DNA of 64,000 nt. It comes from Pedobacter sp. SL55. GTDB lineage: Bacteria; Bacteroidota; Bacteroidia; Sphingobacteriales; Sphingobacteriaceae. The notes beneath the pieces were generated by a model. That model was not told the origin of the DNA. It made no database searches and saw only the letters and a list, made by a program, of their open reading frames with translations. The first letter of the stretch is position 1; each line of letters starts with the position of its first letter. Both the position numbers and the translations under genes were made by a program. The stretch covers positions 1,178,001-1,242,000 of the forward strand of contig NZ_CP113059.1 in the NCBI RefSeq assembly GCF_026625705.1. Reading direction: 5' to 3'. Shown here piece after piece: positions 1-64,000 of this stretch.

Positions 1-1
1 T

Positions 2-1387
2 GCGGGAGATGGTTTGTGTGATAAGGATATTGTGGAAATCGTAGTAAAAGAAGGGCCAGAGCGTATTCAAGAGATTATTGATTATGGAATTAACTTCGAT
101 AGAAATAATGCTGGCGTTTATGATTTGGCAAAAGAAGGAGGACATTCTGAACACAGAGTGCTTCATTATAAGGATGTTACAGGTTACGAAATTGAAAGTG
201 TTTTGTTGAAGCAAATCCATCAGAATGAGAATATAGAGATCTTAACCCATTATTTCTGTTTAGAACTAATTACTCAACATCACTTGGGTAAACATGTGGA
301 TAAAAGTAGTACAGATATTAATTGTTATGGTATTTATGCTTTTAACACTGAAAATAACCATGTAGAAAAGATTTTGGCCAACGTTACTGTGTTGGCAAGT
401 GGTGGAGCTGGGCATATTTATGCAAATACTACCAATCCAGTTATTGCCACAGGCGATGGTATGGCGATGGTTTACCGTGCAAAAGGTAAAGTGAGAAATA
501 TGGAATTTATCCAATTTCATCCAACAGCTTTGTATCATCCAGGAGAGTATCCTTCCTTCTTAATATCTGAAGCGGTTAGGGGATTTGGTGGTGTTTTACG
601 TAGGAGAAATGGCGAAGAATTTATGTACGAATACGATGAACGTGGTTCTTTAGCTCCTCGTGATATCGTAGCTCGTGCTATAGATAATGAAATGAAAAAA
701 TCGGGCGATGATTTTGTGTATTTAGACATTACAATGCGCAAGAAAGCGGATATTTTGACTCATTTTCCTAACATTTACGCCAAATGTTTATCTATTGGTA
801 TAGATATGACTAAAGATTATATACCGGTAACGCCAGCTTGCCATTACATGTGTGGAGGGGTTTTGGTAGATGAAAACGGAAAATCATCTATTAACAATTT
901 ATATGCTTGTGGCGAGGTTTCGTCAACTGGTTTACATGGTGCTAATCGTTTGGCTTCCAATTCATTATTAGAAGCTACTGTTTTTGCACATCGTATTTTC
1001 TTATCAGCGATAGAGACTTATCAACATAATGTGATTCCAGATAACATTCCAGAATGGGATGATAAAGGTGTAATTCAATCTAACGAAGATATTCTGGTTA
1101 CACACAATTTGAGAGAAACTCAGAAAATTATGAGTGATTATGTCGGTATCGTACGCTCTGATTTTAGGCTGGATAGGGCCTTAAGGAGGTTGTATCTATT
1201 GTTCGAAGAAACAGAAGAATTTTATAAAAATAATAAGGTATCAGTGAAGTTATGTGAGTTACGTAACGTGATTCAGGTGGCGTATATGGTAATTAAATCG
1301 GCCAAAGCCAGGAAAGAAAGTAGGGGATTACATTATACCACAGATTATCCACAACATGCAAGCGAATTGGTTGATACTATCATCTAG
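2..1387 (+). CDS. nadB: L-aspartate oxidase NadB (5' end outside window)
   Basis: NadB is an FAD enzyme that oxidises L-aspartate to iminoaspartate, the first step of de novo NAD synthesis. The reading frame is open from base 2, and the residues before the first apparent start (AGDGLCDKD) match the middle of the family, so the gene enters from the left edge and lacks its N-terminal dinucleotide-binding GxGxxG region. Visible signatures are HPTAL, SEAVRGFGG, GEEFM, LAPRDIVARAI and the strong family motif GANRLASNSLLE followed by a helical C-terminus. The family is usually about 520-535 aa, so roughly 70 residues are missing. It is followed after 61 bp by a gamma-carbonic-anhydrase-like gene on the same strand. 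Succinate dehydrogenase flavoproteins are related, but the GANRLASNSLLE region and the C-terminus fit NadB better. Confidence 0.93.
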   Translation, partial: AGDGLCDKDIVEIVVKEGPERIQEIIDYGINFDRNNAGVYDLAKEGGHSEHRVLHYKDVTGYEIESVLLKQIHQNENIEILTHYFCLELITQHHLGKHVDKSSTDINCYGIYAFNTENNHVEKILANVTVLASGGAGHIYANTTNPVIATGDGMAMVYRAKGKVRNMEFIQFHPTALYHPGEYPSFLISEAVRGFGGVLRRRNGEEFMYEYDERGSLAPRDIVARAIDNEMKKSGDDFVYLDITMRKKADILTHFPNIYAKCLSIGIDMTKDYIPVTPACHYMCGGVLVDENGKSSINNLYACGEVSSTGLHGANRLASNSLLEATVFAHRIFLSAIETYQHNVIPDNIPEWDDKGVIQSNEDILVTHNLRETQKIMSDYVGIVRSDFRLDRALRRLYLLFEETEEFYKNNKVSVKLCELRNVIQVAYMVIKSAKARKESRGLHYTTDYPQHASELVDTII

Positions 1388-1448
1388 TTTACAGTTTTCA
1401 ATAATCAGTTTACAGTCTAATATCTAAATACTAACTACTAATTATCTC

Positions 1449-1958
1449 ATGTCTATTATATTACCAGTAAAAGGAGTTAATCCACAGTTTGGAAGTGATT
1501 GTTTTATAGCTCCTAATGCCACAATTGTTGGCGATGTTAAAGTAGGAAAAAACTGTTCCATTTGGTTTAATGCCGTAGTTAGGGGAGATGTGAACAGTAT
1601 AACTATTGGCAACGAAAGCAATATTCAAGATGGTGCAGTAATTCATGCTACTTATTTAAAAGCAGCAACAATTATTGGTAATAGAGTAAACGTGGGTCAC
1701 AATGCAATTGTACACGGTTGTACGGTAAAAGACAATGTGTTAATAGGTATGGGTGCAATAGTAATGGATAATGCGGTTGTTGATGAATATTGTATCATAG
1801 CTGCTGGAGCTGTGGTTTTAGAGAATACCATTTGCGAGAGTGGTTATATCTACGCTGGTACTCCTGCAAAAAAAATAAAGCCCATTACTGAAGAGCAACG
1901 GGCTTTATTGAATAAACTGCCTGATAATTATATCATGTATGCAGATTGGTTTAAGTAG
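1449..1958 (+). CDS. gamma carbonic anhydrase family protein (left-handed beta-helix)
   Basis: This 169-aa protein is a left-handed parallel beta-helix of the YrdA/PaaY/CaiE type, built from hexapeptide repeats across almost its whole length. Three histidines at the usual metal positions are visible: one in AVIHAT and two in VGHNAIVHGC, together with the VRGDV strand. Members bind a divalent metal as trimers. Some are carbonic anhydrases, others are thioesterases or of unknown role, so the exact reaction cannot be read from sequence. The C-terminal helix (EEQRALLNKLPDNYIMYADWF) is typical. Its stop codon ends at the base before the stop codon of the convergent lipoprotein gene, leaving no spacer and no room for a separate terminator. 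Confidence 0.88.
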   Translation: MSIILPVKGVNPQFGSDCFIAPNATIVGDVKVGKNCSIWFNAVVRGDVNSITIGNESNIQDGAVIHATYLKAATIIGNRVNVGHNAIVHGCTVKDNVLIGMGAIVMDNAVVDEYCIIAAGAVVLENTICESGYIYAGTPAKKIKPITEEQRALLNKLPDNYIMYADWFK

Positions 1959-3704
1959 CTACATTCTCCTGAAACCACCCACGTTACCTGTAGGCTGATT
2001 GTTGTTAGAAGGAGCAGGCCTAGTTGTATTGTTATCATTTATCGGCTTTTCTTTTATTTTAGGTACAGGGATAGGAGCCACCAAAGGGATAGTTATGGTT
2101 TCGTTCCTATCCCAATTTGCCCTAATAGATAGTTCTTTAGGGTAGTACCATATCGCTTCTGGCTGCGTTCCCAATTTTACATTACCGGTATCCCAAATAC
2201 CATTTTTATTTTCGTCATACACAATTCTTCCGTAGTAAACGCCTTGTTTATAGTTACTTAATTTAACTAAAGATTTCTTTGTAACGGGGAAACTGGCGAT
2301 GATTTGATTATCTTTATTTACAATCTCAAGAATATAACTTTTAGCAGAGTCTGGAGTTTCAACTTGTAGTACTAACGAACCGTATTCGTTGGCGTCTCCA
2401 AGCGTGAATTTTTTAATTAGTTCTTTATTTTTTGCTTCAAAAATAGCATTTACCGCATTCTCTCTAATTAATAAGATATAATCTTCTTTAGCTCTCCATT
2501 TATATTTGATATGGTATTTTAGGAAGTTGGTACTATCTTTTTCTAAGGTAAATTTCCTTGGTATACTGTCTTCTAACAATATAATTTTACTTTCATCGAT
2601 ACTTTTGATGGGAAAATTGAAGCTGATTGTAAGGTCTTTATTTGGATTTAAAGTACCACTTTCTAAGTTGTCAGATGCATTAACTACTCTATTATAAGTA
2701 TCTCTTTTTGATCTACTGAATTTTACGGTATCTAAAGTTTTTCCCTCATCTTTTATAGCAACTTTTACCGAGTCAAAAGATAAATCTGCTAGCCATAAGC
2801 TTACTGAATCTTTAGTTTTGTTAAATTGAAATAGTTTGTCTTGATCTACGCTAGGAGGGAAGATTACAGTTAAATCGGGGTTATTTAGCTTTTTGTTAAA
2901 GCTCATAAAAATACTTCCATCTGCGTTTAACTTTCTATCGTTAACTCTAAAATTTGGTGCAATTTCTTTAAAAACACTTAAGCGTAGGCTATCAATATTT
3001 TTATCTAATACAATAGGGTCTTTAATGAAACCAATTTCATCACTTATTTGCTGGTAAATTCTGTCGCCACCACCTTTTTCTTTTAACGCATAAACTTTAT
3101 AGGTGTCTTTTTTTAAATTGTTAAGTTTAAAGTTTCCGCTACTATCTGTTAACGTAAAAATAGGTGCTCTTTTTTTGCCAAATAAACTATCCCTAGATAA
3201 GGGAAGTATAAATACCGTACTTTCTATTTCTGCTTCTCCGGTTAGTGCATTGGTTACATTTCCACTTAAGCTTAACGAATCTATGGTAGGTCCAGTGGCA
3301 AAAGCATAGCTGAAGTTTTTAAGTACATTGCCTTCATTTAGATCTACAATTGATTTTCCGAAATTTAAAGTATAGGTAGTATTTTTCTCTAGAGAATCTG
3401 ATAAATTAATTTCAAGTCTTTTCAGCTTAGCTCTAAGTTCTGGTACTTTTTCTAATTCCGGAGAAATTGAAAATTCTTTAAACTCATTACTTAACTTAAT
3501 GTATTCATCAAATTCTATAATAATTTTTTTAGCTGTGAAATTTGTAGTTAAATTTTCTGGAGTCATTTTCAATACTTTCGGCGGAGTAGTATCTCTTGGT
3601 CCGCCTTCTGGAGATTTCATAGCGGCGCAACCATAGATCAAGCTAATTGCGCCAACAAGCACAAAAAAAATGAAGTAAAAATGGTAATTTCTGTTTTTTA
3701 GCAT
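1959..3704 (-). CDS. Ig-like domain lipoprotein, Bacteroidota-specific
   Basis: This is a predicted 581-aa outer-membrane or periplasmic lipoprotein of a Bacteroidota family with an N-terminal SbsA-like Ig domain. The N-terminus is a hydrophobic signal followed by a lipobox ending LIYGC, then the family hallmark SPEGGPRDTTPPKVL. The next about 100 residues form the Ig-like domain (IIIEFDEYIKL, TYTLNFGKSIVD), followed by beta-rich repeats and a low-complexity Pro/Asn tail ending GGFRRM. The tail may be processed or disordered. Function is unknown; a role in envelope or cell-surface maintenance is only inferred from the lipoprotein signal. It lies 121 bp downstream of mnmG on the same strand and abuts the convergent beta-helix gene. 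Confidence 0.8.
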   Translation of the reverse strand: MLKNRNYHFYFIFFVLVGAISLIYGCAAMKSPEGGPRDTTPPKVLKMTPENLTTNFTAKKIIIEFDEYIKLSNEFKEFSISPELEKVPELRAKLKRLEINLSDSLEKNTTYTLNFGKSIVDLNEGNVLKNFSYAFATGPTIDSLSLSGNVTNALTGEAEIESTVFILPLSRDSLFGKKRAPIFTLTDSSGNFKLNNLKKDTYKVYALKEKGGGDRIYQQISDEIGFIKDPIVLDKNIDSLRLSVFKEIAPNFRVNDRKLNADGSIFMSFNKKLNNPDLTVIFPPSVDQDKLFQFNKTKDSVSLWLADLSFDSVKVAIKDEGKTLDTVKFSRSKRDTYNRVVNASDNLESGTLNPNKDLTISFNFPIKSIDESKIILLEDSIPRKFTLEKDSTNFLKYHIKYKWRAKEDYILLIRENAVNAIFEAKNKELIKKFTLGDANEYGSLVLQVETPDSAKSYILEIVNKDNQIIASFPVTKKSLVKLSNYKQGVYYGRIVYDENKNGIWDTGNVKLGTQPEAIWYYPKELSIRANWDRNETITIPLVAPIPVPKIKEKPINDNNTTRPAPSNNNQPTGNVGGFRRM

Positions 3705-3825
3705 TTATAAGCGTTTTAAGCGATTTTTACCTTTTTTGGAATAATTGTATTAAAATTTTTAGTTATACGTTTATAACGCTTTATTTTAATTGATTATTTT
3801 ATATGTTTAATAATTTGATTTTCAA

Positions 3826-5688
3826 TTATTTAGCTATATGAACCATTAAAACAGAGATATCTGATGGAGAAACACCAGAAATTCGAGAAGCTTGGCCAAG
3901 CGTACGTGGTTTAATCTTCAATAACTTTTCTCTGGCTTCTTTTGATAAAGATACTAATGTGTTATAATCAAAATCAGGATTAATTGCTTTGTCTTCCATC
4001 TTCTGCATTTTGTTTACAATCTCTTGTTCCTTCTCAAAATAAGCTTCATATTTAATTTTAATTTCTGCTTGCTCTACAGTTTCTATTTCAAATTTATTTA
4101 GCAGCTCATTAAAAGGTTCACTCACTTTTCTAATATCGCTAATGTTAACTTGCGGACGGCTTAGTACACTAAATAATTTTACATTTTGCGTTAAAGGCGA
4201 AGTACCCAATTCTTCCATTAATGAATTAGCTTCTGCCATTTCTATGCCCTGTTTTTTTGTAAAAGCTACAATATCGTCCGAATCTTTTACTTTCTGTTTT
4301 ACCAGTTCTAAACGTTCATTGTTTACTAAACCTAATTCGTGAGCAATAGGAGTGAGGCGAATATCAGCATTATCTTGACGTAATAATAAGCGATGCTCTG
4401 CCCTAGAGGTGAACATTCTATAGGGTTCTTCGGTACCTTTGGTTACTAAATCATCTATCAAAACGCCTATGTAAGACTCTGAACGCTTCATAATGAGCTC
4501 GTGTTTGTCATATACCTTCTGGTGTGCGTTTATTCCAGCTATAAAACCTTGACTAGCAGCTTCTTCATAGCCAGTTGTGCCATTTATTTGACCTGCAAAG
4601 AACAAATTACTGATTAATTTGGTTTCTAGTGTTAACGAAAGCTGGGTAGGTGGAAAATAGTCATATTCTATGGCATATCCAGGCCTAAACATCTTCGCAT
4701 TTTCGAAACCAGGTATCTGAGTTAATGCTTTGTATTGTACATCTTCGGGTAATGAAGTAGAAAATCCATTGACGTAAATCTCACAGGTATTCCATCCTTC
4801 GGGTTCTACAAAAATTTGATGACGTTCCCGTTCTGCAAATCTGTTAATTTTATCTTCGATAGATGGGCAATATCTAGGGCCTAAGCCTTTAATTCTACCC
4901 GTAAACATTGGCGATTTTTCAAAGCCTTCTTTTAAAGTTTCGTGTACTTTATCGTTGGTATAGGTAATCCAGCAACAACGTTGATCTGTTGGAAGTGCTA
5001 CGTTGGTATAAGAAAATCTGCCTCTTTCTTCATCTCCCCATTGCTCTTCCATTAAACTATAATTCAATGAACGGCCATCAATTCTAGGAGGGGTACCTGT
5101 TTTCATCCTTCCAGCTTCGAAGCCTAATTCTACCAATTGTTCGGTTAAGCCTGTGGCAGATTTTTCTCCAGTTCTACCACCGCCCATTTTTTTCTCGCCA
5201 ATATGAATGATACCATTTAAAAAAGTACCATTGGTAAGCACTACAGATTTACCTTTTATCTCTACACCTAAATTAGTTTTTACACCAATAACAGTATTGT
5301 TTTTAATCAATAATGAGCTAACCATTTCCTGCCAAAAATCTACATTTGGTAAGCTTTCTAACGTTAGTCTCCATTCTTCAGCAAATCTTTTTCTATCATT
5401 TTGCGTGCGTGGGCTCCACATTGCAGGGCCTTTAGATTTGTTTAACATCCTAAATTGGATGGTAGTTTTATCGGCAATGATACCCGAATAGCCACCCATA
5501 GCATCAATTTCTCTAACTATTTGACCTTTAGCAACACCACCCATTGCAGGGTTGCAACTCATTTGAGCAATAGTTTCCATGTTCATGGTAATCAATAATA
5601 CCGATGAACCTAAATTTGCAGCAGCGGCAGCAGCTTCACAGCCTGCATGGCCGGCGCCAACTACAATTACGTCGTATTCTTTAAACAT
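3826..5688 (-). CDS. mnmG: tRNA uridine-5-carboxymethylaminomethyl modification enzyme MnmG (GidA)
   Basis: MnmG is the FAD subunit that, with GTPase MnmE, installs the carboxymethylaminomethyl group on U34 of certain tRNAs. The 620-aa product is full length: N-terminal FAD motif [19 protein letters not shown] at about residues 9-28, the [10 protein letters not shown] block, the GRTGEKSA loop, [24 protein letters not shown], and the helical C-terminus ending [14 protein letters not shown] that contacts tRNA and MnmE. The start [13 protein letters not shown] is clear because the FAD motif follows at once. The upstream 80 bp carries two perfect 16-bp parS-like palindromes separating it from uup. 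In many bacteria this gene lies in the origin region near parAB and parS. No parA or parB gene is visible here. Confidence 0.97.
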
Positions 5689-5699
5689 ATATTTTTCGA

Positions 5700-5715
5700 T
5701 GTTTCACGTGAAACA
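5700..5715. promoter_or_regulatory. parS-like centromere site 1
   Basis: The sequence TGTTTCACGTGAAACA is a perfect 16-bp palindrome, extended to 18 bp by flanking A and T. It matches the widely conserved chromosomal parS consensus bound by ParB/Spo0J. It lies 11 bp upstream of the mnmG start codon. Functioning as a centromere is inferred from the match; a local operator role is possible but less likely. Confidence 0.85.
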
Positions 5716-5741
5716 TTAGTTTTATTTTGCTTTTTTAATCA

Positions 5742-5757
5742 TGTTTCACGTGAAACA
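5742..5757. promoter_or_regulatory. parS-like centromere site 2
   Basis: This is a second identical TGTTTCACGTGAAACA palindrome, extended to a perfect 20-bp palindrome at 5740-5759. Its centre is 42 bp from that of site 1, close to four helical turns, so both sites would face the same side of the DNA. It sits between the uup stop codon (10 bp away) and mnmG. Confidence 0.85.
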
Positions 5758-5767
5758 TGATTAATTT

Positions 5768-7630
5768 TTATTTTTCAGATAACTCCATCCATCTTTCCAT
5801 ATCTGTTTCAATAGTTTTATTGATGTTGGTTATCGTTTCTGATATTTCTTGGATTTGGATATAATTAGATGGGTCTGTTTGATTTAGTTCTTGCGTTAAG
5901 GTTTTAATTTTATTTTCGTTTTCTGCTAAAGCCTCTTCTAGTTTTTTAAATTCTTGTTGCTCTTTAAAGCTAAGTTTATTGCCGCTTGATGCTTGGGTTG
6001 GTTTTTGTTCTTCTACTTTTTGTTTCTTTGAAGCGGCTTCTTTTTCTTGTTCTAAACTGTTTCTGTGTTCAGAATAGTTACCATTAAATATTTTTACATT
6101 TCCGTTTCCTTCCATAATAAATAACTGATCACTCATTTTATCTAACAGGTACCTATCGTGAGAAACGAGGATTAATATGCCTGGAAAATTTTCTAAAAAT
6201 TCTTCTAAGACATTTAGGGTATCAATATCTAAATCGTTAGTTGGTTCATCTAAAATTAGAAAGTTTGGATTTTGCATTAAAACTTTCATTAAATGTAAAC
6301 GCTTTTTTTCGCCACCACTTAATTTCTCTACCAAACCATGTTGCTTTTTTGGAGGAAATAGAAATAGTGTAAGTAGGGCAGAAGCGGAAATTGTTTGTCC
6401 ATCCGCCATTTTGATATACTCAGCATCTGCCTTCACGATATCAATTACTCTTTCTTTTTCGTTAAAACTTAATCCACCTTGCTTGTAATATCCGTATTGA
6501 GTGGTATCTCCAATATCAACTTTACCCTTGTCAGGATTTAAGTTTCCTGTGATGATATTTAAAAGTGTGGATTTTCCAGTTCCATTTTTGCCCGCTAAGC
6601 CAATTCTATCTCCCTTTTTAAAAACATAAGAAAAATCATTGATGATAGTTACATTATTGAAACTTTGGTTAATGTGGTCAAGCTCTAAAATTTTGTTTCC
6701 CTGTCGGGCCATTTTTACATTTAAAGTAACTTTTTGATGATCTACTCTTTGTTTAGTTTTTTCTTCTAAATCATAAAAAGCGTTTTGTCTAGCAACAGAT
6801 TTTGTTCCTCTAGCTTGGGGCATCCTGCGCATCCATTCTAGTTCTTTCTTTAAAAGATTTTTATTTTTCTGAAAGGTAGCATCATCTTGTGCTTCTCTTT
6901 CTGCTTTCTTTTCTAAGAAATAGGCATAGTTGCCATTATAAGTAAAAGTTTTCCCTCTTTCTAGCTCTACTATGGTGTTGCAAACATTATCTAAAAAATA
7001 CCGATCGTGAGTAACTAATAATAACGTTTTGGCTCCAGAAGTAAGTATTTTTTCTAGCCATTCAATGGTATCAATGTCTAAATGGTTGGTTGGCTCATCT
7101 AAAACGTAAATTTCTGGATCTTCAATTAAAAGTTTAGCTAAAGCTAGCCTTTTACGCTGACCACCAGATAAAGTATCTATTTTTTGCTGCAAATGATTGA
7201 TGCCCATTCTGCTTAAAATAGTTTTGATCTGGTGCTCGTATTCCCAAGCATTGTGTTCGCTTAATTCTTCATATAATCTATTGAGCTTCTTTTCATCAGG
7301 GTGCTCTTCCTCAATTAATTCTTCATATTCTTTAATGAGTTGTTGTTGCTTATTTTCGGTAGAGAAAATAAAGTCGCTAATGGTAGCATTTTCTGGAAAA
7401 GAAGGTTCTTGGTCTAAGAAACCAATTTTGGTAGATTTATTTTTCACTACTTTTCCTTCTAGCGGAGCAAAGCGCTCTGCCAGTAGTTTCATTAGGGTGC
7501 TTTTACCAGCGCCGTTAACGCCAACTAGTGCCACACGCTGCCCAGCATTAATTCCTAATGTTAAATTTTTAAAAAGCCATTCGTCGTGATAGGCGTGGCC
7601 AAGCCCTTCTGCTGCAATTAGTGTACTCAA
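5768..7630 (-). CDS. uup: ABC-F family ATP-binding protein, Uup type
   Basis: This soluble 620-aa ATPase has two fused nucleotide-binding domains and no membrane segments, the ABC-F architecture. Domain 1 has Walker A GVNGAGKST at about residue 37, signature LSGGQRKR and Walker B VLDEPTNHLD. The linker (about 240-330, AEREAQDDATFQKN...RMPQARGTKS) is the charged P-site tRNA interaction motif region. Domain 2 has GKNGTGKST, LSGGEKKR and LILDEPTNDLD. A C-terminal coiled coil (about 545-620, rich in E, K and Q) marks it as Uup-like rather than EttA or an antibiotic-resistance ABC-F. Such proteins act on ribosomes, and Uup has been linked to precise excision and ribosome assembly. A possible promoter (TACTTTTG) lies on this strand at 7751-7758, about 120 bp upstream. 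Confidence 0.93.
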   Translation of the reverse strand: MSTLIAAEGLGHAYHDEWLFKNLTLGINAGQRVALVGVNGAGKSTLMKLLAERFAPLEGKVVKNKSTKIGFLDQEPSFPENATISDFIFSTENKQQQLIKEYEELIEEEHPDEKKLNRLYEELSEHNAWEYEHQIKTILSRMGINHLQQKIDTLSGGQRKRLALAKLLIEDPEIYVLDEPTNHLDIDTIEWLEKILTSGAKTLLLVTHDRYFLDNVCNTIVELERGKTFTYNGNYAYFLEKKAEREAQDDATFQKNKNLLKKELEWMRRMPQARGTKSVARQNAFYDLEEKTKQRVDHQKVTLNVKMARQGNKILELDHINQSFNNVTIINDFSYVFKKGDRIGLAGKNGTGKSTLLNIITGNLNPDKGKVDIGDTTQYGYYKQGGLSFNEKERVIDIVKADAEYIKMADGQTISASALLTLFLFPPKKQHGLVEKLSGGEKKRLHLMKVLMQNPNFLILDEPTNDLDIDTLNVLEEFLENFPGILILVSHDRYLLDKMSDQLFIMEGNGNVKIFNGNYSEHRNSLEQEKEAASKKQKVEEQKPTQASSGNKLSFKEQQEFKKLEEALAENENKIKTLTQELNQTDPSNYIQIQEISETITNINKTIETDMERWMELSEK

Positions 7631-7858
7631 TGTATTTCGAAACTATTTATATAATCAAACTATTATGATTGCCGTATAATGTAGTTCGGCAAATCATAAG
7701 TTGTTTAATCATTTTTAAAAAACAATTATAAATTATAATGAAAATTGTTGCAAAAGTACGGATTATAAACTGCTTAATGCTTTTGCGGCTAGTAGATTAG
7801 TTATTAAACGAAGAAATATTACGAAAGTGTGTGGTAGTTAAATTTAATGCTTTACGTT

Positions 7859-8545
7859 TTAATTCAAATTGAAGTTATCGTTTCTGATATTCATTACGTT
7901 TGATGCAGCTAGGATAGACACAATTAAAGCTCCAATAACTATAGCAATAAGTAATTGTAAGGTAGAGTACAAGTTGGTTCCTCTTACAATTTTTTGTGAT
8001 TCTTCTTTCAATTGTTCGCCTACTACAGTTTGTACTTTGGTAAGCTGAGAAAGGGTATTAGAAATGTCTGAAAATGATTTTTCGGCATCACTATCATAAA
8101 GCCTTCTTAGCGCAGTTTTATCTAATGAATTTGCATTTAATAGCATGTTTTTCTCTATTATTTTGTTCTCTAGCAGCTTAGCTTTTAACTCGGTTAAGTG
8201 GTTTTTTTCATTCTTAACCAGAAACGTTTGTTCATACTTGGCTAAAAGCGTATCGATATGTTTATCGTAAGTTTTAAGCTTAGCGTTAAGCTGTTGTGCA
8301 GATAGTTTATTTTGATCACTGTAAACAAAGGTTTCTAGAAGGAAGCGCTTTGCATACAGTTTTTCGGAAATGTAGAAAAGATCTGTAGCAGGTACCAATC
8401 TGTCGTTATAAAGCGAAGTAAATGCCTTTTCCATATTCTTAATGCTTCTATCTTCTAATAGACGGATGAGGATAGTACAGGCCATAATTAAGAAAAGCAA
8501 AATGGCAATCTTGGTTTTTTGCTTTAGCGAATAAGAGAATTTCAT
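7859..8545 (-). CDS. orphan 4HB_MCP-type membrane sensor without output domain
   Basis: This 228-aa protein has one N-terminal membrane helix (TKIAILLFLIMACTILIRLL), an extracytoplasmic all-helical region of about 150 residues resembling the four-helix-bundle sensor domain of chemoreceptors, and a second membrane helix (LQLLIAIVIGALIVSILAASNV) followed by only about 10 residues. There is no HAMP, kinase or methyl-accepting domain, and the frame ends in a normal stop with no continuation visible. It therefore resembles a free sensor module. Partners cannot be read from the context: uup lies downstream and a 580-bp non-coding spacer upstream. Function is unknown. Confidence 0.7.
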   Translation of the reverse strand: MKFSYSLKQKTKIAILLFLIMACTILIRLLEDRSIKNMEKAFTSLYNDRLVPATDLFYISEKLYAKRFLLETFVYSDQNKLSAQQLNAKLKTYDKHIDTLLAKYEQTFLVKNEKNHLTELKAKLLENKIIEKNMLLNANSLDKTALRRLYDSDAEKSFSDISNTLSQLTKVQTVVGEQLKEESQKIVRGTNLYSTLQLLIAIVIGALIVSILAASNVMNIRNDNFNLN

Positions 8546-8864
8546 ATCTGGTTGTTATAAATTCACAAGATAGCTAAATTTTCGATAGGATAAGTGTTTT
8601 GATAAGCCCTAGTAACTATGTTTTATTGGTTGGCACCAAAAAATATTATACTTAAGGGAGGAAATGCACTGAAGTATAGGTTCTATAAAGCTGTTTTCTG
8701 TGTTGTTGTATAAATTGAAAGTAAAAAGGTTTTTGCGAATGTTTCGTGATCCATTTGTTTTAAATTAGCCGCAAAGTAAAAAAAGAGCTACGCTAAGAAC
8801 GCAAAGGTTATATCGTTTTCTTTATTTATCAACTTCTAATCTTCGAGATTATACCAAAGGCTTA

Positions 8865-8908
8865 GCTTTGACAAATTTCTATCCCATTTGCTAGGAGTTT
8901 GTCAAAGC
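8865..8908. repeat. inverted repeat GCTTTGACAAA/TTTGTCAAAGC
   Basis: Two perfect 11-bp arms are separated by 22 bp; both are flanked by GGCTTAGC-like sequence. There is no U-tract, so it is probably a palindromic spacer element rather than a terminator. Confidence 0.6.
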
Positions 8909-8958
8909 GGCTTAGCACCACAGCTCTTAGTTAATTAAATCCGATTGGAACGAACACG

Positions 8959-8984
8959 TTTGGCAAACACATAGGTTTGCCAAA
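8959..8984. repeat. hairpin TTTGGCAAAC/GTTTGCCAAA
   Basis: A perfect 10-bp stem closes a 6-nt loop (ACATAG). It lies in the spacer between the 4HB sensor and the GIN-domain gene, and neither side has the run of T expected of a terminator. Confidence 0.55.
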
Positions 8985-9060
8985 AAGTAAAGTGTAAAGC
9001 GGGGTTGAAGAGCCTATGAAAAAGCGGTATTGTTTTGCTAGCTGTAAAATAGCTAAGGCA

Positions 9061-9086
9061 AAAAGAAAGCGGGCATCCACCCGCTT
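9061..9086 (-). terminator. rho-independent terminator of the GIN-domain gene
   Basis: A 7-bp G+C-rich stem (AAGCGGG/CCCGCTT, loop of 6) is followed on the minus strand by a T-rich tract (TTCTTTTTG). It lies 43 bp past the stop codon of the gene at 9129-9761. Confidence 0.8.
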
Positions 9087-9128
9087 GATTAACTAAAACT
9101 AAACTAAATTTATATGTGAATATGAATT

Positions 9129-9761
9129 TTAAAAAATGGTTAGCACATCGCCACTAGGAAGCTCAGCACTTACTGACTGCTTTTGTGCTACTGCAGTATT
9201 TTTAGCTTGAATGCTGCTGTTCTCTGCCGTAAATTTATCCATGTTGATAGATGATGTGCTGTTGATAGCAGCAATATAATCTGTTGTTTTACCGCTTAAT
9301 GTTAAGTTAGATAGTCCGTTTACGTTAGCGAACAAATCGATAGTATTGGTATTTAAAATTGCTTTAGCTTGGTCTTTTAAAGTAACGGCTAAGCTAAGTG
9401 CACTGAATTTTCCACTGGTTTTAACTACAGCATTATCGCTAGCGGTAATTTCGTTTAACTGGTTTGCGTAAACTACTACGGTTAAGGTTTCTTTATCGAA
9501 AGAGCTAATTCTTAGTTCGCCATTTTTTTCTTGCACCAAAGCATTTTTCGAATAGTAGCTATCGTAAACCTGTACACTTTGATTTGGGCTTTGTACCAAA
9601 ATTACCTCTACGTTACCGGCAACGTTTAATTTGTTGAATTTTTTAACCTCGCCTACAACAGTTACTTTTTTGGTTGTTGTAGCATTTACTAAAGATGTAG
9701 CGCTTGCGCTAATGGCTACTGTTAAGATGGCTGCGAATAGATTTTTAATAGAAGTCTTCAT
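9129..9761 (-). CDS. GIN domain (DUF2807) secreted protein
   Basis: This 210-aa protein has a cleavable signal peptide (AILTVAISASATSLVNA) followed by a beta-rich domain of repeated short strands, as in the GIN/DUF2807 family of putative adhesin heads common in Bacteroidota. Visible family features are FNKLNVAGNVEVILVQSPNQSV, the NGELRIS strand and the LSNLTLSGKT/INSTSSINMD turns. Family members usually have one beta-helix-like domain of this size. The role is unknown; periplasmic or surface location follows from the signal. It is monocistronic, with a terminator downstream and 284 bp of spacer upstream that contains two copies of TTCGACCAAC. Confidence 0.85.
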   Translation of the reverse strand: MKTSIKNLFAAILTVAISASATSLVNATTTKKVTVVGEVKKFNKLNVAGNVEVILVQSPNQSVQVYDSYYSKNALVQEKNGELRISSFDKETLTVVVYANQLNEITASDNAVVKTSGKFSALSLAVTLKDQAKAILNTNTIDLFANVNGLSNLTLSGKTTDYIAAINSTSSINMDKFTAENSSIQAKNTAVAQKQSVSAELPSGDVLTIF

Positions 9762-10045
9762 ATCTTAAATATTTTAATGTCTGTAATTATTTTTCTGTTT
9801 TTAAACTTGTTACATCTATAAGACTGCAACAATTACAAAAGGTTGCACCGCTTCTTAGCGTTTTATACCATTAGGAGTAAAGGTTCGACCAACGCCAGTA
9901 ATTTTTCGACCAACAGGCACCGAAAAATTCAAGTAAAATGAAAAAAGATTGGTTTAAGTAGAGTAGGGGAAGCCGATTGGTGTTGCACAAAGAATGTGCA
10001 AGTTAGGATTGGTAAAGGTGTGTTAACAGAAAATAGCGTATCGTA

Positions 10046-10468
10046 TTAGTTCCTAGTTGCCAAATAGAAATCTTCTTTCGCTGTCATTTCTAGCTTGGCT
10101 TTTTTGGTTTTATCTCTGTAACCTAGCAGATGAAGCGTTCCGTGGATCATGATGCGGCATAGTTCATCGTGAGTGGTGGCATTATTTTGCTTGGCATTAT
10201 CTTTAACTCTATCAATACTGATGAATATGTCTCCCAAAATGGTTTTAAGCTCTTCTGAGTTGTCAAAAGTGATTACATCGGTATAATAGTCATGTTGAAG
10301 GAAATCTTGGTTTACACGCAATAAATATTCGTCAGAACAAAAAATAAAATTCAGCTCTGCTAGTTGATATCCTTCTGCTTCTATGGTTTCTTGCATCCAT
10401 TTTTTAATGGCGATTTTTCCTTTTAGGTTATAGGTAACGTCTTCTGTAAAGAAATTGATTTTTGCCAT
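10046..10468 (-). CDS. ybeY: endoribonuclease YbeY (rRNA maturation factor)
   Basis: YbeY is a metal-dependent RNase for 16S rRNA 3' maturation and ribosome quality control. The frame extends to a TTG at 10489, but the ATG at 10468 (MAKINFFTEDV) fits the family start and gives 140 aa. The metal site HGTLHLLGYRDKT is visible near residue 105. It keeps two histidines of the usual H-x3-H-x5-H motif but has Arg-Asp-Lys where the third histidine is expected, a form I recall as common in Bacteroidota. The YTDVITFD block is also typical. A TACTTTTG -7 box lies at 10487-10494. The gene follows the DUF4175 gene on the same strand with a repeat-bearing 180-bp gap. Confidence 0.92.
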   Translation of the reverse strand: MAKINFFTEDVTYNLKGKIAIKKWMQETIEAEGYQLAELNFIFCSDEYLLRVNQDFLQHDYYTDVITFDNSEELKTILGDIFISIDRVKDNAKQNNATTHDELCRIMIHGTLHLLGYRDKTKKAKLEMTAKEDFYLATRN

Positions 10469-10486
10469 TGGATTTAAGTTAAAGGG

Positions 10487-10494
10487 CAAAAGTA
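10487..10494 (-). promoter_or_regulatory. candidate -7 box of ybeY
   Basis: On the minus strand this reads TACTTTTG, a perfect match to the Bacteroidota TAnnTTTG box. A TTTG lies 22 nt further upstream. Transcription would begin about 15 nt before the ATG at 10468, supporting that start. Confidence 0.45.
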
Positions 10495-10565
10495 AAAAAG
10501 ATTAACCACTAAGGTACAAAGAATACTAAGAGATTGCTTTTTTGCTACATTTTTCAAATATTTTT

Positions 10566-10640
10566 GTCATTGTGAACGACAGGAAGAATCTACAAGTAAG
10601 CAGAACTAGACTAACAGATTTCTCCTAGCCTCGCAATGAC
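10566..10640. repeat. GTCAT-headed inverted repeat element
   Basis: The arms GTCATTGTGA and TCGCAATGAC (one mismatch) face each other over 75 bp, with GAAGAATCT and AGATTTCTCC inside. This resembles short intergenic palindromic repeats elsewhere in the window that share a GTCAT head. Confidence 0.65.
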
Positions 10641-10648
10641 GAGTAAGG

Positions 10649-13600
10649 TTACTTTTTAGTCGAATTTAGCAGCCTAAAATACTCGGCAACCTTGTTCTTA
10701 TAATAGTAATTTAAGTTTGGTGGCAGTTTTTGGATGAGTTCACTTTCGCTTTGCATGCTCTTATTAAACTTTTCTAGCATTTGCTGATAGGAAGGAGGGA
10801 ACTGTTTTGCGGCATTACTTTCACGCTTTTCGTCCTGCTCTTGCTCTCGTTGGGCTTTTTCTGCATCTAGCAGTTTTACCATTAAATTTTTCTGGCGGTT
10901 AATGGTTTCTTGTGTAATTCGTTTGTTTACCAAATCCAGTTCAGATTGTTTCATTTCCTGCACGGTTTGGTTCAAATTGCCTAAACCACCTTTGCCATCT
11001 TTATTGTCTTCTTTGTTTATTTTCTCTAGCGCTTCTCTAATCATTTGCTGTTGCTGCGCCATTTTAGCAAATTCTTGACTCATTTGGCCTTTTGGAACAG
11101 TACCCATGTTGCCTTCGCGTTCCATTTTCTCTTTGGCCTGCTGCATATTTTTATTGAGCTGTTCTTGCATTTGTTGCAACTGTTGCATGCTCTGTTTTTG
11201 TTTGCCTTTGCCTCCCTTTGCATTTTTCATGGCATTTTGCAATTGCTCTAAAGCCTCGTTCAGCATCAAGGCTAAATTGTTGAGCGAGGTCATAGCAAAT
11301 TGCTGCGAACGGTTGGCTTCGCCAGTTCTTCTATCGCCTAAAAAATCTATGGCTTTGCCAATATTGAAGTTGATTTTCTCTACCTCAGTATTTACCGTGC
11401 TTTCTATTTGTGGTACACGTTTGCTCAACGAAAACAAGCTATCGGCAATGGTTTTCATGTTATCGCGAATCATGTTCTGTTTTTGTGCCTGCGAAACATA
11501 AGCCGGATCAGATGGTCCCATTTTGCGAAGGTTCAACATGACCTTTTCTTGCTCAAAAGAAGTGCTCAACAAGTTTTCTAGCAACTTACGTAGCTCTTGG
11601 GCGTTTACTTTACTTTCTTCTTCGGCCCCAGCTTGTTGTTGCTCTTGCATTTTTTGCGCCAATTGTTGCATTTGCTCGCTAGCCTGCTGCTGTTTTTCGG
11701 CAGCTTTTTGCTTGTTGTTCTGGTTCAGCTGTTCTTGGCTTTCTTGTTGGTTTTTCTCTATTTCATTGGTTTCTTTTTCTGGGTTTTTATAATCGTTGGG
11801 CCTTTCCAAAGCCTGATTTTTCTTGTCCAGATCTTGCAATTCTTTCTTCAGATCCTTGAAATCTTTATTGAGCTGATCTTGCTTGCTTTTTAAATCTTGT
11901 GGAGATGAATTTTTGTCTTTAGTTTGATTGGATAAGTCCTTTTGCGCCTTGGCCATCTCGTTCAAGCGGTCGATTTTATTTTGCAGGTTCTGTTCAAATT
12001 CCAATTGCTTGTAAAGTTCCAAAATACGGTCTAGCTCATTTTTTACAGATTTATTGTCTAGCTGCATTTTAGAAAGCTCTTCTCTGGTCTGGTCTTTCCT
12101 ATTTTGATCCATCAATTGCTGGAGCTTTTGCAGAAGCTCTTTCGTTTTTTCGTCCAATACATTGTTAAACAGCTCGTCTATTTTTTTCTGCTTTTCTTTC
12201 AGTTCTTCCGTCAATTGCCCGTTTTCCTGCTTTTCGAAATTGTTTTTCTCATTCAGGTCTTTGATATCCTTAACCGCTTGATCCAGTTGTTTCTGTTTGT
12301 CTAGCAATTGCTCAATCTGCTTTTTGTCTTCAAAGTTGAGCTGTTTTTTATCCAATAAACTTTCGCTCAGTTTTTTGCTATCTTTCTCAATGCTGTTGGC
12401 TAGTTTAATGGTCTGTTCCATTTTTTGTTTTAGCGATTGACTGCCTTCGGCTAATTTGGCTGCAATTTCTTGTTGCGTTGGCGCTTGGTAAGTTTTAATT
12501 TCTGAGCGGGTAACTTTTGCTCCGTTTACGCCATCATTATCGGCTACTTCAAAAAAGTAATCGATGGTTTGACCCGATTTTACAGGGATCTCATTCAGAT
12601 TCCAGAGATAGAAAAAATTATTCTCCGTTTGTTGGTTTTTAATAGCAATGGCTTTAACGCCTTGGCCTACAACTTTATTTTTATCTTTAATTTGATACCT
12701 GAATTTTAGGGAAGAAAATCCGTAATCGTCATTAACTACGCCAGTAAAATACAGCGCTTTGCTACTTAAACTATCTGGTGTTTCGGTTACATTAATGCTA
12801 GGAAATTGATCTTTAATTACCGTGAGCTGATGGCTTAGCGAATCGCGTAAACTTACAAACTGGTTTTTTGGAACAATTTGATAGTTGCCATTCTGTTTAA
12901 TCACGGCACTAAAATTAGCATTGTTATTAACCACGTTAAGCTGATGAACTTTTTGCTGTAAAACAAAGCTGATTTGCTCACTGTTTTCGGTCTTTAACTT
13001 CCAATTTACTTTGGTGCCTTCGGGGATCAACAAATCGCCCACATTGGGAGCTTCTTCAGTTTTTCTGTTAAGATAAGCCGGGTAAACTAACGTGGCGCTT
13101 AGGTTCAATAAAGAGGGGCGTGGTTTTACATTCACGGTATGGCTTGCAGAATTAAAACCACCGCCGCTAAAGCGGATAGATTTATCTTTTTGAACGTTCT
13201 TAAATGTGTGGGTAAAATGGCTGATATCCTGTTTTTCCAACTTATAGCTGTTTACGCCGTCTTCCAAATAAATGTCCTGCGGAAATTCATCGCCTGTTAA
13301 TTTCACTTTGATGGTCAAATCATCGCCCTGCGTAATAGTTAAGTTTTTGTTTTCTATCACAAAATCAAAAGGCGCTTTGGGTAATACTTCTTCGTTGTAC
13401 CTAATAAAACTATTGGTACCTTCTCTTAAAATTGCAGGGGCAATAATCCCTATCAATAAAATGATGAAAAGTGGCAGCGCAATGTATTTGATGTGCTTTT
13501 TATTGTCGCCGAGATTAATTGCCGTAGAAAATGGGATAGGTTTTAGTTCGTTGATTTTCTGATCTATGCCAGCTAAAATTAAAGCACTGTTTTGAGGTGC

Positions 13601-13969
13601 GCTATCCGCCAGTTCTTTTAGCTGTAAAGTATTCAATAACCTATCCTTAACATTAAAGAAATGGTTGCCTATTAAGTTTGCAGCTTCTTCTAAACTTAAA
13701 GTTTTGCTTAATTTAAAGTATGATAGTGCTGGTTTTACAATCCAAAAAAGAACAGCAATAAGCGAAATGGCAACATACGAATAGAAGAGCAGTGTTTTGG
13801 TAGCTATGCTTGGGTAGCTATAGAAAATCCAGATAAATAGAAAAAGATAAAGCGTTAAAATTAGGGCAGCAGCGTAAATACTACCTCTTAAAAGCTTATT
13901 GAGATAGAACTTTCGGGTAAACTCATTGATTTTTAATAGCAGTAAGTTGTAGTTGTTGCCCATAGCCAT
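10649..13969 (-). CDS. DUF4175 family giant membrane-anchored coiled-coil protein
   Basis: This 1106-aa protein belongs to a large, mostly Bacteroidota family of unknown function. Two membrane helices lie near residues 30-50 and 60-78, and a third near 165-185 (YIALPLFIILLIGIIAPAIL). Then comes a periplasmic beta-rich region (about 200-500), and from about 510 to the end a very long Gln/Lys/Glu-rich coiled coil (QQQASEQMQQLAQKMQEQQ). The start MAMGNN is at 13969; the second ATG (13963) is equally possible. A near-consensus box (TACCTTTA) lies at 13980-13987. It lies upstream of ybeY on the same strand. A structural or scaffold role is only a guess from the architecture. Confidence 0.85.
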   Translation of the reverse strand: MAMGNNYNLLLLKINEFTRKFYLNKLLRGSIYAAALILTLYLFLFIWIFYSYPSIATKTLLFYSYVAISLIAVLFWIVKPALSYFKLSKTLSLEEAANLIGNHFFNVKDRLLNTLQLKELADSAPQNSALILAGIDQKINELKPIPFSTAINLGDNKKHIKYIALPLFIILLIGIIAPAILREGTNSFIRYNEEVLPKAPFDFVIENKNLTITQGDDLTIKVKLTGDEFPQDIYLEDGVNSYKLEKQDISHFTHTFKNVQKDKSIRFSGGGFNSASHTVNVKPRPSLLNLSATLVYPAYLNRKTEEAPNVGDLLIPEGTKVNWKLKTENSEQISFVLQQKVHQLNVVNNNANFSAVIKQNGNYQIVPKNQFVSLRDSLSHQLTVIKDQFPSINVTETPDSLSSKALYFTGVVNDDYGFSSLKFRYQIKDKNKVVGQGVKAIAIKNQQTENNFFYLWNLNEIPVKSGQTIDYFFEVADNDGVNGAKVTRSEIKTYQAPTQQEIAAKLAEGSQSLKQKMEQTIKLANSIEKDSKKLSESLLDKKQLNFEDKKQIEQLLDKQKQLDQAVKDIKDLNEKNNFEKQENGQLTEELKEKQKKIDELFNNVLDEKTKELLQKLQQLMDQNRKDQTREELSKMQLDNKSVKNELDRILELYKQLEFEQNLQNKIDRLNEMAKAQKDLSNQTKDKNSSPQDLKSKQDQLNKDFKDLKKELQDLDKKNQALERPNDYKNPEKETNEIEKNQQESQEQLNQNNKQKAAEKQQQASEQMQQLAQKMQEQQQAGAEEESKVNAQELRKLLENLLSTSFEQEKVMLNLRKMGPSDPAYVSQAQKQNMIRDNMKTIADSLFSLSKRVPQIESTVNTEVEKINFNIGKAIDFLGDRRTGEANRSQQFAMTSLNNLALMLNEALEQLQNAMKNAKGGKGKQKQSMQQLQQMQEQLNKNMQQAKEKMEREGNMGTVPKGQMSQEFAKMAQQQQMIREALEKINKEDNKDGKGGLGNLNQTVQEMKQSELDLVNKRITQETINRQKNLMVKLLDAEKAQREQEQDEKRESNAAKQFPPSYQQMLEKFNKSMQSESELIQKLPPNLNYYYKNKVAEYFRLLNSTKK

Positions 13970-14159
13970 TTAACGACAATAAAGGTAGAAAATGTGCGCC
14001 TAAAATGAAAGGGATTAAAAATTAGCAAAAAGCTTTCATTTTGTTTTGAATAAAATCTATTAAAGTGTAATTTAGAAATAAAATATAATCAATAAAAACA
14101 AAAAATAACCAAACTGCTGTATATTACGGCAAGTTTAACTAATAACTAAAAGTAACACA

Positions 14160-14946
14160 ATGAACAAAAGATTTTTTGTAGCTATTTTAGCTATCATGAT
14201 TACAGGAACTGCATTAGCGCAAAAACAAATTAAATCTTGGAATAAAAACTTGGTAATTGCCCATCGTGGTGCCTGGAAAACACAAAATCTTCCCGAAAAT
14301 TCTATAGCTTCGTTAAAAGAGGCCATAAAGATTGGCTGTTTTGGCAGCGAGTTCGATGTACAGTTTACGAAAGACAATATTGCGGTAGTAAATCACAATG
14401 GCGATTTTTTAGGTAAAGATATTGCCTCTAGTACTTTACCAGGAGTTAGTAGATTACAAAAAACTAAGCAACGGCGAAAGCATACCAACATTGGTAGCAT
14501 ATCTGAAAGCTGGCATGAAGCAGAAGAAAACAAAGTTGATATTGGAAATAAAGCCTCAAAAAACACAAGAAAGGGAAGAGGCTTTAACCAATGCGGTAAT
14601 TGCCACAGTTAACGAATTAAAAGCGGCACCTTGGATAGAGTACATCACTTTTAGCCATTTTATTGGTAAACACTTAATTGCCAATGTGCCTGGAGCCAAA
14701 GTTTCTTATTTAAATGGAGAAATAGAACCAGCAAAGCTGAAAGAACAAGGTTTTTATGGTTTAGATTACAGCCAAGGTGTATTGAAGAAAAATCCTGATT
14801 GGATAAAGCAAGCTAAAGATTTAGGTGTAATTATTAATGTTTGGACGGTAAATGCTGCAAAAGACATGGATTGGTTTTTGGAACAAAAGGCCGATTATAT
14901 TACCACCAACGAACCAGAACTGCTATTTACTAAAATAAAGAAGTAA
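14160..14946 (+). pseudogene. glycerophosphodiester phosphodiesterase, frameshifted
   Basis: The product is a secreted GDPD-family phosphodiesterase that hydrolyses glycerophosphodiesters to glycerol-3-phosphate and an alcohol. A signal peptide (FFVAILAIMITGTALA) is followed by the family motifs AHRGAW, PENSIASLKEA, GSEFDVQFTKD and VNHNGD (usually HD). The frame from 14160 runs off at about codon 92. The next frame resumes with YQELVDYKKLSNGESIPTL and the C-terminal TVNAAKDMDWFLEQKADYITTNEPE. Removing one T from TTT at 14435-14437 restores SSTYQEL and one continuous product of about 261 aa. The rest is undamaged, so an indel in the assembly is likelier than true decay. A strong terminator follows. 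Confidence 0.85.
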
Positions 14947-14965
14947 AATGTAGTTAAAATTATGG

Positions 14966-15002
14966 AGCCCCATTCGCTTTCGGATGGGGCTTTCTGTTTT
15001 TT
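14966..15002 (+). terminator. rho-independent terminator after the GDPD gene
   Basis: An 8-bp stem AGCCCCAT/ATGGGGCT with a 10-nt loop is followed by TTCTGTTTTTT. It is 20 bp past the GDPD stop codon. Confidence 0.85.
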
Positions 15003-15082
15003 AAAGCGTTAGGTTTAAGTCACCATGTGCCTCCTTTATTTCTTATCTTATGTCAATAATTAAAAAGCAAGTGCGGCCTAAT

Positions 15083-15112
15083 TTTGTTATAACAATAAAC
15101 GAAGTAAATTTT
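15083..15112 (+). promoter_or_regulatory. candidate promoter of the alpha/beta hydrolase
   Basis: TTTG at 15083-15086 is separated by 18 nt from TAAATTTT at 15105-15112, close to the Bacteroidota consensus. The ATG is 26 nt further on. Confidence 0.45.
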
Positions 15113-15137
15113 ATAACGACATTAAAATAACTAAACC

Positions 15138-15959
15138 ATGAGCACACTAAAATTAAAAGACGGAACAGAAATTTATTACAAAGATTGGGGAAAAGGTCAA
15201 CCTGTATTCTTTCATCACGGATGGCCGCTTTCTAGCGACGATTGGGATGCGCAAATGCTATTCTTTTTGGAGCAGGGCTATCGGGTTATTGCCCACGACA
15301 GAAGAGGCCACGGTAGATCTGAACAAACACCTTATGGACACGATATGGATACTTACGCTGCCGATGTAGCGGAAATTGTTGAGGCATTAGGCCTTACAGA
15401 TGTAATTCATGTAGGGCACTCTACTGGAGGTGGCGAAGTAATAAGATACGTAGCAAAACACGGGCAAGGAAAAGTGGCAAAAGCTGTTTTGGTAAGTGCG
15501 GTAACGCCAATTATGGTTAAAACCGAAAACAATCCGGATGGTGTACCTATGTCTGTTTTTGATGATATCAGAAACAATACAGCCAACCATAGGCAACAGT
15601 TCTATATCGATCTTACTTTTCCATTTTATGGTTACAATAGAGAGGGTGCTAAAGTATCTGAAGGTATTCAAAGAAACTGGTGGAGACAAGGAATGAATGG
15701 TTCTATCAAAGCTCATTACGACTGCATCAAGGCCTTTTCGGAGACCGATTTTACTGAAGACCTTAAATCTGTTGATGTTCCGGTTTTGGTAATGCATGGC
15801 GAAGACGATCAGATTGTACCTTTTGAAACTACAGGGAAAATAGCGGCCACTTTGTTAAAAAATGGAAAGCTAATTTCTTATCCTGGTTTTCCGCATGGTA
15901 TGCCTACAACCGAAGCAGATACGATAAATAAAGATTTGTTAGCTTTTTTTAAAGCCTAA
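15138..15959 (+). CDS. alpha/beta hydrolase, non-haem chloroperoxidase / arylesterase type
   Basis: This 273-aa cytoplasmic alpha/beta-hydrolase has the nucleophile elbow GHSTGGGE (Ser about 95), the oxyanion HHGWP near residue 26, the catalytic Asp in HGEDDQIVP and the catalytic His in PGFPHGMPTTEAD. This arrangement and the DRRGHGRS motif are typical of the cofactor-free haloperoxidase group (CPO-L, arylesterases). Natural substrates of that group are usually esters; halogenation is a side activity. No signal peptide is present. It is flanked by its own promoter-like sequence and a bidirectional terminator, so it is probably monocistronic. Confidence 0.9.
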   Translation: MSTLKLKDGTEIYYKDWGKGQPVFFHHGWPLSSDDWDAQMLFFLEQGYRVIAHDRRGHGRSEQTPYGHDMDTYAADVAEIVEALGLTDVIHVGHSTGGGEVIRYVAKHGQGKVAKAVLVSAVTPIMVKTENNPDGVPMSVFDDIRNNTANHRQQFYIDLTFPFYGYNREGAKVSEGIQRNWWRQGMNGSIKAHYDCIKAFSETDFTEDLKSVDVPVLVMHGEDDQIVPFETTGKIAATLLKNGKLISYPGFPHGMPTTEADTINKDLLAFFKA

Positions 15960-15980
15960 CAAAAGCGGTATAGCTAGTTT

Positions 15981-16018
15981 AAAAAAGCTAAGTCATCAAT
16001 AATGATTTAGCTTTTTTT
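15981..16018. terminator. bidirectional rho-independent terminator
   Basis: The stem AAAAAAGCTAA (15981-15991) pairs with TTAGCTTTTTT (16007-16017), giving an A-tract on one side and a T-tract on the other. It follows the hydrolase stop codon by 21 bp. Confidence 0.85.
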
Positions 16019-16039
16019 ATAAAATACCTATTTCAAGGT

Positions 16040-16071
16040 ATTGCTGTACCTATATATAAATTACATCTTTG
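16040..16071 (+). promoter_or_regulatory. candidate promoter of the DUF3575 gene
   Basis: ATTG at 16040-16043, then 20 nt, then CATCTTTG at 16064-16071. The geometry is the same as at the candidate RNA promoter at 34305. The ATG at 16095 is 23 nt downstream. Confidence 0.4.
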
Positions 16072-16094
16072 CCATAAACCAAAAAATACAATTT

Positions 16095-16850
16095 ATGAAA
16101 AAACTAGTACTATTTTGTGGTTTGATTTCGCTATTTGCTAATCAAACCTATGCCCAGCAAGCAGACTCTACCAAGCAGAGTAAAAACGTAATCAAAATCA
16201 ATTTATTAAGCTTGCCATTCAATAATTTACACCTTCAGTACGAAAGGCAAATTGGTAAAAAAACCTCTGTTGCTTTAGGAGTAAGGTATATGCCAGAAGG
16301 AAATATACCACTAAAATCTACAGTATTAGATTTGATAGACGATGCTGATGCTGAAAAACATTTGACCAATCTTAAAACAGGGAATTTTGCCGTTACGCCA
16401 GAAATTCGCTTTTATCTTGGAAAGGCTGCTTTGAAAGGGTTTTACATTGCGCCATTTGCTAGGTACTCTCGTTACACAGCTTCGCTACCTTTCGATTTTA
16501 CAGTAGACGATGGCATGGGGAACGAATACAGCGAAGTTATACCGTTAGAAGGTAATTTAACTACCATTACAGGTGGTTTGCAAATTGGTTCGCAGTTTAG
16601 GCTGGGTAAAATGGTTACGTTAGATTGGTGGATACTTGGCCCACAGTATGGCAGTTCTAAAGGAAATATAGCGGGCCGTAAAACCCTAGACGCGAGAGAA
16701 CAGCAAGAGTTGAGAGATCAGCTGGCTGATATTACCGATCTGCCGCTAGTTAAAGTTACTACAAAAGTGGATGGAAATGGAGCAGATGTAGATATTAAAG
16801 GCCCTTGGGCAGGCGTAAGAGCAGGCTTAGCGTTAGGTATTAGGTTTTAA
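16095..16850 (+). CDS. DUF3575 outer-membrane beta-barrel-like protein
   Basis: This 251-aa protein has a signal peptide ending ANQTYAQ and then alternating beta-strands, beginning NVIKINLLSLPFNNLHLQYERQIGKKTSVALGVR, the DUF3575 hallmark in Bacteroidota. The final residues end in aromatic GIRF, a typical outer-membrane barrel ending. The frame is open from 16041, but the ATG at 16095 (MKKLVLFCGL) gives a proper signal peptide. Function is unknown; the barrel assignment is inferred. It is enclosed by terminators on both sides. Confidence 0.82.
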   Translation: MKKLVLFCGLISLFANQTYAQQADSTKQSKNVIKINLLSLPFNNLHLQYERQIGKKTSVALGVRYMPEGNIPLKSTVLDLIDDADAEKHLTNLKTGNFAVTPEIRFYLGKAALKGFYIAPFARYSRYTASLPFDFTVDDGMGNEYSEVIPLEGNLTTITGGLQIGSQFRLGKMVTLDWWILGPQYGSSKGNIAGRKTLDAREQQELRDQLADITDLPLVKVTTKVDGNGADVDIKGPWAGVRAGLALGIRF

Positions 16851-16869
16851 AACCAAAATGTATAAAACT

Positions 16870-16900
16870 AAAAAAGTCCCGATTTTGTCGGGACTTTTTT
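16870..16900. terminator. bidirectional terminator between DUF3575 and cspA
   Basis: A perfect 13-bp stem, AAAAAAGTCCCGA with TCGGGACTTTTTT, closes a 5-nt loop. It is placed between convergent genes and can serve both. Confidence 0.9.
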
Positions 16901-16918
16901 GGTAAAATATGATAATAA

Positions 16919-17110
16919 TTAGATTACTTTCACATTAACGGCGTTTAAGCCTTTTCTACCGTTTTCAACTTCGTACTGAACTTTGTCGTTTTCACGAATT
17001 TCGTCGATAAGGCCTGTTGAATGTACAAAGATTTCAGCGTCGCCATTTGCTGGCACGATAAATCCAAAACCTTTAGTTACATTGAAAAATTTTACTGTTC
17101 CTTCTTGCAT
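16919..17110 (-). CDS. cold-shock domain protein
   Basis: This 63-aa cold-shock domain protein is an OB-fold RNA/ssDNA chaperone. RNP1 (KGFGFI, about residues 13-18) and RNP2 (IFVHS, about 27-31) are intact, and the protein consists of the domain alone, as in CspA. It starts MQEGTVKFFN and ends GLNAVNVKVI. A possible promoter on the minus strand has CTTG, 18 nt and TACCTTGC about 25 nt before the start. It is monocistronic; the shared terminator lies just beyond the stop. Confidence 0.95.
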   Translation of the reverse strand: MQEGTVKFFNVTKGFGFIVPANGDAEIFVHSTGLIDEIRENDKVQYEVENGRKGLNAVNVKVI

Positions 17111-17196
17111 TGTATTATTTTATTAAAGTTGCAAGGTACAGATTAAAATTTAATTACAAGCAAATACCCTCTTTTTTAAGGATTTTATTTTTGGGT

Positions 17197-18126
17197 CTAC
17201 TTATTCCCAATTAGGCTTATGGTAATCTCGCTAGAGTGGGGTATACCTAATGTTGTGCCTGGTTTAATATGTAGTAGGTTTTTCAAATAAACATCGGCTA
17301 TGCCCTGAATTAATTTTCTACGATGCGGCACATCTTCTGGTAAAACACCTTGTATGCGGTTTACGTACAAATTTCCTTTTACATCTACTACAACAGAAAA
17401 ACGGTAACTAAACTCTTTATACGATTTGTTGATCTCTATTCTGTACTCTGGGTACATGTAAGCATAAGATTTTCTGTGGGCACCACTATCGGCATAGCCA
17501 ATTAATTTTAATGATACGTTTTTGCTATTTGGCTTTAAATCTACAATCTCGGTTGCCGCAAATGCCGTATCGGGGTTAGCGGGGTGTTTGTAGGTTTTTG
17601 CAGCCAGCTGTTTAATAAACGCAGTATCGGCTTTGGTAGGCCGTTGTAATTCGCCAACCGTGGTTTTAAGCACTTTTTCTATGTAATTTTTAGTGTAATA
17701 GGTACAATTTACGTCAGACACTTCGCCTTTGGCAACAACAAGCGCTTCTACTTGTAAGCGCTGTAAGATTAGGCTATCTTTGGTAATCAGCTTTGCTCTA
17801 AAGTACTCGCGGGCAAAATTGTAAATTTTTGCATGGTCATGTAATAAAAAGAAAGCTTCCATTCCCTTTTTTTCGGGGCTGTAAGCCAACATGGTATCTG
17901 GAGCTTTAAATTCTAAAATCCAATTTGGTTGCAACATAAATCCATCTTTGTTAAAAGAAAGGCCGTTGCTAAACCTACGCTTTACTTCATAAAACCTTAT
18001 GCCATCAACATCCTTAAAAGTAAGGCCAGCATCTGTTGCTGTATTTTTTTGGCCAGAACCGCCACCACAGGCATAAAGTGTAACTAAAATTGTAGCTAGG
18101 ATGAAGAATATACGTTTAAAACTCAT
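17197..18126 (-). CDS. predicted lipoprotein of unknown function
   Basis: This 309-aa protein was not recognised as a named family. It begins with a lipoprotein signal (FILATILVTLYACGGGSG), so Cys at about residue 20 should be lipidated. A mixed alpha/beta region follows and the C-terminal half (about 215-305) is beta-rich, with a strand pattern YRFSVVVDVKGNLYVNRIQGVLPE and a basic loop PHRRKLIQGIADVYLK. The gene is 32 bp downstream of the phosphodiester glycosidase gene on the same strand, so the two are probably co-transcribed with the aspartyl protease gene upstream. Envelope location is supported; function is not known. Confidence 0.65.
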   Translation of the reverse strand: MSFKRIFFILATILVTLYACGGGSGQKNTATDAGLTFKDVDGIRFYEVKRRFSNGLSFNKDGFMLQPNWILEFKAPDTMLAYSPEKKGMEAFFLLHDHAKIYNFAREYFRAKLITKDSLILQRLQVEALVVAKGEVSDVNCTYYTKNYIEKVLKTTVGELQRPTKADTAFIKQLAAKTYKHPANPDTAFAATEIVDLKPNSKNVSLKLIGYADSGAHRKSYAYMYPEYRIEINKSYKEFSYRFSVVVDVKGNLYVNRIQGVLPEDVPHRRKLIQGIADVYLKNLLHIKPGTTLGIPHSSEITISLIGNK

Positions 18127-18158
18127 TTGTTAAAATCATCTGAAATTAGGTGGCAAAT

Positions 18159-19025
18159 TTAGGGTTTGCCTTTGATAAAAATAACGTTGGCCACCTTTCT
18201 TTCGCCTTCATGGTCCCATTTTTTGTTATCAGATGGATGATTGACCACGCCATTGTCTCCATAATCTTTCGCCCAAAGTGTGGTAGAGCCGCCACCATCT
18301 AGGTTAATAGCGCTGGTGCAGCCCAGCCATTGCATGATTTTTGCAAGCTCAAAAAGGCTCATTCCAGCAGAGTTTCCTTGTCGGCCATCTACGGTTAATA
18401 ACAACACGCTACCGTTGGGTTTAACGCCAATAGCCGTACGTGGGTGGCGCAATTTGTTGAAAGTAACCGAGTCTAGTTTCTCCTTTTGGTTATCCAAAAG
18501 CAACAAGGGTCCACTTAACATGATATTTTTATCGCTCAAGTTATTTTCCCACTTATCGGTGCCGTCCCATTTTTTAATAGCCAGTAGATAATCGTTTATT
18601 ACCACAGCCGCTTGTTGGTGCAGGGCTCTCTTGTTGTTTTTTTCTTGTCTGTTTTGGTTGATGATTGTATCGTTAACCTTAACAAAGTCTACCGAGCCTC
18701 CGTTTTTAATATCGAAAAAAGTGCCGTTTACCGCTGCAATAGCTTTATGTTTTTTGGCAAATGCCGATGTTGTGATCAGTTCTTTCTTATCATAGCCTAT
18801 AAAAAACCCAGGCGCTTTTTTATGCTTTTTTACTTCTACAAAGCTGATGTACTGGTTAGCATTAAATAAGCTACTGTCGCTAAACTGATAGGTGTAAACT
18901 TTTGTTTTTTTAGCTACGGAGCTTTTGCTCCATTTTGCTTTGGTAAAAACTAAAGAGTCTGCATTTTGAGCATAAATATTGCCAGAAACAAGGGTAAGTA
19001 AGAATATTCGTATAAGAAATTTCAT
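18159..19025 (-). CDS. phosphodiester glycosidase (NAGPA-like) family protein
   Basis: This secreted 288-aa protein has a signal peptide (FLIRIFLLTLVSGNIYA) and the NAGPA/phosphodiester glycosidase domain. The conserved blocks are AAVNGTFFDIKNGGSVDF, HPRTAIGVKPNGSVLLLTVDGRQGNSAGMS, LFELAKIMQWLGCTSAINLDGGGSTTLW and the C-terminal ERKVANVIFI. Relatives remove GlcNAc from phosphodiester-linked glycans; bacterial members may trim envelope polymers such as teichoic acids or N-acetylglucosamine-1-phosphate caps. The substrate here is unknown. It lies 5 bp downstream of the aspartyl protease gene, a tight operon. Confidence 0.88.
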   Translation of the reverse strand: MKFLIRIFLLTLVSGNIYAQNADSLVFTKAKWSKSSVAKKTKVYTYQFSDSSLFNANQYISFVEVKKHKKAPGFFIGYDKKELITTSAFAKKHKAIAAVNGTFFDIKNGGSVDFVKVNDTIINQNRQEKNNKRALHQQAAVVINDYLLAIKKWDGTDKWENNLSDKNIMLSGPLLLLDNQKEKLDSVTFNKLRHPRTAIGVKPNGSVLLLTVDGRQGNSAGMSLFELAKIMQWLGCTSAINLDGGGSTTLWAKDYGDNGVVNHPSDNKKWDHEGERKVANVIFIKGKP

Positions 19026-19030
19026 TGCGG

Positions 19031-20269
19031 TTATATTCGTTTTTTAAGTTTTAATAATTTAATGATAAAGGCTTTGTCTCGCCAAACCTCAACAATTACG
19101 CTGTAGCCACTTTTGGCTTTAAATATGGCGCCAATATCGTCTAAAGAATAGTCATCTACTTTCTTGAAGTTGATAGAGATAATTTCATCTCCCACCATTA
19201 ATCCAACTAAGTCTGCAGGCGATTGCGGCTCAATTTTATTGATAAACGTTTTAGACGGCGGGCCACTTTCTGCATAAAGCTCAATTCCAGACATGTCGTG
19301 CTCAAAAGGCCTATTAAACTTTTCGTTTTTCTTAATGTACATGTATCGATTTTGATAATCGTATATGGTATTAAATCGGCTTAAAATTTCGGCTCCCAAA
19401 TTGGCATTACGGTCTTTATTTTTTAACGAATCTATGTTGTACTCTGGGTAACTCGAAATTATATCTCTGAAAACAAATTTGCCCAAACTTAGCGAAGCAA
19501 CTCTGCCAATCCTGCCTTTTATGCTTCCAGTTAATCCGTTGCCTAAATTGGCTTCCATTGTAAACGCTGGCTTCGGAAAAGGTTTGCCGTTTAAGGCTTC
19601 AAGAGAGATAGCGTGGCTTGCACCGCAATCTACCAATGCCTTTAAGGTTTGGGTTGCCAAGCCTTCCTGCTCAACCTTAAGCTTAACATAAGGCTTGTTT
19701 TCTATAAGCTCTAAAGGTATTTTCTCTCCTTTTAGTTTAATTTTTTTAGGGTGCGAAGCAAACCTTAACATCCTGTTGGTATAATCTACCTTTACCACAA
19801 AGCTGTTGAAGAAATTGTAGCCAATTAAGCCGTAAATTTTTTTGCCAACAAAGCCCGAAATTGGCAGTATATCGTCCTTTAAAAATACAGTGGGTATATT
19901 TTCTGCTTCGGAATCGCCAATTTTTACACTGGTAGCACCTAAAAAAGCATCAATACCATTAAAATTACCATAACCACTAATTTTAATGGCACGCGGATAT
20001 GGTACTTTTAAGCTTTCTTTTAAAGTTGTATCGGTAATGATCATTGGGTTAACGCCGGTATCCAAAATAAAATCAAAAGGGCCTTTGTCGTTAATGTATA
20101 TTGGTATAATGATGAGGCTTTTCTTTAGATCAAAGCCCATGGTTTGTGCTTTTCTACCATTAGCAAATTTAAAGTCTTGCGCAAATGCCAAACCTGGTGC
20201 AGCTAGTACACAGCAGATAAATAAGATATGGTATATTTTGAAATGAATGCTTGGTTTGCGGCTGTTCAT
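19031..20269 (-). CDS. retropepsin-like aspartyl protease with PDZ domain
   Basis: This 412-aa protein has a signal peptide ending GLAFAQ and two retropepsin-like lobes. The first contains FILDTGVN (Asp-Thr-Gly). The second contains ALVDCGASHAI, where DTG is replaced by DCG. The second half ends with a PDZ domain (about 320-405: INKIEPQSPADLVGLMVGDEIISINF). This clan-AA aspartyl protease plus PDZ arrangement recurs in Bacteroidota. The likely location is periplasmic or surface and the substrate is unknown. It is the first gene of a three-gene run with NAGPA and a lipoprotein. It is divergent from dacB across a 99-bp spacer. Confidence 0.88.
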   Translation of the reverse strand: MNSRKPSIHFKIYHILFICCVLAAPGLAFAQDFKFANGRKAQTMGFDLKKSLIIIPIYINDKGPFDFILDTGVNPMIITDTTLKESLKVPYPRAIKISGYGNFNGIDAFLGATSVKIGDSEAENIPTVFLKDDILPISGFVGKKIYGLIGYNFFNSFVVKVDYTNRMLRFASHPKKIKLKGEKIPLELIENKPYVKLKVEQEGLATQTLKALVDCGASHAISLEALNGKPFPKPAFTMEANLGNGLTGSIKGRIGRVASLSLGKFVFRDIISSYPEYNIDSLKNKDRNANLGAEILSRFNTIYDYQNRYMYIKKNEKFNRPFEHDMSGIELYAESGPPSKTFINKIEPQSPADLVGLMVGDEIISINFKKVDDYSLDDIGAIFKAKSGYSVIVEVWRDKAFIIKLLKLKKRI

Positions 20270-20368
20270 GAAACTAAATTAATAAATTAGTGGTCACAAA
20301 CCTTGAGTCTAAAAATTAAATTCAAAAAACAAGAGCTAACAAAACACCATTGTTTAGCCGCAATTTAG

Positions 20369-21697
20369 ATGAATAAACTTAAAACGAAAATTATTGTATT
20401 AGGCGCTATGTGTTTGGTTTCGGCATTTTACGCTTGCAAACCCAACCAAATCATCGCTAAAAAAGTAGCTAAAGAATTTAAAAATTCGGCAATGCTGAAC
20501 AAATACCAAGTTGGCTTTGCTTTGTACGATATGGCGGGCAGCGAAATGATTTTTCAAAAAGATGCCGATAAATATTTTACGCCAGCATCTAACACTAAAT
20601 TATTCACGTTTTATGCAGGTTTAAAAATTACACCAGATTCTATCCCTTCGTTACGTTATATAGAAAAAGGGGATTCGCTAATTTTTTGGGGTACTAAGCG
20701 ACCCATCGTTGTTACACACCGTATTAAAGGGAACAAAAGCTGTAGAGCTGTTAAAAAACAGTGATAAGAAGTTGTTTTTTGCGCATGGCAGATACAAAGG
20801 AGATTTCTTTGGAAATGGCTGGAGCTGGGATGACTATAATGATTATTATCAGCCAGAAATTACAGAATTGCCCTTGTTTGATAATGTAGTACTGGTAACG
20901 GCCAAGCAGGCTGGCGAAATGACCATTACGCCAAAGGCTTTTAATTCTTGCTTTAGTTTAGATAGCACGAGTAAAGCAACGAAATTTAGTGTACAGCGAG
21001 AGTTTTTGACTAACAAATTTCATTATCCACCGGTAAAAACTACCGCCAATTACGAGCAGCAAATTCCTTTTAAAACATCAACGGGTACTACACTTACACT
21101 TTTAACAGATACGCTAAAGAAGGAAGTTCAGCTGATTAACTACGAGCTGCCTAAAGAGGCAAAAACCATTTACAGCACTAAGAGCGATGATGTTTTTAGG
21201 CAATTGATGCTGCCTTCCGACAACTTTGTTGCCGAGCAGTTGCTGCTTACCTACGCAGATAAATTGGGTTTAGAACTAAGTACGCCAAAGGTAATTGCCG
21301 CAATTAAAGAGAAGTATTTGGCCGAGCTTCCAGACCAGCCAAAATGGGTAGATGGCTCTGGACTTTCGAGAGGGAATTTGTTTACGCCACGCTCGTTAAT
21401 TAAGTTGTTAGATTTAATTTATAAAGAAGTGAATAACCGAGATCGCTTGTTCAGCATGTTACCCAAGCAGGAGGGAAATCGGGAACTTTGAGAAACGCTT
21501 ATCCAAAAACAGATACCCCTTTTGTTTATGGAAAAACAGGCACATTATCTGGCGTTCATAACCAAAGCGGCTATGTACTTACCAAAAAAGGAAAGTTGTT
21601 ACTTTATTCGTTTATGAACAACAACTACGTTCAATCTACAGCAGAGGTAAGAAAAGAAATGGTTAGGGTAGTAACCTACCTTCATGATAATTTTTAG
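20369..21697 (+). pseudogene. dacB: D-alanyl-D-alanine carboxypeptidase/endopeptidase, PBP4 (DacB) type, two frameshifts
   Basis: DacB-type enzymes trim and open peptidoglycan crosslinks. A lipoprotein-like signal (MCLVSAFYAC) leads to SxxK in PASNTKLFTF, the SGLSRGNLFTPR block (second motif) and GKTGTLSGVHNQSGYV (KTG). Three overlapping frames are needed. At 20696-20697 an extra A in GTACTAAGCG breaks the frame; removal gives FWGTSDPSLLHT. At 21473-21478 one base is missing from GAGGGAAATCG; adding it restores EGKSGTLRNAYP. All catalytic motifs are intact after repair, so the gene is probably functional and the lesions are sequence error. Repaired length is about 443 aa, near the family norm. 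Confidence 0.88.
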
Positions 21698-22021
21698 GGA
21701 GCATAAATTTGCGGTCACTGTTATTCAGTCAAGGAACTTTGTGTCAGTCTGAGCTTGTCGAAGACTTTTTCAAACAGTCGAAAACTCCAAACTATTTGTC
21801 CTTCGACAAGCTCAGACTGACAATATTTTAGGTTTTTCTCCTTAACTTTATCAAATTAGGCTTGCGGTTTCTTGACTTGTATTAAAGGATTTGGCAATAA
21901 TTACTAAGATTTAATTTGTTTTTGTGCGGCTTGTTGCGGTTTTGTGATTTATTTGTTAATATTACTAAGCGTTTCACTATCAAGTAAATTGCCTTAACCA
22001 AAACCTTAAAGCCCAACCAAG
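21698..22021. other. 324-bp spacer dominated by an inverted repeat
   Basis: No gene was seen between dacB and the GH18 gene. The left half is filled by a large inverted repeat (21742-21822). The right half is AT-rich with several TTTG motifs and presumably contains the GH18 promoter, which could not be placed with confidence. Confidence 0.6.
21742..21822. repeat. perfect 22-bp inverted repeat, CTGAGCTTGTCGAAG family
   Basis: The arm at 21742-21763 is the exact reverse complement of the arm at 21801-21822, separated by 37 bp. A related single arm occurs at 35279-35303. The core CTGAGCTTGTCGAAG belongs to a short intergenic repeat family. Confidence 0.85.
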
Positions 22022-23086
22022 ATGAAGAAATTATTACCCTATCTCCTAAGCCTATCTCTTTTTGTTGCTGCCTGTAAAAAAAATAATCCAGAGCCCACAC
22101 CAGAACCAATAACGCCACCAACAACAAATATTCCAACGCCACCTGCTAGAACGCCGTGGGTGGCCGGTACGTTCAAAATAGTGGCATACATGCCTGGCTA
22201 TAGAGATCCGGCAACGATAGATGACAGCAAATACAAAATGATTACCCATTTGTTGTTTGCGTTTTTAAATGTAAATCCAACTGGCGATGGGTCTGTAAAT
22301 CCTTTAACAGCTACTGAAAATGCCAGGTTTAATACGGTAAAAGCTAAGGCCTTGGCTAATAACGTAAAATTTGGGATTTCGGTAATGGGTGCAGAAGCAG
22401 TATTTGCAACTATAGCGGCATCGCCAACAGCAAGAACTAATTTCGTTAACAATGTGGTAAATTTCGCAAAAGTAAATGGTTTAGATGGGGTTGATATTGA
22501 TTGGGAATACCCGAGAACGGTTGGCGGAAATCCCAATCCCGATTTTACGGCATTGATGGCACAATTATCTGTAGCTTTACACAACGAGAACAAGTTTTTG
22601 AGTGCCGCTATAACGCCAGCTGTTTACGCTTCTACAAATAAAGACGCTATTTCGGCGGATGTTTATCAATATGTAGATTTCTTTAACATTATGCAGTATG
22701 ATGGCGGCGTAAATTACGACACCACTGATCCGTTAAACCATGCAACGTATAAAATGAGCGTTAATAGCCTAAATACTTGGATAGACACCAAAAAGATGCC
22801 TAAAGAAAAAGCCGTTGTTGGTATTCCGTTATATGGCAAACCCGCGAGTGGAAGTGCAAAGGGATATCGTGACATTGAAGCCAGCGGAGCTAACGTATAT
22901 TTGAATGTTGCCACGATTGGTTCGGTAGATTATGGTTACAACGGAATTGAATTGATATGGAAAAAAGCACAACTGGCTAAAGAGAGGGCTAATGGAATTA
23001 TGTTCTGGGAGTTTTCATTTGATTCGAATTCATCGAAATCTTTAATCAGAGCAGCAAACGACCAATTAGGAAGAAACTATAATTAA
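22022..23086 (+). CDS. glycoside hydrolase family 18 lipoprotein
   Basis: This 354-aa lipoprotein has a signal with lipobox LFVAAC at about residue 18, followed by a Pro/Thr-rich linker (about 20-45) and a GH18 TIM barrel. The catalytic motif DGxDxDxE is intact as LDGVDIDWEYP (about residue 158-168). The substrate-assisting FNIMQYDGG and the late barrel GIMFWEFSFD strands are also present. GH18 enzymes cleave beta-1,4-linked GlcNAc polymers such as chitin, or act as endo-beta-N-acetylglucosaminidases on glycans or peptidoglycan. The substrate is not determined. The stop codon overlaps the start of the next gene by one base (TAATG), so the two are translationally coupled. Confidence 0.92.
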   Translation: MKKLLPYLLSLSLFVAACKKNNPEPTPEPITPPTTNIPTPPARTPWVAGTFKIVAYMPGYRDPATIDDSKYKMITHLLFAFLNVNPTGDGSVNPLTATENARFNTVKAKALANNVKFGISVMGAEAVFATIAASPTARTNFVNNVVNFAKVNGLDGVDIDWEYPRTVGGNPNPDFTALMAQLSVALHNENKFLSAAITPAVYASTNKDAISADVYQYVDFFNIMQYDGGVNYDTTDPLNHATYKMSVNSLNTWIDTKKMPKEKAVVGIPLYGKPASGSAKGYRDIEASGANVYLNVATIGSVDYGYNGIELIWKKAQLAKERANGIMFWEFSFDSNSSKSLIRAANDQLGRNYN

Positions 23087-24129
23087 TGCAACAAAAATTT
23101 AATTTTCTTACATCGCCCTTGGCTAATAAAATTGTAGCCAAGGGCGATGAATACCTTTATTTTGGAGGAACGGCTTATTTGGGTATTCCCCAAAACAGCA
23201 ACTTTATTAAGTTGTATACCGAAGGAATAGCGCTTTATGGCTTAAACAATGGCACAAGTCGTGGTAACAACGTGCAGCTTGGCGTTTATAACGAAGCCGA
23301 AACCTTTGCGGCCAACCGTTTTGGTGCCGAAGCCGCTTTGATAACTTCTAGTGGCTATTTGGCAGCTAAATTAACGGTGCGGCTACATACGCAACGTGGC
23401 GAAATCCGTTATGCACCAAATACGCATCCTGCTTTGTGGCTAAATGGTAATCCAGAAAATTACTTAGATTTTGCGCAATGGAGTAAAGAAATTGTAACGG
23501 AAATTAATGGCAGTAAAAGCAAAGATTGGGTGTTGTTGAGCAATTCGATGAACAATCTTTATCCAGAGATATACGATTTCAGTTTCATCAATAATTTTAG
23601 TACGGATAAAAACATCACTTTAATTATCGACGATTCTCATGGAATTGGCTTGCTTAACGGAGGTAATTCGGTGTTGCAGAGCTTACCGAAAAGCACAAAC
23701 GTTGAGGTTATAGTGGTAGCGTCGATGGCCAAAGCATTGGGGCTAGATGCTGGAGTGGTTTTAGGCTCCACCAAATCAATCTCAGAATTAAAGCAAAGCG
23801 ATGAGTTTTATGGAGCTTCTCCGCCTGCCGCCGCGGGTTTATACGCCTTCATTCAGGCGCAAGATATTTATCGTGATAGCTACAAAAAGCTTCAAGAAAA
23901 CGTAAAAATATTTAAACAACAGCTGGCCAATAAAAATGAATGGTATTTTGTTGATGACTTTCCTGTATTTTTGTGCAAGCAGCCAGCTATTGAGCAGCGG
24001 TTATTGGAGCAAAAAATTCTGATTTCTTCTTTCCCTTATCCAGATAGAAACGGAAAGAATTTAAACCGAATTGTACTTTCTAGTTGGCATAGCGAAACAG
24101 ATATTTTGCAGCTGGTTACAGCATTATAG
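23086..24129 (+). CDS. PLP-dependent aminotransferase class I/II, alpha-oxoamine-synthase-like
   Basis: This 347-aa fold-type I PLP enzyme resembles 8-amino-7-oxononanoate synthase and related acyl-CoA:amino acid synthases. DDSHGIGLL contains the cofactor Asp/His pair, SMAKALGLDAGVV has the Schiff-base lysine, and NNGTSRGNNVQLGVYNEAE is the substrate loop. The chain is about 40 residues shorter than BioF. It starts one base inside the GH18 stop codon. No biotin gene lies nearby, so a BioF role is doubtful. Coupling to a cell-wall or glycan hydrolase and nearby peptidoglycan enzymes suggests a role in muropeptide or amino-sugar salvage, but that is inference. Confidence 0.78.
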   Translation: MQQKFNFLTSPLANKIVAKGDEYLYFGGTAYLGIPQNSNFIKLYTEGIALYGLNNGTSRGNNVQLGVYNEAETFAANRFGAEAALITSSGYLAAKLTVRLHTQRGEIRYAPNTHPALWLNGNPENYLDFAQWSKEIVTEINGSKSKDWVLLSNSMNNLYPEIYDFSFINNFSTDKNITLIIDDSHGIGLLNGGNSVLQSLPKSTNVEVIVVASMAKALGLDAGVVLGSTKSISELKQSDEFYGASPPAAAGLYAFIQAQDIYRDSYKKLQENVKIFKQQLANKNEWYFVDDFPVFLCKQPAIEQRLLEQKILISSFPYPDRNGKNLNRIVLSSWHSETDILQLVTAL

Positions 24130-24161
24130 CCGGCTTTTACTTACGTTACATAAAAATTGAA

Positions 24162-24713
24162 ATGAAGAAATTACTTTTGTTATTTGTGTTGGCTCTTAGT
24201 TTACAGCAGGTTTTGTATGCTCAAAAAACGCTAAAAGTTTGGGTGGTAAGACACGCTGAAAAAGATGCTTTAGACCCTCAAGATAAAGATCCGGATTTAT
24301 CGGCAGACGGGGCAAAAAGAGCTGAAGCTTTAATGAAAAGGCTAAAAGGGCAGAAGATAGATTCAATTTTTGTTACAGACTACAAAAGAACAAAGCTTAC
24401 AGGTTTTCCGTTGGCCGATAGGATTGGCATTTCGTTGAAAACCTATGAGCCAAGCAAGGCTTCAGAGCTTTCGGCCAACCTAAAAGCAAATGCCGGAGGT
24501 AAGAAAATACTGATTGTTGGACACTCTAACACTGTTTTAGAATTGATAGAAGCTTTTGGAGGCAAAAGACCTGTAGCTAAGCTCTCTGATGATGATTATG
24601 ACTATATTTTTGAGCTTACTATAAAGGGCGATAAAGTGGATGTAAAAACGGATCATTATGGCGAAGAAAGCCGTAGTAAGCCGGGAGCAGAGCAGAAAGA
24701 AATGAAAATGTAG
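24162..24713 (+). CDS. secreted histidine phosphatase family protein
   Basis: This 183-aa protein has a signal peptide (LLLFVLALSLQQVLYAQ) and a histidine-phosphatase (phosphoglycerate mutase-like) core. The phospho-accepting motif is VVRHAEKD at about residue 30. The second histidine is in LIVGHSNTV at about residue 118, and SADGAKRAEAL follows the first motif as in the SixA/PhoE-type branch. Substrate unknown; periplasmic location is inferred from the signal. It lies 32 bp after the PLP-enzyme gene and probably shares its transcript. A short hairpin (24714-24732) follows. Confidence 0.88.
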   Translation: MKKLLLLFVLALSLQQVLYAQKTLKVWVVRHAEKDALDPQDKDPDLSADGAKRAEALMKRLKGQKIDSIFVTDYKRTKLTGFPLADRIGISLKTYEPSKASELSANLKANAGGKKILIVGHSNTVLELIEAFGGKRPVAKLSDDDYDYIFELTIKGDKVDVKTDHYGEESRSKPGAEQKEMKM

Positions 24714-24732
24714 GATTTAGCCGGGCTAAATC
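24714..24732 (+). terminator. weak terminator-like hairpin
   Basis: GATTTAGC and GCTAAATC form an 8-bp stem around a 3-nt loop directly after the phosphatase stop codon. The downstream T-tract is poor, so efficiency is doubtful. Confidence 0.35.
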
Positions 24733-24798
24733 TTCGGAATATTATCCTTTATTGGTTTAACGGGTTTGCCTTATCATAATGCCAACTTGTGTAGCGTT

Positions 24799-25485
24799 TT
24801 ACAGTTTTTCAAATGGAATATCCATTAAAGGATAATCTTGCCAGCCTATAAAATCAAAGTGCCACCACTCGTTATAGATCACTTTAAAACCATTTGCTTG
24901 CATGGTGTTGATCAATAAATCTCGATTTTTGATGATTTGAGGCGGAAGGTTGGTGTAATGTGCCGCTGCAGCAGCTTCAAAACTATCATAAGGGGTGGGC
25001 ATGGGCACATCTTTACCCGTTTTTAAATCGATGATACTTAAATCAACCGCACAACCGCGATTGTGTTTAGATCCTTTCGCCGGATTAGCGACAAAGTTTT
25101 TATCACTAGCTTTTTCATAGAAAGAAACGGTTACCGCGTAAGGCCTGTATCCATCATAAATTTTAAGACCGTAGCCCTTTTTCTTCAGCTCTGCTTGTAT
25201 CAACTTTAGCTTTTCTACCACTGGTTTGCGGGCAAAAGCACGGGCCTGCTTGTACATTACCTGCTTCATGAAGTTGTTTTTTGTTGCATAGCGGATATCA
25301 AGCACAACAGATGGGATGGCTTTTTTGATATCAACCAGTTCCAAATTTGGATTTTGGGCTACATCTGCCTTGTAAACCTCAAAGTCGTCGACAATCTTTA
25401 AACCATACTTGCTTTGTGCATTTTTTTGAGCGCATGCAGTTACACAGGTTGTAAGCAGTAATAAAAATAACAAAAGCCTTTTCAT
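24799..25485 (-). CDS. ddpX: D-alanyl-D-alanine dipeptidase (VanX/DdpX type, M15D)
   Basis: This 228-aa zinc peptidase hydrolyses D-Ala-D-Ala. The metal ligands are in SKHNRGCAVDL (His, Asp) and EWWHFDF (catalytic Glu, third ligand His), the M15D pattern; YDGYRPY carries the usual arginine. The N-terminus ends TTCVTAC|AQ, a plausible lipobox, placing it in the periplasm or outer membrane, unlike cytoplasmic VanX. It is 11 bp downstream of ald, so D-Ala-D-Ala cleavage could feed alanine to alanine dehydrogenase. There is no vanHA or sensor pair nearby, so it is a peptidoglycan-turnover enzyme rather than a resistance gene. Confidence 0.92.
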   Translation of the reverse strand: MKRLLLFLLLLTTCVTACAQKNAQSKYGLKIVDDFEVYKADVAQNPNLELVDIKKAIPSVVLDIRYATKNNFMKQVMYKQARAFARKPVVEKLKLIQAELKKKGYGLKIYDGYRPYAVTVSFYEKASDKNFVANPAKGSKHNRGCAVDLSIIDLKTGKDVPMPTPYDSFEAAAAAHYTNLPPQIIKNRDLLINTMQANGFKVIYNEWWHFDFIGWQDYPLMDIPFEKL

Positions 25486-25496
25486 TTTCCTGACGG

Positions 25497-26721
25497 TTAT
25501 TGGTTAGAAAGCACCAGCAGCTCTAAATCTTTATAGGGTAGGTTAAACATATTGGCTAAATCTTTATTGGTCAAGTGTCCTTGGTAGCAATAAAGGCCAT
25601 CTCTAATTCCTGGTCTATTCCATACCATATTCATTAAACCGCCCATGTCGCCAATATCTACCAGTATAGGCGCAAAGATATTGGTTAGCGCATAAGAAGC
25701 TGTGCGAGGCACTCTAGAAGCTATATTAGGCACACAATAATGTATCACATCGTGCTTTACAAAAACAGGGTCTTTATGGCTGGTTACTTCCGAAGTTTCG
25801 AAGCAACCGCCTTGGTCTATACTTACATCAACCACCACAGAGTGCGGTTTCATTTTGGCTACGGTTTCTTCCATTACTACACAAGGGCTGCGGCCATGAT
25901 CAGAGCGTATGGCTCCAATCACTACGTCGCAAGTGGTAATGGCTTTTGCTAACACTATGGGCTGCATTACCGATGTAAAAACCCTGCTTCCTAAGTTGTT
26001 TTGCAGTCGCCTCAGCTTGAAAATGGAGCTGTCGAACACTTTTACCTCGGCGCCCAAAGAAAGGGCTGTTCTAGCTGCGTATTCGCCAACGGTACCAGCG
26101 CCTAAAATTACAATTTCGGTGGGTGGTACGCCTGTAAAACCACCTAGCATTAAGCCTTTGCCTCCAAAAGCACTGCTCAAGTATTCGGCTGCAATAAAAA
26201 TAGAAGTGGCACCCACAATTTCGCTCATGGCACGTACTACGGTAAGTACATTGCCTTCATCGCGGATGTTTTCGAAACACAAAGCATTAATTTTTTTGCT
26301 AGCAAGGCTTTCAATATTTCTGCTTTTAATGTGCCAATTTGTAGTGCCGAAATCAATGTTTGGCCTTTGTGCATTAGAGCAATTTCTGCTATCGTTGGCG
26401 GAGCAATTTTTACAATGATATCGGCAGCCCAAACATCTTTTTTGTCGAAAGATATTTGTGCACCTTGCTCGCTATAATCTTTGTCGCTGAAATTAGCGCC
26501 ATCGCCCGCACCAGTTTCCATTATCACTTTGTGGCCGTTATTAACCAAAAGCGCTACAGAGAGTGGCGTTAACGCAATTCTACATTCCTGATGAGAAGTT
26601 TCCTTCGGTATTCCAATAAATAAGCTGTTGCTTTTTTTCCAGTTTCTAGCATTGCTTCTTGGGTTTGCATTAAACCTCTTTGGGCAATTGCCGCCATTTC
26701 ATCGCGTAGTCCTGTAGCCAT
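25497..26721 (-). pseudogene. ald: alanine dehydrogenase, broken by two single-base deletions
   Basis: Alanine dehydrogenase oxidises L-alanine to pyruvate with NAD+. The product would be about 408 aa and spans three frames. From the ATG at 26721 (MATGLRDEMAAIAQRG) the frame fails at T7 26632-26638, where eight are needed; this restores KSNSLFIGIPKETSHQECRIALTP. It fails again at T7 26291-26297, also needing eight, to give LLAKKINALCFENIRDE. NAD-binding ILGAGTVGEYAA and the C-terminal MGGLMNMVWNRPGIRDGLY are intact. Both lesions are in poly-A/T runs. The gene lies between tsaE and ddpX on the same strand, and the loss is probably a sequencing artefact. Confidence 0.88.
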
Positions 26722-26795
26722 TATTTATGGTGTAGTTTAAGAAAATGAAGATACGAAAAGATAATGAAAATCTTAACTATGCGTGATATCAACCT

Positions 26796-27221
26796 TTATA
26801 CTTCAATTTTAGTGAATTGAAATATCCGTTGCTCATTACCATTAACGGATATTTCAACTTTTACATATTCTTCGGGCAGTAATTCGGCCACTTTAGATGG
26901 CCATTCTATTAAGCAATAATTACCGCTGTAAAAATATTCTTCGTAGCCAATATCGTAGGCTTCTTGTAGGTTTTTCAATCTATAGAAATCGAAATGATAA
27001 ACAGCACCTTTAGCACTATCGTATTCGTTAACAATAGAAAAAGTTGGGCTGCTAACCACATCTTCCACCCCTAAAGCCTCACAAAGTGATTTGATAAAGG
27101 TAGTTTTCCCGGCTGCCATGTCTCCCTCAAAAATGAAAAACTTTTGATCGTTGGCAAATTTTAATAATTCTTCGGCAACATGAGGTAATTCTGCTAGGCT
27201 ATTGATAGTAATAGATTTCAT
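26796..27221 (-). CDS. tsaE: tRNA threonylcarbamoyladenosine biosynthesis ATPase TsaE
   Basis: TsaE is a small P-loop ATPase required with TsaB/TsaC/TsaD for the t6A modification of ANN-decoding tRNAs. The P-loop is GDMAAGKTTFIKSL (about residue 30), followed by VSSPTFSIVNEY and the C-terminal LIEWPSK block. The ATG at 27221 (MKSITINS) is preferred to the upstream codon at 27230, because a perfect TATCTTTG box ends only 7 nt before it, suggesting a nearly leaderless mRNA. The product is 141 aa. It is the gene between porX and ald, an order I recall from other Bacteroidota. Confidence 0.94.
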   Translation of the reverse strand: MKSITINSLAELPHVAEELLKFANDQKFFIFEGDMAAGKTTFIKSLCEALGVEDVVSSPTFSIVNEYDSAKGAVYHFDFYRLKNLQEAYDIGYEEYFYSGNYCLIEWPSKVAELLPEEYVKVEISVNGNEQRIFQFTKIEV

Positions 27222-27227
27222 TCTATA

Positions 27228-27235
27228 CAAAGATA
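27228..27235 (-). promoter_or_regulatory. candidate -7 box of tsaE
   Basis: It reads TATCTTTG on the minus strand, a perfect TAnnTTTG, ending 7 nt before the tsaE ATG. A TATG lies 19 nt upstream where TTTG is expected. Confidence 0.4.
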
Positions 27236-27241
27236 TACTTT

Positions 27242-27286
27242 AACCACATAGATACATAAGACAATTATCTATGCGCCTATGTGGTT
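27242..27286. repeat. AACCACATAG/CTATGTGGTT inverted repeat
   Basis: Two perfect 10-bp arms with an imperfect inner match (ATAGATACAT/TTATCTATG) lie between porX and tsaE. It overlaps the presumed upstream part of the tsaE promoter. Confidence 0.6.
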
Positions 27287-27291
27287 GATGG

Positions 27292-28844
27292 CTATTTATT
27301 ACCATAAGTCACTATCGGGATAATCATTTCTTCCATAGAAATACCGCCATGCTGGAATGTTTCGTTATAATAATTCACAAACTGGTTATAGTTGTTCTGG
27401 TAAACGAAATACTGATCTTCCTTAGCAAAAATATAATTAGAACTGATATTGATTTTTGGTAATTTGGCTTCGTGAGGGTTTTTAATCAGAAATACCTCTT
27501 TTGCATTGAAATTAAGGTTTTTGCCTTGTTTGTAACGTAGGTTGGTATTGGTACTTCTGTCGCCAATTACTTTGCTAGGATTTTTAACACGAATGGTGCC
27601 GTGATCTGTAGTGATTACTAATTTAACACGTTGTTGGGCTAATTTTTTAATCAACTCTAACAAAGGAGAGTGCTCAAACCACGATAGGGTTAACGAACGG
27701 TAAGCGGCATCATCGTTAGCCAGTTCTCTGATCATCTGCATATCTGTTCTTGCATGCGAAAGCATATCAACAAAGTTGAAAACGATGGCATTTAGTTCAT
27801 TATGCATTAAGTTGTTCACTTGATCTACTAAGTCCTTTCCTTGGTCAAACGTGAGGATTTTATGGTAGCTAAACTTGCAGTCTTTCCTTAAGCTACGCTT
27901 GATCTGTTCACCCAAAAAAGTTTCTTCGTGCAGGTTTTTACCGCCTTCATCGTCATCATTTTGCCAAAGGGACGGAAACTTTTTCTCCATGTCCAAAGGT
28001 GTTAAACCAGAGAAAATCGCGTTTCTAGCATATTGTGTAGCTGTGGGTAAAATACTAGAATAGGTGTCTTCTTCTTCTAAACGGAAATGTTCTGCTATCA
28101 GCGGATTAATAATTTTCCACTGGTCGTACCTTAGGTTGTCAATTAATATAAAAAATACCGGCGTACTATCATTAATCAACGGAAACACTTTTTTCTTGAT
28201 CAGCTCATGAGAAAACAACGGTGCATCGCTACTTCCATTAATCCAATCTATGTAATTATTTTCTACAAATTTCGAGTACTGCTTGTTCGCCTCTGCCTTT
28301 TGCATGGTTAAAATTTCATGCATTTGTGGGTCATCTAGTTTTTCGAGTTCCAGTTCCCAAAAAATCAGCTTCTTATAAACATCTACCCATTCTTCGTAAG
28401 TCAATTTGTCATTTAAGGTCATTCCAATGTTCCTAAAATCTTGCTGATAAGCCGATGAAGTTTTTTCGCTTACCAAGCGTTTGTTGTCGATCAGCTTTTT
28501 GATGGTCAATAAAACCTGCTTAGGGTTTCCGGCTTAATTAAGTAATCATCTATTTTAGAACCAATGGCATCTTCCATTAAGTTTTCTTCTTCGCTTTTGG
28601 TAATCAGCACTACTGGCACATCAGAACGGATGTTTTTAATGGCAGAAAGCGTTTCCAAACCTGTTAGTCCAGGCATATTTTCGTCTAAAAAAACCAAATC
28701 GAAATGTTCTTTTCCAAACGCCTCTAAGGCATCGTTACCATTTGTAAAAGTGCTAACAGCGTAGCCTTTTTCGTTCAGTAACAAAATATGAGGTTTTAGT
28801 AGGTTAATTTCATCATCAGCCCATAATATCTTCGTTTCCTGCAT
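27292..28844 (-). pseudogene. porX: PorX-type response regulator with PglZ domain (T9SS regulator), frameshifted
   Basis: PorX is an orphan-type regulator of the type IX secretion system: an N-terminal receiver domain and a C-terminal alkaline-phosphatase-superfamily (PglZ) domain. Here the receiver (ILWADDEINLL, phospho-Asp in LVFLDENMPG) is in one frame and the PglZ domain (VFFILIDNLRYDQWK, FNFVDMLSHARTD, LVITTDHGTIRV, QHGGISMEEMIIP) in the next. Adding one A to the GGAAACCC run (T3 28526-28528) gives DYLIKPENPKQVLLTIKKLID and a single product of about 517 aa, matching known PorX. The gene is probably intact in the organism. It is first in a run with tsaE, ald and ddpX. Confidence 0.9.
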
Positions 28845-28963
28845 TTTATATCGTTTTTGTGTAATTTAAGAGATTAAAAAGCGCTCGGCTTTTCTACTGT
28901 CGATAAATTTAGCAATTTTTGTACCGCAATAATTACAGTTGGCAGTTTTTAGTTTGCAGTTGG

Positions 28964-29001
28964 CAACGTTCCAACATTAATAACCTTTCAACGTTCCAAC
29001 A
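28964..29001. repeat. tandem CAACGTTCCAACA pair upstream of the HD-domain gene
   Basis: CAACGTTCCAACA occurs at 28964-28976 and 28989-29001, 25 bp apart. The preceding bases (CAGTTGGCAGTTT) belong to the tract family also inserted in gltX. It may be a spacer repeat or an operator. Confidence 0.5.
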
Positions 29002-29010
29002 GATTACAGA

Positions 29011-30234
29011 ATGAACAAAAAGAAAATCATTAACGACCCAGTTTATGGGTTCATCACTATACCTTCAGAACTTGTTTTTGATCTTATTTCTCATCGCTAT
29101 TTCCAACGTTTAAGGTACATTAAGCAGCTAGCGATGACGCACATTGTATATCCTGGAGCATTAAATACAAGGTTTCATCATGCTTTGGGTGCGATGCATT
29201 TAATGAGTTTAGCACTAGAAGTGTTAAAAAGTAAGGGACACCAGATTAGCGCAGAAGAAGAAGAGGCGGCAACCATAGCCATCTTATTACATGATATTGG
29301 TCACGGGCCATTTTCCCATGCCCTAGAACATACTTTGGCTCAAGGTATTAAGCACGAAGATATTTCTTTGTTAATGATGGACAAGCTGAACGAAGAGTTT
29401 GGAGGTAGGTTAACCTTGGCCATCCAAATTTTTAGAGGGAAATACCACCGGAAATTCTTTTGTCAGTTGATTTCTGGTCAGGTAGATTTAGACAGGATGG
29501 ATTACCTTAATCGCGATAGCTTTTTTACCGGCGTTAGCGAAGGTGTAATCAGTTTTGATCGGATCATTAAAATGTTCAACATTGTTGATGACCAATTGGT
29601 GGTTGAAGAAAAAGGAATTTACTCGGTAGAGAAGTTCTTAATTGCCCGTAGGTTAATGTACTGGCAAGTTTATTTACACAAAACAGTGATTGCGGGCGAG
29701 CAGCTGTTGGTAAAAATATTAGAGCGTGCAAAAGAATTGGCTCACCAAGGAGTTAAGTTATTTGCTACGCCTGCTTTACAGCATTTTCTTCAAAACGATA
29801 TCAGCGAAGAAAGTTTTTTTAAGGAAGAAATTCATTTGCAGCAGTTCTCTAAGCTGGATGATCAGGATATTTACGCTTCGGTAAAAGTTTGGGAAGACAG
29901 TGAAGATTTTGTTTTATCGCAGCTTTGCAAAATGTTAAATGCACGTAAGCTTTATAAGGTTGAGATTACTAATGAAGCGCCAAGTGCAGAAAGATTAGCT
30001 CATCTGAAAACAGAAACTGCGAAATTTCTAGGCATCGGTAGCGAAAACATACATTACTTCGTATTTACAGATAGCATTACCAATAGGGCTTATAATGCAG
30101 AGAGTAGCAATATCAATATTTTAATGAAAAACGGAACATTGTCTGATATTGCAAAGGCATCAGATTTATCTAATTTAGAATCATTAGATAGAACGGTTAA
30201 GAAACATATACTGTGCTACCTAAGAGGGATTTAG
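29011..30234 (+). CDS. HD-domain phosphohydrolase (dNTPase-like)
   Basis: This 407-aa soluble protein has an N-terminal HD domain with metal ligands in RFHHALG and LLHDIGHGPFSHALE, and the conserved DLDRMDYLNRDSFFTG further on. These blocks match the YdhJ/SAMHD1-like HD hydrolase group, which hydrolyses nucleoside triphosphates or related phosphates. The reaction of this member is unknown. The family start MNKKKIINDPVYGFI is at 29011. In many Bacteroidota this gene precedes lpxD, as here, but the 102-bp gap and a promoter-like sequence before lpxD suggest separate transcription. Confidence 0.9.
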   Translation: MNKKKIINDPVYGFITIPSELVFDLISHRYFQRLRYIKQLAMTHIVYPGALNTRFHHALGAMHLMSLALEVLKSKGHQISAEEEEAATIAILLHDIGHGPFSHALEHTLAQGIKHEDISLLMMDKLNEEFGGRLTLAIQIFRGKYHRKFFCQLISGQVDLDRMDYLNRDSFFTGVSEGVISFDRIIKMFNIVDDQLVVEEKGIYSVEKFLIARRLMYWQVYLHKTVIAGEQLLVKILERAKELAHQGVKLFATPALQHFLQNDISEESFFKEEIHLQQFSKLDDQDIYASVKVWEDSEDFVLSQLCKMLNARKLYKVEITNEAPSAERLAHLKTETAKFLGIGSENIHYFVFTDSITNRAYNAESSNINILMKNGTLSDIAKASDLSNLESLDRTVKKHILCYLRGI

Positions 30235-30301
30235 CATTTTTTAACAAAATAATGAGACAAATTCGCCGTTAATTCGTCTTACTAATACCTAAGATTGATA
30301 A

Positions 30302-30332
30302 TTTGTTCATATCAATTTAACATTTAACTTTG
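30302..30332 (+). promoter_or_regulatory. promoter of lpxD, probably leaderless
   Basis: TTTG (30302-30305), exactly 19 nt, then TAACTTTG (30325-30332) is a perfect match to the Bacteroidota sigma-ABfr consensus. The ATG of lpxD starts 5 nt after the box, about where transcription should start. Confidence 0.6.
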
Positions 30333-30336
30333 TAAC

Positions 30337-31410
30337 ATGCAATTTACTGCCAAGCAGATAGGCGAATTTTTAAACGGAACAATAGAAGGCGATGAAAACG
30401 CTCAAGTGAGTACGCTTTCTAAAATAGAAGACGGCACAGCTGGCGCACTTTGCTTTTTATCTAATCCAAAATACGAGAACTTTCTTTATACAACCGCTGC
30501 GTCTGTGGTTATAGTAGCTAAAGATTTTGTGCCCACGCAACCTACAGCAGCAACTTTGGTTAAGGTACAAGATCCTTACAGTGCTTTTTCGGTACTGTTA
30601 GATAAATACAACGAAGTTGCGAGCATGAACAGCGAGGAAGTAGGAATTCATAGTTCGTCTTTTGTTCATCCCACAGCTACCATAGGTAAAAACGTATACA
30701 TTGGCGCTTTTTGCTGTATCGAACAAAATGTAGTAATTGGCGATAACACGAAAATTTACCCGCAAACTTACATTGGTGCCGATAGTAAAATAGGTAAAGA
30801 CTGTAGGTTTTTTCCGGGTGTTAAACTATATAAGCACACCATTGTTGGCGATAGGGTAACCGTACATTCTAATACCGTAATAGGTAGCGATGGGTTTGGT
30901 TTTGCCCCACAAAAAGATGGCTCTTACAACAAAATTCCTCAAATTGGAAATGTAGTAATAGAAGATGATGTAGAAATTGGTGCCAATACCAGCATAGACA
31001 GAGCTACAATGGGCTCTACTTTTGTTCGTAAAGGCGTTAAATTAGACAATCTTATTCAAATAGCCCATAATGTAGAGGTTGGCGCACATTCTGTAGTAGC
31101 GGCACAAACCGGAATTTCGGGCAGCACCAAGTTGGGAGAAAACTCCGTAATTGGCGGACAGGTTGGTATTGCGGGGCATCTTACCCTAGGCAAGAGAACC
31201 CAAGTTGGCGCTCAAGCGGGCATCAATTTTAATACTGAAGAAAATAAACAATGGCATGGTAGTCCGGCACAGCCGTTAAAAGAATGGATGCGCTCTACCG
31301 TGATATTTAAGAAGTTGCCAGAAGTAGATAAGCGGGTAAGAGAATTGGAAACTAAAATAGCGGAGCTTACTGCTGTGATAGAAAAAATGACAACAACACA
31401 AACACAATAA
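30337..31410 (+). CDS. lpxD: UDP-3-O-(3-hydroxyacyl)glucosamine N-acyltransferase LpxD
   Basis: LpxD adds the second acyl chain in lipid A synthesis. The 357-aa product has an N-terminal uridine-binding domain (about 1-100, [22 protein letters not shown]...[13 protein letters not shown]), a left-handed beta-helix of hexapeptide repeats (about 105-320) and a C-terminal helix. Catalytic His is in [14 protein letters not shown] at about residue 240, and [10 protein letters not shown] is the family's substrate loop. A strong promoter ends immediately before the ATG. The stop codon overlaps the lpxC ATG by one base (TAATG), giving coupled translation. Confidence 0.97.
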
Positions 31411-32822
31411 TGAACGTTAAGCAGAAAACTATAAAAGGCGAGATATCGGTTCAGGGCGTTGGTTTACACACTGGAGCCAATGTAACTTTAACCTTTTGTC
31501 CGGCACCAGAAAACCACGGGTTTAAATTTCAAAGGGTTGATTTGCCTGGCGAGCCCATTATTGATGCAGATTGTGATAATGTTACCGATACCGCAAGAGG
31601 CACAACAATTACACAAAACGGAGCCAGTGTAAGCACCGTAGAGCACGTAATGGCTTCTTTGGTGGGTATGGATTTAGACAATGTGTTGGTTAAAGTTGAT
31701 GGTCCAGAAACGCCAATTATGGATGGAAGTTCCATTAAATTTATTGAAGTGTTGGAGCAGGTTGGTTCTGCCCTGCAAAACGCAGATAGAGAGTATTTTA
31801 CTATTCCGCATAACATTACCTATACCGAGCCAGAAAGAAGCGTAGAAATTGTGGCTATGCCGCTAGACGATTATCGCTTCACTTGCATGATCGACTATAA
31901 TTCTCCCGTTTTGGGAAGCCAGCATGCTGGTATCACTACCATTGGCGAGTTTAAAAAAGAAATTGCTTCTTGTAGAACTTTTTGTTTTCTGCACGAACTA
32001 GAATATCAATTACAGCATAACCTTATTAAAGGCGGAGATTTAAACAATGCCATTGTAATTGTAGATAAAGAAGTTACCAAAGATGAGCTACAGCACTTAG
32101 CAAAAATCTTTAATAGAGAAGAAATTGATGTAGCCCCACAAGGGATTTTGAACAATATGGAACTACGTTACCAAAACGAGCCTGCACGTCATAAATTATT
32201 AGATATGATTGGAGATTTGGCTTTGGTTGGCGTACACCTTAAAGGCCATATTATGGCAGCCAGGCCAGGCCACGCGGCAAACGTAGCCTTCGCTAAAAAA
32301 ATTAAAGCAGCAATAAAAAAAGAAAAAGGCAAAAAGAAAATCAATGTTTATGATGTAAATGCCAAACCCTTGTACGATGTGGTAGATATCATGAAGATAC
32401 TGCCGCACAGGCAGCCTTTTCTGTTTTTAGACAAAGTGCTAGAACTTAGCAAAACTCACGTAGTTGGGGTTAAAAATGTAACCATGAACGAGGAGTTTTT
32501 TAAAGGGCATTTTCCGGGCGCACCTGTTTTCCCTGGCGTAATTCAAATTGAAGCGATGGCGCAAACAGGAGGTATTTTAGTGTTGAGTACAGTGCCAGAT
32601 CCAGAGAATTATTTAACCTATTTTCTTAAAATAGATAATGTACGCTTTAGATCGCAAGTACTGCCTGGAGATACCATTGTGTTTAGATGTGATTTGGTAG
32701 AGCCCATTAGAAGGGGTATTGCCCAAATGAAAGGCGTAGGCATGGTTGGCGAAAGAATTGCTGTAGAAGCAGAAATGATGGCCCAAATTGTAAAAGTAAA
32801 AGATAGCGATAGCACAAAATGA
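31410..32822 (+). CDS. lpxC/fabZ: bifunctional UDP-3-O-acyl-GlcNAc deacetylase / 3-hydroxyacyl-ACP dehydratase (LpxC-FabZ fusion)
   Basis: This 470-aa product fuses two enzymes, as is normal in Bacteroidota. Residues about 1-310 are LpxC, the zinc-dependent committed step of lipid A synthesis. Zinc-ligand histidine is in STVEHVMASL, the second and third ligands in RHKLLDMIGD, and catalytic His in ARPGHAANV. Residues about 320-470 are FabZ (beta-hydroxyacyl-ACP dehydratase): KILPHRQPFLFLDKV, catalytic His in KGHFPGAPVFPGV and Glu in IQIEAMAQTGG. The link couples lipid A and fatty-acid synthesis, which compete for hydroxyacyl-ACP. It overlaps lpxA by ATGA at 32819. Confidence 0.97.
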   Translation: MNVKQKTIKGEISVQGVGLHTGANVTLTFCPAPENHGFKFQRVDLPGEPIIDADCDNVTDTARGTTITQNGASVSTVEHVMASLVGMDLDNVLVKVDGPETPIMDGSSIKFIEVLEQVGSALQNADREYFTIPHNITYTEPERSVEIVAMPLDDYRFTCMIDYNSPVLGSQHAGITTIGEFKKEIASCRTFCFLHELEYQLQHNLIKGGDLNNAIVIVDKEVTKDELQHLAKIFNREEIDVAPQGILNNMELRYQNEPARHKLLDMIGDLALVGVHLKGHIMAARPGHAANVAFAKKIKAAIKKEKGKKKINVYDVNAKPLYDVVDIMKILPHRQPFLFLDKVLELSKTHVVGVKNVTMNEEFFKGHFPGAPVFPGVIQIEAMAQTGGILVLSTVPDPENYLTYFLKIDNVRFRSQVLPGDTIVFRCDLVEPIRRGIAQMKGVGMVGERIAVEAEMMAQIVKVKDSDSTK

Positions 32823-33604
32823 TACAACCCTTAGCATACATACATCCGCAGGCTAAAATTGCCGATAACGTAGTTGTGGAGCCATTTGCGGTAATACATA
32901 AAGACGTAGAAATAGGCGAAGGCACTTGGATTGGTTCTAACGTAGTCATCATGGATGGTGCACGTATCGGAAAAAACTGCCGCATATTTCCAGGCTCGGT
33001 AATTTCTGGTGTGCCGCAAGACCTAAAGTTTGCAGGCGAGGTTACCACCGCAGAAATTGGAGATAATACCACCATCCGCGAATGTGTAACCATTAACCGT
33101 GGCACCAAAGATAAATGGAAAACCGTGGTGGGTAATAACTGCCTAATTCAGGCTTATTCGCACATTGCACACGATTGCCAAGTAGGTAACTACTGCATTT
33201 TTTCAAATAGCACCACATTAGCTGGCCACATTACCATTGGCGATTACGTAGTTTTGGCAGGTCTGGTTGCTATCCATCAATTTGTTAAAGTGGGTTCACA
33301 CGCTTTTGTTACGGGCGGTTCTTTAGTGCGTAAAGATGTGCCGCCTTACGTTAAGGCAGCAAGAGAGCCGTTGTCTTATGTAGGTATCAACTCTGTCGGT
33401 TTACGCCGTAGAGGTTTTTCTTCAGAACAAATTAACGAAATACAAGAAGTTTACCGTATTCTTTTCGTTAAGAATAACAACGTAACCAAAGCATTGGATA
33501 CTATTGAAGCAGAATTTCAACCAACAGAAATTCGTGATGAAATTGTAGATTTTATACGCAACTCTAACCGTGGCGTAATGAGGGGTTTTGGCTCTGGCGG
33601 CTAG
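32819..33604 (+). CDS. lpxA: UDP-N-acetylglucosamine acyltransferase LpxA
   Basis: LpxA transfers the first 3-hydroxyacyl chain to UDP-GlcNAc, the first reaction of lipid A synthesis. The 261-aa product is a left-handed beta-helix (about 1-190) with a helical C-terminal cap (about 195-255). The catalytic His is in QAYSHIAHDCQVGN (about residue 121), and GVPQDLKF, INRGT and AIHQFVKVG are family motifs. It starts within the lpxC-fabZ stop (ATGA overlap). The ABC ATPase gene follows after 6 bp, completing a four-gene operon. Confidence 0.97.
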   Translation: MIQPLAYIHPQAKIADNVVVEPFAVIHKDVEIGEGTWIGSNVVIMDGARIGKNCRIFPGSVISGVPQDLKFAGEVTTAEIGDNTTIRECVTINRGTKDKWKTVVGNNCLIQAYSHIAHDCQVGNYCIFSNSTTLAGHITIGDYVVLAGLVAIHQFVKVGSHAFVTGGSLVRKDVPPYVKAAREPLSYVGINSVGLRRRGFSSEQINEIQEVYRILFVKNNNVTKALDTIEAEFQPTEIRDEIVDFIRNSNRGVMRGFGSGG

Positions 33605-33610
33605 GTATAT

Positions 33611-34228
33611 ATGCAGATTATCCTTGAGAATTTAGGTAGACGATTTAACAAAGAATGGATCTTTAAAGAGGTCAGTTATGTGTTTTCTCAAGGACAACAA
33701 TACGCCATATTGGGTCCAAATGGCTCTGGCAAATCTACGCTGTTAAGTGTTTTACTGGGCAACCTTACTCCATCAGAAGGTAAGATTACCTACAAGGATG
33801 AAAAAGAAATCCTCCCCGAGAACATATTTAATTCCATTAGCTTGGCGGCGCCGTATCTGGATTTGATAGAAGAATTTACACTGCAGGAAACGATAGAATT
33901 CCATTTTAAATTTAAAGCGTACCAAGAAGGATTTGATGCCGCTGCGGTTTTAGATTTATTAGCCTTAAGCAAGGCAGAAGATAAGCCTTTGAAATATTTT
34001 TCGTCGGGAATGAAGCAAAGAACCAAGCTTGCTTTGGCTTTTTGTACCCATACACCTATTTTAGTTTTAGACGAACCCACCTCTAATTTAGATACACAAG
34101 GTACTGATTGGTATTTGAGTTTAGTTGAAAAATTTGCGAAGGATAGACTGGTTTTAGTAGGTTCTAATCAGTCTTACGAATATCAATTTTGCCAACATCG
34201 CTTAAATATTTTGGACTATAAAAAGTAA
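33611..34228 (+). CDS. ABC transporter ATP-binding protein without H-loop histidine
   Basis: This 205-aa single nucleotide-binding domain has Walker A GPNGSGKST (about 35-43), signature FSSGMKQR (about 131) and Walker B ILVLDEPTSNLD (about 153). The switch (H-loop) position reads VLVGSNQSYEY, with Asn in place of the usual His. The Q-loop region ISLAAPYLDL is also atypical. No permease gene is in the operon, so the partner is unknown. It ends the lpxD-lpxC/fabZ-lpxA run, which suggests an envelope role, but LptB is a different subfamily. Assignment as an exporter ATPase or a regulatory ATPase is open. Confidence 0.85.
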   Translation: MQIILENLGRRFNKEWIFKEVSYVFSQGQQYAILGPNGSGKSTLLSVLLGNLTPSEGKITYKDEKEILPENIFNSISLAAPYLDLIEEFTLQETIEFHFKFKAYQEGFDAAAVLDLLALSKAEDKPLKYFSSGMKQRTKLALAFCTHTPILVLDEPTSNLDTQGTDWYLSLVEKFAKDRLVLVGSNQSYEYQFCQHRLNILDYKK

Positions 34229-34304
34229 AATTTATATGATAAATGTGCCGAAATGTAGGTTTAAACCCAACTAAAGCACATCAAAAAAATATTTTAAAAT
34301 TGCT

Positions 34305-34336
34305 ATTGCGAGATTGAAAAATAGTATATACCTTTG
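34305..34336 (+). promoter_or_regulatory. promoter of the candidate ncRNA
   Basis: ATTG at 34305-34308, 20 nt, then TACCTTTG at 34329-34336, a perfect -7 box of the Bacteroidota type. Transcription should begin at about 34341-34343. Confidence 0.55.
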
Positions 34337-34341
34337 CGCCA

Positions 34342-34541
34342 CGAAATACGGACGAGGTATCAGCGTTTAAAAATCGGGAAAACACCATAGGTGTTGGATA
34401 TAAAAAGAAATAAAAGTGCCAAAGTTTACGTTTAATACGAGAGCGGCGGATACATATAAAGAGTAAAATAAATTTTCATAGTTTAGTTTTAGGTTTAGGT
34501 TGATTGTGGCTTCGGAGTGGTTCCCGAAGCCATCTTTTTTT
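34342..34541 (+). ncRNA. candidate ~200-nt structured RNA between the lpx operon and efp
   Basis: No protein gene is visible between 34229 and 34610, yet the stretch has its own consensus promoter and ends in a strong rho-independent terminator. Internal structure includes AACACC-ATA-GGTGTT at 34381-34395, and GCCAC near the 5' end could pair with GTGGC at the 3' end. Length and layout resemble 6S RNA (RNA polymerase regulator), and Bacteroidota 6S-like RNAs are known, but no diagnostic sequence was recognised. It could instead be a long efp leader ending in an attenuator. It is not tmRNA, SRP RNA or RNase P RNA by visible motifs. Confidence 0.55.
34507..34541 (+). terminator. strong rho-independent terminator of the candidate ncRNA
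   Basis: A 9-bp stem TGGCTTCGG/CCGAAGCCA with an 8-nt loop is followed by TCTTTTTTT. It stands 70 bp before the efp ATG and can only end a transcript starting upstream. Confidence 0.88.
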
Positions 34542-34610
34542 GCACTAAATTTTAAAAATTGTTTTTACCTTGCAGCTTCAAAAATAATAAGTAACAAAGT
34601 ATACATAGTA

Positions 34611-35171
34611 ATGGCAAAAGCATCAGAAATAAAAACAGGAAATATCCTTCGCGTAAATAACGAGTTGGTTACTGTTGATGAGTGGAATCACCGTACACCA
34701 GGTAAAGGCGGCGCTTTTTATACTGGGAAATTTCGTAACATTAAAACAGGTAGATTGGTAGAAGCTCGTATGAATACCGATGAAGCGGTAGAAATTTGTA
34801 GAGTAGAAACCAACGATTACCAATATTTGTATGAAGAAGGCGACGCTTTAGTGGTAATGGACAACAATACTTACGAGCAGTTTAATGTTTCTAAATCGCT
34901 ATTTGGTAACGCAATTAAATTCCTAAAAGAGGGAATGAATGTAATTGTTTCTATTGAAAGCGAGGAGCCTATTATGGCGCAACTGCCAAACTTTGCAGAG
35001 TTCGAGATTACGTATTCGGAGCCTGCGGTTAAGGGCGATACTTCTACCAATGCATTAAAAGCTGCAACGCTTGAAAACGGCGTAGAGGTTAAAGTTCCTT
35101 TGTTTGTTAACCAAGGCGATAAAATTAAAGTAGATACACGTACTGGCGAGTATGTAGAGCGTGTAAAATAA
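34611..35171 (+). CDS. efp: elongation factor P
   Basis: EF-P relieves ribosome stalling at polyproline stretches. The product from the ATG at 34611 (MAKASEIKTGN) is 186 aa with the three beta-barrel domains: KOW-like N-domain (about 1-65, with VTVDEWNHRTPGKGGAFYTGKFRN), OB domain II and OB domain III ending GDKIKVDTRTGEYVERV. The modification-loop residue in TPGKGG is lysine at the usual tip position. The frame is open upstream to 34500 but this would add an unrelated stretch through the terminator. A separate terminator follows at 35229. Confidence 0.96.
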   Translation: MAKASEIKTGNILRVNNELVTVDEWNHRTPGKGGAFYTGKFRNIKTGRLVEARMNTDEAVEICRVETNDYQYLYEEGDALVVMDNNTYEQFNVSKSLFGNAIKFLKEGMNVIVSIESEEPIMAQLPNFAEFEITYSEPAVKGDTSTNALKAATLENGVEVKVPLFVNQGDKIKVDTRTGEYVERVK

Positions 35172-35228
35172 AGTCGGGATTTTGGGATTTTCAGGATTTT
35201 GAAGATCACGATTCTTAAAAAACAATTG

Positions 35229-35258
35229 ATGGCTTTGGGTTTTTCCAAGGCCATTTTT
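35229..35258 (+). terminator. terminator after efp
   Basis: ATGGCTTTGG pairs with CCAAGGCCAT (one G-U) around a 6-nt loop, followed by TTTTT. It lies 57 bp past the efp stop codon. Confidence 0.75.
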
Positions 35259-35278
35259 GGAAATTAGTATTTCCAAAT

Positions 35279-35303
35279 TGTCATCCTGAGCTTGTCGAAG
35301 GAT
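35279..35303. repeat. single arm of the CTGAGCTTGTCGAAG repeat family
   Basis: A 25-bp segment with the core CCTGAGCTTGTCGAAGGAT, matching the arms of the inverted repeat at 21742-21822 in 15 consecutive core bases. It lies 29 bp upstream of the next start codon. Confidence 0.7.
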
Positions 35304-35331
35304 TTTTATTACACCCCTCAATAACGGCGAA

Positions 35332-35901
35332 GTGGCAGATAAATCAACCCTCAGAAAACAAGCCTTAGCACAAAGAAAGGCGCTATCTGATAGCGAGTTT
35401 TTGGCGATGAACCAATTGCTTTTGGAACAGTTTAAGACGCTTAATTTTTCTGAGGTAAAAAGTATACATGCTTTTTTACCCATTGTGAAGAAGCGAGAAC
35501 CAGATACTTTTTTGATGATTGATTGGTTAAAAGAAACTTATCCGCATATTCATATTGTGGTGTCTAGGTCTAATTTTGAAGATCACTCTATGAGCCACCA
35601 TCTTTTTAGCAGGGAAGATTTAAAAGAAAATGCCTACCAAATTTTAGAGCCACAAACCAAAACTGTTTTTAAAGATAAAATAGATATGGTTTTGGTACCT
35701 CTGCTGGCTTTTGATAGGCGTGGCTACAGAGTTGGTTATGGCAAAGGTTTTTACGATAGGTTTCTGTCGGAGATTGAAACCGTTAAAGTGGGCGTTTCCT
35801 TATTTGATATTTTGCAGGAAGAGATTTCGGATGTGCACGATAATGACATTCGTTTGGATTTGTGCATTACACCTAGTGGAATTATAAAAATTGAAATATA
35901 A
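35332..35901 (+). CDS. 5-formyltetrahydrofolate cyclo-ligase
   Basis: This enzyme converts 5-formyl-THF to 5,10-methenyl-THF with ATP. The 189-aa product has the RKQALAQRKALSDSE N-terminus, the central MVLVPLLAFDRRGYRVGYGKGFYDRFL (GYGKGxYDR motif at about residue 140) and the usual length. The start is GTG at 35332, since no in-frame ATG lies upstream and residues from ADKSTLRKQ match the family. The gene follows efp by 160 bp with a terminator and a repeat arm between them, so it probably has its own promoter. A small gene follows 38 bp later. Confidence 0.92.
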   Translation: MADKSTLRKQALAQRKALSDSEFLAMNQLLLEQFKTLNFSEVKSIHAFLPIVKKREPDTFLMIDWLKETYPHIHIVVSRSNFEDHSMSHHLFSREDLKENAYQILEPQTKTVFKDKIDMVLVPLLAFDRRGYRVGYGKGFYDRFLSEIETVKVGVSLFDILQEEISDVHDNDIRLDLCITPSGIIKIEI

Positions 35902-35939
35902 TCTCGATACTTGATACTCAAATTTCAATACTTGTAAAA

Positions 35940-36101
35940 ATGGAAAAGGACTTTAGAATTACTACGGCTAAGCAATACGAAGATATCATGATCGCTATTT
36001 TTGAGATGCAAGAGCAAGAAGAGCCTTTAACATCAAAAGAGCTAGCCGATATGGAAATTATGATGAAGGCAGCAGAGCGCTACGAAGATGAGGAGCTTTA
36101 G
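35940..36101 (+). CDS. small 53-aa acidic protein, function unknown
   Basis: The frame encodes MEKDFRITTAKQYEDIMIA and ends AERYEDEEL. It is rich in Glu, Met and Ile, with no signal or membrane segment, and looks largely helical. The length and clean start and stop, 38 bp behind the folate gene, suggest a real gene. No family was recognised. It may share the promoter of the cyclo-ligase gene. Confidence 0.55.
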   Translation: MEKDFRITTAKQYEDIMIAIFEMQEQEEPLTSKELADMEIMMKAAERYEDEEL

Positions 36102-36189
36102 TTAGTTATCCTGCAGATTTTCATAGGTCAGAAATGCAGATTTAAGATGGTGTGACTGCCTTGCCTGTTGAGGAAATTAGCTTATAAAA

Positions 36190-37173
36190 TCAACTGCTCT
36201 TCATAAAATCACTTACTAAATAAGCAATTGTTTTTCCTATGGTTTCGTCTTTTCTGCCGTTGTTTAGTTGGTAAGCCCCTTCGCAAATATGTAGATAAGT
36301 AAAGTTTTTTTGTAGTTGGAGCAGGAGCTGCCTAATCTCGTTTAAGCTAAAACCACTTGGCGTGCTAGCGCTAGCCAAAACTCCACAAATACTATCTAAA
36401 TCTATTTCTAAGGCTAGCGGCTGTTTTACGCCGTTTAAGAGAATTTGTGCGGCAACGTTAAGGTCTTGTTGGTAGGCAAGCAAATCGTCGAAATAAAAGG
36501 CCTTAACGGCGCTATTTTCGGAAATGAATTGTTGCTGAGCTTCGGATAAATAATTTTGATGTACGCCTAACATTCGATATTGCTCTAAAAAGCCTTCTTC
36601 TAATGCTGTACTAAAGCCATTGCCGCTATGTCGGCCCTCATCGGTGTTTCTTAAATCAGTATGCGCATCAATATTTAGCACATTTACGGTGGTTTTTAGA
36701 GCCTGTGAAGTGCCTTTAATAATAGGATAGCAATTGTTGTGTCCGCCGCCAATAACGATTGGAACCTTTCCTGCAGCTACAATAGCTTGTATTATAGGAT
36801 AAACCAAATCATCAATTTCTGCAACTGTTTTTCTTAGTTCGTTAATATCGGTGGTATTATTTGCGGGGATGTTAAATTCGCCCAAAACCAAAAGATCTTG
36901 GCCTTTGAGAAATTGATTTTGCTGCAAGTTAAGCAATGTTTTTAGTGCAGGTCGCCAAGCAGTATGTGCTCCGCCAATACCATAATTTGCCCTTACGCCA
37001 ATATCTTCTGGAATACCTAAAAGTACAAATCTTGCAGGCGATTGCTTTAGGCCATCCGTAGAAATAACCCCGTGGGGGTAATAGACAACGTTTTGCCCGA
37101 GTTTTGTTTCGCCATCACGTTTGTTAACTAAACTTAAAATATCGCTTTTCGAAAAAATTTGAAAACTATCCAT
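36190..37173 (-). CDS. hutG: formimidoylglutamase (HutG-like, arginase superfamily)
   Basis: The protein has an arginase/ureohydrolase fold, predicted to hydrolyse N-formimidoyl-L-glutamate in histidine breakdown. Manganese ligands are visible in GGGHNNCYP (His), NIDAHTDLR (Asp, His, Asp) and LEIDLDSICG (Asp, Asp). The product from the ATG at 37173 (MDSFQIFSK) is 327 aa; an upstream ATG at 37188 gives 332. It overlaps the end of hutI by 8 bp (or 23), which supports a shared histidine pathway. The enzymes of the earlier steps, HutH and HutU, are not in the window. A relative, agmatinase, is possible, but the linkage to hutI favours HutG. Confidence 0.85.
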   Translation of the reverse strand: MDSFQIFSKSDILSLVNKRDGETKLGQNVVYYPHGVISTDGLKQSPARFVLLGIPEDIGVRANYGIGGAHTAWRPALKTLLNLQQNQFLKGQDLLVLGEFNIPANNTTDINELRKTVAEIDDLVYPIIQAIVAAGKVPIVIGGGHNNCYPIIKGTSQALKTTVNVLNIDAHTDLRNTDEGRHSGNGFSTALEEGFLEQYRMLGVHQNYLSEAQQQFISENSAVKAFYFDDLLAYQQDLNVAAQILLNGVKQPLALEIDLDSICGVLASASTPSGFSLNEIRQLLLQLQKNFTYLHICEGAYQLNNGRKDETIGKTIAYLVSDFMKSS

Positions 37174-38406
37174 GGTAAATTTCTCCATTTAAAATTACAG
37201 TTTCTATTTGGCTTTGACCAAAACTGTAGGGCAAATAAGCCAGCGAGCTCATTGGTCGGGTAATAAACAAATTCGCTTTTTTGCCAATGGCGATGCTACC
37301 CACATCATTACTTAATTGCATTGCTGCGGCGCCGTTTAATGTTGCTGCATTTATAGCTTGCTCTGGTGTCATTTTTAGTTTGATACAGCCTAATGATACT
37401 ACAAAATTCATGTTTCCAGATGGGGTAGAACCGGGGTTGTAGTCGCTTGCTAAGGCTACAATAGCGTTGCTGTTAATTAAGGCTTTGGCATTGGCAAAAG
37501 GGATGTTGATGTAAAAAGAACATGAAGGCAATAAGGTGGCAATGGTATTGCTTTCGCCCAATGTTTGCCATACGTTTTCATCGGTTTCTTCTAGATGATC
37601 TACAGAAATGGCTTGGTGTTTTACACCCAGTTGTGCCGCTCCAGAACTAGATAATTGGTTCGCATGAATTTTTGGCTTTAAGCCATACTTGGCAGCTACG
37701 GTTAAAATTTGTGCGGTTTCTTCGTTAGAAAAAAGTCCTTTTCGCAAAAAACATCAATATAATCTGCTAGCTTTTCTGCTGCAACTTTGGGCAAAAGGTC
37801 ATTGATAATTAAATCGATGTAAGCTTGGTGGTTGTTCTTGTATTCGGTTGGATAAGCATGGGCAGCCAACAAAGTTGCCTTAATTGGTATTGGAAATGCA
37901 GCTTTCAAACGTTGAATTACCCTAAGCATTTTCAACTCACTTTCTACAGTTAAGCCGTAGCCACTTTTAATTTCTACTGCTCCTGTACCGTGCTTAATCA
38001 TGTCGTTTAAACGGATGCTCGCACTTTCAAACAACTCATCTTCAGTAGCTTTTTGAAGCTTATTGGCCGAGTTTAGAATGCCTCCACCTGCAGCGGCAAT
38101 TTCCTCGTAGGTTTTACCAGCAATTTTGAGGGCAAATTCTTCTTCTCGTGGTGCTGCAAAAACAATATGCGTATGGCTATCGCACCAAGAAGGGAACACA
38201 AAGCGGCCATCTGCCGAGATTTGAGATTTGAGATTTGAGATTTGAGACGGCACTTCGCTCATCAAACCAAAATCCTTAATTAAACCATCTTCTAGCAACA
38301 ACCAAGCGTTTTCCAAAATAGGTAGGTTTGCCATTTCGCTGCCGCGAAGGCTTAGGGTTTCTTTTGGATGAACGCCAACTAAGGCTTTGATGTTGGTAAT
38401 GAGCAT
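37166..38406 (-). pseudogene. hutI: imidazolonepropionase HutI, frameshifted
   Basis: HutI opens imidazolone-5-propionate to formimidoylglutamate. The amidohydrolase metal motif FPSWCDSHTHIVFAA and the KSGYGL and PIKATLLAAHAYP blocks sit in the upstream frame. MKIHANQ-type (KPKIHANQLSSSG), HQAISVDHLEET and ALASDYNPGSTPSGNMNF sit in the downstream frame. Restoring one A in GCGAAAAGG (T4 37739-37742) gives VFCEKGLFSNEETAQIL and an intact product of about 413 aa. A 7-bp tandem repeat (GAGATTT, 38216-38247) inserts SQISNLKSQIS just before ADGRFVFPSW. hutG overlaps downstream. Confidence 0.88.
38216..38247. repeat. 7-bp tandem repeat GAGATTT inside hutI
   Basis: There are four copies of GAGATTT plus a partial fifth (GAGA). 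They encode SQISNLKSQIS on the minus strand, in frame, between the N-terminal strand region and the ADGRF motif of HutI. Confidence 0.8.
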
Positions 38407-38472
38407 AGGTTATGAGTTGCGAGTTGTGAGTTGCCGGTTTGGGCTCGTAACCCATAACCTTTAACCCATAAC

Positions 38473-39240
38473 TCAATTTAGTTCCAATAAAATAGGGCAG
38501 TGGTCGCTGTGTAGTGCATCTGGTAAAATACGTACATTTTTAAGCCTGCTTTCCATTTCTCGGGTGGTTAGATGGTAATCGATACGCCAGCCCAAGTTCT
38601 TGCCTCTTGCCCCAGCACGATAGCTCCACCAGGTGTAATGGTGTGGATCTTGGTTAAAATGACGGAACGAATCAATGAAGCCGTTATTGATGAAAAGTTC
38701 CATCCATTCGCGTTCTTCGGGTAAAAACCCAGATGAGTTGGCGTTAGATTTTGGGTTGTGGATATCAATGGCTTTGTGGCAAATGTTGTAATCTCCCGAG
38801 ATAATCAGGTTTGGATGTTCCTTTCTCAGTTCTCCAATATAGCTATCAAAAAACTTCATGAACTCGTATTTTTTTGCTTGCCTTTCGTCGCCACTAGAGC
38901 CCGATGGCAAGTAAACGCTCATCAGCGAAAAATCTTCAAAATCAGCACGTAAAATCCTTCCCTCGGCGTCAATCCACGGCTCGCCACAGCCGTATTCTAC
39001 GTGTTTTGGCTTTATTTTAGTAAAAATAGCCACACCACTATAGCCTTTTTTCTCTGCCGCAAACCAATAATGATGATAGCCTAAATGTTCAATTAAAGCC
39101 AAAATATCCGGTATTTGTTCTTTCAGGGCTTTTACTTCCTGTAGGCAAACCATGTCGGCATCTGTGGCTTGTAGCCAAGTAAATAAGCCTTTGGTTGCTG
39201 CGGCACGTATGCCATTTACGTTGTATGATATGATTTTCAT
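38473..39240 (-). CDS. xth: exodeoxyribonuclease III (AP endonuclease)
   Basis: This base-excision repair enzyme cleaves abasic sites and is a 3'-5' exonuclease. The 255-aa product carries the EEP-fold blocks MKIISYNVNGIRAA, CLQEVKA (metal Glu), GYSGVAIF, the Asp/Asn pair IISGDYNICHKAIDIHNPKSN, GFLPEERE, WRIDYHL and the catalytic LHSDHCPI. The length is typical of the XthA/ExoA group. It is followed by hutI after a 66-bp repeat-like spacer and preceded by a 28-bp palindrome between it and the cyclophilin gene. Confidence 0.95.
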   Translation of the reverse strand: MKIISYNVNGIRAAATKGLFTWLQATDADMVCLQEVKALKEQIPDILALIEHLGYHHYWFAAEKKGYSGVAIFTKIKPKHVEYGCGEPWIDAEGRILRADFEDFSLMSVYLPSGSSGDERQAKKYEFMKFFDSYIGELRKEHPNLIISGDYNICHKAIDIHNPKSNANSSGFLPEEREWMELFINNGFIDSFRHFNQDPHHYTWWSYRAGARGKNLGWRIDYHLTTREMESRLKNVRILPDALHSDHCPILLELN

Positions 39241-39254
39241 TTTTTATTTTCTTT

Positions 39255-39282
39255 ATTGCCGTTGGTTTAAACCAACGGCAAT
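39255..39282. repeat. perfect 28-bp palindrome
   Basis: The half-site ATTGCCGTTGGTTT is followed by its exact reverse complement with no loop. It sits between the cyclophilin stop and the xth start. It could form a hairpin or cruciform, but neither strand has a terminal T-tract. Confidence 0.7.
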
Positions 39283-39288
39283 GAAATA

Positions 39289-39993
39289 TTATTTACTGGC
39301 TTTGGCCAACTTGTTCAATTCTTTTTCCAATCTTCTTGCTTCACGCTTTTTGAGCACGGTAACCGTCATTTTTACATCTTCTTTAGGTCTGTTTGCCGCT
39401 CCGGTTGTTACGCCAGCAATGCTGTCTATCATTGCTAAGCCTTTTACCACTTCGCCGTAAACGGTATAATTTCTGTCTAAATGTGGCGTACCGCCAATGG
39501 TTTTGTAAACTTCTCTTTGGTAATCAGGAATTTTGTGTTTTAGCCTATTCTTCTCCAGATTATTCAGCTGTTCATCTGTGAAAACTTTGCCTTGCACCAA
39601 ATAAAATTGGCTGCCGCTCGATGCTTTTTCTGGGTTGTTGTCTCTTGCCGCCGCTAAAACTCCCTTTTTATGGAAAATACTATCTCTAAACTCAGCAGGT
39701 ACGGTATATTTCGGGCCTCCATTGCCCAGAGTTTGCGTAGAGTCGGCATTTTTCGAATCGGGGTCTCCACCTTGGATCATAAAATCCTTAATCACTCTGT
39801 GAAAAATGGTGCCATTGTAATAACCTTCTTTGGCCAATTTTAAAAAATTATCACGATGCAAAGGGGTTTCGTTGTAAAGCCTAACAATGCATTCGCCTTT
39901 GGCTGTGCTTATTTTAATATATTGATATTTTGGTTTTGCAGAATGAGCGAAACTGTAGCAAAATAGGAGACAAATGAGCAAGAGTTTTTTCAT
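39289..39993 (-). CDS. secreted cyclophilin-type peptidyl-prolyl isomerase
   Basis: This 234-aa protein has a signal peptide (LLLICLLFCYSFAHSA) followed by a cyclophilin domain. Core motifs include NFLKLAKEGYYNGTIFHRVIKDFMIQGGDP, FxGSQFYLVQG as KASSGSQFYLVQG, and NYTVYGEVVKGLAMIDSIAG. A roughly 35-residue insertion lies between GSQFY and YTVYG (EQLNNLEKNRLKHKIPDY), as in many Bacteroidota periplasmic cyclophilins. A basic KK/RR-rich tail (EARRLEKELNKLAK) ends it. It should catalyse proline isomerisation during folding of exported proteins. It precedes xth on the same strand. Confidence 0.92.
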   Translation of the reverse strand: MKKLLLICLLFCYSFAHSAKPKYQYIKISTAKGECIVRLYNETPLHRDNFLKLAKEGYYNGTIFHRVIKDFMIQGGDPDSKNADSTQTLGNGGPKYTVPAEFRDSIFHKKGVLAAARDNNPEKASSGSQFYLVQGKVFTDEQLNNLEKNRLKHKIPDYQREVYKTIGGTPHLDRNYTVYGEVVKGLAMIDSIAGVTTGAANRPKEDVKMTVTVLKKREARRLEKELNKLAKASK

Positions 39994-40044
39994 GTTGAAA
40001 TAGAATTTGCGCTAAGTTATTTAAAAAAAATAAGGTGTTATAAT

Positions 40045-40120
40045 TTAGCCACAGATGCACAGATTTAATATCCTGATTGTCTCATTTATGTAGATAAATT
40101 ATCTGTGCATCTGTGGCTAA
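40045..40120. repeat. 20-bp perfect inverted repeat, GCCACAGATGCACAGAT family
   Basis: The arms TTAGCCACAGATGCACAGAT (40045-40064) and its exact complement (40101-40120) are separated by 36 bp. A degenerate copy is at 43093-43140. It lies between divergent genes. Confidence 0.85.
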
Positions 40121-40192
40121 AAATGTCTGTCTAAAGTTGAATTATCGCCTGTGGTTTTAAGCAAAACAAATAATTAACTATTTTAGTGTTTG

Positions 40193-40750
40193 ATGAAGCT
40201 TTACATTAAAAATATGGTATGCGATCGCTGTAAAATGGCGGTAAAACAGGTGTTTTCTAAGTTACAGCTAAATCCCACCAATGTGGTTTTAGGAGAAGTT
40301 GAGCTGAAAGAGGAAAGGTTACCAGAACCAAAATATCAAGAGCTAAAACAAGCTTTGGAGAAGCTCGGTTTTGAGTTGTTAGAAGACAGGCGAAAAACCA
40401 CAGTTGTTCAGATTAAAGCAGCTATTGTAGAGTTGGCTCATTACAATAAGGAGCCCTTAAAAGTAAACCTTTCTGAGTATTTGAGTAAAAAGTTGGCAAC
40501 AGATTATGCCTCATTAAGCAACCTTTTTTCTGTAGAAGAAAACAATACCATAGAGCATTACTACATCCAGCAAAAAATAGAAAAAGCTAAAGAGCTACTG
40601 AGCTATGGCGAATTAACGTTGAGCGAAATCGCATTTCAATTGAATTATAGTAGCGTAGCACATCTTTCTGCCCAATTCAAAAAGGAAACAGGCATTACGC
40701 CATCTCAATTTAAGCAAGATTTAAAACGGAACACTTTGGATATTTTGTAA
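40193..40750 (+). CDS. AraC-family regulator with N-terminal CxxC (HMA-like) domain
   Basis: The 185-aa product starts at the ATG at 40193 (MKLYIKNMVCDRCK). Residues about 1-68 look like a heavy-metal-associated ferredoxin-like domain: NMVCDRCKMAVKQ has the CxxC metal motif, followed by a GEVELKE strand and KYQELKQALEKLGFELLED. Residues about 75-180 are an AraC DNA-binding domain; the second helix-turn-helix is SEIAFQLNYSSVAHLSAQFKKETGITPSQF. This is a compact potential metal- or redox-responsive regulator. Its targets cannot be read from the sequence; YceI and the dioxygenase gene lie downstream on the same strand with their own promoter. Confidence 0.88.
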   Translation: MKLYIKNMVCDRCKMAVKQVFSKLQLNPTNVVLGEVELKEERLPEPKYQELKQALEKLGFELLEDRRKTTVVQIKAAIVELAHYNKEPLKVNLSEYLSKKLATDYASLSNLFSVEENNTIEHYYIQQKIEKAKELLSYGELTLSEIAFQLNYSSVAHLSAQFKKETGITPSQFKQDLKRNTLDIL

Positions 40751-40915
40751 ACTCTCCTACGGATTTTCGCTGATCAACTCTGGAGATTGGAGGGAATTTT
40801 TAACAATCCTTTTATTCTCAACATTCTAACAACAGGAAATTCTATTCTTCTTAAATCTGCGGTTTAATCTGTTTAAATCTGCGGGACAATCTACTTTCTT
40901 AACATACATCAACTT

Positions 40916-40942
40916 TTTGCCGACAGTGCTGTTGTAACTTTG
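40916..40942 (+). promoter_or_regulatory. candidate promoter of the yceI gene
   Basis: TTTG (40916-40919), 15 nt, then TAACTTTG (40935-40942), a perfect -7 box. The spacing is short of the usual 19. The ATG lies 26 nt after the box. Confidence 0.5.
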
Positions 40943-40968
40943 TGTTCAATTAATTAAAAGACAAAGAC

Positions 40969-41562
40969 ATGAAAAAATTATTCTTATTCCTTTTGGCAAC
41001 TAGCTTAACTGTAGCTACGTTTGCTCAAACCAAGTGGACGGTAGACCCGATGCACTCTTTTGTAAACTTCTCGGTTAAGCACTCTGGAATTTCATTTGTA
41101 GATGGCTCTTTTAAGAAATTTGATGGTACAATAGAAGCCAGCAAAGCTGATTTAACTGATGCGAAAATAAATTTTACCGTTGATGTAGCTAGCATTAACA
41201 CCAGTGTAGAGATGCGTGATAACCACCTAAAATCTGATGACTTTTTTAGTGTAGCTAAATATCCAAAAATGACATTTGTAAGCACTTCTTTTGTAAAACG
41301 AGGAGTTAAATCGCCGAAGAAAGCAACCAACACCTATGTTTTAAAGGGTAAATTGACTATTAAAGATGTAACCAAAGACGTTTCTTTTTTTGTAACGTAT
41401 GGTGGTACTGCTAAAGACCAACAAGGTAACACCAAAGCAGGTTTTATGGCCACTACTAAAATTAATCGCTTAGATTATAACATCAATTACGACCCTACTG
41501 GTGCTGGCATTGCTAAAGACATTAACATTACCTTGAACTTGCAATTTGCGCAAGCTAAGTAA
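40969..41562 (+). CDS. YceI family secreted lipocalin-like protein
   Basis: This 197-aa protein has a signal peptide (LFLFLLATSLTVATFAQ) and the YceI beta-barrel fold: WTVDPMHSFVNFSVKHSGISFVDGSF, FDGTIEASKADLTDAKINFTVDVASINTSVEMRDNHLKSDDFFSVAKYPKM, and the closing VKAGFMATTKINRLDYNINYDP. Members bind isoprenoids or amphiphiles in a deep cavity and are periplasmic. Physiological roles are diverse and poorly known. The gene follows the CxxC-AraC regulator by 218 bp and has a clear promoter. Confidence 0.92.
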   Translation: MKKLFLFLLATSLTVATFAQTKWTVDPMHSFVNFSVKHSGISFVDGSFKKFDGTIEASKADLTDAKINFTVDVASINTSVEMRDNHLKSDDFFSVAKYPKMTFVSTSFVKRGVKSPKKATNTYVLKGKLTIKDVTKDVSFFVTYGGTAKDQQGNTKAGFMATTKINRLDYNINYDPTGAGIAKDINITLNLQFAQAK

Positions 41563-41574
41563 TGTTGCTTCCCG

Positions 41575-41653
41575 CAGATTTTCGCGGAAAAACACTGCAG
41601 ATTTCACGGATTTGAACATCTGCCCTATTTGCGGAAAAATCAGCGAAAATCTG
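41575..41653. repeat. CAGATTTTCGC inverted repeat element
   Basis: The perfect 11-bp arms at 41575-41585 and 41643-41653 enclose a CTGCAGATTTCACGGATTTGA centre. Related pieces (CCTGCAGATTTTC, CCCGCAGATATTCGCAGATT) occur at 36111 and 45970. Confidence 0.7.
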
Positions 41654-41672
41654 TTGCTAATAAATTAAAAAA

Positions 41673-42497
41673 ATGAACAGACTTAATCAGTTCAAAAACT
41701 TTTCATCTAATTTACCACAAAGTGAAATTATGCCTGTGCTTTTTATGGGGCATGGTTCGCCAATGAACGGTATAGAAGTAAATGAGTTTAGTACAGGCTG
41801 GGCAAATATGGCGAAATCCATAACTCAACCTACGGCGGTTTTGGTAGTTTCTGCACATTGGTTTACCCGCGGCACTAAAATTACAGCCATGGATTTTCCG
41901 CCAACCATTCATGATTTTGGTGGTTTCCCGCAGGCCTTGTTCAATGTGCAATATCCAGCTCCTGGAAATCCGGAATTGGCTAAAGAAACTGCAGGTTTAA
42001 TTACATCTACCGCAGTAGAGCTAAATCACGATTGGGGCTTAGACCACGGCGCCTGGACGGTAGTTAAACACATGTGCCCGAATGCCAATATCCCTGTTTT
42101 GCAATTGAGCATAGACTGTACCAAAGGAGCGCAGTACCATTATAATTTGGCCAAAGAAATATCCGCTCTGCGTAAAAAAGGCGTGTTAATTTTAGCTAGC
42201 GGAAATATGGTGCACAACCTACGCATGGTTAGTTGGGAAATGATTAATGGCGGTGGTTACGACTGGGCTCTCGAAGCGAACCATAAATTCAAATCGGCCA
42301 TTATCCATAAAGATCATCATTCGCTAATTAATTTTGAGCAAATGGGCAGTGAGGTGCGTTTATCTATACCCACGCCCGAGCATTATTTGCCATTAATGTA
42401 CACATTAGGTTTGCAGGGCGATAAGGAAGAGGCGTTATTGTTTAATGATAAAGCTGTTGGGGGCTCGCTAACCATGACTTCTGTGAGGGTGGGTTAG
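41673..42497 (+). CDS. ygiD: LigB-type extradiol dioxygenase, DODA/YgiD-like
   Basis: The protein is a class III extradiol dioxygenase homologous to 4,5-DOPA dioxygenase YgiD. The 274-aa product has MPVLFMGHGSPMNGI near the N-terminus (metal His), VLVVSAHWFTRG (metal His), LNHDWGLDHGAWTVVKHMCPNA (His), SGNMVHNLR and TPEHYLPLMYTLG. The start ATG at 41673 gives a 20-residue N-terminal extension; a later ATG (MPVLF, 41730) is possible. The physiological substrate in such organisms is unknown; ring cleavage of catechols is predicted. It follows YceI by 110 bp filled with repeats. Confidence 0.9.
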   Translation: MNRLNQFKNFSSNLPQSEIMPVLFMGHGSPMNGIEVNEFSTGWANMAKSITQPTAVLVVSAHWFTRGTKITAMDFPPTIHDFGGFPQALFNVQYPAPGNPELAKETAGLITSTAVELNHDWGLDHGAWTVVKHMCPNANIPVLQLSIDCTKGAQYHYNLAKEISALRKKGVLILASGNMVHNLRMVSWEMINGGGYDWALEANHKFKSAIIHKDHHSLINFEQMGSEVRLSIPTPEHYLPLMYTLGLQGDKEEALLFNDKAVGGSLTMTSVRVG

Positions 42498-42515
42498 GCT
42501 ATTGCCTAAACTCCT

Positions 42516-42541
42516 CGTCGTCCTGAATTTATTTCAGGATC
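42516..42541. repeat. CCTGAATTTATTTCAGGATC hairpin element
   Basis: A 26-bp segment with self-complementary TCCTGAA/TTCAGGA arms and the CGTCGT head. It is nearly identical to the left arm of the repeat at 59007-59071. Confidence 0.65.
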
Positions 42542-42598
42542 TTAATAAAAAACGCTTTACAATTACCGTTTTCACGGCAATCACGGTTTTATTAAAGC

Positions 42599-43066
42599 TT
42601 ACTTTACTCTAATGTAAGGAAACTCAATTTTTCTTTTCTGCCCATTAATGTTTCCTTCAATCCAAGCTAAAAGTTCATCTTTTCCTTTGTTTTGATAAGT
42701 GATTTGTTGCGGAAAATCATGTTGTTTATTCTCAAAAGTAAAGGTATTTTTTATTGATTTAACCAATTTGAAATCTGTTTTGCCTTCATTCCCTTTTTCG
42801 TAACCTGTAACGCAAAAATGCCACTCCCCATTAATTTTCTTTAATACCACAGCCTCGGTTAAAATGCTGTCTCCAGTGGCATTAAATTTATGCGATTGTC
42901 CGGTTAAGCTATCTTTATGCTTATGCCAGCGCTCTAGAATCTTACCATTTTTGGTCTTCATTTCCCATTTGCCAAGCATAAAATAGAAGGTTTTTAAGGT
43001 AGGATTTTGTGCCGAAACGTAGAGCGCAGCAAACATCAGGAGGAGGGATAAATAGATTTTTTTCAT
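42599..43066 (-). CDS. secreted DUF6265-like protein
   Basis: The 155-aa product from the ATG at 43066 (MKKIYLSLLLMFAALYVSAQ, signal peptide) is beta-rich, with the motif FYFMLGKWEMKTKNGKILERWHKHKDSLTGQS, then ILTEAVVLKKINGEWHF and FENKQHDFPQQITYQNKG. These match the small lipocalin-like DUF6265 family of Bacteroidota. Function is unknown. The longer frame start at 43099 would precede the signal peptide and is rejected. A degenerate CCACAGATGCACA repeat lies upstream. Confidence 0.75.
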   Translation of the reverse strand: MKKIYLSLLLMFAALYVSAQNPTLKTFYFMLGKWEMKTKNGKILERWHKHKDSLTGQSHKFNATGDSILTEAVVLKKINGEWHFCVTGYEKGNEGKTDFKLVKSIKNTFTFENKQHDFPQQITYQNKGKDELLAWIEGNINGQKRKIEFPYIRVK

Positions 43067-43144
43067 TATTTTGTTTATTTTACTGCCACAGATGCACAAA
43101 TCAAGATAGTTAATGATCCCATCAAATTAATCTGTGGCTAAAAA

Positions 43145-44542
43145 TTACATTATTCGTTTCAATAAATTCAGTACCCATTGTTTAGTGTGGTATGGTGGGT
43201 AAACCATATCGTTAAAATCAATGCGGCGTTGTTTTACTACAGTACGCTCGTGCGAAAAATTCTTGAAGCCAAAAAAGCCGTGGCTACTGCCCATTCCGCT
43301 ATGGTTGGCTCCTCCAAACGGTACTTTCGGATTAGCAATGTGCACCAAAACATCGTTTACACAGGTGCCACCTGCACTGGTAGATTTGATGATCTTTTTA
43401 ATGTTTTTACTACTGTTACTAAAAATATAAAGCGCCAGAGGCTTCGATTTTTGGTTCACAAAAGCAATGGCCTCATCCAAATCTGTGTAAGGAATAATCG
43501 GTAAAATTGGGCCAAAAATTTCTTCTTCCATCACTTTTGCACCATTTGGTATTTGAGTTAAAACCGCAGGATAGATAGTTTGATTTTTTTCATCGGTTTT
43601 ACCGCCCCAATTAATTCTAGCACCTTTTTCTACAGCTTCGGTAATTAAGCCGCTTAATCTGTCAAAATGTCTTTTGCTGATAATTTTTCCGTAAGCTTCT
43701 GGGTTAACTTCGTCCTTCGACTTAAAGTACATCTCGGTTGCAAATTGCTTGTATAAGCCCACAAATTCATCCACCCGTTGGTACGGAACAAGAATGTAAT
43801 CTGGAGCAATACAGGTTTGTCCGGCGTTTACTAATTTACCCCAAGCAATTTTCTTCGCTGCTTTTTCTAGGTTTACTTCGTTGTCAATAATCGTTGGCGA
43901 TTTGCCACCTAGCTCCAGCGTTACAGAAGTGAGGTTTTTTGCGGCGGCACTCATCACTACTTTGCCAATTTCGGTACTGCCTGTAAAAAAAATATGGTCG
44001 AAGGGTAGTTCTAGTAGTTGTTGCGAAACATCGGCATTGCCTTCTATGCAAGCAACATGCTCTTCTTCAAAAGTATCTAAGATAATTTTAGTGATGATTT
44101 TGCTGGTGGCAGGGCTTAACTCGGATGGTTTTACCATCACACAATTGCCAGCTGCAATGGCAGAAACCAGCGGCGACATTACTAACTGGAAAGGATAGTT
44201 CCAAGGTGCAATAATTAAACAAACGCCTTTTGGCTCGTAATAAATACGGTTTTTTGCAAAAGGATTACTCAGCATTTTTCCAATGCGTGTGGGAGACATC
44301 CACGCCCTAAGGTTGTTGATCGCAAAATCTATTTCGCCGTAAACAAAAAAAAGCTCTGTTAACGAAGCTTCAAAATGGCTTTTTCTTAAATCTGTACGCA
44401 GGGCAAAATAAATCGCATCTTCGTTTTCTTGGATAGTTTTTTTTAATTTCCTTAGTTGGTCTATTCGCTGCAAAGCATTAGTTTGCCGTAACACATATTG
44501 GTGTGCCTGCTGATTTTTAAAAACACAACTAATTCTATTCAT
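43145..44542 (-). CDS. NAD-dependent aldehyde dehydrogenase family protein
   Basis: This 465-aa aldehyde dehydrogenase superfamily enzyme is of the ALDH3-like length. The catalytic Cys is in NAGQTCIAPDY, the general-base Glu in TLELGGKSPTII, the NAD-binding strand in GSTEIGKVV, and the upper motifs are IIAPWNYPFQL and MVKPSELSPATS. The C-terminal NPKVPFGGANHSGMGSSHG is typical, and a hydrophobic C-terminal segment (KQWVLNLLKRIM) may associate with membranes. It oxidises aldehydes, possibly fatty or aromatic. There is no cotranscribed partner; it is flanked by repeats and divergent from the FAD protein gene. Confidence 0.93.
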   Translation of the reverse strand: MNRISCVFKNQQAHQYVLRQTNALQRIDQLRKLKKTIQENEDAIYFALRTDLRKSHFEASLTELFFVYGEIDFAINNLRAWMSPTRIGKMLSNPFAKNRIYYEPKGVCLIIAPWNYPFQLVMSPLVSAIAAGNCVMVKPSELSPATSKIITKIILDTFEEEHVACIEGNADVSQQLLELPFDHIFFTGSTEIGKVVMSAAAKNLTSVTLELGGKSPTIIDNEVNLEKAAKKIAWGKLVNAGQTCIAPDYILVPYQRVDEFVGLYKQFATEMYFKSKDEVNPEAYGKIISKRHFDRLSGLITEAVEKGARINWGGKTDEKNQTIYPAVLTQIPNGAKVMEEEIFGPILPIIPYTDLDEAIAFVNQKSKPLALYIFSNSSKNIKKIIKSTSAGGTCVNDVLVHIANPKVPFGGANHSGMGSSHGFFGFKNFSHERTVVKQRRIDFNDMVYPPYHTKQWVLNLLKRIM

Positions 44543-44745
44543 AATGCCTCACAAAGTGGAAGAATAATTGTTAAACTTAAATCAATCCTTTTTATGCGAA
44601 AGTAAATAATATCGTTAAAAAAGGATTGATTGATCTCTCCTCAACCAATATAAAAATTTTTATAGAGGAAATATAGTTAAACGCTAATAAAACTTCTTAT
44701 AATTATAAGCAAATTAGCTTTTTGTAATATCGTTAATGTAACATC

Positions 44746-45945
44746 ATGAGAAAATATCTGTTTTTGTTTTTTGCTTTCTTTTTGTGGCACCACCTAAAGG
44801 CACAAACTATTAAACCAGATGTATTTGTGGTAGGCAATAGCAATGCGGCGGTTGCTGCTGCTATACAAGCGGCACAGTCCAACGCAAAAACTATTTTGTT
44901 GTTGCAGGCTGGAGGGTTCGATATTCAACCAATAGGAGACGACCTACACTCTGGCTTGCAAGCTGCTTTTTTGAACAAATTAAAAGCTTTTAAGCAACAG
45001 AACGATAGTATTGCGGAGCTTAATTTTGATAAGCAAACAGCCAATGAGGTGCTGACTAAATGGACTGATAGCATCAAAAATCTTACTGTAATGAAGAACG
45101 TGCTTTGGGTAAAGGCAGATCGCTCTGGCAAAGGTTGGGTTTTTAAACTATCTGACGGAAAAACCATTAGACCAGAAGTTTTTGTAAACGTTGCCGACCA
45201 AAAACTAAATACCTCACTAAAAATTGACGCTACAGCGGCAACGTCTTGGAGTAAATTCGACTACCAAAACCCCATTTACAAAACCAGTGTGGCCACAGGA
45301 AAAAATATGGATGGAAGTACCAATACCATTTACTCTTTATACCAATTGTTAATGCCAACGCAAGAAAATTTGGTTTATGTAAACGATGCTTCGAGTATGT
45401 TATTGGGGCAAGCTGCGGGTGCGGTGGCGGCTTATGCGGGTTTCTTTAATTTGAAAACTTCAGAATCAAACCTAAAGAAGATACAGGGAGAACTTATTGC
45501 TTTTAACACTAATTTAATGCCTTTTACAGATGTGGGCATAAAAGATTCCAATTGGAAAGCCATACAAATGGTGGGTTTAACAGGGGTTTTAAAGGCAGAT
45601 GAAGTGAATGGAAAATTACTTTTTAACGCCGAAAAATTGGTAAGCACAGCTGATATTAGCCAGCCAATAAAAGACCATTATTACAAAGCCCAGATTTGGT
45701 TTGATGATCATAAAAGTGATATCATTACCATTGGACAAGCGCTAGATATGATACGCTACGTTGGCAATAAAGATCTGGAAACGATGCGCAAAGAAGTTGA
45801 AAAAAAATGGTCTACTACTTATGCTTTTTCTTCTGATTTTAAGCCCGAGCGTCAAATTTCTAAACGCGAATTGGCCGTGCTTTTGCAAGATTATATGCCT
45901 CCTTTTAATGTTACGATAGATAAAACCGGGAAAATTTTGAGGTAG
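44746..45945 (+). CDS. secreted FAD-dependent oxidoreductase-like protein with degenerate binding motif
   Basis: This 399-aa protein has a signal peptide (LFLFFAFFLWHHLKAQ) and then a Rossmann-type start VFVVGNSNAAVAAAIQAAQSNAKTILLLQAGGF, resembling the FAD-dependent oxidoreductase (xanthan lyase-like) family. The GxGxxG is replaced by GNSNAA, so tight FAD binding is uncertain. The middle has YVNDASSMLLGQAAGAVAAYAGFF, the usual second contact region, and an extended C-terminal helical part (about 230-395). Relatives are longer. The reaction is unknown; export suggests a periplasmic or surface role. Confidence 0.7.
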   Translation: MRKYLFLFFAFFLWHHLKAQTIKPDVFVVGNSNAAVAAAIQAAQSNAKTILLLQAGGFDIQPIGDDLHSGLQAAFLNKLKAFKQQNDSIAELNFDKQTANEVLTKWTDSIKNLTVMKNVLWVKADRSGKGWVFKLSDGKTIRPEVFVNVADQKLNTSLKIDATAATSWSKFDYQNPIYKTSVATGKNMDGSTNTIYSLYQLLMPTQENLVYVNDASSMLLGQAAGAVAAYAGFFNLKTSESNLKKIQGELIAFNTNLMPFTDVGIKDSNWKAIQMVGLTGVLKADEVNGKLLFNAEKLVSTADISQPIKDHYYKAQIWFDDHKSDIITIGQALDMIRYVGNKDLETMRKEVEKKWSTTYAFSSDFKPERQISKRELAVLLQDYMPPFNVTIDKTGKILR

Positions 45946-46047
45946 CAGTAAGGATAATTTAATTTTTCTCCCGCAGATATTCGCAGATTTGTTTAGGAGT
46001 TTAGCAGAAAATCTAAGAGATTTTGAGGTAATTTTTATTCAACCATC

Positions 46048-46094
46048 TAAGACACCTGAGAACAACTTAGACTTACGAGAGCTAAGGTGTCTTA
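46048..46094. repeat. TAAGACACCT/AGGTGTCTTA inverted repeat
   Basis: Two perfect 10-bp arms with a 27-bp centre lie in the 250-bp spacer before the S9 peptidase gene. No T-tract is present. Confidence 0.6.
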
Positions 46095-46195
46095 AGTGGT
46101 AAAAATCAACTTCATGTTTAGTCTGTAACATTTGCTTTGCCTGTTTTAAGCCAATTGCTTTTTTGCATAACTTGCATGCATAACCATAAACTAAG

Positions 46196-48588
46196 ATGAA
46201 GAAATTATCTTTCCTGTTTTTCTTATTTGCATCTGCTGCAAATGCGCAAGATTTAGCTCCTTTAACCGTACAAAAAATTATGAGAGACCCTAAATGGATG
46301 GGAACCTCGCCCGAAGAATATCGCTGGTCGGGAGATAGTAGAACGGTTTTTTTTAGCTGGAACCCCGAAAATAAAGACAAAGCACAACCCTATAAAGTAA
46401 ATACAGCAACGTTAAAAATAGATAAAGCAGAAGCTGATGAAGCGGAAAAGAATGCTGCCATCAACTATGTTTACAATAAAGATAAATCACTGGGACTGCT
46501 TGAAAAAGGCGGGGATATTTACCTAACCAATATCAAGTCGAAGAAAGAACGAAGGTTAACCAATACGCTAGAAAGAGAAAGCAATGCTAAATTTCTTTAC
46601 AATAACGATATAGTATATCAAAAGGCAGATAACCTTTACCAACTGAATTTAACCAGCGGCGAGCTGAAACAGCTAACCAATTTTATTAAAGGTAAGCCAG
46701 AAAGTAGTGCCGCATCAAGGCCTAACAGCAGCAGGCCCACAACGGGAATTTCGCAACAAGATCTTTGGCTAAAAAACGATCAAACGGCATTATTTGATAT
46801 CATTAGGAAAAAAACACCGATGGCGGATTTAGAGGTAGGGGGCGTGGTTTTGGTTTTCTAACAGATGATAACAAACCAAGAATAATTAAACCTATACTGC
46901 TGGGAGAAGATTTCATGTCGGGTTTAAGCGTTAGTCCGGATGGGAAATTTGTAAGCTACAGATTAATTAAACAAGCCGAAGGCAACAAGAGAACCATTGT
47001 GCCAAATTACGTTACGGCATCTGGCTATACCGAAGATATTAACGGAAGAACTAAAGTTGGAGAAGCTTTATCAACCAATATAACTTACCTTTTAGATATA
47101 GAAAAAGACTCGGTTTATGCTTTAAATGTTTCGCAAATTCCCGGCATTAAAGATTTGCCAGATTATGTGAAAGATTATCCTAAACAACTAGAAGAACGCA
47201 GCAAAAAGAACGAAGATAGAAAAGTGAACCTTAGCATCGCTAACTGGAACGAAAGCGGATCTTTTGCAGTAGTAACAGGCAGGGCACAAGACAATAAAGA
47301 TTTCTGGATTTTAAAACTGGAGCCATCAACAGGAAAACTAACTTTAATAGATCGCCAGAGAGATGAAGCTTGGATTGGCGGACCTGGTGTAGCCCGTGAT
47401 GTGAAATGGATAGACAACCAGCGATTTTATTTCCAAAGCGAAACTACAGGCCATTCGCATTTATACACTTACAACATTGCCACTGGCGAGAAAAAGCAAC
47501 TTACCTCTGGCAACTGGGAGGTGCAGCAAGTGCAGCTTTCTAAAGATAAAAGTGCTTTCTACATCAGCGCAAACAAAGCACATCCGGGTATTACCCATTT
47601 TTATAAATTAAGTGTAAACGGAGGTAATTTGGTGCAGCTTACTTCTATGAAAGGTGGAAATGAGGTTACGCTATCGCCAGATGAGAAATGGTTGGCCATC
47701 AATTATTCTTATATGGATAAACCTTGGGAATTGTACATTCAAGCTAACAAGCCGGGAGCCAAAGCCATTAAAATTACTAAATCTACCTCTGCCGAGTTTG
47801 ATAGTTACCAATGGCGCCAGCCTGATTTGGTTTCGTTTAAAAACCGTTATGGCGATGATGTGTATGCCAGAGTTTATCCGGCTAAAAACCCACACCCCAA
47901 TAAGCCAGCGGTGGTTTTTGTGCATGGTGCAGGTTATTTGCAAAATGTACATTACTGGTGGAGCCAATATTTTAGAGAGTACATGTTCAATAATATGTTG
48001 TCGGATAATGGTTACACCGTAATTGATATCGATTATACAGCCAGTTCGGGCTACGGTCGTAACCACCGTACCGGAATTTATCGCCACATGGGTGGGAAAG
48101 ATTTAACCGACCAAGTAGATGGTGTAAAAATGTTGGTAGAGAAATATGGCGTTAACCCTAAGAACGTGGGCTTATATGGCGGTTCGTATGGCGGTTTTAT
48201 TACTTTAATGGGCTTGTTTAACGCATCAGAAACATTTAGAGCTGGGGCAGCCTTACGTTCGGTAACCGATTGGGCGCATTACAACCACGGTTATACATCA
48301 AACATTTTAAACGAACCTTTTAACGATCCTAATGCCTACAATAAAAGTTCGCCAATTTACTTTGCAGATAAACTTAAAGGAGATTTGGTAATGTTGCACG
48401 GTATGGTTGATGTAAACGTACATTTTCAGGATATTGTGCGGTTAACTCAACGATTTATCGAGTTAGGGAAAGATAATTGGGAGTTAGCAGTGTACCCAGT
48501 AGAAGACCATGGCTTTGTAGAGCCAAGCAGTTGGACAGATGAATACAAACGAATTTTTAAGTTATTCGAAAATACTTTGAAGAAGTAG
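46196..48588 (+). pseudogene. S9 prolyl oligopeptidase family peptidase, frameshifted
   Basis: A secreted dipeptidyl-peptidase-like serine protease: signal peptide (LSFLFFLFASAANAQ), N-terminal beta-propeller (TDDN-, SPDGKFV, SPDEKWLAI repeats) and C-terminal alpha/beta-hydrolase. The catalytic Ser is in LYGGSYGGFITL, Asp in HGMVDVNVHFQD and His in PVEDHGF. The frame breaks at A7 46808-46814. With eight A it reads KKNTDGGFRGRGRGFGF and joins LTDDNKPRIIKP, giving one product of about 797 aa. The rest is undamaged, so it is probably functional in the organism. The expected activity is removal of short peptides with Pro or Ala near the N-terminus. Confidence 0.88.
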
Positions 48589-48641
48589 CCGATAAATCTT
48601 AACTTGAAAGAATTAAATCAACTTTTATAACCCATTCCAAA

Positions 48642-49542
48642 ATGAAATTATTTAAACAGCAGCTATTCGTTTTTTTAGTAGTACTTTACCAGTGCATTCA
48701 TCAGCAAAGCTGATGCTTTTGAAATTGTTAAAAAACCATCGGTTTACCATGCTGATAGGCCAAGTAAAGACAGTGTGATTAAAATTTTGGCTATTGGTAA
48801 CAGTTTTTCGGAAGATGCCATTGAATATTATTTGCACGGATTGGCCAAAGCCGGTGGCTATAAAGTAATTATCGGGAACCTTTACATTGGTGGCGCCCCT
48901 TTAGATTTGCACTGGAAAAATGCCCAAAATAACGCAGATGTTTATGATTACAGAAAAGTTGGCTTAGATGGTAAAAAGGAGCGCTTCCCCAAAACAAGCA
49001 TCTCAAAGGCGTTGGCCGATGAAAAATGGGATTACATCAGCTTTCAGCAGGCTAGTCCAAAATCTGGGTTGTTCGATACCTTTAAAGAACCGCTGCCCCT
49101 TTTGTTTAATTATGTGAAAGAAAAGGCAACCAACCCTAAAGTAAAATACATTTGGCACCAAACCTGGGCTTATGCACAAAACTCTACCCACAATGGTTTT
49201 GCTAGTTATAATAAAGATCAGATGAGAATGTACGAGGCCATTGCCGATGCTTCTGGTAAAGTTAGCAGCCTAATTCCGATAGATATTGTTGTACCGGCAG
49301 GTACAGCTATACAAAATGCACGTACCAAACTGGGCGATGTGTTATGTAGAGATGGCTACCACTTAGAGTTGAATGTGGGTAGATATACAGCATCTTGCGC
49401 TTGGTACGAAGAAATATTTAAGCAAAATGTAGTTGGCAATACCTACAAGCCAGAGAAGGTAAGCGATGCCGACGCACTCACCGCCCAGCAGGCAGCACAT
49501 AAGGCAGTTAAAAAGCCATTTAAGGTTTCAAAAATTAAATAA
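48642..49542 (+). pseudogene. DUF4886 secreted SGNH-like protein, frameshift in signal peptide
   Basis: This is a DUF4886 family protein with an SGNH-hydrolase-like core: ILAIGNSFSEDAIEYYL (nucleophile Ser), VKYIWHQTWAYA and the C-terminal CRDGYHLELNVGRYTASCAWYE (Asp-x-x-His). The ATG at 48642 starts a typical signal peptide (MKLFKQQLFVFLVV), but its frame ends after 18 residues. Removing one T from TTT at 48685-48687 (GTACTTTACC) gives VVLTSAFISKADAFEIVKK and runs into the conserved domain, for about 299 aa. It is downstream of the S9 peptidase gene by 53 bp. Its enzymatic role is unknown; carbohydrate esterase activity is a guess from the fold. Confidence 0.8.
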
Positions 49543-49547
49543 AAGCT

Positions 49548-49579
49548 GTAAAAGCTCCGATGCAAATTGGAGCTTTTAC
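49548..49579. terminator. hairpin between convergent DUF4886 and response regulator genes
   Basis: GTAAAAGCTCC and GGAGCTTTTAC form an 11-bp stem with a 10-nt loop. It lies a few bases past the DUF4886 stop codon, with AT-rich flanks on both strands, and can serve both converging transcripts. Confidence 0.7.
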
Positions 49580-49623
49580 TTATATACGAGAAAAAAACTG
49601 TGGAAAATTATAGTTTCAAAAGT

Positions 49624-49986
49624 TTATCTTCCAATTAAAGAAACCACTTTTTCTTCCAGTTCTTCTATATCAAAAGGCTTAGATAAATAGCTTTCTGCCC
49701 CAGCAGTTTCTGCCAAGGTTTTAATGTCGTTGTTTGCCGAAAAATAAATTACGGGTATGCTTTTGTACTTGGGATGCTTTTTAAGCTCCTGAGTGGCTTC
49801 TATGCCACCCACATCGGGCAGCCAGTTGTCCATTAAGATCAAGTCTGGCTCAAAAGTAGAAATTTGGTTGACAATGTTGTTAGAGGTATTAGAAGTTTTA
49901 GTTTCATAGCCTACACCTTCTAAGATGAGGGTGCACAGGTCTAAAATATCTCTGTTATCGTCAAAAATGAAAACCTTTTTAGTCAT
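49624..49986 (-). CDS. single-domain response regulator
   Basis: This 120-aa CheY-like receiver has the acidic pair FDDNRD, the phospho-acceptor in LILMDNWLPDVGG (about residue 52), the Ser switch region IYFSANN and Lys in YLSKPFDIEEL. There is no output domain. It is the last gene of the six-gene signalling run and is 6 bp after the CheB gene. It probably receives phosphate from the hybrid or REC-kinase proteins encoded upstream, or acts as a phosphate sink. The partner is inferred. Confidence 0.9.
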   Translation of the reverse strand: MTKKVFIFDDNRDILDLCTLILEGVGYETKTSNTSNNIVNQISTFEPDLILMDNWLPDVGGIEATQELKKHPKYKSIPVIYFSANNDIKTLAETAGAESYLSKPFDIEELEEKVVSLIGR

Positions 49987-49992
49987 TTTATA

Positions 49993-50565
49993 CTAATTGT
50001 TTGTGGCTAAAGAGTTAATATAATTAGCCATTTCTTCAATTTTTAAGATTGCAGAAACATTGGCTTTTAAAATTGCTTGTTCTGGCATGTAACTTACCTG
50101 CGCCGATTCGGGGCTCTGTGCCCAGGTAGTGCCGCCATTTTTCTTTACCGAAATTAATCCGTTTACGCCATCGGCATTAGAGCCTGATAAGAGTAAACAA
50201 ACCAAGTTTTCTCCAAAGGCATCGGCAGCAGATTGGAAGGTTACATCGATAGAAGGGCGAGAATAATTTACTTTTTCGGAATAATCTAAAGAAAAGGTAA
50301 AGTCTTTTTCAATTAGTAAATGGTAATCTGATGGGGCAATGTACACTTTCCCATTTTCTAGCTTTTCTTTTTCGTCAGCTTCTTTTACGCTAAGTTTAGT
50401 TCTGTGGGCTAGTAGGTCGGTTAACAACGAGTCGGTTCCTTGTTTGCGGTGTATAACAATAATAATGGCAAAATTTAAGTGCTGGTTTACCTCTGGCAAT
50501 ACTTTTAACAGTACATCCAAGCTTCCGGCAGAGCCTCCAATAACTAATAATCCATTTTTTTTCAT
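49993..50565 (-). CDS. cheB: stand-alone CheB methylesterase domain protein
   Basis: CheB removes methyl groups from chemoreceptor glutamates. This 190-aa protein contains only the catalytic domain, without the N-terminal receiver. The catalytic triad is visible: Ser in IGGSAGSLDVL, His in IVIHRKQGTD and Asp in GSNADGVNGL. The PSDYHLLIE and QSPESAQVSYMP blocks are conserved. The ATG at 50565 overlaps the cheR stop by 4 bp (ATGA). No methyl-accepting receptor is visible in the window, so the target may be the hybrid kinase or an unlinked receptor. Confidence 0.9.
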   Translation of the reverse strand: MKKNGLLVIGGSAGSLDVLLKVLPEVNQHLNFAIIIVIHRKQGTDSLLTDLLAHRTKLSVKEADEKEKLENGKVYIAPSDYHLLIEKDFTFSLDYSEKVNYSRPSIDVTFQSAADAFGENLVCLLLSGSNADGVNGLISVKKNGGTTWAQSPESAQVSYMPEQAILKANVSAILKIEEMANYINSLATNN

Positions 50566-51389
50566 TTGCCCAGTTTCCTCCACACTTTATCTGTTCCAAC
50601 TTTTTTATATGAAGAAGAAATTGGCGAAAAATCTATTGTTTCTTTAGTGCCAAGGGCTAAATAACCCAAATTTTCTAGGCTTTGATCAAACAACTGAAAA
50701 ACACGAAATTGCAGAGGCCTGTCGAAATAGATCAATACATTTCTACATAAAATTAATTGAAACTCGTTAAAAGAACGATCAGAAACTAAGTTATGGGTAG
50801 AAAAAATCATTTTGCTTTTCAGTTCCATATCAAATTTAGCTAACGTATAGTTTGCCGTATAATACGAAGAGAAATCTTTTTTTCCGCCAGAGGCGATGTA
50901 ATTTTCAGAGTAACTTTTCATTTGGCTAAGCGGAAACATACCATTGGCCGCCTTTTCTAACACCGTTGGATTAAGATCTGTTGCATAAATTAAAGACTTA
51001 TGCAGCAAGTTAAGTTCTTGCAAAAGAATAGCCATAGAGTAGGCCTCTTCTCCGGTAGAGCAGCCCGCCAGCCAAATGCGAATAAAAGGGTAGGTGTTTA
51101 AGCTCGGTAAAATTTTTTCTCGCAAGAGCCTGTAAAAACTCGGGTCGCGAAACATTTCTGTAACGTTTACGGTTACTCCTTCTACAAAATGCTTAAAATA
51201 AACCTCATCATTTAAAGTCTTATATCTAAATTCGGCGAAGCTAACGTGCTTGTCCATGTTATATAGGCGTACCAATCTCCTTTTTAAAGAAGCCCTAGAG
51301 TAACCAGTAAAATCATAGCCATGCTGCTCTAACACATCATTAATCAAGATTTCTACTTGTTCGTCACTTATGGTTCCAGAGTTGGGCAC
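50562..51389 (-). CDS. cheR: CheR-type protein-glutamate methyltransferase
   Basis: CheR uses S-adenosylmethionine to methylate receptor glutamates. The 275-aa product has the N-terminal helical domain (HGYDFTGYSRASLKRRL) and the SAM-binding domain with FIRIWLAGCSTGEEAYSMAILL (Gly-rich), YATDLNPTVLEKA, FQLILCRNVLIYF and LGYLALGTKETI. The start is GTG at 51389, which shares its last base region with the stop codon TAG of the preceding receiver gene. It overlaps cheB by 4 bp. Operon with hybrid kinase genes suggests a non-chemotactic role. Confidence 0.93.
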   Translation of the reverse strand: MPNSGTISDEQVEILINDVLEQHGYDFTGYSRASLKRRLVRLYNMDKHVSFAEFRYKTLNDEVYFKHFVEGVTVNVTEMFRDPSFYRLLREKILPSLNTYPFIRIWLAGCSTGEEAYSMAILLQELNLLHKSLIYATDLNPTVLEKAANGMFPLSQMKSYSENYIASGGKKDFSSYYTANYTLAKFDMELKSKMIFSTHNLVSDRSFNEFQLILCRNVLIYFDRPLQFRVFQLFDQSLENLGYLALGTKETIDFSPISSSYKKVGTDKVWRKLGK

Positions 51390-51763
51390 TATATATATTT
51401 ATTTAATAATTTAACAAGTTCTTCAACATTTACAGGTTTAGAGATGTAACCTGCTGCACCAGCAGCTATGCAACGCTCTTTATCGCCAAGCATGGCTTGT
51501 GCTGTTACAGCAATTACAGGCAGGTCTTTTAGCTGCTCGTCTTCTCTCATTTTGGCCATGGCCTGGTAGCCATCTAAATCTGGCATCATCATATCTAACA
51601 GCACTACACCAATATCATGGTTTTGTTTGATGATGGCAAAGCCTTCTTCGGCACCATTTGCAGCTAAGCATTTGTACTTTTTAGCCGTTAAAACGGCTTT
51701 CAGCGCAAAAATGTTTCGGCTGTCATCATCAATAATTAAAATTTTCTTTTGCAAAGTATCCAT
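51389..51763 (-). CDS. single-domain response regulator
   Basis: This 124-aa receiver domain has IDDDSRNIFAL, phospho-acceptor in GVVLLDMMMPDLDGYQ (about residue 57), AVTAQAMLGDKERCIAAGAAGYISKPV with the conserved Thr and Lys. It is strongly similar to the last receiver of the neighbouring hybrid kinase (ADDDVRNIFSL, MMMPELDGYE, AVTAKAMMGDREKCIAAGASDYISKPVD), suggesting duplication of that domain into a separate gene. It lies between the kinase and CheR genes with essentially no spacing. Confidence 0.92.
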   Translation of the reverse strand: MDTLQKKILIIDDDSRNIFALKAVLTAKKYKCLAANGAEEGFAIIKQNHDIGVVLLDMMMPDLDGYQAMAKMREDEQLKDLPVIAVTAQAMLGDKERCIAAGAAGYISKPVNVEELVKLLNKYI

Positions 51764-51771
51764 GCGCTCCG

Positions 51772-54700
51772 CTAATTAGATTTATCATAAAGCCAAACTC
51801 TTAATAAGGAGATGAGCTGATCAATATCTACAGGTTTAGAGATATAATCTGATGCGCCAGCAGCAATACATTTTTCACGATCTCCCATCATTGCTTTAGC
51901 TGTTACAGCTAATATTGGCAGGTTTTTGTATGCGGGCATCTCCCTAATTTGCTTAGTTGTTTCGTAGCCATCAAGTTCTGGCATCATCATATCCATTAAC
52001 ACAACATCTACTTTTGGATTTGCTTTAATGGCTTCTAAAGCTTCTTTGCCATCTATAGCAGGCAATACCTTCATTTTGTGAGGCTCTAAGGCTTTGGTTA
52101 GCGAAAAAATATTTCTCACATCATCATCAGCAATTAATACCACCTTATCTTTTAAAACATCGGCTACGTTTTGTAACGTTTCTGATTTGCCCAACTGCTT
52201 TCCTTTACCATCTTTTTCTTCTACCAGATGCAAAAACACCGCGGCCTCGTCTAAAATACGTTGATAAGAGTGAGCGGTTTTTACAACAATAGAGTCTGCA
52301 TATTGTTTTATTCTGGTTTCTTCGCCTTTAGAAAGGTTTTTACCAGTAAAAATGATGATAGGTAAATTCTCTAAACCTTCGCTTTTTTTGATGGTTTCTA
52401 AAGTTTCGTAGGCCGTTTTATCAGGTATGCCCATGTCAAGAATTACGCAATCAACCTCTTTGCGCTGTAACGCATCAATACTTTCGCTAATATTAGAAAC
52501 CACCAAGGTTTGTAAGTTCGAAGAGCTTAAATAGTGGCTTAAAGCTTCGGCGTGTTGCTTATTCTCTTCTACAATTAATACTTTCTTCGGGTTTTTGCTA
52601 AGCGCATACTCCAGTTTTTCAAAAATCTGTTTCATGTGCTCCAAAGCAAAGGGCTTGTTAATAAAATCTACCGCTCCTTTTTGTAAACTTTCTTTTTTTG
52701 CCGAAAGCGATGACATGATATGCACCGGAATATGTCTAGTAAGTGGATTAGATTTCAGTTCGTCCATTACCTGCCAACCATCTTTTACAGGCAGCTGAAT
52801 GTCTAACAATATGGCTAAAGGATTGTATTGTAGCGCCATCTCTATGCCTACATCTCCACGAACAGCAACTAAGCCTTTATAGCCTCTTTTTCGAGTAAAA
52901 TCTAGCAGGGTTTTGGCAAAAAAGGTATCATCTTCTATAATTAAGATACTTTTATCGGTTGTTGTAATGGTATCTCTATCATCGGCTACCTCTGTTGGTA
53001 TTTTAGCAACGATAAATCTTTCTTCTTCTTCTTTTTGCGTTTGTTCTTGCGCTATTATGGTTTCTTTAGGTTCTTCAGAAAAAATCAATTCGCTTTTTTC
53101 ATTGAAATTTGCAGGGATGGTTAACGTGAATGTACTTCCCTCGCCTTCTTTACTATCTAATTTAATGTTTCCGCCCAAAAGCATAGCCAATTGCTTGCTG
53201 ATGGATAAGCCCAATCCGGTACCGCCAAATTTACGTCTGGTAGAGCCATCTGCTTGTTGAAACGCTTCAAAAACTAAGCCTTGTTTATGCTTTGGTATAC
53301 CTATGCCAGTATCGCTAACTGCAAAACTTAAAATGTCATCTTTTTCATGATAACCAATGGCTAGGCTTACTTTACCTTGAGATGTAAACTTGAACGCATT
53401 AGAAAGTAAGTTCTTCAAAATTTGCGATAAACGCATTTTGTCGGTGGTAAACGAATGCGGAGCATCGCCAGAAACACCAATTACCAATTCTAAATGTTTG
53501 TCTTTCGCAATTGGCATAAAGAGCGATCTAACGTCGGCGGTAACTTCATCTATGCGAACTTCGGTTACCTCTAGTTCCATTTTGCCGGCTTCAATTTTAG
53601 AAAGGTCTAAAATCTCATCAATTAAGCTCAATAAACCCTGCCCCGAGCTTTGTATAACCGATGCGTATTCGGTATATTCTTTTTCAAGCTCTTCGCTTTC
53701 AGACATCAGCTTTGATAGCAACAAGATAGAATTTAGCGGTGTACGCAGTTCGTGCGACATATTGGCCAAAAACTCCGATTTATATCGTGTACTTTGCTCT
53801 AACTGCTCAGCTTTTTGTTTAATCTCTAGGTTTCTCTCTAAAATTAGTTGGTTGCGCTCTTCTAACAAAGCACTTCTTTCTTCAAGTTCTTGGTTGCTTT
53901 GTAGCAGTTCTTCCTGTTGCACCCTTAACTCTTCTTCCGAAGCTTGTATTTTCTGTGTTTGGGCCTCTAATTCTGCATTTAAAGCCTCTAGTTCACTGTG
54001 TTGCGATTGTAGTTCTTCGGCCTGAGCTTGAGTTTCTTCCAAGAAATCTTGCAATTTTTTACGGCTTTGGGCCGAGTAGATGGCAATACCCACGTTGGTA
54101 GAAACGTTGGTCATGAAATCTAACTTACGTTGCGGATAAGCGTTTACAGTAGCCAATTCTATTACCCCTAATACCAAACCGTTTCGCATAATTGGAAATG
54201 CCACCACGCTATTTGGCTTGGTTTGGCCAGTAGCATAGCTAATGGTACCCACCTGATCCGGAACTTTTTCAAGCAGAATTAATTTTTCAGAATGGAAAGC
54301 TTGGCCCACCAAACCCTCTCCAGGAGCAATTTTAGTGCTTTTTTGGTTGTTAGCTAATGCATAGCCGCTAGCTAAATGTAAGTGTTGATCTTCATCTAGC
54401 ACGTAGAAAGCACCAACCATACTTTTGGTGTGTGCAACCACTATTTCTAACACATCTTTGGCTAGGGCAGTAATGTCTTTATCGCCCACCATTTTATCAT
54501 TAAGGTTGGCTATGCCGGTTTGCATCCAATCTTTATCTTCTAATAAGGTAAAAGATGTTTGCAGGGCTTCTGCCATGTGGTTTAGCGAACCAGATAAACT
54601 GCCAAGCCCATCTTTAGAAGTTTCATGAAGCCTTGCCTTGTAGTTTCCGGTAGAAATTTGATGTGCAATGCTTTTAATGGTATCAATTCTTTTGGCCGTA

Positions 54701-55364
54701 TCATCGTTAAGCTGTTGTAATTGCTCAAAAAGCGTTACCCGCTCGTTAAACTCAGAACTTACTTTACGATAAAAGAAAACAGTAATAGCTAAAACCGATA
54801 GTACGGCGGCAAATATGATTAAGAAAGGAGAAAAACCAGCCAGTTTGTTCATCTCCTCCATTTTTTCTGCCAATGCTCTTTTTTCTTCGTTCCGTATGTC
54901 CCTTATAATCTGTCGGGCTTCGTCCATGTAGCGTTTGCCTTCTAGCAATACGCTTTCAAGTATAGCTCCCTTGTTTTTCTTGGTTTGGATAGTGCTTAAT
55001 AAAATTTCCATCCTTTTATCAATAATTTTTCGAAGCTCTTGAAGCTTTTGTTGCTCGAATGCATTATCTTTTGTTGCCAAGTTTACTCTTGAGAAAAGGA
55101 GTCGGTTCTTTTGATGCTCCTATCATAAGGGTCTAAAAAAACGGTATTTCCGGTTAGTAAAAATCCCCTTTGCCCAGTTTCTGCATCTTTAAGCATCGAA
55201 ACAACATTATCAACATCGTTGATGATGGCATTGCTCTCTACCACCAGATCGGCACTTTTAATGAGGTTTTTAATACTGATATAAGAAGCCGTAGAACTTA
55301 CGATTAGCAGTAAGAGCGAAATTCCCAAACCAATACGTAGGTTATTTTTTAAGGTTAGTTTCAT
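51772..55364 (-). pseudogene. hybrid histidine kinase CHASE3-GAF-HisKA-HATPase-REC-REC-REC, frameshifted
   Basis: This is a large sensor kinase of about 1196 aa. The N-terminus has a membrane helix (LGISLLLLIVSSTASY) and a CHASE3-like sensor (AETGQRGFLLTGN). The frame breaks in TCCTTTTCTC (A4 at 55094-55097 on the plus strand). One added base gives DSFFSRVNLATKDN and joins the rest: second membrane helix (FLIIFAAVLSVLAITVFFY), HAMP-like linker, GAF (about 290-430), a coiled coil, HisKA (NMSHELRTPLNSIL), HATPase (DTGIGIPKHKQGL, GTGLGLS) and three receivers (phospho-Asp in LLDIQLPVKDG, ILDMGIPDK, LMDMMMPELDG). It is probably intact in the organism. Confidence 0.87.
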
Positions 55365-55381
55365 CTAAAAAGGTATAAGCT

Positions 55382-56505
55382 TTAAACATCAGAACTTAAT
55401 TGTTCTACTGGTATGGTAAAATAAAATTCGGAGCCTTCTCCATATACAGAGCGAACATTAATTTCTCCGCCATGTCTACTGATAATTTCGGAAGAAATGT
55501 AAAGTCCTATTCCTAAACCCTGAAAACGATGAGAAGTTTCTTCTACGCGATAAAATTTTTCAAAAACCTTATTAAGCTGATCGGGCTTCATTCCAATGCC
55601 ATAGTCTTTAACTCCTACGTACAGCTGATTATTTTGCCGCTTAACCGTAATTAAAGCCTCTTCGGTTCCTGGAGATACTTAATGGCGTTGGTAAGAAAAT
55701 TAACAATTACCTGCTCTATGCGCATCTCATCGCCAAAAATTTTGGTATTAGCCAATCCGTTTTTTACAATATTAAACCCCGGATTAGATTGTTGGATAAC
55801 CTCAATAATACCATTCAGCAACTGGTCAAAATCAAAATATTGCTTGTTAAACTTTAACTTGCCGCTTTCTATCTTCGAAATATCCAGCAAATCGGCAATA
55901 AGGCCGTTTAGTTTCTCTAGCTGTACATGTGCTTTGGCCAAATGACTTTTAACCAAATTAATATCGCCTTTGTTTAGCCCTCTTTCTAGCAATTGGATAT
56001 AACCTTTTACACTGGTAAGTGGGGTTTTTAACTCATGACTAGCGATGCTGATGAACTCGTCTTTCTTTTTTTCGGCCTCTTTTCTAAACTCAATTTCCTC
56101 TAATAAAATAGATTGCATTTCGTTAAGCTTACGGCTTTGCTCGTAAATGCGATAAAAGGTTTTAATTTTTAATAATAGGATATTGATATCTACAGGTTTG
56201 GTAATGTAGTCTAATCCGCCAGAAGAATAACCTTTAGCAATAAAACGAAATTCGGTATTGGCCGCCGAAAGAAAGATGATGGCGGTTTCTTTAGCTTTGC
56301 TGTAGCCAGAAATTACCTCGGCCACTTCAAAGCCATCCATCTCTGGCATCTGCACGTCTAAAATGATAAGTACATAAGAGTTTTTAAGCACTTTTTTTAG
56401 CGCTTCTTCGCCAGAATTAGCCGTATCTACTTCAAAACCATGTTTTTCGAGAACGTTTTTTAAAGAGATAAGGTTCTCTGGAGTATCGTCAACAAGTAAG
56501 ATCAT
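55382..56505 (-). pseudogene. receiver-histidine kinase fusion protein (REC-HisKA-HATPase), frameshifted
   Basis: A soluble kinase of about 374 aa: N-terminal receiver (LVDDTPENLISLKN, phospho-Asp in LDVQMPEMDGFE), then HisKA (SIASHELKTPLTSVKGYIQLL) and the N-box (VNFLTNAIKY). The frame then breaks. An extra T in TATCTCC (near 55675) gives KYSPGTEEALITVKRQNN and joins DYGIGMKPDQLNKVFEKFYR and GLGIGLYISSEII. No transmembrane segment. The ATG at 56505 is chosen over the TTG at 56511 because a perfect TACTTTTG box ends 4 nt before it. It is the first gene of the signalling run. Confidence 0.86.
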
Positions 56506-56508
56506 TTT

Positions 56509-56516
56509 CAAAAGTA
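56509..56516 (-). promoter_or_regulatory. candidate -7 box of the kinase-CheR-CheB operon
   Basis: It reads TACTTTTG on the minus strand, ending 4 nt before the ATG at 56505, so the message may be leaderless. No good TTTG was found 19 nt upstream. Confidence 0.4.
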
Positions 56517-56574
56517 AATAAAAATGATTGGATAAAAATTTTATTTACAACTTGAAGTTTTGGCCGATCTTTTA

Positions 56575-57414
56575 TTAGCGACTTGTGCTGAAAGTATCGC
56601 CCTGGTTAAAATCGCCACTTTCGAATCCTTTTTTAAACCAATACATGCGTTGGGCAGAGGTGCCGTGGGTAAACGAATCGGGTACTACTTCGCCTGTGGC
56701 CTGTTTCTGCAATTTATCATCGCCAATAGCGTTGGCTGCGGTTAAGGCTTCTTCTAAGTCTCCAGCATCTAGCCTAAAATCTTTTAAGTTCTGCGCATGG
56801 TGCGCCCACAGACCTGCGTAGAAATCAGCTTGCAGCTCTAGCATCACCGAAAGTTTGTTGTATTCTTTTTCGCTTAAATTACGGCGGGCACGTTGTACTT
56901 TTTCTGAGGTGCCCAATAAGTTTTGTACATGGTGGCCAACTTCGTGAGCAATTACGTAAGCTTGTGCAAAGTCTCCAGCTGCACCAAAGCGGTTTTTGAG
57001 TTCTGCAAAAAAAGAAAGATCGATGTAGACTTTATTATCGCCAGGGCAGTAAAAAGGTCCAACGGCAGAACTAGCACCCCCACAAGCGGTTTGCACCCCA
57101 TCTTCAAATAGTCTTAAAGTTGGGTACTGATAGCTTAAACCAAGTTCATTAAATTGTTGTGTCCAAACTTGCTCGGTAGACTCGAGTACACCAGAGACAA
57201 ACTGCGCTTGTGCATCATTTGCCGGAACGCCTCTTTTAACTTCAGTCTGTTCAGATGTAATTGGCAATTGATTAACCAGTCCGGTTAGGTCCTTCCCTAA
57301 AAATAAGCCAATAATGACAATAATGATACCAATACCGCCACCAAGGGCTACTTTGCCACCGCCACCACCGCGGCCATCTTCCATATTGTTACTACCTTTA
57401 CCAAACCATTGCAT
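56575..57414 (-). CDS. ypfJ: YpfJ-type neutral zinc metallopeptidase
   Basis: This 279-aa member of the neutral zinc metallopeptidase family (PF04228) has one N-terminal membrane helix (GGIGIIIVIIGLFLG), a long extracytoplasmic domain and the HExxH zinc motif VIAHEVGHHVQNLLG at about residue 160. ELQADFYAGLWAHHAQ supplies a third ligand. CGGASSAVGPFYCPGDNKVYIDLSFF is the usual pre-motif block. The Gly-rich start (GRGGGGGKVALGGG) is typical. The substrate is unknown. It lies between the kinase operon and gltX on the same strand. Confidence 0.92.
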   Translation of the reverse strand: MQWFGKGSNNMEDGRGGGGGKVALGGGIGIIIVIIGLFLGKDLTGLVNQLPITSEQTEVKRGVPANDAQAQFVSGVLESTEQVWTQQFNELGLSYQYPTLRLFEDGVQTACGGASSAVGPFYCPGDNKVYIDLSFFAELKNRFGAAGDFAQAYVIAHEVGHHVQNLLGTSEKVQRARRNLSEKEYNKLSVMLELQADFYAGLWAHHAQNLKDFRLDAGDLEEALTAANAIGDDKLQKQATGEVVPDSFTHGTSAQRMYWFKKGFESGDFNQGDTFSTSR

Positions 57415-57443
57415 AGAACAAGATTTTTATTTTTATAACCAAT

Positions 57444-58952
57444 TTAAGCATTAAATGCCATAATACCTTTGGTAATTCTGTTTTGCGTTTCTGCTTTGCC
57501 TAACAACTTTACAATGTCGAAAACTCCTGGGCCAAACTTACCGCCGACTAGCATTACACGTAATGGAAGCATCACTTCTCCCGGTTTTAAACCTTTACTT
57601 TCTGCTAAAGCTTTAAAGCTAGCCTCTAATTCTAAAGCGCTTAGCTCTACATTTAAAGTGTTTGCAAATTCTTGAAAGAAAGCCGCTTTATCTGCATTCC
57701 ACTTAGGTTTAACCGCAGCAGAATCGTACTCGCTTGGTGTAGCGAAAAAATAAGAGGTTTGCGCTACAAAATCAGGCAACAAAGTACATCTATCTTTTAC
57801 CAGTTCAATTACTTGAGCTAATTTAGCTTCGGAAGTTTCAATACCGTTTTGCTTTAATAAACTGCCAACTGTTGACTGTAAACTGCTAACTGTAGATTGC
57901 TTAATCCACTCGTGATTGAACCATTTGGCTTTTTCGAAATCGAATTTCGCACCAGCTTTGCTAATTCTTTCTACCGAGAAACTGGCCTTCAATTCTTCTA
58001 AAGTGAAAATTTCTTTATCCGTTCCATCATTCCAACCCAATACACCTAAAAGATTTACAAAAGCCTCTGGCATAAAGCCCAATTCTTTAAATCCTTTGGT
58101 TAAATCTCCAGTTTTAGGGTCGGTCCAGTTCATGGCATAAACCGGGAAACCTAATCTATCGCCATCTCTTTTGCTTAATTTTCCATTGCCATCTGGCTTT
58201 AAAATGAGTGGTAAATGTGCCCAAGCTGGCATTTCATCTGCCCAGCCTAAATATTTCCAAAGCAAAATATGTATCGGTGCCGATGGTAACCATTCTTCGC
58301 CTCTAAAAATGTGCGAAATCTCCATGGCCCTATCATCAACTACTACGGCTAAATGGTAAGTTGGCATGCCGTCTGCTTTCAGTAAAACTTTGTCATCCAC
58401 CAAATTGGTGTCGAAACTTACTACGCCTCTAATCATGTCGGTGAAAGTCACTTGCTCATCTGTAGGCATTTTAATGCGAATTACATGAGGTGCATTTTGT
58501 GCTAACAATTCGCTCACTTCGCTTTGCGTTAAAGTAAGCGAGTTACGCATTTGCATCCGACTTTTCTGTCCGTACAAAAAGTTGGGTTCTTCTGCTCTTT
58601 TTGCTGTCAGCTCTTCGGGCGTATCAAACGCATAATAAGCATAACCGCTAGCCACTAACTGCTCGGCATATTGTCTATAGCTAGGTTTGCGCTCGCTTTG
58701 GCGGTAAGGGCCAAAAGCACCAGGCGTTTGCGGACTTTCATCGGGCGCAATACCGCACCACTCCAAACAATCTACAATATATTGCTCAGCACCTTCTACA
58801 AAGCGAGTTTGGTCGGTATCTTCTACTCTTAAAATAAAAGTGCCGTTATGTTTTTTAGCGAAAAGATAATTGAAAAGGGCAGTTCTAACGCCGCCTAAAT
58901 GTAAACCTCCTGTTGGGCTTGGTGCAAATCTTACTCTAACTTCTTTGTTCAT
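57444..58952 (-). CDS. gltX: glutamyl-tRNA synthetase
   Basis: This class I synthetase charges tRNA-Glu. From the ATG at 58952 (MNKEVRVRFAPSPTGGLHLGGVRTALFNYLFAKK) it is 502 aa; the HIGH-equivalent is GGLHLGG near residue 15 and the KMSKS-equivalent is KLSKRDGDR at about residue 255. The GEEWLPSAPIH and ADGMPTYHLAVVVDD blocks are typical. An upstream TTG gives 7 extra residues and is rejected. Around residue 360 a low-complexity insert, QSTVSSLQSTVGSLL, interrupts the anticodon-binding region and is encoded by a CAGTTTACAGT-type tract also seen in spacers. Confidence 0.96.
   Translation of the reverse strand: MNKEVRVRFAPSPTGGLHLGGVRTALFNYLFAKKHNGTFILRVEDTDQTRFVEGAEQYIVDCLEWCGIAPDESPQTPGAFGPYRQSERKPSYRQYAEQLVASGYAYYAFDTPEELTAKRAEEPNFLYGQKSRMQMRNSLTLTQSEVSELLAQNAPHVIRIKMPTDEQVTFTDMIRGVVSFDTNLVDDKVLLKADGMPTYHLAVVVDDRAMEISHIFRGEEWLPSAPIHILLWKYLGWADEMPAWAHLPLILKPDGNGKLSKRDGDRLGFPVYAMNWTDPKTGDLTKGFKELGFMPEAFVNLLGVLGWNDGTDKEIFTLEELKASFSVERISKAGAKFDFEKAKWFNHEWIKQSTVSSLQSTVGSLLKQNGIETSEAKLAQVIELVKDRCTLLPDFVAQTSYFFATPSEYDSAAVKPKWNADKAAFFQEFANTLNVELSALELEASFKALAESKGLKPGEVMLPLRVMLVGGKFGPGVFDIVKLLGKAETQNRITKGIMAFNA
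57860..57895. repeat. CAGTT-tract inserted in gltX
   Basis: On the minus strand the tract has three ACAGTT/GCAGTTT-like units (CAGTTAGCAGTTTACAGTC) that give an in-frame STVSSLQSTVGSL. Similar tracts lie at 1388-1412 and 28935-28970, both in spacers. Confidence 0.7.
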
Positions 58953-59006
58953 GGTTGTGTCTGTATAATCCAACCGAGGTTTTTAAGCTAAAACCAATCC
59001 CAAGCA

Positions 59007-59071
59007 CGTCATCCTGAATTTATTTCAGGATCGGCTAACCCAACGGATGCTGAAATAAATTCAGCATGACG
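59007..59071. repeat. 22-bp inverted repeat, CCTGAATTTATTTCAG family
   Basis: The arms 59007-59028 and 59050-59071 are complementary with one mismatch and separated by 21 bp. Each arm can also fold on itself. A single arm recurs at 42516-42541. Confidence 0.85.
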
Positions 59072-59188
59072 AAGAACGAATCGAACTGCGATAACCTCTG
59101 TTGTGCTGCAAAGATATGTTTTTCCTCTTGATTAAGCTTTTTGAAAAAGCATCATAGTTTTGTGGTTTTTCCGTTTTGATATTGTAAT

Positions 59189-60427
59189 TTGCCTCAAGAT
59201 GAATCCCTACCAGAAAAAAAGCGTTGGAAATTATTTTTATTGATGTTTGCCGCCTTAATTGGCGCTGCTTCTGTGTTTTATTCTGATTTTTTTGTAAAAA
59301 AGATGGAAAGGGAAGAGGGAACGCAGTTTTTACTTTGGGTAAAAGTAGCAGAACAGCGAATGAAAATGTACGATAACGAACAATTATCGGAAGTTTTTGA
59401 GACGATAAAGAAGAACAATAAAATGGATGTAATTATTACCAAACCTGATGGTTCTATTTACCTGTGGGATGGTTTAGATACCACGAAAACATTATATCCT
59501 GATAATAAAGACAAAGAATACGACTCTGTTTATTTTGCAAGGCAATTGGCCGATATGAAAAATCAACATCCGCCAGCAAAAATGAAAGGAATTGATGGGG
59601 AAGAGCTAATTGCTTATTACAAAGATTCGAGTATTTTAACACAGTTGAGGTTTTTTCCCTACATCCAACTGGGCGTAATTGCCTTGTTTTTAATTACTGC
59701 TTACGTTGGTTTCAGTGCTGCAAGAAGGGCAGAGCGAGATCAAGAATTTGTGGGGATGGCCAAAGAAACCGCCCATCAATTGGGTACACCAATATCATCG
59801 CTGATGGCTTGGGTAGAATTAATTAAAACTCGGTTCGATGCTGAGGAAGACCCTCTGGTTGCAGAGATGGAAAATGATATTCAGCGTTTAGAAATCATTG
59901 CAGATCGTTTCTCTAAAATCGGCTCTAAACCAATATTGGAAGACCACGTGGTACATGCTGTTATCAATGGCTTTGTGCAGTATTTTAGAGTTCGTACTTC
60001 TGATAAAATCAACTTTATACTTACTGGCGATACACAAGTACGAGCAATGCTTTCGGGGCCGCTGTTTGATTGGGTCATAGAAAACTTATTGAAAAACGCA
60101 GTTAATGCCATAGATAACGACGGAACAATTACCATTAATATCATCGAAAATTTGACCAAAGAAGAAGTTTTTATTGATATTACGGATACCGGTAAAGGTA
60201 TTCCTCGGTCTAAGTTCGACACCGTTTTTCAGCCAGGTTTTACCACAAGAAAAAGAGGTTGGGGTTTAGGCTTAACCTTAACTAAAAGAATTGTAGAGAA
60301 CTATCACGGAGGGCAAATTTTCGTGAAAGAATCGGAAATTGGAAAAGGCACCACCTTCAGAATTATTTTAAAAAGTAGCATTACTTATGAACCCACCACA
60401 AATACAGGATTACCCAACATGGTATAA
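59189..60427 (+). CDS. membrane sensor histidine kinase (true start probably masked by a 1-base deletion)
   Basis: This kinase has an N-terminal membrane helix (LFLLMFAALIGAASVFY), a periplasmic region of about 130 residues, a second helix (FPYIQLGVIALFLITAYVGF), a HisKA motif KETAHQLGTPISSLMAW and a HATPase domain (NLLKNAVNAID, DTGKGIPRSKFD, GWGLGLTLTK). In this frame the only start is TTG at 59189. The family usually starts MNPYQ-K, and exactly this (ATG at 59199) lies in the next frame; adding one A to the A7 run at 59214-59220 joins them as MNPYQKKKRWKLFLLMF. The last 14 codons overlap the next gene. Confidence 0.85.
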   Translation: MPQDESLPEKKRWKLFLLMFAALIGAASVFYSDFFVKKMEREEGTQFLLWVKVAEQRMKMYDNEQLSEVFETIKKNNKMDVIITKPDGSIYLWDGLDTTKTLYPDNKDKEYDSVYFARQLADMKNQHPPAKMKGIDGEELIAYYKDSSILTQLRFFPYIQLGVIALFLITAYVGFSAARRAERDQEFVGMAKETAHQLGTPISSLMAWVELIKTRFDAEEDPLVAEMENDIQRLEIIADRFSKIGSKPILEDHVVHAVINGFVQYFRVRTSDKINFILTGDTQVRAMLSGPLFDWVIENLLKNAVNAIDNDGTITINIIENLTKEEVFIDITDTGKGIPRSKFDTVFQPGFTTRKRGWGLGLTLTKRIVENYHGGQIFVKESEIGKGTTFRIILKSSITYEPTTNTGLPNMV

Positions 60428-60896
60428 AGGCTATATAGACTTAGTTGATGGCGATGTATTACAAATTTTAGATAGGCAAGCAGAAGAGTTTGCTAGCTTT
60501 GTACAACAAAATGCGGATAAGGCGGATTATGCCTACGCCCCCGGAAAATGGACCATTAAAGAAATGTTGGGTCATATCATAGATACCGAACGTATTATGG
60601 TTTTTCGTTTAACTTGTTTCGCAAGGGCAGAACAAGCGGCTTTGCCTGGGTTCGATGAAAACGATTACGTTACGAATGCGAATTTTAGGGATAGAACTTT
60701 GTTGAGCTTGTGTGAAGAGTTTGTGTTGCTACGAAAATCAAATATGTATCTGCTTCAATCGCTAAATGAAGAAGAGCTCAACAGAGCTGGCACCGCTAAT
60801 GGCAATCAAATTACGGTAAAGGCGTTGGTTTATATTTTAGCTGGTCATGTTATGCACCATAAAAAGGTAATTGTAGAGCGTTATTTAACCCCCTAG
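60387..60896 (+). CDS. DinB/YfiT-like putative metal-dependent hydrolase
   Basis: This 169-aa four-helix-bundle protein of the DinB superfamily has histidines at the metal-binding positions, in MLGHIIDTERI and GHVMHHKKVI. KWTIKEMLGHIID is the typical first block. Members include bacillithiol-dependent transferases and hydrolases; the activity here is unknown. The start at 60387 lies 41 bp inside the end of the preceding sensor-kinase gene. The stop codon and last residues LTP come from a TTAACCCCCTAG segment that is part of an inverted repeat. Confidence 0.88.
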   Translation: MNPPQIQDYPTWYKGYIDLVDGDVLQILDRQAEEFASFVQQNADKADYAYAPGKWTIKEMLGHIIDTERIMVFRLTCFARAEQAALPGFDENDYVTNANFRDRTLLSLCEEFVLLRKSNMYLLQSLNEEELNRAGTANGNQITVKALVYILAGHVMHHKKVIVERYLTP

Positions 60897-60979
60897 CCCC
60901 CTAAAGGGGAATGGATAAGTAATATTGAACCTTAATTAACCGCCTTGTTGTAGTCCCCTTTAGGGGATTTAGGGGTTAA
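60885..60979. repeat. TTAACCCC-headed inverted repeat
   Basis: Two 26-nt arms (60885-60910 and 60954-60979) are complementary apart from about four mismatches, with CCCCTAAAGGGGA/TCCCCTTTAGGGG cores that are themselves palindromic. The left arm includes the stop codon of the DinB-like gene. Confidence 0.7.
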
Positions 60980-60995
60980 CTTTTTAACTTAAATT

Positions 60996-61421
60996 ATGAT
61001 GTGGTTTAAAGAATTTACACCCGAAATGCTGAATAGCCGCCCTAAAAACCATATTGGTGCTTTGTTAGGGATAGAGTTTACGGAAGTTGGCGATGATTAT
61101 ATCGAAGCGACCATGCCTGTAGATGAACGTACACACCAGCCAGCAGGAATTTTACACGGTGGTGCTTCGGTGGTATTGGCAGAAACTTTAGGAAGCATTG
61201 CTTCGTACATGTGTATCAATCCAGATAAATACATTGCTGTAGGTTTAGAAGTGAATGCTAATCACATCCGTCCGGTGGCCTCTGGTTTTGTAAAAGGCAT
61301 TTGCAAGCCGCTGCATATTGGTGGTAAAACTCACATTTGGGAAATTAAATTGTATACCGATAAGGGCAAAATGAATTGCGTAAGTAGGTTAACTGTAGCA
61401 ATTTTGCCAAAGCCGCAGTAG
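60996..61421 (+). CDS. hotdog-fold thioesterase (PaaI/YbdB-like)
   Basis: This 141-aa single hotdog domain has the conserved active-site block PAGILHGGASVVLAETLGSIAS (catalytic acid Glu, HGG turn) and MPVDERTHQ. Such proteins hydrolyse aryl- or acyl-CoA thioesters. The length and VGLEVNANHIRPV motif resemble the EntH/YbdB and MenI group, so it may be the menaquinone-related 1,4-dihydroxy-2-naphthoyl-CoA thioesterase, but no other men genes are nearby. It follows the DinB-like gene by 99 bp with a repeat between. Confidence 0.9.
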   Translation: MMWFKEFTPEMLNSRPKNHIGALLGIEFTEVGDDYIEATMPVDERTHQPAGILHGGASVVLAETLGSIASYMCINPDKYIAVGLEVNANHIRPVASGFVKGICKPLHIGGKTHIWEIKLYTDKGKMNCVSRLTVAILPKPQ

Positions 61422-61807
61422 CTATAGCAGGTTCTTTCCTCGTCCGTCATCCCAGATTTAGTCTGGGATTGTAATGCTATAGAAGTGACTGATAAATAAG
61501 ATTTTACCCATCCCGGATGAAATCCTATCGTTTGGACACATCTCGTTCCTCGCCTTGAATCCCCCTCCAAAGGGGGACACATTGTGCTTAGGCATTTTGC
61601 ATATCCCCCTCTTCGAGGGGGCAGGGGGAGGAAAATGACACTTATTAATATTTGTGTCCATACCATAGGGATGAAATCGGGACAGGCTGCTGGAATAACG
61701 AGAGCGCTAGATATGCTGTAGGTCTATACTTCTACGAACTCAATGTTACGTTTCGTAAGGTAAAACCTTTTTCAACTCTCTATTGTTGTTGCCATAAAAA
61801 TACAATT
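61422..61807. other. 386-bp spacer packed with repeats, no gene seen
   Basis: Between the thioesterase and topoisomerase genes lie an ATCCCAGA/TCTGGGAT hairpin (61449-61469) with GTCAT head, a CCCCCT/AGGGGG hairpin (61561-61576) and a CCCCCTC/GAGGGGG hairpin (61605-61621) with CAGGGGGAGG. No plausible coding frame on either strand. Confidence 0.6.
61561..61631. repeat. pair of CCCCCT/AGGGGG hairpins
   Basis: Two G/C-run hairpins face each other about 40 bp apart; the outer arms (TCCCCCTCC and GGGGGAGGA) are also complementary. Similar to the TTAACCCC element at 60885. Confidence 0.65.
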
Positions 61808-62822
61808 ATGGTAAGCACAGCTGATATCATTAACGATAGTAATTTAGTTTTTGTTAGTCCCGAGAAAGGGGGGATTTACCGCAAAGGTGCACCAGGCAAA
61901 TTCAAATACGAAGACCATAAAGGCAATAAAATAACGGATGCTTTAGCGTTAGAGCGTGTACAAAAATTAGTGTTACCACCAGCTTGGAAAGATGTTTGGA
62001 TTTCGCCAAAAAAGAATGGCTATTTGCAGGCCATTGGTACCGACGTAGCTGGAAGAAAGCAATACCGTTACCATCCAGATTGGGTAAATAGAAGGTCGGA
62101 TCATAAATATTTCCGCTTATTAGAATTTGGAAAAGCACTGCCAAAGGCCAGAAAGCAGGTAGAAAAAGATTTAAGAAGAAGAAACCTAGATGAGCGTAAG
62201 GTATTAGCCATTTGCGTTAAGGTATTGCAAGAAACCTTGATACGTATTGGCAGTGCCATTTACGAGAAAAGCTACAATAGCTATGGCTTAAGTGCTTTTA
62301 AAAGACAAACATTTTAAACAGCAGGGAAATACTGCAACCTTATGCTTTGTAGGTAAAAAGGGCGTAAAACAAGAGGTAACCCTTACCGATAAGAGCTTGG
62401 CCAAGCTAGTTAAAAAATGTAAGGATATTCCAGGGCAACATTTGTTTCAGTTTTACACCGACAGCAACAAACATAAAGGGGTAGAGTCTGGCATGATTAA
62501 CCAATACATTAGAGAAATTACCGAAAACGACTTTACAGCGAAAGACTTTAGAACCTGGGGCGGAACGCTAGAAGCAATGCGTCAGTTGGCGGTGTGCACT
62601 AACGAAAATCCAGAAATGTCGGCCAAAAAATTAGTGGTAGCAGCATTAGATTGTGTTGCCGCCAAATTAGGAAATACAAGAGCGGTGTGTAAAAGTGCTT
62701 ACGTGTATCCGATCTTATTGGAATCATTTGAAACTGGCGATTTACAACCTTATCTCAAGAAGATTGCACTAGCAGAAAAAGATGAAAAGAAAGCGTTGAA
62801 AAACGATGAGGCAGTATGCTAA
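61808..62822 (+). pseudogene. DNA topoisomerase IB, frameshifted
   Basis: Poxvirus-type topoisomerase IB relaxes supercoils through a 3'-phosphotyrosyl link. The ATG at 61808 starts the beta-rich N-domain (RKGAPGKFKYEDHKGNKI, QKLVLPPAWKDVWISPKKNGYLQAIGTDVAGRKQYRYHPDW) and the helical C-domain begins at about 100. The frame ends at 62317. The next frame resumes LKDKHFKQQGNTATLCFVGKKGVKQ. Removing one T from TTTT at 62296-62299 gives YGLSALKDKHF, one product of about 337 aa. The catalytic Tyr is in KSAYVYPILLESF and the conserved RTWGGTLEA is present. The gene is probably intact in the organism. Confidence 0.9.
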
Positions 62823-62876
62823 TTAAGTTTCTAAAAGCTGTAAAACAGAAGAAAAAATAATTTTTCCAAAACGGTC

Positions 62877-62974
62877 GTCATTTCGACCAGAGCATAGCAT
62901 AATGGAGAAATCTTTGGATTTAATAGAAGGTCGTCTATTCATTTTCAAAGATTTCTCGACTACGCTCGACATAC
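62877..62974. repeat. GTCATTTCGA-headed inverted repeat
   Basis: The head GTCATTTCGA and inner arms GAGAAATCTTTG (62905-62916) and CAAAGATTTCTC (62946-62957) form an element of about 100 bp. It resembles a common intergenic repeat in related genomes and the element at 10566-10640. Confidence 0.75.
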
Positions 62975-62986
62975 CGAGACATTTAA

Positions 62987-63346
62987 TTAAGGCTGTTTAT
63001 CAAGCCATTTTTTCTCAATTACATAAGAAGTAATCAAGCCCAAGCCGCCGAAGATAAAGATACTTCCAAAGTATACCGCTACCGCTTGGCCTTCTTCTGC
63101 ATTGGTCATGTTGGCGCTAAATATTCCTCGGGTGGTAAATAGCGCAACTAAAAGCCCTAATCCTAAACCTACCATCAGCAAACCAAATTTTAAACTAATA
63201 AATGGTCTTGGTGTTGCCTTTCTAAGCCCTGGGTCAATCCCCCGCTCAATCATGGCCATTTTTTCTTTATTTAAGAAGTATCTAATGCCAAATACTAATG
63301 CAAATGCGCCAACAAACATGGTGATGGCTACTAACTCTCCACTCAT
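62987..63346 (-). CDS. DUF6249 small membrane protein
   Basis: This 119-aa protein has three predicted membrane helices: ELVAITMFVGAFALVFGIRYF, FGLLMVGLGLGLLVALF and AVAVYFGSIFIFGGLGLITSYVI. The short cytoplasmic loop LNKEKMAMIERGIDPGL is the family signature of DUF6249. Inner membrane location, function unknown. It is divergent from the Crp/Fnr-like gene, from which it is separated by 130 bp, and a large repeat lies just downstream. Confidence 0.85.
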   Translation of the reverse strand: MSGELVAITMFVGAFALVFGIRYFLNKEKMAMIERGIDPGLRKATPRPFISLKFGLLMVGLGLGLLVALFTTRGIFSANMTNAEEGQAVAVYFGSIFIFGGLGLITSYVIEKKWLDKQP

Positions 63347-63476
63347 AATTTTATATTTTTTCTTTTAAACATTATTAATTTACGAACCGTGTTCTGTGAA
63401 TTAGGACAACAGCAAAAAAAATTAGGTTACACTATTGGTAGAAAAAAATTAAATTGTACCATCAAACCACCACCAA

Positions 63477-64000
63477 TTGACGATTATATCCAATAAAATT
63501 GATGAAATTTTTCCGTTGCCAGCAATGGAGAAAGCTTTGTTTTTGTCTCGTTTTGAACGAATTGAAGTGCAAAAAGGTGCCATTGTAATTAATGCGGAGA
63601 AGATAGAACGATATGTTTATTTTATAGAAAAAGGAATTGCTAGAGCTTTTCGAGAAACCGATAAAGGCCAAACTACCATTTGGTTTGGCGAAGCTGGCGG
63701 CGTAATGCTCTCCTTTATGAGCTTCTTTAAAAATAAACCTGGCTACGAAAGTATAGAGGTTTTGGAAGATAGCATACTTTACAGAATTTCTAGCAATCAC
63801 TTGCAAGAGCTGTATAGCCTACACTTACCTATGGCCAATTGGGGGCGTAAGTTTGCCGAACAAGAATTACTGCTTACCGAACAGCGCTTTATGGATTTGC
63901 AGTTTAAAACCGCCACAGCGCGTTACCAAGATTTGATGAAGCATTCGCCAACTATTCTACAGCGTGTTCAGTTAGGACACATCGCTTCTTATTTAGGCAT
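63477..64000 (+). CDS. Crp/Fnr-family transcriptional regulator (3' end outside window)
   Basis: The visible 174 codons cover the cyclic-nucleotide-binding beta-roll: SRFERIEVQKGAIVINAEKIERYVYFIEKGIARAFRETDKGQTTIWFGEAGGVMLSFMSFF, followed by the dimer helix and the start of the winged-helix domain (RYQDLMKHSPTILQRVQLGHIASYLG). The start is uncertain: TTG at 63477 fits the family start LTIISNKIDEIFPLP, and the first ATG is 17 codons later. The cNMP pocket lacks an obvious RxA-type arginine, so it may respond to another signal, as in many Bacteroidota relatives. Confidence 0.85.
   Translation, partial: MTIISNKIDEIFPLPAMEKALFLSRFERIEVQKGAIVINAEKIERYVYFIEKGIARAFRETDKGQTTIWFGEAGGVMLSFMSFFKNKPGYESIEVLEDSILYRISSNHLQELYSLHLPMANWGRKFAEQELLLTEQRFMDLQFKTATARYQDLMKHSPTILQRVQLGHIASYLG

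Follow-up and report, generated by a model that had tools for sequence, protein, structure and literature searches.

A gap between an ABC-ATPase gene and efp in Pedobacter sp. SL55 (positions 34229-34610 of the 64-kb stretch of DNA analysed, called here the window) almost certainly specifies a real RNA with a 3' module under selection. We are nearly as confident that this RNA is the relic of a second efp gene, efp2 (the name used here for the efp paralogue that bears the module). In the full explanation, which we favour with rather more confidence than doubt, the remnant of the efp2 transcription unit acts in trans on translation start regions, best on those of SusC/TonB-receptor mRNAs. Of that unit there would remain the promoter with the 5' end, a middle that has become scrambled and, still intact, the 3'UTR module with its terminator. 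The observations behind this explanation are the conservation of the module, the coding relic, a recurrent difference of state on the tree and a bias in predicted pairing.

The locus and its transcript signals

The preliminary description had placed the RNA between the lpx operon and efp. This is correct on the efp side; the other neighbour is a gene that we take to encode an ABC-ATPase, lying behind what is presumably lpxA (both names were assigned by eye). The features are as follows.

32819-33604: lpxA, directly before the ABC-ATPase gene
33611-34228, + strand: ABC-type ATPase gene from the ORF list, adjoining the gap upstream of the RNA (order kept in relatives)
34305-34336, + strand: promoter-like site ATTG-N20-TACCTTTG (ATTG 34305-34308, spacer 20 nt, TACCTTTG 34329-34336)
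34340-34541, + strand: predicted primary transcript, ~200 nt, as suggested by promoter and terminator
34381-34395, + strand: small hairpin AACACC-ATA-GGTGTT, near the former efp2 start codon (placed by eye)
34413-34471, + strand: relic of the efp2 coding 3' end, with TAA at 34469-34471
34470-34541, + strand: conserved 3' module, 72 nt, proposed functional small RNA; identical at 72 of 72 positions to the efp2 3'UTR of locus L010
34473-34505, + strand: unpaired block UUUUCAUAGUUUAGUUUUAGGUUUAGGUUGAUU, 33 nt, holding UUUUCAU (the complement of AUGAAAA) at its beginning
34507-34515 with 34524-34532, + strand: terminator stem, followed by a T7 run at 34535-34541
34611-35171, + strand: efp (efp1), the sole efp found in the window genome

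The efp protein matches that of the nearest named relative, P. ureilyticus (L087), at 100%. Upstream of lpxA, a 470-aa ORF (31410-32822) has, by eye, the look of an LpxC-FabZ fusion, which is usual in Bacteroidota. Flavo-1 RNA (RF01705) scores above cut-off close to the same locus in L037 (2557-2655, - strand) and in L079 (5381-5505, + strand); in L079 it lies upstream of the small-RNA promoter.

All of the signals first proposed by inspection (ATTG-N20-TACCTTTG, a start at about 34342, the AACACC/GGTGTT hairpin, a terminator with T7 and an end at 34541) fit the sequence. The promoter-like site is of a type that we take to be the Bacteroidota sigma-ABfr promoter, and its position would put the transcript start near 34340-34343. 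In the window the bare promoter pattern occurs at chance level (19 found, 20.0 expected), and shuffled sequences fold as well as the RNA itself (z -0.55). The case for an RNA rests on comparison. The 3' part is matched in all 35 same-genus genomes (E 5.9e-18 or better), and all 30 loci compared, the window's own among them, carry a correctly placed match to the promoter/5' stretch (weakest E 0.27). This conservation supports the proposal that the RNA is new or under-described and has a promoter and a terminator of its own. The statement that there is no coding frame also holds: no sense ORF of at least 20 aa lies inside the RNA. The ORF list has a single + strand entry here, a frame with a TTG start that continues into efp; a 47-residue N-terminal piece of it has too few words in common with any protein of similar length.

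A search for covariation in relatives, which had been suggested as a check, showed double changes in the terminator stem. A terminator scan of 34200-34700 finds one terminator-like site where 0.4 are expected. Among 13 distinct sequences, three pairs of its stem are changed on both sides and 99% of cells are paired. None of 500 shuffles has as many double-changed cells (12), a measure that kinship among the sequences can inflate, and the number of double-changed pairs shows no excess over shuffles (124/500). The hairpin at 34381-34395 has 95.8% of cells paired and two of its six pairs changed on both sides among close species, in a small sample of four sequences for which 100 of 500 shuffles reach that double-change count.

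The 3' module and its origin in efp2

The bounds of the unit of roughly 200 nt stand, but only its last ~72 nt are constrained as a unit, much of the rest being a gene relic. Among 15 sequences collected by BLAST, the unpaired block of the module varies at two positions and has one insertion. A larger set of 119 loci consists of the window and 118 scan loci chosen by an exact 21-base core pattern. Here the last 21 nt of the block are identical (with one free position), an identity that among the 118 is no evidence because they were selected by this pattern. The preceding 12 nt are kept in 108 of the 119 and the terminator loop GGAGTGGTTCC in 113. Two same-genus modules (L063, 1501-1571; L064, 1501-1577) have a one-base loss and a five-base insertion within the block, which is therefore not absolutely fixed.

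The search of relatives comprised 59 rows (35 same-genus genomes, 23 of other families and the genome itself), and in the 23 the best match to the 3' part reaches only E 0.0016. With our own covariance model of the module (72 nt), 53 of 151 family genomes give a match at E 0.01, of which 20 are same-genus at 85.9 bits or more and 33 are others, mostly weak; 78 of the non-matching genomes in this search have no stated kinship. Across the phylum the model matched 9 of 296 genomes (five of the same family and four of one other genus). In the genome collection the core pattern is matched 118 times, with record titles that name Pedobacter, Nubsella, Daejeonella, Hufsiella or Sphingobacteriaceae in all but three cases (a Bacteroidota bin, a Sphingobacteriales bin and a genome titled Flavobacteriaceae). 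The core is retained in genera without the anti-start part (L066, L070), and matches in another genus retain the anti-start side with the core absent; no single reading therefore covers both parts.

In other genera of the family, the module is found just after the efp stop codon, beside abc, in 9 of the 12 loci read; the other three are L068, which is phage-like, and the weak L363 and L364. The 119 core loci divide into 54 with the module in an efp 3'UTR, 59 free of an efp ORF and 6 unclassed, the free loci being of two types: 42 termed FREEo and 17 like the window. At the 54 the RNA forms the last part of a protein-coding message, within the 3'UTR and up to the terminator; in the window the ORF itself is a relic. 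The distance from the end of the efp match to the core is 12-20 nt in 38 of 40 UTR loci (from a subset of 81 loci). Two efp paralogues occur in 26 of 35 Pedobacter genomes and one or the other alone in nine. Four loci show the order promoter-efp2-module-efp1, that is, the window layout with the frame intact.

The relic itself can be aligned. Positions 34413-34469 match the last 57 nt of an intact efp2 (L153) with a score of 58, compared with 29.7 (sd 3.9) for shuffles, none of 300 being as high, nor any of 200 when the alignment was repeated. Among the 17 window-type loci, 13 beat all 200 shuffles: eight at the efp2 coding 3' end, four at the leader together with the initial 25-35 nt of coding sequence and one (L079) at the leader only. 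The relic is weak or absent in the other four (L175, 1/200; L161, 3/200; L083, 36/200; L118, 45/200). By eye, no internal promoter of the form TAnnTTTG is seen at the efp2 end of L010.

These arrangements bear on the suggestion that the RNA resembles 6S RNA in size and layout or, alternatively, is an efp leader or attenuator. The size is near 200 nt, and efp lies downstream, at 125-437 nt, in 47 of the 59 free loci, the window included. Against this, no 6S family is found in 34200-34700 even at E up to 10; the module follows efp in 54 of 119 loci, in 50 of which there is no further efp downstream within the stretch examined, and this contradicts an efp attenuator as a conserved role; and in the window the terminator of the module stands before efp. 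We regard this explanation as scarcely credible. A newer effect on efp is possible in the free loci, since efp follows in so many of them.

On a tree of ABC and LpxA proteins at least six changes between the UTR and free states are needed, and none of 200 label shuffles gives a number as low. This tree, made by a quick method, covers 106 of the 119 loci (the six unclassed and seven with no abc match over 150 aa are left out) and has many open forks and long outgroup rows, which do not group together as a single clade. A first tree of 74 loci (7 of 81 left out) gave five changes. The window-type free forms require three changes on starred branches alone, and the 42 FREEo loci form one side of a branch (99*). 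The UTR state is taken as the older because the outgroup rows used are all UTR; some loci may have returned to it by recombination.

In FREEo sequences obtained by BLAST rather than by the pattern (15 sequences), the block varies at one position. Their 5' part and middle differ much and carry small hairpins. In one of these, 83% of cells are paired and 13 cells are double-changed, a count that none of 500 shuffles reaches (again a measure that kinship can inflate); its number of double-changed pairs is equalled by 78 of 500. For this count 4 of 31 rows were dropped for want of an anchor, and the alignment (A6) offsets some rows by one column. As judged from the sequences, the pattern suggests selection on an RNA that no longer has its parent ORF. 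It also bears on the idea of a dying leftover, in which the ORF has decayed recently and the promoter and 3'UTR have not had time to follow. The relic in the window is still recognisable, and the loss of efp2 there is therefore not ancient, as this idea would have it; FREEo, however, retains promoter and module despite its much-changed, hairpin-bearing middle, and we consider a mere leftover highly improbable.

A few copies of the module are found in other surroundings. One (G071; L366 1426-1571; 67.9 bits in one search and 66.0 in another) begins on the base after a tRNA-Met and is flanked by an SPP1-type portal gene of phage kind and by a head-morphogenesis-like gene. A second genus has a weaker copy (L068 1305-1571) with the same neighbours, which starts 123 nt after tRNA-Met in a phage-like locus. 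A similar UUUUUUAUAGUUUAGUUUUAA element with a terminator lies around position 1500 in L360, L361, L362 and L365, right after the stop codon of a peroxiredoxin-like gene, a neighbour (named by eye) that is present in all four matched genomes of one other genus. A match in a viral contig (L369) looks like chance and was rejected: it has no tRNA and, by eye, no terminator after it. The phage collection gave 43 records at E up to 10, none covering more than 80% of the module.

The G071 copy and the peroxiredoxin elements begin at the end or trim point of the preceding transcript, which argues that the module of ~70 nt is the unit. A bolder conjecture, which we judge improbable, is that this unit is a portable anti-start RNA, able to pass from one host transcript to another. 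Much of the family would have it as an efp 3'UTR, and lineages in which the efp2 ORF has repeatedly been lost would have it as a free RNA; the copy directly behind tRNA-Met at a phage-like locus and the similar element that follows a peroxiredoxin-like gene in another genus would be further hosts of this kind. TonB/SusC-type receptors are used by phages as receptors, and phage copies could silence them and so block a second infection.

Another explanation is that the module is simply a very good terminator with a U-rich upstream element, which ends efp2 or shields efp1 from read-through. Its strong hairpin and T run, and its position behind an efp gene at 54 of the 119 loci, are what this would predict. 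A terminator, however, needs neither a kept unpaired block of 33 nt nor a kept loop, and both are present here; the promoter is kept too where efp2 has gone, and there are copies behind tRNA genes in phage-like loci. We therefore think this explanation very unlikely, though not quite as implausible as that of a leftover.

Predicted pairing and candidate targets

The transcription, processing, trans action and targets that we infer for the efp2 remnant would be as follows. The ancestor would have been an efp mRNA with a conserved 3'UTR of ~72 nt, probably cleaved near the stop codon to give a small RNA. In the lineage of the window the efp2 frame would have decayed while selection held promoter and module, leaving a free small RNA. 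Its unpaired block would pair with translation start regions (UUUUCAU on AUGAAAA, plus A-rich 5'UTR sequence), best in SusC/TonB-receptor mRNAs, and would block initiation, as FopS does in Bacteroides (see below).

Predicted pairing favours start regions. For 352 sampled genes the difference between start and coding regions is -0.69 with the module and +0.56 (sd 0.44) with shuffled modules, none of 150 being as extreme. For 30 SusC/TonB starts of the same genome the value is -15.96, against -12.38 (sd 0.85) for shuffled modules (0/300); the rest of this set (27 genes) gives 1/300, and 30 genes each from a second Pedobacter (G027) and from another genus (G165) both give 0/300. TonB plug-domain matches number 71 in the window genome, 126 in G027 and 80 in G165; 10 of the 71 (weak, short or broken) were left out, and a further 4 of the 61 SusC genes were dropped from the pairing test. 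Neither the efp2 relic nor the 5' end of the RNA has a SusC-start signal of the kind seen with the module. Several receptor start regions that were read have a CUAA-rich 5' sequence ahead of AUGA.

Stricter controls narrow the source of this signal. When the anti-start part AAAUUUUCAU is kept and the rest shuffled, the preference for SusC starts is unexceptional (20/150). Pairing is better for SusC genes than for genes of other kinds (p 4e-5), and better than for the remaining genes that start with AUGAA (p 0.011), but in 47 of 150 cases a shuffled module with the anti-start part kept gives a gap similar to the latter. The anti-start stretch thus holds most of the receptor signal. In addition, the start-minus-coding difference is ordinary in the second part of the genome's own SusC set (81/300), as is the share of strong sites in G165 (76/300). 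Covering of the start codon is our best guess from these predictions, and receptors are a plausible class of targets. That the RNA acts in trans we think probable; that receptor mRNAs are its main targets is a tentative proposal, for which we would give slightly less than even chances.

The core pairs only weakly on its own (13/150 for SusC starts and 6/150 for the 5'UTR part). As regards a long antisense target, no other site in the genome lies within 3 mismatches of the complement of the 21-nt core. A 16-nt complement with 2 mismatches has 24 non-self sites, compared with 11 for a reversed control. One of these sites (L216) has an ORF opening within 120 nt, without ATG (as flagged by the script), and another (L209) lies, by eye, ~150 nt before a SusC-like start.

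The core GGUUUAGGUUGAUU, which pairing does not explain, may be bound by a protein. This leads to a further alternative, that the module is a platform for protein binding or RNA stability, its core binding an RNA-binding protein, and that it serves as a sponge or a stable decoy, in which case base-pairing would be of secondary importance or play no part. It would account for a core that pairs weakly (in the three tests above) yet is kept across genera, and for the kept terminator loop. On the other hand, 108 of 119 loci have kept the anti-start part, start regions are favoured in predicted pairing and no candidate protein was found: for the RRM_1 type, the partner type of FopS, there is no PF00076 match at E 0.001 in the window genome, and a Bacteroides control was positive. 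We hold the platform to be unlikely, at about one chance in four.

With the efp2 remnant acting in trans as the preferred explanation, the locus offers a legible example of the way in which small RNAs of bacteria may gain independence: intact parent, relic and free descendant are found together in one genus at one locus, and more than once. If the pairing is real, control of SusC/TonB receptor translation by small RNAs extends past gut Bacteroides and RbpB to environmental Bacteroidota.

Comparison with known RNAs

The check with Rfam covariance models, also suggested earlier, yielded no family at gathering score in the window and no 6S match. Among the titles and abstracts covered by a literature search (subscription journals are mostly outside this coverage), none concerns an RNA of the abc-efp gap or an efp 3'UTR small RNA in Bacteroidota. 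The RNA is close to 200 nt in length, like 6S RNA (presumably RF00013) and 6S-Flavo; neither model matches it, and its conservation pattern is different. The latter is listed as RF01685 in a table of PMC2864571.

A distant analogy is provided by a eukaryotic example. Xist is a noncoding RNA on a decayed protein gene; the RNA described here likewise stands on the remains of a protein gene but is bacterial and tiny, and has kept the old 3'UTR.

The best weak Rfam matches to the module are Bacteroidota small RNAs, amid others that look like chance. The closest in its working is the FopS family of Bacteroides (RF04319; Nat Commun 2025, PMC11697453). According to that paper, FopS is a repressor of susC translation of ~70 nt that pairs at the start of SusC-type mRNAs, has 12-15 copies per genome and a seed called R1, and associates with the RRM-1 protein RbpB; one member is derived from a 3'UTR and a phage carries a copy (PMC11697453). 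The FopS model scores 25.6 bits in the window and 31.6 bits in the best of 20 relatives, against a cut-off of 56, and other Bacteroidota models score similarly in some relatives (BTnc201, 31.0; rteR, 30.7). It is the UUUUUCAU-like part of the module that aligns in the sub-threshold match of the window. The module, rather than the whole predicted transcript, is like FopS in having an unpaired stretch with a terminator hairpin directly after it. It is also like FopS in size. SusC-type starts, with which FopS is shown to pair, are favoured in the predicted pairing of the Pedobacter module, mostly through its anti-start part. The 3'UTR-derived member and the phage copy in that account have counterparts in the 3'UTR modules of this family and in their copies in phage-like loci. 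In contrast, there is one core copy (within 3 mismatches) in the window genome as against the 12-15 given there, the parent gene of the module is efp and an unprocessed transcript would be longer by ~130 nt at its 5' end. On this analysis we file the Pedobacter RNA as FopS-like in its predicted working, and not as a member of FopS.

The 3'UTR-derived small RNAs of enterobacteria and vibrios provide the other comparison. Like them, the module lies in the 3'UTR of a coding mRNA and ends at its terminator; the difference is that here the parent ORF has gone in many lineages and the RNA keeps the promoter of its parent.
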